Shown: in pieces, positions 1-21,471 of the stretch
Numbering within the stretch: position 1 is the stretch's first letter
Layout of the letters: every line of letters begins with the position of its first letter
DNA from: a virus
Direction: 5' to 3' (one strand)
Virus record (IMG/VR): IMGVR_UViG_3300020468_001124
Span: 1-21,471 of that record
Length of the DNA stretch: 21,471 nucleotides
Made by a program: the position numbers and the translations under genes
Notes under the pieces: generated by a model
Databases searched by the model: none
Told to the model about the DNA's origin: nothing
What the model saw: only the letters and a program-made list of their open reading frames with translations

Positions 1-186
1 ATCGTTTGCTCTGTAAGCAATTTTATATCCTTCCTCTGTTACCTCTGCCTGATAAGTTGTATAGTCACCTACAGGTAGTTTTAAATCTGGTAATTTACTT
101 TGTTGTCTAGTTGATAGGACACCTATCATAGCTATATGTGATACACCTACAAGAGTTCCTAAACTAATTCCAATCCACTTATTCAT
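1..186 (-). CDS. Small membrane-anchored phage protein, 3' end cut by the window edge
   Basis: The first 62 codons are visible, starting at an ATG at 186, and the frame stays open to base 1, so the C-terminus lies outside the window. Residues 4-24 are hydrophobic and contain small residues (IGISLGTLVGVSHIAMIGVL), followed by a polar, Pro/Lys-containing stretch. This suggests one N-terminal membrane segment or uncleaved signal anchor with a soluble domain after it. The gene lies 35 nt downstream of another tiny membrane-protein gene and follows the structural cluster on the same strand. No strong ribosome binding site is visible; the best is a weak AAGA about 5 nt before the ATG. Similar short membrane-anchored proteins occur in cyanophage genomes as conserved hypotheticals. 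The function is unknown. Confidence 0.75.
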   Translation of the reverse strand, partial: MNKWIGISLGTLVGVSHIAMIGVLSTRQQSKLPDLKLPVGDYTTYQAEVTEEGYKIAYRAND

Positions 187-221
187 TTATCTTGATTTCG
201 TAATATAATATATGTATAAGA

Positions 222-299
222 TTAATTATGTGGATCGTAATATCTTATCAACCATCCTGTCACTGCTATTACTACAACAATAATTATTAAAGTTGCCAT
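222..299 (-). CDS. 25-residue single-pass membrane miniprotein
   Basis: This short frame begins with ATG at 299, two bases after the TAA of the large structural gene, and ends with TAA at 222. It encodes MATLIIIVVVIAVTGWLIRY followed by YDPHN. Residues 3-19 are almost entirely Ile/Val/Leu/Ala/Thr, a convincing transmembrane helix, with an Arg-Tyr-Tyr-Asp tail. The position between two same-strand genes, the fit to the gap and the hydrophobic composition favour a real gene, but at this length chance cannot be excluded. Possible roles include a small membrane modulator during infection or lysis, which is speculation. No homologue is recognised. Confidence 0.5.
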   Translation of the reverse strand: MATLIIIVVVIAVTGWLIRYYDPHN

Positions 300-301
300 C
301 T

Positions 302-3300
302 TTATGCCTGTGCTTCAGTCCATGAAACTCTGATGTCAGCAGCACGTCTATTAGAACCACGACCACCAGCGATGTTGGTGACCTGAATTCCTAATACCTC
401 AGGACCATCTGGGAAAGTACCTGTTGGATTAGGTGCTGTTGTAGCAGTGAAGTTATCAAATCCACCACCAAGAATTGAGTTGGATAGTTCTTTAACTCGT
501 CCAAGATCATATGCAGCAACACCAGTATCAGCATAGAATCCAAAGATAACTTCTCCTCCAATTAATTCACCGTTAATTCTACCACTACCATCAACGATGT
601 TACTAAGTTCTGCGTATTGTGCTAGTGATGTACCACCAACATTCTCCCATATAATAGTGTCAGAAATGTTTGGATTAAGAATTAGTTCAACAAACAACGC
701 ACCGTTGGTTGAGATCTCACAAGAGTTTAGAACCAACTGCATTCTATTAACAAGTTCTCTAGCACCAAATGAACCAGGAATACCATTGTCAACTGATGGT
801 GAAGTACGAATAGCTAGCAACGCTTTTGTTTGTCCAGAGTTAATTTCCCTACCAGTTCTAGTTCCAACCGTGTAAACATATGCTCGGTCATCGTCATAAC
901 GACCATCCATGATAACAGAAGAACCCCAGTGACTTATCTGTGGAACTGACGTCGCTTCCAGAAGTTCAATGCTGGTTGGTTGTGCTACATCATATGTGAA
1001 TCCTTGTGCAGATGCTGCTCCAAGTGGAGAAAATGTAATACTTGTTGGGTTAGCAGAAGTAACTGCCTTACTCAATGAAATAGAAACACCAGAGATGCTA
1101 TGAACATATGTGTCAGCAGGAACTCCAGATCCATAAACTCTTTGTCCTTTTTGAATACCTGTACCAGCACTTACACTACCAGAAGAAGTTCCAGATGCCA
1201 TGGTCAAGTTAATTCCAGATGCACCTGCTTGTTCTCTAGTAATACCAGTGAAAGAACCAGCATTAGCACGAGACAATGGAGATAATGCAGAACCTGTTGC
1301 ATCATTTATTGCAATACCAGTTGCATCTCCAATAGTATCAGTGATTTTAAATGTAGTTGCAGAAGGAACTGCAGCAACATAATATACTTTCTTAGCTACA
1401 ATATTAGAGAACGGTGTGTCAAATGTAATTGTTTGTTGTCCGCCAGGTGCTAGACCAGTTGTAGATGCAACTGTAATAGTATCACCAGCTGCTTCAGAAG
1501 CAATAATATCTTGTTGGAATACAACTTTACCTGTGTAGTTAATGTATTCTTGTGTACCAGCAGTAGAACTAGTAGTTTTTCTAACTCTTAGTGTGCCAGA
1601 GTCGGGAAAATGTGTAGGTGCTTGTGAAGCATATAAAGTAGTATCACCAGAAGTAAATGTTCTAGAACATGTAGTTGCAGGTGGAAGAGTATTAACTTCG
1701 TAACGAGCTGGTAGGTTACCAGATCTCATGTATGCTTCAGTGTTCTGGTTGTTGTTAGGAATCTTATGAGCGTAGATAACATCACCATTCAATGCACGGA
1801 AACCCCAGCGTACAAAACCTGCACCATACCAAGAGTAGTCCATGTAGAACATCTGCATTTTGGTTGGGTCAAGAGTGTAACCAGTCTTACCAGTTCCATC
1901 ACAACGGTCAATGTTCCAGTCTCCCTGATTCCATTCAGTCTCAACAGTTTGAGTGATAGGAACGTTACTTGCTGAAGGTCCACGATAGTCAGGGAAAATA
2001 ACCATCTGAGTATCAGAGATGATACCATCAACACGATAAGAAGCACCACGAATGACAACATAGTCACCTGGTTTTAATTGCTTTGCAAACTTAGTTGTTT
2101 GTAGGTTAGGACCTGCGAAACTAGAAACAAGAGTGTTACCATTTGTTACTGTTACTCTACCAGATAACTGGAAGGTAGAAGTTCTACGAACAACACTAAG
2201 ATTTCCACTCGCCCAACGGAAGAAAATACCATTCTGTTGATCCATCATACCAATCTCTAGTTTAGTTCCATAAGAATTAACTGGAGTGATAGTGTATTGT
2301 CCTGCAGCAGTAGCATCTGTTGGAGCAGAGCTAGCAGTGTACTGGAAAGTGTATGGGTCAACAACGTTACTAACATTGTATGTGCCGTTGTAGTTGTTAT
2401 CGTTTACGCCTTGAACCTTAACAACTGTGTCTCTAGTAACGTTATGTGCATCAGTTGACACAACAGTAATAGTAGTACTAGATGCAGTGATGCTATCAAG
2501 GTTTTCAATAGCAGGTTCTAGTATAGAACCAGTAGAGAATGAAACACCTTTACCAGACTGATATCTAAAGTAACGTTTTGTCTGTCTTATTGCTTGTTGG
2601 TTTTTAGAGAATGAGTTGGTAGAAAATTTAACACCACCATCAAATGCTCTATGAACTGAGTTACCTTGTGGTCTAGGATATAGTTTAATAGTTCCTGTTC
2701 CAACAGATCCAGTAGGTGCTGCGGATGGATAGTAATAAAATCTGGTTGGAGATTCTACTCTTGCTACAACCCAAGATCCATTAACGTTAGTACCAGCAGA
2801 TCCAGAAATTGCAACCTCGTTACCAACTTCTAAACCATGTGCTTGTGTGGTATCTACCTGAACAGATCCAGACATGACACCTGCTGCTGGTGTTGTTAAT
2901 GTAATTGTTCCGCCAAGATCAGATCCACTAAAATGAATACCAGAATATACTGCAGTTCTAGCAGAGTCATAGATGTCTGTACCACCAGTTCCTGATGGCC
3001 ACTCATATTTTGCAGTGTATTTGAATCCAATAAATGCACCAGTGGTACTCTTACTATCAATAATAAACACACCATTAGCGCCAGGAAAAGTAGTGTCTTG
3101 CATGTAGATAGCAGTACCTGCATCTGGTGGTGTAGAACAAGAGACTGCCATCTCTCTACTACCACTAGTAGTATTAATTTCTGTAATTACGATAGGTGTT
3201 TGAGACTTATAAGCAAATGGATTATTGTTGATCGTTGCTAGAGCTTCCCATTTAGTATCCTGAGTACCATACTCAAAGTCAGTATCAATCTGTGACTGTG

Positions 3301-3640
3301 GTTGAGAAACCTTAGACTTGTTTACAGCATCATTGAATGTCTCTGATGGTTTAAATGTCTCTTCAAATTCATCAACGATGATCTGTAAATCATCAGTGTC
3401 TGACATTCCTGTTGTATCATATTGTAAGATAACCCTAGTTGTTGTGACGTTTCTGATATCAGTTTGAATAGTGTAAGTAGTAGCAGTAAGCTCAGGATCA
3501 GAGAAGTTATATATTATTTTATTGTCAGTCACATTGGTGATCAAAATAAGGTTCTCTCGCTGAACGCCACCAGGAATGATAACTTCTCGCGTTGAAGCAT
3601 CAAATAGATAGTAGTTACTCTGAATAGTTTTCCTTGCCAT
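302..3640 (-). CDS. Large virion structural protein with repeated beta modules (1112 aa)
   Basis: The protein is rich in Thr, Ser, Gly and Val, as expected for a beta-structured tail or virion protein, and has no signal peptide or membrane segment. The N-terminal 150 residues look like a distinct, more acidic domain. At least three related modules follow, at about residues 163-210, 257-307 and 383-437. Each has an AH-like element, a hydrophobic strand, an N-x-N-G-x-[WY/F] turn and a closing F-x-[YF] strand. A looser fourth copy is near 713-777. Such modules recur in cyanophage structural proteins and often score as FCCH-like or Ig-like domains in profile searches (family knowledge, not tested here). 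The C-terminal 200 residues, from the region with GRYDDDRAYVY, appear to be a separate, non-repetitive domain. A late promoter motif lies 35 nt before the ATG. The likely role is tail, neck or fibre component; the exact T4 counterpart is not identified. Confidence 0.8.
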   Translation of the reverse strand: MARKTIQSNYYLFDASTREVIIPGGVQRENLILITNVTDNKIIYNFSDPELTATTYTIQTDIRNVTTTRVILQYDTTGMSDTDDLQIIVDEFEETFKPSETFNDAVNKSKVSQPQSQIDTDFEYGTQDTKWEALATINNNPFAYKSQTPIVITEINTTSGSREMAVSCSTPPDAGTAIYMQDTTFPGANGVFIIDSKSTTGAFIGFKYTAKYEWPSGTGGTDIYDSARTAVYSGIHFSGSDLGGTITLTTPAAGVMSGSVQVDTTQAHGLEVGNEVAISGSAGTNVNGSWVVARVESPTRFYYYPSAAPTGSVGTGTIKLYPRPQGNSVHRAFDGGVKFSTNSFSKNQQAIRQTKRYFRYQSGKGVSFSTGSILEPAIENLDSITASSTTITVVSTDAHNVTRDTVVKVQGVNDNNYNGTYNVSNVVDPYTFQYTASSAPTDATAAGQYTITPVNSYGTKLEIGMMDQQNGIFFRWASGNLSVVRRTSTFQLSGRVTVTNGNTLVSSFAGPNLQTTKFAKQLKPGDYVVIRGASYRVDGIISDTQMVIFPDYRGPSASNVPITQTVETEWNQGDWNIDRCDGTGKTGYTLDPTKMQMFYMDYSWYGAGFVRWGFRALNGDVIYAHKIPNNNQNTEAYMRSGNLPARYEVNTLPPATTCSRTFTSGDTTLYASQAPTHFPDSGTLRVRKTTSSTAGTQEYINYTGKVVFQQDIIASEAAGDTITVASTTGLAPGGQQTITFDTPFSNIVAKKVYYVAAVPSATTFKITDTIGDATGIAINDATGSALSPLSRANAGSFTGITREQAGASGINLTMASGTSSGSVSAGTGIQKGQRVYGSGVPADTYVHSISGVSISLSKAVTSANPTSITFSPLGAASAQGFTYDVAQPTSIELLEATSVPQISHWGSSVIMDGRYDDDRAYVYTVGTRTGREINSGQTKALLAIRTSPSVDNGIPGSFGARELVNRMQLVLNSCEISTNGALFVELILNPNISDTIIWENVGGTSLAQYAELSNIVDGSGRINGELIGGEVIFGFYADTGVAAYDLGRVKELSNSILGGGFDNFTATTAPNPTGTFPDGPEVLGIQVTNIAGGRGSNRRAADIRVSWTEAQA

Positions 3641-3674
3641 TACCTATGTTCCGTGTAGTATATTATGCTTTATG

Positions 3675-3682
3675 TATTTATC
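3675..3682 (-). promoter_or_regulatory. T4-type late promoter motif GATAAATA
   Basis: GATAAATAC reads on the minus strand here, matching the NATAAATA late promoter described for T4-like cyanophages. It overlaps the stop codon of the 1438-residue gene, and its downstream edge is 35 nt before the ATG at 3640. The same motif at a similar distance occurs before other structural genes in this window. Confidence 0.65.
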
Positions 3683-6600
3683 AGACTCCGTACCTAGTAC
3701 GAGTAGCTTCAAAGTTTGTCAGTGCTTCACTAGCTGATAGACCGCGTGCGTAAACACGAATTTGTCCTATCTTACCAGTGTACTGGAAAGAATTACCTCC
3801 ATCAACGTATCTACCAATCTGTACAGATCTTCCTCCAGCATTAAATGCTGCATTACCAACTCCGTGATCAAACGTATCTTTTAAAACTCCATTTGTATAA
3901 GCTTTAATATATCTTGACTCGGTTAATGTACATATGAGATGATACCATTGATTTAGATTCATTGCATCTGGATCAAGGGCAAGCTTACCAGCAGTACCAC
4001 CTGTAGCAGCACCTCTTGCTCTAAACTGTCCAGAATTAAGAATCGCTATGTCTCCGCTTAATCCAGTGCCACCAATACCAACAACTCTTGCACTGCTATC
4101 ACCATCAGTGGGTGTAAAGTTAGAAGTATTAACCCATGCCTCTAAAGTAAAACCAGCAGCAAGTCCAGAAAATCCAGTCACATGAGAACTAGATAGTTGA
4201 ATTTCACTATCAGTACCATTAAAGACAAAGGCACCATCATCTTCATCGTACGTAATATTATTGTACGTTGATGTGTTAAATAAATTTCCTGTATCTACTT
4301 GATTTGATAGAGCAGTTGTATAACCACTAATACTTTTTGGTGCGATAGTAGTAGCATAAGTTGGTTTATTTACTGTAACACTATCTGTTAGTATAACTGT
4401 ACTAGCAGAAGATCCTTCTTCTAGTTGAGCACCCCAAACATAAATCACATTACCTACAGCTGGAACGCCACCTTGGTGTTGTGGTTCAAATCCTATATTC
4501 ACATTTGTTTCATCACTTCCACCAATTGTTTTTGTATAGGTGAGTCTCTTCCATGATCCATCAGCAGGAATAGTTGAATTAGCATTTGTAGAATATGGAG
4601 AACCACCTATTCTGAATTGAAGTACTTCACCTGCCATACCAGATCCTGCCTTCACCCACATACTCATTGTATATGTTTTGTTTGCAGTTAAAGTGCCTTG
4701 ATGATATAAGTATGGATCAGTATTAGTAAATTCCCATTTTGTAGCAGTGTATGATCCATCTGGTGCTAATACTTCTGTAGTATTCTCTGTCCATATTGAA
4801 CCAGCTTTAGCACCACTCCATAAATCACCTGGTGTTCTTCCATATGGAAATAAATTATGAGATTTAGTATAGATTAATTCATCTCCAAAATCAAAATTCA
4901 GTCTTAAAGTAGGATCAATAACTATACCAGTAATATCAGGTCTTGTTTCAGTAGCAAGACCCTGCAAGACCTTTCTAGCGTTATAATTTTGAGATATTTC
5001 TGGTGCTGTTAAAGCTCTTTGATAAACACGAACCTCTGCAATCTTACCAATAAAGTATTCACTTGCACTTCTAATCTTTCTTCCTATTTCAGCAGCACTA
5101 GATCCATCACCAGTAAATGCAGGAGGAGTTACTGTTTGTTCAACTCCATTGATACTTACATAGAAAGTTGAACTTTTTCTATAAAATAAAACATGATTCC
5201 ATTCATTCAAATTACAAGTTGCTGAGGTATTAGAACCACCAGTCGTGTATATTCTTACAGCTAAAAATTGTAATTTAAAATCAAAATCTTCTGTTGAAAA
5301 TATGTTGGCAAAAACAACTGAAGATGTAGGGTATATCCAAGATTCAATAGTAAAATCTCCAGAACCAAAAGAAAAAGAAGGACTCTCTGGAAATTCTATG
5401 ACGTCATTAGTTCCATCAAAATTCCAAAAACCTTTACTATCTTGACTAGCACCATCCACTGTACCATCAAGACCATTACCTGATTGATCTTTAACAACAG
5501 TTTGAGTTGTGGTTTGAGTTGTGGTTCCACCTGCAGCAGGAGTTTGATCTGCTGTCAATGTAGACGGGAATGATCTTCCAGTACCCCAGATAATTCTTAC
5601 CGCACCATCAGCTCCTCCTCTAGCACAGTTACCATTACCTCCAGAAGCACCGCCACCTCCATACTTAGCATGAGTATTTGAATTACCAGAATTACAAGTT
5701 CCTATAGTAGCACCAAGCTCTCCAGCAACTCCTCCTGATCCACCTGTACCACCAGTTGACTGTCCACCATTAACAAAAACTCCACCATTACCATTTGATC
5801 CTTCACCAAATATACCTACGCCACCGCCACCGCCACCTTGTTGGTTGTTTGGGTAACCTTGGTTACCACCTCCGCCACCTCCGCCACCAGATCCGCCAGA
5901 GCCAGATCCACCAGCAGATTGTGCGAAACCACCATTTCCTCCATTACCTGAGTATCCACCAGCTCCGCCACCTCCACCTCCACCAGGTGGACTTCCAGTT
6001 GTTCCTGATGCACCACTACCACCGTTTCCTCCATTACCACCACCATCTCCTACATAATCTCCACCGAAACCATCACCAGGTAATTGTACACCGCCATCAG
6101 GATATCCTCCACCGCCATTACCGCCACCACCTTTGACAGTAGATGTGCTTATAAAATATGAATCTTCTGCTTGAGAAGCAGGATATGCAGATTTAAGACC
6201 TCTGTTTCCAACGACAACAGTATATGAAGAACCAGGAGTTACTGAAATATTATTTTTCCATCCTAGTCCGCCACCGCCACCAGCAGTGTTATCATATCCT
6301 CCTCCACCACCACCAATAGCGACTACAGATACAGATGTAACATCTGCAGGAGCAGTCCAACTAAAAGTTCCTGCTGTAGTATATTCTTGTTGATCTGTAG
6401 GACTCGTGTTAACAGTTTCTGTAAAGGTACTAGTTTCTACTTTAGATCTTATGTCTAGAGATTGATTATCAACAGGTCTAATAGCAGGACTACCATGGTA
6501 ATCAAATAAATCTTTTTCTTTATGTCTAGTTTTTTTATAAGCAACATTAGTAGCTAGATCATCTCCAAGCAAAAGATTCAATCCACTGTAAGGATAAGAA

Positions 6601-7997
6601 ATAAAATCACTACTATCATTTCTAACAGATCCATCTGCAAGTCTTCCTATTGGATTACTAGGAGTATTAGTATTAACTACGTAAGTAATATCTTGAGGTT
6701 CACCTGCGTGACTAACTCCTGTGCTATATGTGAATTCACCAAAACCGTTACCAGATGCACTTACCTTACCAAAGGTATAACTTTTAGCTGTTCCATTAGA
6801 AACATTATCCTCTTGTTCTACAAAAAGAATGTAATAAAAAGATGGATCTCCATCTAGTCCAGCTGTTGGTTGTACATAAGGAGGTTTACCTGGAGCTGAA
6901 TTATTCTCTGGTATTATTCTTCTTCTAAAAACAACGTCACCGTTCTTTGAATACTTAATTAAACTTAAGTTAGTATTTCCAGTTACGAGTGTCTCGCGAG
7001 AAAGAATAACTGTCTGTTCAACTGGTGTGTCTGACCAGAGATCAAGAAAGTCATGATTTTCAAATGATGGAGTTGTTTTATGCCAGATTAAATTTCCTTC
7101 GGCAGAATATTTAATTATAAATCCTTTTTGGTAAACTGGAACTGTGTCAGCAAACTCCGTGCCAACAACATAGATTTGATCATTACCATCAATATAAACA
7201 TTCTTAACTTCTACATCATTCTTTGCTCCAAGAGAAGGTGATCTACCACTATTGATTGTCCTATCCCAAAGAATATCACCATTGGTTGTATCTATTTTTG
7301 CAAGGTATCCTTGTATGTAAGCTTGATCTGTAACTGATCCAACTACAACTACCTCTCCTTTATTATTTGCTGCAATTTTGTTTAGTTTAACTTCACCATT
7401 TATATGAATAGCGGACTTACCCCAGAGAGGATTACCACTAGTATCCCATTTCTCAACAAAACCTTCTGCAGTTATACCTGTACCAGTTTTATGTCCACAT
7501 GCATAGTAACCATTAGTGGTACAAGCAACACCAAAATATTCTACGTCACCACTTTGAGATGTTGATACCCACTGTTGTGCTCCACTAGCACTGTACTTAG
7601 AAATCCAAGGAACACTACCAGTTTTTCCACCAATAATAATATCTCCTCCATACGAAGTTGTCTGCTTCATGAAGTTTAATGTTGTAGGTGTACTTGTATT
7701 GTTATCTGGTGAATTAAATACTCGTCTCCAATCTTCTACATTCGTAGGATTTGTTGGGTCAGTCTCGGCATCATAAGCTTGTTTCTCCATCCAACCAAAA
7801 GATACAGTGTTTGAATCTTTTGCTGATCCTGCTAAAAGAAATTTCTGATCTGTATCACTGTAAGCAATATCAGATGTATTGTATCTATTTGATTCTGTAA
7901 ATTTACTAATAGTATCAAAGAAATTTGTTAGTGCGTCTTGAGCACCAGAACCTAAAAGGAAAAGGTTCCTAGGAGGACTATTAAAACTTACTGGCAT
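3681..7997 (-). CDS. Modular tail-fibre/adhesin-like protein with glycine-rich and LamG-like domains (1438 aa)
   Basis: Several regions can be seen in order. Residues about 40-390 hold repeats of the type G-x(2)-V-x(n)-K-[IY]-[DS]-x(2)-G-x(2)-[LQ]-W, like bacterial beta-propeller or SBBP repeats. Residues about 540-812 form a very glycine-rich domain that opens with a W-T-A-P-x(2)-V-x-S-V-x-V-x-A-I-G(n) strand. Residues about 840-1006 and 1250-1438 are two concanavalin/LamG-like folds, recognisable by FDG/FNGT-D near the start, F-[ST]-x-E-x-W in the middle and GKI-x-[EQ]-[IV]-RVY-x-R-x-L-[ST] at the end. Residues about 1030-1215 between them resemble a phage carbohydrate-binding sandwich (Y-T-x-SMWVKAGSG). 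LamG-type domains in phage fibres usually bind surface glycans, so a receptor-binding or virion-decoration role is inferred. The gene follows the previous one by 14 nt with a strong AAGGAGG site. It could instead be a non-fibre virion protein. Confidence 0.8.
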   Translation of the reverse strand: MPVSFNSPPRNLFLLGSGAQDALTNFFDTISKFTESNRYNTSDIAYSDTDQKFLLAGSAKDSNTVSFGWMEKQAYDAETDPTNPTNVEDWRRVFNSPDNNTSTPTTLNFMKQTTSYGGDIIIGGKTGSVPWISKYSASGAQQWVSTSQSGDVEYFGVACTTNGYYACGHKTGTGITAEGFVEKWDTSGNPLWGKSAIHINGEVKLNKIAANNKGEVVVVGSVTDQAYIQGYLAKIDTTNGDILWDRTINSGRSPSLGAKNDVEVKNVYIDGNDQIYVVGTEFADTVPVYQKGFIIKYSAEGNLIWHKTTPSFENHDFLDLWSDTPVEQTVILSRETLVTGNTNLSLIKYSKNGDVVFRRRIIPENNSAPGKPPYVQPTAGLDGDPSFYYILFVEQEDNVSNGTAKSYTFGKVSASGNGFGEFTYSTGVSHAGEPQDITYVVNTNTPSNPIGRLADGSVRNDSSDFISYPYSGLNLLLGDDLATNVAYKKTRHKEKDLFDYHGSPAIRPVDNQSLDIRSKVETSTFTETVNTSPTDQQEYTTAGTFSWTAPADVTSVSVVAIGGGGGGYDNTAGGGGGLGWKNNISVTPGSSYTVVVGNRGLKSAYPASQAEDSYFISTSTVKGGGGNGGGGYPDGGVQLPGDGFGGDYVGDGGGNGGNGGSGASGTTGSPPGGGGGGGAGGYSGNGGNGGFAQSAGGSGSGGSGGGGGGGGNQGYPNNQQGGGGGGVGIFGEGSNGNGGVFVNGGQSTGGTGGSGGVAGELGATIGTCNSGNSNTHAKYGGGGASGGNGNCARGGADGAVRIIWGTGRSFPSTLTADQTPAAGGTTTQTTTQTVVKDQSGNGLDGTVDGASQDSKGFWNFDGTNDVIEFPESPSFSFGSGDFTIESWIYPTSSVVFANIFSTEDFDFKLQFLAVRIYTTGGSNTSATCNLNEWNHVLFYRKSSTFYVSINGVEQTVTPPAFTGDGSSAAEIGRKIRSASEYFIGKIAEVRVYQRALTAPEISQNYNARKVLQGLATETRPDITGIVIDPTLRLNFDFGDELIYTKSHNLFPYGRTPGDLWSGAKAGSIWTENTTEVLAPDGSYTATKWEFTNTDPYLYHQGTLTANKTYTMSMWVKAGSGMAGEVLQFRIGGSPYSTNANSTIPADGSWKRLTYTKTIGGSDETNVNIGFEPQHQGGVPAVGNVIYVWGAQLEEGSSASTVILTDSVTVNKPTYATTIAPKSISGYTTALSNQVDTGNLFNTSTYNNITYDEDDGAFVFNGTDSEIQLSSSHVTGFSGLAAGFTLEAWVNTSNFTPTDGDSSARVVGIGGTGLSGDIAILNSGQFRARGAATGGTAGKLALDPDAMNLNQWYHLICTLTESRYIKAYTNGVLKDTFDHGVGNAAFNAGGRSVQIGRYVDGGNSFQYTGKIGQIRVYARGLSASEALTNFEATRTRYGV
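5501..5524 (-). repeat. 12-bp perfect tandem duplication
   Basis: TTTGAGTTGTGG (plus strand) occurs twice back to back. It is in frame inside the 1438-residue gene and encodes a TTTQ-TTTQ linker between the glycine-rich domain and the first LamG-like domain. Being a multiple of three, it changes linker length without breaking the frame. Confidence 0.7.
5800..6330 (-). repeat. Low-complexity glycine-codon tract
   Basis: The plus strand is filled with CCACC, CCGCCACC and TCCTCC clusters (for example around 5820, 5870, 5960, 6110 and 6300), which read as GGN runs on the coding strand. They encode the glycine-rich domain of the 1438-residue protein. GC content is locally well above the surrounding sequence. 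Other-frame open reading frames here (His/Leu-rich on the plus strand) are by-products of this composition. Confidence 0.8.
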
Positions 7998-8006
7998 TTA
8001 TAGGTT

Positions 8007-8013
8007 CCTCCTT
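8007..8013 (-). promoter_or_regulatory. Strong ribosome binding site AAGGAGG
   Basis: AAGGAGG lies 9 nt before the ATG at 7997 and fixes that start. Its first two bases fall within the TAA stop of the upstream 1193-residue gene, so translation of the two fibre genes is likely coupled. No NATAAATA promoter is present in the 14-nt gap. Confidence 0.85.
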
Positions 8014-11000
8014 AACTGAAGTCTGTGTTACCTTGTCCGTAAACTCTTACGACGCCAGCACCATCTTTCAAAATTATAAACGATAGTATATCAGTGTTTG
8101 ATGTAGCTAATGGTGGTGAACCGCCAGACCATTGTACGCCGTTAGCGACGTTGTTTCCATCCACAGTACAAGCATCACCATATGTAGCAGCAGCATTTGC
8201 CTCAATAATTAAAGTGACTGTAATAGATTGACCATTAACTAATAGATTATTATCTGCATCAGCAGTAGAGAACGCCCAAGTATTAATTGCTGTTGTTGGT
8301 GTAGTTCCACAAACTGTGTTAGCACCTGCTGTTGGAACAGAGATTGTGTTGCCACTCATACTAAAGTTAGTAGAGAATGAACTGAATACTTTTTCAATAA
8401 CTCTACCACCAAGAACTGCTGCACCATCAACTTCAAGTGCAGGAGATCCAGAAGGTCCTATTAAAACACCCACAGATGTTAGAGAGGAGTTAACAACAGT
8501 AGGACCAAGAGTTGTAGTAGAAAGAGCTAACTGGTTATTAATATAATACTCTTTACCAAATGCTAGTTCAAAGTTTTCTGAAGATGTAAAGAACTTACTT
8601 GTTCTGTTATCATATAAAATCTGATGATTTGTTGTACCTTTAACAATAACACCACCACCATCTGCTGCAGTGTCTGAAGGACCTGATGCAGTAAAGTTTG
8701 CTGATCCTGTACCAGTAACAGAGTTAGAAAGTGTTGCTTGGTTATCAGTGATTGTATCTATTGTAGTTCCTGCAGGTACACTGATACCACCAGTAGTAGA
8801 ACCAAGAACCATACCAGGAATTAAGTTTGATGTTGGTGTAATTGCTGTAATAACATTACTACCATCAAGAGTGGTTGCAGAAAAACTTGTAGTAACAACA
8901 GCAGCAAGTTCTAAGTTTTTATCGTCAATCTGAATGATGTTAGAGTTGATGCTAGTAACAGTACCATTAACAGTCAATCCTCCTTGAATTAAAAGATCAC
9001 CATCAACTGTAAGATCTTTTGGTACAGTTATATTAAAATTACTAGCACCTTTAATCCATGCTTCTGTTCCAGATCCAATAACAAGTTGTCTATCACCAGA
9101 AATTTGATCTGGTTGATAAGTAGCGTTAGTAGAATTTTCATCATCTGCAGGACCAATAATGACATTACCAGTTCCTGTCATATTATATCCAGCATAGTGT
9201 CCTATACAGACGTTTGCAGTTCCTGCAAGGTTATTCTCTAATGAATGTGTACCAAGTGCACAATTTTTATCTCCCGAAGTATTGCTGAGTAGTGCATCAT
9301 TACCAATTGCTACGTTAGAAGCTCCAGTTCCTGTCTGGTTTAATGCCCTAGAACCCACTGCAGTATTGGAAGCACCGACATTTACAGTGAGCAGAGCTCT
9401 GTAGCCTAGTGCAGTATTCTGAGATCCTGAACTGACATTATCTAAACATGCAACACCCACACGAGTATTAGTTCCAACAGCACCAGCACCACGACCAATA
9501 CTCATTGGATCAGACTGTGTTCCTCTAATTAAAATATCTTGTTTGTCAGTGTTTAATGTTCCATGAATGAGAACATCACCACCTGTAACTCCTCCACCAC
9601 CAGCAACAACACCAGCTGTGATATCAGTATTGACTTGGAGTGAGTGATTTACTGTTGTTGTTCCACTAGTAGCTCCAAGAGTTATGCTAGTAGCAGCACC
9701 AAACGAAGTAATAACTGTGGCACTACTATTAAAGATAGTTAGTGATGCAGATGTTGTAGTAAGACCTGATAGGATGATTGGATCATCTTGGAACACAAGT
9801 TTTCCAGTACCAGTAGTATCACCAATCAAACCTCTCAACTGATCAGAAGTTGTAGAGTTGAATACTGCAAGAGTATCTCCTGTATATGCTACTTGACCAC
9901 CCAGTCTAAAACCTACGGTAATAGATGCTAAGTTATTGTCTGAAGTGAGTAGTAAATCTCTCTTAACTTCTAATGTCTTTCCATCTGTAAATGTCAGAAC
10001 AGAAGATGCACAAGGAGTAATCTCAAGACCATTAACAGAAGTAGCAGTAGCAGCACCAAGTGTTGGTGTACTAAGTGTTGGATTGGTTAAAGTCTTGTTT
10101 GTTAGTGTCTGTGTGTCAGATACGTTTATAATTTCTTTCTGTAGAGATCCATCACTAGTTCTCCAATATCCTCCAGATTCATACCACTCCAACCTTTGAT
10201 ATGAAGTTACATTTCCTGAGGCATCTGTTGTTCTGTTAACCTGAATACCACCATCACTACCAACTAAACTATTTCCTTTTCTTAATTCAATATTATTATC
10301 TTCTACTACTAAGGTAGCTACCTCAAGAATAGTTTGAGATCCTGTTACAAGAAGGTCTCCTCCAATTGTCACTGTAGATCCATCATCTTGGATGATGCTA
10401 TTTGCAATCTGACTATTACCTGAGTCCCATTTAAGTACAGTGTTACCAACTAAGTTAGTATTATTTTTAAGAGAGAGATTTGATGAACTGAATATAAGAC
10501 CACCATCTGCTGTGATAGCAGCACCACTGTCAGTATTGACAGAACTAATATCAATAGTAGTTACACCACCAACTGTAGACTGAGTGATTCCTGCAGCACC
10601 AGATGCTACAAACTTAAAGTCTCCTGCTAAAACAGCGTTACTACCAGTAGCAATTCTAGTTACAGTATCTGTGTCTGTGCTGTCTACTGTAATTGTAGTT
10701 CCAGTTTGTGATATTGAAGAGTTAGTTCCACCAACTAATGTAAGATCACCAGAAGTAAAGGCACCAGTTGTACCACCCTTAACCCTAGTGACAGTATCAG
10801 TAGATGAAATTTCTAATGTAGGTGTGCTAGTAGGAGCTGGCAAAGCACCCTGAGTAATTGACGTTGCGCCAGCTGCGACGAATGTAATGTCACCATCAAC
10901 ATATGCGTTACCAGTGCTACCTCTTAATCTAGTGATAGTGTCTGTATCTACAGAATTAATAGTAATAGTTTTAGAAGCTGCATCCTGAGAGACAGTCGCT

Positions 11001-11593
11001 GCTCCAGAGGCAGCAATAATCATTGCTCCAGATTGCGCAGTACCACCAGTCTGTGCTGCCAGTGTAGTAATTGTATCAGTATCTACATAACTAGAAATAA
11101 ATGTTAGTTCATCACCTGATCTATTGATCGTCATATTAGATCCAGCGATGAGTTTAACGTCATCATTAACAGATGCAGAATCAGTTAAACGAATTATTTT
11201 TTCAGAAGCAATAGATCCATCTTGTAGGGAAATACTATATGTTGTATTAGTATCTGGTGTAGTTACACTGCCACCAAGAGGAACACTAACACCGTTAATA
11301 TTAATTCCAGAATTTGTTAAAGCAGTATTAGGTAAATTTGTTATGGTATTAAGAGTACCAGATATAGTACAAGTTTCTAAACTTTTGTTAGTCAGTGTCT
11401 GAGTTTGTGTCAGGTAAACATCACCAGGATTTCCCCAGAATACTGTAGTGCCATCACTTGTTAAATATTTTCCCGCGCCAGAGTCTCCACTGATAATTAA
11501 ACCATTACCAGTTAGTTCTAAATTATCACCCGATACAAGTTCCTCAATCTTCCTTGAGGTGGAGTTAACTATTAACGGGAAACGATCAGCCAT
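8012..11593 (-). CDS. Long tail-fibre protein with tandem repeats and YadA-head-like repeats (1193 aa)
   Basis: Visible architecture: an N-terminal region with a QTLTNK element (about 65-72), repeated near 495-502. At about 170-350 there are four full tandem repeats of 42-45 residues, each beginning DTDT-[IV]-T-x-[LIV] or a variant and containing GD-[ILF]-x-[FL]-[VI] and a S/T-I-[ST]-Q element, plus a partial fifth. At about 725-813 come at least five short repeats of the form N-[TV]-[AC]-[LIV]-G-x(2)-A/S-L, the left-handed roll pattern of YadA/Hia trimeric adhesin heads, also frequent in phage fibres. The C-terminal 130 residues are non-repetitive and may form the tip. The protein lacks a signal peptide. 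Trimeric fibre assembly and host binding are inferred from these repeats. A late promoter motif precedes it by 35 nt. Codon use shows no obvious break with its neighbours. Confidence 0.85.
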   Translation of the reverse strand: MADRFPLIVNSTSRKIEELVSGDNLELTGNGLIISGDSGAGKYLTSDGTTVFWGNPGDVYLTQTQTLTNKSLETCTISGTLNTITNLPNTALTNSGININGVSVPLGGSVTTPDTNTTYSISLQDGSIASEKIIRLTDSASVNDDVKLIAGSNMTINRSGDELTFISSYVDTDTITTLAAQTGGTAQSGAMIIAASGAATVSQDAASKTITINSVDTDTITRLRGSTGNAYVDGDITFVAAGATSITQGALPAPTSTPTLEISSTDTVTRVKGGTTGAFTSGDLTLVGGTNSSISQTGTTITVDSTDTDTVTRIATGSNAVLAGDFKFVASGAAGITQSTVGGVTTIDISSVNTDSGAAITADGGLIFSSSNLSLKNNTNLVGNTVLKWDSGNSQIANSIIQDDGSTVTIGGDLLVTGSQTILEVATLVVEDNNIELRKGNSLVGSDGGIQVNRTTDASGNVTSYQRLEWYESGGYWRTSDGSLQKEIINVSDTQTLTNKTLTNPTLSTPTLGAATATSVNGLEITPCASSVLTFTDGKTLEVKRDLLLTSDNNLASITVGFRLGGQVAYTGDTLAVFNSTTSDQLRGLIGDTTGTGKLVFQDDPIILSGLTTTSASLTIFNSSATVITSFGAATSITLGATSGTTTVNHSLQVNTDITAGVVAGGGGVTGGDVLIHGTLNTDKQDILIRGTQSDPMSIGRGAGAVGTNTRVGVACLDNVSSGSQNTALGYRALLTVNVGASNTAVGSRALNQTGTGASNVAIGNDALLSNTSGDKNCALGTHSLENNLAGTANVCIGHYAGYNMTGTGNVIIGPADDENSTNATYQPDQISGDRQLVIGSGTEAWIKGASNFNITVPKDLTVDGDLLIQGGLTVNGTVTSINSNIIQIDDKNLELAAVVTTSFSATTLDGSNVITAITPTSNLIPGMVLGSTTGGISVPAGTTIDTITDNQATLSNSVTGTGSANFTASGPSDTAADGGGVIVKGTTNHQILYDNRTSKFFTSSENFELAFGKEYYINNQLALSTTTLGPTVVNSSLTSVGVLIGPSGSPALEVDGAAVLGGRVIEKVFSSFSTNFSMSGNTISVPTAGANTVCGTTPTTAINTWAFSTADADNNLLVNGQSITVTLIIEANAAATYGDACTVDGNNVANGVQWSGGSPPLATSNTDILSFIILKDGAGVVRVYGQGNTDFS

Positions 11594-11627
11594 TTAACTA
11601 CCAACAAATACTACTAGTGCTCAGGTT

Positions 11628-11635
11628 TATTTATG
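11628..11635 (-). promoter_or_regulatory. T4-type late promoter motif CATAAATA
   Basis: GGCATAAATAAACC reads on the minus strand in the 44-nt gap between the protease gene and the 1193-residue fibre gene. It is 35 nt upstream of the ATG at 11593 and just downstream of the previous stop codon, the same layout as at 3675. Confidence 0.65.
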
Positions 11636-11637
11636 CC

Positions 11638-13704
11638 TTAAGTTATAACAATGCTATTAGACATACCACCATGGAACTGACAAATGTAATAGAGAGTAGT
11701 TCCTCCTAAAGTAGCTGTGTAAAGAGTAACAGTTCCACTTACACTTCCATTTCCCGAAACACCACCACCAGAATAATCAACTCCGTTAACAAATGTTGGA
11801 AGTTGATTACCAGTTCCTGTAGTAGCAACAGTCTTTATCAAGAATGGATGACCAGAAACATTCAAGGAAAAGTTAATTATATCACCAGCACTCACATTGA
11901 TTGTTGGATCTTGTGCGTTAACATGAGTGGTCACTCTATCAGCACCATTGAACACATAATATAATGCACCGACATTAGTAACATTAATTGTGAATGTCTT
12001 AGATGTATTATCTGGTGCTGCTCTATAAAACATTGGAGATCTAGGAAATGTAAGACCACCATCAGCATTGTTTCTAGAACTGACTTGATTAGAAATCATT
12101 CCTGTTACATCTTGTCTAGGATTCTTAGCAATCAAATATCTATCAGGACTATCTTTCCTACAAGAATTATCATCAAAATTTCCACCGCCTGAATCCCAAG
12201 TCATATCATTGTAGATACTAACTTTATCTAAGTATGCTTTAGCATCATTTTGACCGAACCTAGGTTTATAAGAAGCTAGACAAGCGATTACACCTGCTAC
12301 TTGTGGTGATGCCATACTAGTACCACTAATTGCTTGGTAATAATTTGAACCACCATACTTACCATCCGCTTGTCCATTAGAATTATAAGCAGAAATAATA
12401 TTATCACCAGGTGCAAATACATTAATGTTAGGTCCGAAGTTGGTGTAAGTAGATCTTCTAAAATTTTTGTAACTTGATATAGATCCAACACTAATAGCAT
12501 TCAAAGAATTACCAGGACTAGATCCTCTATTATAATAAACTGTTCCAAGTCCAGAAATACTTACTAGGTTATTGTAATCAGGATTACCATCATCAACACA
12601 ATGAAAATTATTGTTACCAGCTGCAGCAATAATAACTACACCTTCTTTAATAGCATCTTCAATGTCAGCTCTAACTGATGCGTTGTCTGCATTGAGTTTC
12701 ATTTTATTAGATGCAAAACCAAAGTCTGCTTCTAGTCCCGCCCATGTCCATCCAGAAGGATTAGGATTACCACTATTATAAGTTGTTCCTCTATAAACTA
12801 CCTGAGTAATATCAGCAAGATCAAGACTTGCTTTCTCTAATATATCATCTAAAGGATATCCATAACTCCAACTATGATTTGTGATGGTTGGATTCTTGAC
12901 ACCAGTATCAGGATTGACTGTCTTGCTTCTATGAAAAGCTCTTAAGTAATCAAAGATTAATAGATCTGGTACGGGTGTGCCTTGGTTAGAACTATTACCA
13001 AGGACTTGCATACTATAAATATTTGCTTCTCTCGCCCACCCATAGTGTTGTCCTGCTACTGTTCCAGCAACGTGTACGCCATGGCTCTCTGTGTTAGTAG
13101 CGTTGTTAACATAGTTTGGATATGCTCCTGTAGGTAATGTTTGTCCATCATCATCAATAGTTCCGACAAGAGTATTCAAATTACTATACCAATCATATTC
13201 TACAAATCTAGATAGACCTGTGCTAGGACTGAACCATTCACTACAATCAGATGATACTGGATCATCACAGATAACCACATCAACATGCTTACCATCGTTG
13301 AAAACATCTACAGAATTTCCAGTAAGGAGATTGATTCCATCTCTTCCAAAAGTTGTTTTACCTCTTTGTACAGTATCACCAGCACAATGTACGTGTCCCC
13401 ACTGTCTATCGTTAGTGGATATAGTTCCAGTAAAAATATTTTTCCAATAATCTCCGTTAATATTATATGGAGTATAGTTAAGTACATCTCTAGTCATTAC
13501 CATGCCACGTTCTTTTGGTGACAACTGTACATCCCATACTCTAGGATCTTGACGTAATATTTCTGCTTGCTCTTCAGTCATTTTGTAATGAGTATTCCTA
13601 CTCATAGGACGCTTCATTACTAAATGATAATCACTCATCTCATTGTAAAACTGCTCCAAATCTTCATGCTTATAGAGCGTTACGATGTAGACTTTATTTT
13701 CCAT
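11638..13704 (-). CDS. Subtilisin-like (S8) serine protease with C-terminal cupredoxin-like domain (688 aa)
   Basis: Residues 1-65 resemble a short inhibitor-type prodomain. The S8 core follows: candidate catalytic Asp147 in VDVVICDD, His208 in HGVHVAGTVAG, oxyanion Asn364 in AAAGN, and Ser463 in GTSMASPQVAG, so the triad looks complete. The usual Thr/Ser/Met after HG is Val. The spacing between Asp and His (about 60 residues) is long enough for an insertion. Residues about 565-688 form a beta domain in which His619, Cys675, His678 and Met681 reproduce the His-Cys-His-Met ligand set of type 1 copper sites (GHP then YYICQFHGGM). Cupredoxin-like modules of this type are seen in marine phage and bacterial surface proteins. 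The gene sits between fibre genes, 1 nt after the previous stop, so a virion-associated protease or self-processing fibre component is the best inference. No secretion signal is seen. Confidence 0.85.
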   Translation of the reverse strand: MENKVYIVTLYKHEDLEQFYNEMSDYHLVMKRPMSRNTHYKMTEEQAEILRQDPRVWDVQLSPKERGMVMTRDVLNYTPYNINGDYWKNIFTGTISTNDRQWGHVHCAGDTVQRGKTTFGRDGINLLTGNSVDVFNDGKHVDVVICDDPVSSDCSEWFSPSTGLSRFVEYDWYSNLNTLVGTIDDDGQTLPTGAYPNYVNNATNTESHGVHVAGTVAGQHYGWAREANIYSMQVLGNSSNQGTPVPDLLIFDYLRAFHRSKTVNPDTGVKNPTITNHSWSYGYPLDDILEKASLDLADITQVVYRGTTYNSGNPNPSGWTWAGLEADFGFASNKMKLNADNASVRADIEDAIKEGVVIIAAAGNNNFHCVDDGNPDYNNLVSISGLGTVYYNRGSSPGNSLNAISVGSISSYKNFRRSTYTNFGPNINVFAPGDNIISAYNSNGQADGKYGGSNYYQAISGTSMASPQVAGVIACLASYKPRFGQNDAKAYLDKVSIYNDMTWDSGGGNFDDNSCRKDSPDRYLIAKNPRQDVTGMISNQVSSRNNADGGLTFPRSPMFYRAAPDNTSKTFTINVTNVGALYYVFNGADRVTTHVNAQDPTINVSAGDIINFSLNVSGHPFLIKTVATTGTGNQLPTFVNGVDYSGGGVSGNGSVSGTVTLYTATLGGTTLYYICQFHGGMSNSIVIT

Positions 13705-13705
13705 G

Positions 13706-14602
13706 TTAAGCTTCTAGTTTGACATATGTAAGAATTACTTGTACGTTTGCTGTAGAAGTATCGTTTACAATTTTAAGGTAAGTAGTACTGTTTTGAGTCT
13801 CACTAAAACCAACAACTGCTGGTGTAATCCATTGTGATGCTGCGCCAGTGGTGATGACTTCTGCAAGAACACCAGAACCAGGTGTGGGATCTGTAGTTCT
13901 AACTCTAGCAGCATCATTTGTTCTGGCAGTAGTGCTACTGTATAAGGTTACCCATGCAGCGTGAGATGTCTCAACTTTTACTAAAGCAAATGTATTTGCT
14001 GTACTCAAACTAGCATTAGCACTAGCACCACCAGTAATAGCTGTTGTTACCGAAGCAGTAGATCTTCCTTGTAGTCCAGTTACAGAAACTGCAGAGTTTA
14101 CCCAACCACTTCCAGTGTATGTAAGAACCTCGTTATTAGTTGGTGTTGTGATAGTTACATCAGACAATCCAGTAATACCAGTAGAAACACTACTTGCACT
14201 AGCAGCGTTACCACTAATGTCAATGCCATATGTACCAGTCAATCTTGAAGTAGGAACTATTCCTGCGTTTAAATTACCAGCATCTCTATAATATGATCCG
14301 TGTTCTCCATCTAAAAGGTCTGCATCTAGTGCACTACCAGCACCGTCATTAATATTAGGACCTGATAATACACTGACATCTGGAGGAGTGTAACTGAAAA
14401 CACCAGTACCACTAGTATATGAAAGAGCAGCTGTCCCAGCAGAGTTAGTCGTGACACTAAACAAAGTTCTATCAGTTGCACTAGCACCAGCTCCTGCTGC
14501 TGTCCAAGATGTTCCATCCCATGCGTATACAATACCAGCTACTGTGTAAGTATATGAACCGTCAGTTGGTTGCCCTCCCGTTGCGGGAAAATTAATTGCC
14601 AT
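13706..14602 (-). CDS. Tail-fibre-like structural protein (298 aa)
   Basis: The N-terminal 35 residues contain G-x-Y-T-Y-T-V-x-G-I-x-Y-x-W-D-G-x-S-W, an opening common to short cyanophage fibre proteins. At about 50-75 it carries a G-x-[LF]-x-Y-x(4)-G-x-F-x-Y-T-P-P-D module that is also present twice in the neighbouring 757-residue fibre. A GLSDV...L-x-Y-x-G-S-G-W segment follows near 143-165. The C-terminal 120 residues form a separate domain with alternating hydrophobic strands and may be the distal or receptor-facing part. The start is supported by AAGGAG 11 nt upstream. A late promoter motif lies in the same gap. Probably a fibre or fibre adaptor; the exact position in the virion cannot be read from sequence. 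Confidence 0.75.
   Translation of the reverse strand: MAINFPATGGQPTDGSYTYTVAGIVYAWDGTSWTAAGAGASATDRTLFSVTTNSAGTAALSYTSGTGVFSYTPPDVSVLSGPNINDGAGSALDADLLDGEHGSYYRDAGNLNAGIVPTSRLTGTYGIDISGNAASASSVSTGITGLSDVTITTPTNNEVLTYTGSGWVNSAVSVTGLQGRSTASVTTAITGGASANASLSTANTFALVKVETSHAAWVTLYSSTTARTNDAARVRTTDPTPGSGVLAEVITTGAASQWITPAVVGFSETQNSTTYLKIVNDTSTANVQVILTYVKLEA
14378..14432 (-). repeat. PPD fibre module, third (inter-gene) copy
   Basis: This block begins with ATCTGGAGGAGT on the plus strand, the same 12 bases as at 15694 and 16531, and stays similar for about 50 bases. It encodes the F-x-Y-T-P-P-D module in the 298-residue protein, whereas the other two copies lie in the 757-residue fibre. Confidence 0.65.
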
Positions 14603-14613
14603 TTCTTAAGATG

Positions 14614-14619
14614 CTCCTT
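14614..14619 (-). promoter_or_regulatory. Ribosome binding site AAGGAG
   Basis: GGAAGGAGC on the minus strand places AAGGAG 11 nt before the ATG at 14602 and supports that start for the 298-residue protein. Confidence 0.75.
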
Positions 14620-14625
14620 CCGTAG

Positions 14626-14633
14626 TATTTAGA
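14626..14633 (-). promoter_or_regulatory. Variant late promoter motif TCTAAATA
   Basis: TTCTAAATAC reads on the minus strand, a one-base variant of the NATAAATA late motif. Its downstream edge is 24 nt before the ATG at 14602, and it lies immediately after the TAA of the 757-residue fibre gene. The shorter distance and variant base make it weaker than the other three structural-gene sites. Confidence 0.5.
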
Positions 14634-14634
14634 A

Positions 14635-16908
14635 TTACCATGTTGCGAGTGCTGCTCTTTTCCATGTATTCGTAGCAACACAAATGTATACATAACCAGA
14701 ATCATATCTAATGTCACCTGTGCTACCAGTAGAACTAGCAGTTGTAGGAGCGTCAGATGATAATGCTGGAGCTAAAGGTGGATTAACGTCAACCCATTGA
14801 GAACTATTAGTATCTGTATAGTAAACTTTGAGACGACCCTTATCACTCTCCCACCAAAGATCACCAGCTGCAGGAGTACCAGCAGGGATAGTATCACTAA
14901 TGGTTACATTAGCACCACCTCCACCACCAGTTGGTGTTTGCCATGTGACGTTACCAGCACCATCTGAAGTAAGAACGTCTCCACTAGTCCCGTCAATTGC
15001 TGGGTAGGTAAGACCACCCGCAGTCAATGATCCTCCTACAATAGCATTAAGACGTGTATAAGTTCCTGTACCAGATATTTGGAAATCATTGTTACCATCA
15101 ACAGGATAGAATTGAATATAACCACCAGAACCACCGCCACCAGATCTTATTATAGATGTGCCAGGACTAGCACCAGTTCTCTTGAAATGAATTTCACTCC
15201 AAGCATTAGTTGTAGTTAAATGATTCAATACAAGTCTAGATTTTGCAGCTGGATTGCCTTCATTAAATTCAATAACATTAACACTACTATCTGTATGCAT
15301 TCGTAATGCAGTTTCACCAGCACCACCAGCAGTATTATCTTGTAGTGTTACTTTAAACTCTCCATCATCTGTACCAGTTCCTATTACTTCAGCACCTGAA
15401 TTTCCTGCAGATAATGAACTTATAGCAGGAACCGATGTCAAGTATTGTTGAGTTGTAGCTACCCATCCTGAACCATTCCAAATAATACCATCGCCATTAT
15501 TAAGATTTGCTTGGTTATATGATACGTCAGTAAGACCATCAAGACTTAAAGATACTGCAGTTAGATATCCTGCACTAGCATGGTTACCCCAACCATATGC
15601 TGTATCCCAGTTAGAAATATTAGATGAAAGAATACCTGCTGCAGGAGAAGCACTGTATACAGGATCAGTTTCTGTAGTTAGATAACCAGAAAGATCTGGA
15701 GGAGTATATGTGAATACACCAGTTGTATTACCATAAGATAAAGATCCACCACCAGAAGCAGATGCTGAGCTGACAGAAAGATCAGATAAAATAATTCCAG
15801 ATCCACCAGAACCAACTAGGTCTGGTTGTGGTTTCCAAGTACTTGTTCCAGCATCCCATTTTAAGACATGACCATCAGAGTTAGATGTAGTATTAACGTC
15901 TGCTAGTTCATTAATAGAAGATGTTTCATCTACTAAACTTAACCATGCACCACCGTGTGCAAAGACTCCTTTACCTGTAGCATGAACATGAGCAAACATA
16001 CCATGATAGGTAGATGCATCTGGAAGATCAACTGCGTTAGCATAGTTGTTAGAATATAATAATTTACCTGTTGTGATTTGATCACCACTAATTTGTACAC
16101 CATTTGATGTGGTTTCAAATCGTTTCACACCACCAGCATACAATGCAACAAAATTAGAAGCATCTGTTCGTATCAGATCGTCGCCCATGGATTCTCCTAT
16201 AAAGAATCCTGGAGTAACTCCAAGACTTCCTGCAGTAAAATTTCTACCTGAGTTAGATTCAAATGTTATATAAACAGCATCTGAAGGTCTCTTAAGGTGA
16301 AGACAACTTATTGGATTATCTTCTCCTACTCCAAGACCGTTAGTATTTTCAAAAACTGTTGAAGAAAATTCAATAGCATCACCTGCAAAGTTACCTCTTG
16401 GAAAAGCTTTAGCGGTGATGCTACTAGGAGTATCAGTAAGTCCAGTAAAAGCACTAGGTGCTCCTGCAGCAGTTATATAACCTGCTGCAGCATGGTCTCC
16501 CCATCCAAAAGCGGTGTCATAATTAGAAAGATCTGGAGGAGTAAATGTAAACTCTCCATTAGCAGTATTGTATGCTAGACCAGCAGTTCCTGCAGCTGCT
16601 GTAGTGACACTTGGTTGAGCAGGGACTACTGGTTTATTTAAAATTCTACTAACACCGCCAGACGCATCCCAATCTGCGTTTACCTGTGCTGCAGGTATAG
16701 TAGGTTTATTACTAAGACTATTATAATTACCATCAAACGCTGCCACCCATGCAATAGAAGTGCCAGTAGTACTCAATACTTGACCAGAAGTACCTGAGCT
16801 ACCAGCAGCTTGAATTGGTTTCCCAGCAGGGATATTCAGACCCTCCTTCAGATCTATTGGTGAGTCATCACCATAATTAGCAATTTCATTTGCAAGAATT
16901 TTTGACAT
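14635..16908 (-). CDS. Tail-fibre protein with duplicated GWGxHAxAGY modules (757 aa)
   Basis: The first 55 residues (MSKILANEIANYGDD, then a GLNIPAGKPIQ stretch) match the N-terminal pattern I associate with cyanophage tail fibres and probably form the virion-attachment part. A large module occurs twice, at about residues 105-143 and 380-450: F-T-[FY]-T-P-P-D-L-S-x-Y, then W/YDTA-[FY]-GWG-[DN]-HA-[AS]-AGY-[IL]-T-A. GL-[TS]-D and LADV segments follow such modules. The middle (about 180-300) looks like a non-repetitive domain. The C-terminal part has a Gly-rich stretch followed by a conserved-looking segment with DLWWESDKGRLKVYY. Repeats and composition point to a trimeric fibre. The gene is preceded by a late promoter 38 nt upstream and begins the structural block. 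T4 gp34-37 are functional analogues only; no direct sequence similarity is claimed. Confidence 0.85.
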   Translation of the reverse strand: MSKILANEIANYGDDSPIDLKEGLNIPAGKPIQAAGSSGTSGQVLSTTGTSIAWVAAFDGNYNSLSNKPTIPAAQVNADWDASGGVSRILNKPVVPAQPSVTTAAAGTAGLAYNTANGEFTFTPPDLSNYDTAFGWGDHAAAGYITAAGAPSAFTGLTDTPSSITAKAFPRGNFAGDAIEFSSTVFENTNGLGVGEDNPISCLHLKRPSDAVYITFESNSGRNFTAGSLGVTPGFFIGESMGDDLIRTDASNFVALYAGGVKRFETTSNGVQISGDQITTGKLLYSNNYANAVDLPDASTYHGMFAHVHATGKGVFAHGGAWLSLVDETSSINELADVNTTSNSDGHVLKWDAGTSTWKPQPDLVGSGGSGIILSDLSVSSASASGGGSLSYGNTTGVFTYTPPDLSGYLTTETDPVYSASPAAGILSSNISNWDTAYGWGNHASAGYLTAVSLSLDGLTDVSYNQANLNNGDGIIWNGSGWVATTQQYLTSVPAISSLSAGNSGAEVIGTGTDDGEFKVTLQDNTAGGAGETALRMHTDSSVNVIEFNEGNPAAKSRLVLNHLTTTNAWSEIHFKRTGASPGTSIIRSGGGGSGGYIQFYPVDGNNDFQISGTGTYTRLNAIVGGSLTAGGLTYPAIDGTSGDVLTSDGAGNVTWQTPTGGGGGANVTISDTIPAGTPAAGDLWWESDKGRLKVYYTDTNSSQWVDVNPPLAPALSSDAPTTASSTGSTGDIRYDSGYVYICVATNTWKRAALATW
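15569..15748 (-). repeat. Fibre module repeat, copy A (in 757-aa gene)
   Basis: The GWGNHASAGY block (15569-15620) and the PPD block (15694-15748) are nucleotide-level relatives of 16481-16585. Here they are separated by an extra stretch of about 70 bases that encodes a TETDPVYSAS-containing linker, absent from the other copy. Confidence 0.7.
16481..16585 (-). repeat. Fibre module repeat, copy B (in 757-aa gene)
   Basis: The GWGDHAAAGY block (16481-16530) is directly followed by the PPD block (16531-16585). The plus strand shares segments such as ATCTGGAGGAGT and TTAGAAA with copy A. Confidence 0.7.
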
Positions 16909-16945
16909 ACCTCTAGTCCTGAAGACAGTTATACTAAGCTAGAAG

Positions 16946-16953
16946 TATTTATT
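16946..16953 (-). promoter_or_regulatory. T4-type late promoter motif AATAAATA
   Basis: TTTAATAAATACTTC reads on the minus strand in the 50-nt gap upstream of the 757-residue fibre gene. The motif ends 38 nt before the ATG at 16908 and marks the boundary between the metabolic block and the structural block. Confidence 0.7.
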
Positions 16954-16958
16954 AAAGG

Positions 16959-17261
16959 TTAATCAGTTTGAGTAGGAAATTGAATTATATTATCCATATG
17001 ATCCAGATCTTTTCCTGTTTTTGTACTAATAACTATGTCTGATAGACCAACTGGAAACGTTTTAGTGTTTAATTTATCATAGTAATCTTCCAAGTTGTCT
17101 GTAAAACGAATGGTATTATTAACTTTATTTTTTAAATCATTAACAGAACTAAGTGTATCAAAAAGTTCTGTTAAGTATTCATCTTCTCCTTCTGCCAAGG
17201 CACTAATCAGTGCCTGACGCATAGCTTTTTCTGCTTTTTCTAATTGTGATGTAACGCTCAT
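16959..17261 (-). CDS. Small unknown protein, helical, 100 aa
   Basis: The chosen start is the ATG at 17261, which overlaps the TGA of the upstream gene as ATGA; a longer reading would begin inside that gene. The first 85 residues are charged and predicted helical (SQLEKAEKAMRQAL..., then Leu/Asn-rich repeats), compatible with a coiled coil. The end is a short IIQFPTQTD-like tail. There are no catalytic motifs, membrane segments or cysteines. It is the last gene before the structural block. I do not recognise a family beyond likely cyanophage conserved hypothetical. Confidence 0.7.
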   Translation of the reverse strand: MSVTSQLEKAEKAMRQALISALAEGEDEYLTELFDTLSSVNDLKNKVNNTIRFTDNLEDYYDKLNTKTFPVGLSDIVISTKTGKDLDHMDNIIQFPTQTD

Positions 17262-17548
17262 GATTCGTAAGGTGATGTAACTGTATCTTTTCTGCCACCA
17301 TAGGCAGCAACTTCTGGGTCGGGGTCTAACCACTTGGTGTATTCAAAATCTTCAATAGCATAATCTAGTTGAGTTCCGTTATCTAAGAGATACATGTCTC
17401 TGTAACGTCCACTCCAAGTATTAAATTTTTGTATACGATAGTCTGGAAACCCATTATCAAGGGTTCCACATTCAACGTAACGATACGGATATCTTTCTAA
17501 GATAATTTGTGTCTTAGCACCCATCGTCGTGGTCGTGGAGGTAGTCAT
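17258..17548 (-). CDS. Small unknown protein, 96 aa (88 aa from an internal start)
   Basis: From ATG 17548 the protein begins MTTSTTTTM; from ATG 17524 it begins MGAKTQ and overlaps the upstream stop by 11 nt. Neither start has a good ribosome binding site. The shorter form is attractive because the Thr-rich start looks like read-out of the overlapping gene. The rest is rich in Tyr, Asp and Arg (RYPYRYVECG, WSGRYRDMYLLD) and probably a small soluble beta-type fold. No motif or family is recognised. It is coupled by ATGA to the next gene. Confidence 0.65.
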   Translation of the reverse strand: MTTSTTTTMGAKTQIILERYPYRYVECGTLDNGFPDYRIQKFNTWSGRYRDMYLLDNGTQLDYAIEDFEYTKWLDPDPEVAAYGGRKDTVTSPYES

Positions 17549-17690
17549 AAGTTAAGTCGTCAGGATTTTGTGGAACTACTAGTATCTTAGCACCATCAGG
17601 TTTTTCTACAAGGACTACTGTGCCAGTTTCTGCTTTGTCACAGTAGTAGTCCTTGCGATCTTCAAATTCTTTCTCAGTTATTTCAATCAT
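17514..17690 (-). CDS. Small protein resembling Phd/YefM antitoxin N-terminus (58 aa)
   Basis: I start it at ATG 17690, 1 nt after the glutaredoxin stop; an upstream GTG at 17750 would add 20 Lys-rich residues that overlap the glutaredoxin gene. The pattern I-x-I-T-x-x-E-F, then a helical D-R-x-x-Y-Y-x-D-K-A-x-x-G, then T-V-V-L-V-x-K-x-x-G-x-K-I-L-V-V-P follows the N-terminal beta-alpha-beta arrangement of Phd/YefM-type proteins (E-F...G-x-x-V-x-I-x-x-x-G-x-x-x-A-V-x-V-P). The C-terminal tail is very acidic with His and ends in Cys. No toxin gene is recognised beside it, so a regulator or stand-alone small protein is as likely as an antitoxin. The resemblance is from pattern only. Confidence 0.6.
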   Translation of the reverse strand: MIEITEKEFEDRKDYYCDKAETGTVVLVEKPDGAKILVVPQNPDDLTYDYLHDHDDGC

Positions 17691-17691
17691 A

Positions 17692-17934
17692 TCATATTTG
17701 GCAACAAATTTTTTCTTTTTGCATATGTTGTATAGATTCTTTGCATCCACCTAGGTGAATACCATCCAATACTAGTTGTGGAAAGGTAGAACCTTCACCA
17801 AATTTTTCATAAAATTCCTCTCTAGTGTAATCTTGATCTAATTGATACACAACATGCTGTAACTCCTCATGCTCAACAACTTTTATAAGTTTGCTGCAAT
17901 AAGGACAACCTGTTTTAGAGTAAATTGTGATCAT
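17692..17934 (-). CDS. Glutaredoxin (dithiol, CPYC)
   Basis: At 80 residues it has typical glutaredoxin length. Cys10-Pro-Tyr-Cys13 after a ITIYSKTGC strand is the dithiol active site. Thr50-Phe51-Pro52 provides the cis-proline that contacts glutathione, and Gly62-Gly63-Cys64 replaces the usual GG-x-[DS] turn. A second cysteine pair, Cys77-Cys78, sits near the C-terminus, which is unusual. It should reduce disulfides, probably including ribonucleotide reductase as T4 NrdC does; that substrate is inferred. The start overlaps the talC stop as ATGA, so it is co-translated with the transaldolase. Cyanophages commonly carry such a gene. Confidence 0.9.
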   Translation of the reverse strand: MITIYSKTGCPYCSKLIKVVEHEELQHVVYQLDQDYTREEFYEKFGEGSTFPQLVLDGIHLGGCKESIQHMQKEKICCQI

Positions 17935-18578
17935 GCTTTTAGATTTTTAAAGTCGTCTTCAAAAATTGCCAGACCTGCGTCTGTCAAGACATGGTTATAC
18001 ATCTTATCAAATACTTTAGTAGGTAAGGTAGCTACAGAAGCACCGTATAAGAAACAACGAGATACATGATGTACATCACGTAAACTAGCAGCAAGAATTT
18101 TTGTCTCAACTGCTTGAGTGCGATACAAATCAGAGATACCACGTACTAATTCTACACCACTGAATGAGTTGTCATTAAGACGACCTACAAATGGTGAAAT
18201 GTATGTTGCTCCTGCCATTCCTGCCATTGCTGCTTGTGCAACAGAGAAACACAGAGTAACATTAGTTTCAATTCCTTGCTCAGAAAGATCTTTGCAAGCA
18301 ATAAGACCCTCTCTAGTGAGAGGAAGTTTAATTGTAATCTCAGATCCAATAGCAATGTATTGTTGAGCATTATCAATCATTTCACTAGCAGTTTTTCCAT
18401 CAACTTCTGCTGATATACTCTCAAAACTAAAGTCTTTAGAGAGAAGAGAAATAAAGTCAAAGTAACTTACACCAGACTTACGAACTAGTGTAGGATTAGT
18501 AGTGATACCAGCGATTAAACCAGTTTCATATCTATCTTTAATCTCTCTATAATCAGCTGTATCTAAGAAAATTTGCAT
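17931..18578 (-). CDS. talC: Transaldolase, TalC/fructose-6-phosphate aldolase-like
   Basis: At 215 residues it has the short form of transaldolase found in cyanophages, rather than the ~330-residue host enzyme. It catalyses dihydroxyacetone transfer in the pentose phosphate pathway in the cytoplasm. Visible residues: Asp6 in MQIFLDTAD, ITTNPTL at 25-31, the Schiff-base Lys84 in TIKLPLT, TNVTLCFS at 105-112, SPFVGR at 128-133, and ILAASLRD at 161-168. In phages it is a well-known auxiliary gene thought to drive the host pentose phosphate pathway toward NADPH and nucleotide precursors. A perfect sigma70-type promoter ends 35 nt upstream of its ATG; no clear ribosome binding site is seen. It is followed, ATGA-coupled, by the glutaredoxin gene. 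Confidence 0.95.
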   Translation of the reverse strand: MQIFLDTADYREIKDRYETGLIAGITTNPTLVRKSGVSYFDFISLLSKDFSFESISAEVDGKTASEMIDNAQQYIAIGSEITIKLPLTREGLIACKDLSEQGIETNVTLCFSVAQAAMAGMAGATYISPFVGRLNDNSFSGVELVRGISDLYRTQAVETKILAASLRDVHHVSRCFLYGASVATLPTKVFDKMYNHVLTDAGLAIFEDDFKNLKA

Positions 18579-18612
18579 GATGTAAATTATATAGTCAAAG
18601 GACTTTTTCTAA

Positions 18613-18641
18613 ATTATAATGTAATTTTTGGTTTATGTCAA
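18613..18641 (-). promoter_or_regulatory. Consensus sigma70-type promoter upstream of talC
   Basis: On the minus strand, TTGACA (18641-18636) and TATAAT (18618-18613) are separated by exactly 17 nt, which matches the bacterial consensus at all 12 positions. The -35 box overlaps the TGA stop of the upstream oxygenase gene, and the -10 box ends 35 nt before the talC ATG. It would let the host housekeeping polymerase transcribe talC and the genes after it early in infection. Confidence 0.75.
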
Positions 18642-19138
18642 CTTCTTGTCGTAAAATTAAAATTAACAACAACTCTTCTCATCTCGTCTGTACAAGTTAC
18701 AGCTGCATGTCTTGTAGAACAATCAAATATTACCATTCTATTTGCAATACTTTCTACCTTTGTACCATCTTCAAACATAGTATATCCATTATTAGTATTA
18801 ATATACATGATAGATGTTGTTAAGATATCTTCATTACCATCTAAAAAATCTGTATGGTAATTACCTACATGATGTTTCTCTCTTTTATAATTCAAATTTG
18901 CTTTATGTTTATGTAACATATCTACATTTAATAATTTAAAACAATTAGTGTCATCAAATAAACAGAAAGAATCACTATTAATTTTAGATCCAACAATAAA
19001 ACTATGAACTAATTGACCATCCCCATCACCTTCATATGTACCAAAATCATTCCAATACCAAGGAAAACAATCTGATAATAAAGTAGATTGAATTTTATTA
19101 AATTGTTCTATTGGTAGAAAATTATCTACTATCTTCAT
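18638..19138 (-). CDS. 2-oxoglutarate/Fe(II)-dependent oxygenase (166 aa)
   Basis: The facial triad is visible: His95-x-Asp97 in VGNYHTDF, and His144 in FDCSTRHAAV. Arg154 or Arg155 lies about ten residues later, in MRRVVVNFNF, and is placed to bind the 2-oxoglutarate carboxylate. The MVIFDCSTRHAAV segment matches the strand-HxxV end of phage 2OG-Fe(II) oxygenases. The substrate is unknown; such genes are widespread in T4-like cyanophages. It overlaps the preceding 62-residue gene by 17 nt, indicating coupling. It lies directly upstream of talC, whose promoter overlaps its stop codon. Its length is shorter than prolyl hydroxylases, typical for the phage group. Confidence 0.85.
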   Translation of the reverse strand: MKIVDNFLPIEQFNKIQSTLLSDCFPWYWNDFGTYEGDGDGQLVHSFIVGSKINSDSFCLFDDTNCFKLLNVDMLHKHKANLNYKREKHHVGNYHTDFLDGNEDILTTSIMYINTNNGYTMFEDGTKVESIANRMVIFDCSTRHAAVTCTDEMRRVVVNFNFTTRS

Positions 19139-19310
19139 CTTCTGATATATCCCAATGCCACCTAATAGATTTTATGTAATCAAACGTATCATGCATGTAT
19201 GATTTGTCATCATTATCATACTTTCTCTCACATAAAAAGTTTCTCATTTTTTCTATGGATAAAAAAGAACCTTTGTGAATATAGTTTTCATCGTATAAAT
19301 GGTATTTCAT
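19122..19310 (-). CDS. Small unknown protein, 62 aa
   Basis: The best start is the ATG at 19310, whose first bases overlap the TGA of the upstream gene as ATGA; a TTG at 19316 would add two residues. The protein (MKYHLYDENYIHKG...) is rich in Asp, Tyr and Lys, with a likely helix-helix pattern and an acidic end (DISEDEDSR). It overlaps the oxygenase gene by 17 nt. It is not recognised. Confidence 0.65.
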   Translation of the reverse strand: MKYHLYDENYIHKGSFLSIEKMRNFLCERKYDNDDKSYMHDTFDYIKSIRWHWDISEDEDSR

Positions 19311-19549
19311 ATCCAAATTTTTTCTGATCCGTTACCCAATTCTTTTTTCCATTGGGTAGATAAATTATACATGATTTCATGAATATTGTCTAGCTCTTCA
19401 CTACTATTATTTTCTAATGTGATTAAGTTTTCTTTTACCAGTAGATCAATCATGTATTCCTGTTGTTCTTTTGAATAAGCTGCAGGTCCAAACCATGGGT
19501 CATATGGTAAAAACTTGGGTGCAGGTATTCCAGTAAAAGTTTTAGTCAT
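19307..19549 (-). CDS. Small unknown protein, 80 aa
   Basis: I start it at ATG 19549, where ATGACTAA overlaps the GIY-YIG stop codon; a longer version would be mostly a read-out of that gene. The N-terminal part is Pro/aromatic rich (FLPYDPWFGPAAYS) and the rest is acidic helical with a Leu pattern. No catalytic motif is recognised. It is coupled to genes on both sides by short overlaps. Confidence 0.65.
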   Translation of the reverse strand: MTKTFTGIPAPKFLPYDPWFGPAAYSKEQQEYMIDLLVKENLITLENNSSEELDNIHEIMYNLSTQWKKELGNGSEKIWI

Positions 19550-19979
19550 CTTTGTTGTTAAAATAATCTTTCCTGTAATAACGACCAAGTATGTTAGAAT
19601 TATAGAATGCAGGTGTGCCATCTGTCAAAGTTTGTGATAAAACGTCATTAAGAAAAAGTTGTTTGGTCTCTTCATAGTTAGTTCTTCCTTTGGTAGTATG
19701 CAAACTTAGAATTTCTCTGCTAAAGGATTCCTTACCGTACTCCTTAACGTCTGACTTGAGTTCGGGACAAGACCCATAATACTTTTTCCAATCAGACTCT
19801 GAGGTAACTCTTCTCTTTCCACCCCTAGGTTTCCTCTTCTGCACAAAATATTTTCTACCGATGTACTTCTTACCTGTTGACTTATTAGTAATGAGGTAGA
19901 CGTAACCGAAGAAATCGCCAATATCATCAGAAGTGAAAGCTGTACCTTTGTAGTACCAGGAATTTTCATAATCAACCAC
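19542..19979 (-). CDS. GIY-YIG endonuclease domain protein (145 aa)
   Basis: The signature GYVYLI (25-30) and KKYIGRKYF (37-45) contains both GIY-type and YIG-type elements plus the conserved Arg42. A W-x(3)-YYGS segment at 64-70, a Ser-Arg-Glu-Ile-Leu strand at 87-91, a candidate catalytic Glu103/Glu104 in NYEETKQL, and an Asn near 127 complete the site. The domain nearly fills the protein, so it lacks the extra DNA-binding domain of many homing enzymes. Stand-alone GIY-YIG proteins occur in many T4-like phages, some as homing endonucleases; whether this one is mobile cannot be seen. The start is GTG at 19979, with no strong ribosome binding site. Confidence 0.85.
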   Translation of the reverse strand: MVDYENSWYYKGTAFTSDDIGDFFGYVYLITNKSTGKKYIGRKYFVQKRKPRGGKRRVTSESDWKKYYGSCPELKSDVKEYGKESFSREILSLHTTKGRTNYEETKQLFLNDVLSQTLTDGTPAFYNSNILGRYYRKDYFNNKDD

Positions 19980-20002
19980 TTGTTCATAGTATCATTATCT
20001 AA

Positions 20003-20010
20003 TATTTATG
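20003..20010 (-). promoter_or_regulatory. Possible late promoter motif CATAAATA before the GIY-YIG gene
   Basis: CATAAATATTAG on the minus strand overlaps the TAA stop of the pcyA-like gene and ends 24 nt before the GTG at 19979. The motif and spacing fit the late promoters of the structural block, but part of it is the stop codon itself, so chance is a fair alternative. Confidence 0.4.
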
Positions 20011-20695
20011 GTTCATCAAATAATACTTCATTAATATAGTCATCCGCCCACTTTTCACCAAAATATTTTTCTAAAATCTTTCTAGTTTTATCATTCTTTC
20101 TCTGTTTTTCACAGTAATTTATCTGTCCTTCGTATCTTTCATCTGCTCTGTTGTAATTCATAGTTGATTTCCAGACAGCACCTACAAATACATCAAGGTA
20201 TTCGTTAACTACATTGGAAAATGTATCAATTTCCTTTTCGTTATCTAATCTTGCAAATTTACAATAAGGTGAAAATATTTTACCCCATGCAGGTAACTCT
20301 CTATTGTGTTTTAAAGTATGGTATCTACTAATATCTTCAATGTCTTCATAGATTGGATGATCTACACCATCTACAGGAGAGATGTCTGTAATAGCAGCAG
20401 TGACAATGTTCTTACTAGCTACAATATCAGCACCAAAAATAGGTAAATCAAACTCTGGATCAGGATACCATATACAATGTAAAATATCCAGTGGTCCTAG
20501 ACTAGCAATTTCTGTATGTACCTTGCGTAATCCAGTACACATATGCATGTCATTTTGAATGATTAACTTACCATCCTCTGTTTCTTTATAAACCTCTCTA
20601 AATTTATCCTTGACATCCAGTTCCTCTATGTTAGGTAGAGTATCTTGATGCTCACGAATGATATCAGCTAGGTCATTAATTATTTGTCTTGCCAT
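20006..20695 (-). CDS. pcyA: Ferredoxin-dependent bilin reductase, PcyA-like (229 aa)
   Basis: PcyA reduces biliverdin IXalpha by four electrons to phycocyanobilin, using reduced ferredoxin. The hallmark block runs LRKVHTE, LDILHC, P-x-PEFDLPIFGADIVAS at residues 56-94. It preserves the equivalents of the three PcyA active-site residues: Glu62 (Glu76 in Synechocystis), His73 (His88) and Asp90 (Asp105). A second familiar element, WGKIFSPYCKFAR, occurs at about residues 136-148. The C-terminal helix-rich part (from about 160) matches the family. It starts 2 nt after the pebS stop. The intact Glu argues for PcyA rather than the related phage PcyX enzyme, which makes phycoerythrobilin; an assay would settle this. 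The symbol is by family resemblance. Confidence 0.85.
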   Translation of the reverse strand: MARQIINDLADIIREHQDTLPNIEELDVKDKFREVYKETEDGKLIIQNDMHMCTGLRKVHTEIASLGPLDILHCIWYPDPEFDLPIFGADIVASKNIVTAAITDISPVDGVDHPIYEDIEDISRYHTLKHNRELPAWGKIFSPYCKFARLDNEKEIDTFSNVVNEYLDVFVGAVWKSTMNYNRADERYEGQINYCEKQRKNDKTRKILEKYFGEKWADDYINEVLFDEP

Positions 20696-20697
20696 TT

Positions 20698-21324
20698 TTA
20701 TGCATAACTGAAAAAGAATTCTTTGATTAAATTATGGGATTTTTCTTTACCAAATCTACTAGACAAATATCCAGAAATAGGATCAAGTCTTATCATATAC
20801 TTATCAAAGTCAGTATACTGTGAAGTATCAGTTCCTGTTGGTTGATTATCTTCCAACATATTTTTATAATATTGTAGATATTTTGTAAACAAAGGTAAAT
20901 GTTCATCTACCTCTTCAGGTTTACAATATCTAACAACAAGGTTGTCTGAAAAATGATTACCTGCTTCAAAAAATCTATACTTTCCTTCTACTTTAGGTAG
21001 ATCTGGTGTATAAAACAAGTATTTTTCTACAGGATGTTGGAAATCAAACACAATCACAACTCTCTTGTCACTCATTCCCATGAGATCCATACCAAAACAA
21101 GGTAAATTAGATCCTGTCTTAGGGTATATTATATTGTTATGAATACTACAAGATTTATCATCCCAAATTTCAATCTGTCTAGACTTTATAATATGATCAC
21201 CTTTATACAAATCAGCAGTTAGGTTCACACTTTTATCATTAGTCCATTCAGCATGTCGCTGAACAAATTTTACATCTGGAAAAATATTTTTGACAGTAGC
21301 TTTGTAATTTTTCCAAAGATCCAT
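20698..21324 (-). CDS. pebS: Phycoerythrobilin synthase PebS (208 aa)
   Basis: PebS is a phage-specific bilin reductase that converts biliverdin IXalpha to phycoerythrobilin in a four-electron reaction that host cells need PebA and PebB for. This protein aligns along its length, by memory, with P-SSM2 PebS: I-x-N-x-I-[IL]-YPKTG-x-x-LPCFGMDLM, then VIVFDFQHP, GKYRFFE-x-GNHF, VRYCKP-[DE]-EVD, and an FFSY end. The functional residues correspond: Asn63 (Asn88), Asp80 (Asp105) and Asp181 (Asp206) in P-SSM2 numbering. The ATG at 21324 is preferred over TTG at 21345 because AGGTGG lies 10 nt upstream of it and the MDLW start matches the family. It overlaps no gene; the upstream stop lies 4 nt away. 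Confidence 0.93.
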   Translation of the reverse strand: MDLWKNYKATVKNIFPDVKFVQRHAEWTNDKSVNLTADLYKGDHIIKSRQIEIWDDKSCSIHNNIIYPKTGSNLPCFGMDLMGMSDKRVVIVFDFQHPVEKYLFYTPDLPKVEGKYRFFEAGNHFSDNLVVRYCKPEEVDEHLPLFTKYLQYYKNMLEDNQPTGTDTSQYTDFDKYMIRLDPISGYLSSRFGKEKSHNLIKEFFFSYA

Positions 21325-21328
21325 TAAA

Positions 21329-21471
21329 TCATTTCCACCTAGCAAAAAATTCTTTCATTGTTGTTTGATATCCAGACTCACGAGAGGGAGGTTCCTTGAT
21401 CCCCATCATCTTCTTGTAGTCGTTGTGCATCGCTCCCAGTAACCATGCCTGTGCTAGTTGATTCGGTCCCT
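21329..21471 (-). CDS. 3' end of an unknown gene, start outside the window
   Basis: The last 46 codons are visible and end in TGA at 21331-21329. The C-terminal peptide runs GPNQLAQAWLLGAMHNDYKK, followed by a Met-Met-Gly-Ile stretch and an ESGYQTTMKEFFARWK tail. It is amphipathic and probably helical. The frame is open to the window edge, and the AGG-TGG end supplies the ribosome binding site for pebS, so the two genes are coupled. The identity is unknown; ho1, which precedes pebS in some cyanophages, is not supported by this C-terminus. Confidence 0.7.
   Translation of the reverse strand, partial: GPNQLAQAWLLGAMHNDYKKMMGIKEPPSRESGYQTTMKEFFARWK

Follow-up and report, generated by a model that had tools for sequence, protein, structure and literature searches.

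Why a marine cyanophage should keep, side by side, two ferredoxin-dependent bilin reductases (FDBRs) expected to draw on one substrate is the question raised by one end of the window, by which we mean the whole 21,471-base stretch analysed (IMG/VR record IMGVR_UViG_3300020468_001124). The window is presumably only part of a far larger genome of a T4-like cyanophage; related cyanomyovirus genomes are ~170–250 kb. The genes themselves are known. In vitro activity is known for the products of phage pcyA, pebS and ho1, and infection is accompanied by pebS expression; what purpose bilin genes serve in phages has been described as a mystery (PMC3037559). Sullivan et al. (2010) reported pebS and pcyA from different phages, with ho1 occurring together with pebS (PMC3037559), and Nishimura et al. 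listed both genes for one cyanophage group, adjacency being unstated (PMC5332604). A preliminary description of this DNA regarded them as known separately in cyanophages, which holds for the literature, in that we found no open-access paper describing a pebS–pcyA tandem, its spread or a single-clade PebS, but not for GenBank, where phage P-RSM6 already has an overlapping pair. What appears to be new to the literature is the arrangement, its spread and the single-clade PebS.

The 2010 review that credits P-SSM2 (L129) with both pebA and pcyA (PMC2984593) was also checked: P-SSM2 gave a PebS match only and no PcyA match, in agreement with Table 3 of PMC3037559, whereas pcyA is present in P-SSM4 (L136) and others.

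Architecture and expression signals of the locus

Both are minus-strand genes. pebS (phycoerythrobilin synthase, 207 aa; 20698..21321) starts with the ATG at 21321, and pcyA (phycocyanobilin:ferredoxin oxidoreductase, 229 aa; 20006..20695), which also has an ATG start, follows after a spacer of 2 nt (20696..20697) read directly from the sequence. This is the adjacency first described, two minus-strand frames 2 nt apart; only the upper bound of the span then given (20006–21324) needs correction, as it lies 3 nt beyond the pebS ATG. Upstream of pebS is the 3′ end of a small ORF (phrog_16908; 21326..21471, minus strand) truncated by the contig end, a homologue of which is placed between pebS and pcyA in contigs L049 and L054. 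The genes 3′ of pcyA are, in order, a segE-like GIY-YIG endonuclease gene (19542..19979, minus strand; PF19835, 184 bits), small ORFs, a 2OG-Fe(II) oxygenase-like gene, talC, a glutaredoxin gene and tail genes. segE is a mere neighbour of the bilin genes, outside their pathway. We considered the SegE endonuclease as an element moving together with them and rejected this: segE-like genes occur very widely, in 775 phage records, and the ‘endonuclease’ that accompanies pcyA elsewhere often lies 5′ of it or occupies another site. No ho1 is present within the 21.5-kb window, as had been noted before; because the record is a fragment of an incomplete virus, this absence is uninformative.

The late promoter of cyanomyoviruses, NATAAATA (PMC2984593), is found at 20003..20010 (minus strand; CATAAATA), where it overlaps the pcyA stop codon 5′ of segE and probably marks the start of the next transcription unit. 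Its TAAATA core stands directly after pcyA in 62 of 73 testable paired contigs and within 150 nt upstream of pebS in none of 68, the contigs being related and the counts not independent. Sigma-70-like sites inside pebS and pcyA are weak only, and about as frequent as chance would predict in this region; no terminator-like site was found within either gene, and no clear promoter or terminator between them. A late-promoter core after pcyA and not before pebS, together with the lack of internal signals, argues that the pair most likely belongs to an upstream, non-late unit, with nrdB in relatives. With 2-nt spacing and no clear signal between the frames, it is plausible that PebS and PcyA are made together, and we infer co-transcription.

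Elsewhere in the window, two perfect sigma-70 consensus promoters (TTGACA, 17–18 nt, TATAAT; 12/12) occur on the minus strand at 18613–18641, just upstream of talC, and at 19599–19628. TAAATA late-promoter cores are found at 3675, 11628, 14626 and 16946 (minus strand), shortly 5′ of where large structural genes begin, in keeping with the late gene pattern of T4-like phages.

Identity and integrity of the two enzymes

Both proteins score above the cut-off of the Pfam family Fe_bilin_red (PF05996; PebS 58 bits, PcyA 195 bits). Among structures, the window PebS matches P-SSM2 PebS (2VCK, E 8e-69), and the window PcyA matches Nostoc and Synechocystis PcyA (E about 1e-45 to 1e-43; 2G18, E 5.8e-45), but PcyX (5OWG) only at 6e-9. 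In a quick tree of 84 FDBRs, for which cyanobacterial PcyA, PebA and PebB were drawn from a cyanobacterial genome set, the window PcyA falls in the cyanophage PcyA group, beside cyanobacterial PcyA and outside the PcyX branch, which is separate and fully supported; the window PebS groups with phage PebS, which is the sister of PebA, and is distinct from both PebA and PebB.

The window PebS retains Asp105 and Asp206 (P-SSM2 numbering), which we take to be the active-site residues; both are kept in all 77 paired and 96 unpaired PebS, and the chain of 2X9J differs at position 206. PebS with a mutated active-site Asp halts at 15,16-DHBV (PMC13198022). The window PcyA retains catalytic His74, Glu76, His88 and Asp105 (Synechocystis numbering), the last three of which are invariant in 78 of 78 paired PcyA; Glu76 is PcyA-specific, is required for 18-vinyl reduction and is missing in PcyX (PMC10151467). 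Pairwise dN/dS between the window and near relatives is 0.11–0.17 for pebS, and that with the nearest relatives is 0.10–0.12 for pcyA, except for L028 (0.24). Neither gene is therefore decaying, and both are under purifying selection. When clade-specific residues were sought as marks of product change, no column separated paired from unpaired enzymes at a 90/10 cut-off.

Pfam, the structure matches and the tree thus bear out the first assignment of the genes as pebS and pcyA with intact catalytic residues, and the second protein, whose place in a tree had been the proposed check, lies inside PcyA. On these grounds both are predicted to be intact enzymes of the expected families, and the window PcyA a true PcyA, not a PEB-making PcyX.

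Tandem duplication was rejected as the origin of the pair: the two proteins have no significant BLASTP similarity (21% over 101 aa, E 0.18) and lie on opposite sides of the FDBR tree.

Distribution and evolution of the pair

Four IMG/VR scans yielded 79 distinct contigs with both genes, a count that is biased because two of the scans were seeded with the window's own proteins; the order is invariably pebS then pcyA, on one strand. The frames touch, overlap or nearly do so in 65, are separated by ~430 nt and small ORFs in 12, and by ~1 kb in 2; spacings in relatives are +2, −1, −8 or ~−17 nt. With a constant order and mostly touching frames, the adjacency is therefore not due to chance. None of the 80 IMG/VR loci nearest to P-SSM2 PebS was paired, compared with 8 of 80 in the scan seeded with P-TIM40 PcyA; the pair is therefore a property of particular lineages. 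Most phages have just one of the two genes, and P-RSM6 (two accessions) is the sole INPHARED phage matching both.

At least four genome neighbourhoods hold the pair: nrdB to segE/talC (the window lineage), gp32 to hli (L119, L122), peptidase to cobS (L125–L128) and gp17 (P-RSM6). Lone pebS or pcyA genes are found at the same kinds of place. One contig, L054 (IMGVR_UViG_3300006345_000627, 1–6561), has two different pebS genes, one in the cassette and a second after gp32 that is 58% identical to the window's; either this phage has two PebS or the assembly is chimeric.

A single clade, with support of 100/96, contains all paired PebS and also one unpaired subgroup (the L103 group). Paired PcyA do not form one clade (AU test p 0.0007, for a group named before the tree was built and with long branches in play), and five changes of paired or unpaired state are needed on the PcyA tree. 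The deepest split among cyanophage PcyA has paired members on either side, so that a single ancient joining with subsequent losses is here indistinguishable from repeated joining. Partner exchange between pebS and pcyA has occurred as well, as identities to the window show in relatives (L045: PebS 87%, PcyA 63%; L120: PebS 71%, PcyA 81%). On these comparisons, the pair is a long-standing unit that is widely distributed and under selection.

Comparison with known systems

P-RSM6 (HQ634193 / NC_020855), isolated on Prochlorococcus, carries pebS and pcyA (CPXG_00107–00106; annotated in GenBank as phycoerythrobilin synthase and phycocyanobilin:ferredoxin oxidoreductase) with order and strand matching those of the window. 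Its frames overlap by 8 nt, whereas those of the window are separated by 2 nt, and its pair adjoins an endonuclease gene and gp17, whereas that of the window sits among nrdB–segE–talC genes; the PcyA proteins are 45% identical over the aligned part and the PebS proteins 62%. P-RSM6 also has ho1 in its genome, whereas the window is a fragment. The P-RSM6 ho1 (L266, 16089–16787) lies between nrdA and nrdB, ~57 kb from pebS–pcyA, a location that puts heme breakdown beside an iron-type enzyme in one gene run. A paired 27-kb contig (G041) has ho1 as well; on most long paired contigs, which are fragments, no ho1 was found. A ferredoxin gene was present near the pair in only 1 of 32 records.

Stand-alone phage PebS (P-SSM2, P-HM1/2, S-SSM7) belong to the same family as the window PebS (50–56% identity) and keep Asp105 and Asp206, but lie apart from the separate clade that holds the window PebS and all other paired PebS. 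Their phages carry ho1 (PMC3037559), and no pcyA match was found in their genomes. Stand-alone phage PcyA (P-SSM4, P-RSM4, P-SSM7) are likewise of the same family as the window PcyA (38–43% identity) with the catalytic residues kept; these pcyA genes have no adjacent pebS, and the phages are without ho1 (PMC3037559). Adjacent bilin-pathway genes also occur in the hemO–pcyX and valaS–hemO–pcyA/X cassettes (pelagiphage Mosig, CB_2), but these combine a heme oxygenase with one reductase for consecutive steps, whereas the window has two reductases for one substrate; the PcyX of such cassettes is on a separate branch and lacks Glu76. The cyanobacterial pebA–pebB operon resembles the window pair as two adjacent FDBR genes, but PebA and PebB work in series on one pigment and the host pcyA is elsewhere: in ten cyanobacterial genomes (sizes from 1.6 Mb) in which gene positions were compared, pebA and pebB are adjacent, and pcyA is either hundreds of kilobases distant or located on a different contig.

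Proposed function and alternatives

We consider it probable that pebS–pcyA is a two-gene bilin cassette of T4-like cyanophages, expressed early or in the middle of infection and supplying both the red light-harvesting pigment phycoerythrobilin (PEB) and the blue one, phycocyanobilin (PCB). One early/middle transcript would carry both genes and would either stop ahead of the late promoter at the pcyA 3′ end or read into it. Biliverdin IXα would come from a heme oxygenase, either the host's or that of a phage ho1 elsewhere in the genome, as P-RSM6 has. Going by family and catalytic residues, PebS, with four ferredoxin electrons, would convert part of the biliverdin to PEB, and PcyA part of it to PCB. 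Both host phycobiliprotein chromophores could in this way be kept available during the shutdown of host gene expression, by two phage enzymes where the host has three (PebA, PebB and PcyA) at separate loci. The antenna core of marine Synechococcus binds PCB only, with PE-containing strains adding PEB from PebA/B (PMC2246261), and when PebS is expressed in a cyanobacterium that has PcyA of its own, native phycobilisomes incorporate PEB (PMC13197396); these results speak for chromophore supply as the simplest function. Cover of PEB and PCB for a phycobilisome-containing host is also a simpler reading than the competition for biliverdin, or the setting of a pigment ratio, first suggested. That one phage lineage keeps both branches as an adjacent pair under selection, in several parts of the genome, limits what the bilin genes may be for: the products themselves, rather than mere removal of biliverdin, are likely to be under selection.

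Prochlorococcus lacks intact phycobilisomes, so chromophore supply would bring no obvious benefit to P-RSM6; in this host the pair may instead act in iron or heme metabolism or in signalling. As an isolate that has pebS and pcyA as well as ho1, P-RSM6 lends itself to tests of the function.

A more elaborate version of the chromophore reading is conceivable, though we think it unlikely. The tandem would then be a dual-pigment module in which translational coupling fixes the PebS:PcyA ratio and biliverdin from phage HO1 is split between PEB and PCB in set proportion, so that the phage decides antenna colour and energy flow. If this is true, we know of no earlier phage module with simultaneous control over two pigment-pathway branches.

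We give a lower chance, and a small one, to the pair acting in biliverdin disposal and iron release, driving heme breakdown together with a heme oxygenase, with iron or reductant balance as the benefit and the pigments as by-products. NrdB requires a metal cofactor, usually iron, and the place of the P-RSM6 ho1 among the ribonucleotide reductase genes would fit such a role, as would a Prochlorococcus host devoid of phycobilisomes; an iron-supply role has, moreover, been discussed for phage hemO–FDBR cassettes (PMC11480375). A single reductase would, however, be enough to remove biliverdin, whereas two with different expected products are kept, including the PcyA-specific Glu76, which argues that the products matter, and most long paired contigs, fragments as they are, gave no ho1.

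It is quite improbable that PCB (or PEB) serves as a light-sensing or regulatory signal rather than in the antenna; a phytochrome-like protein would be one conceivable target, and GUN4, which acts in chlorophyll synthesis, another. PCB on GUN4 stimulates Mg-chelatase, according to work cited in PMC11480375, and a signal would suit hosts without phycobilisomes, but this would account for PcyA and not for the PebS kept beside it, and no photoreceptor gene was seen among the annotated genes of the neighbourhoods viewed.

Accidental adjacency in a gene-acquisition hotspot, with unrelated metabolic genes side by side and no meaning to the pair, is largely refuted and very improbable: the nrdB–talC region is indeed rich in accessory genes, both genes also occur singly at such locations and the unpaired L103 group lies inside the paired PebS clade, but a fixed order in 79 contigs, mostly with touching or overlapping frames and in at least four neighbourhoods, persists over divergence down to 45% PcyA identity. 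The preliminary description suggested that one enzyme may have drifted. Such drift, whether of the second protein to a PcyX-like PEB synthase, PcyX being a PcyA-related phage enzyme able to make PEB (PMC11480375), or of one copy to inactivity, is very unlikely given the separate, fully supported PcyX branch, Glu76 and His88 in the window PcyA (Asp and Gln occur there only in single rows, read as PcyX sequence), catalytic residues that are all retained, dN/dS near 0.1 in each gene and the lack of any column separating paired from unpaired enzymes.

Other features of the window

A subtilase (PF00082, 688 aa; 11638–13704, minus strand) is encoded among the tail genes, with a C-terminal part that is cupredoxin-like by eye; it is predicted to be a secreted or virion protease. 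Two database labels in the region deserve mention. The SegE GIY-YIG protein (19542–19979) is of a type labelled ‘NAD synthetase’ in PHROGs (phrog_447) and in many GenBank cyanophage records, probably a mislabel that spread. The protein encoded at 18638–19138 (minus strand) has a weak 2OG-Fe(II) oxygenase match, yet carries the phrog_274 label ‘DNA endonuclease V’, which is likely to be a mislabel as well.
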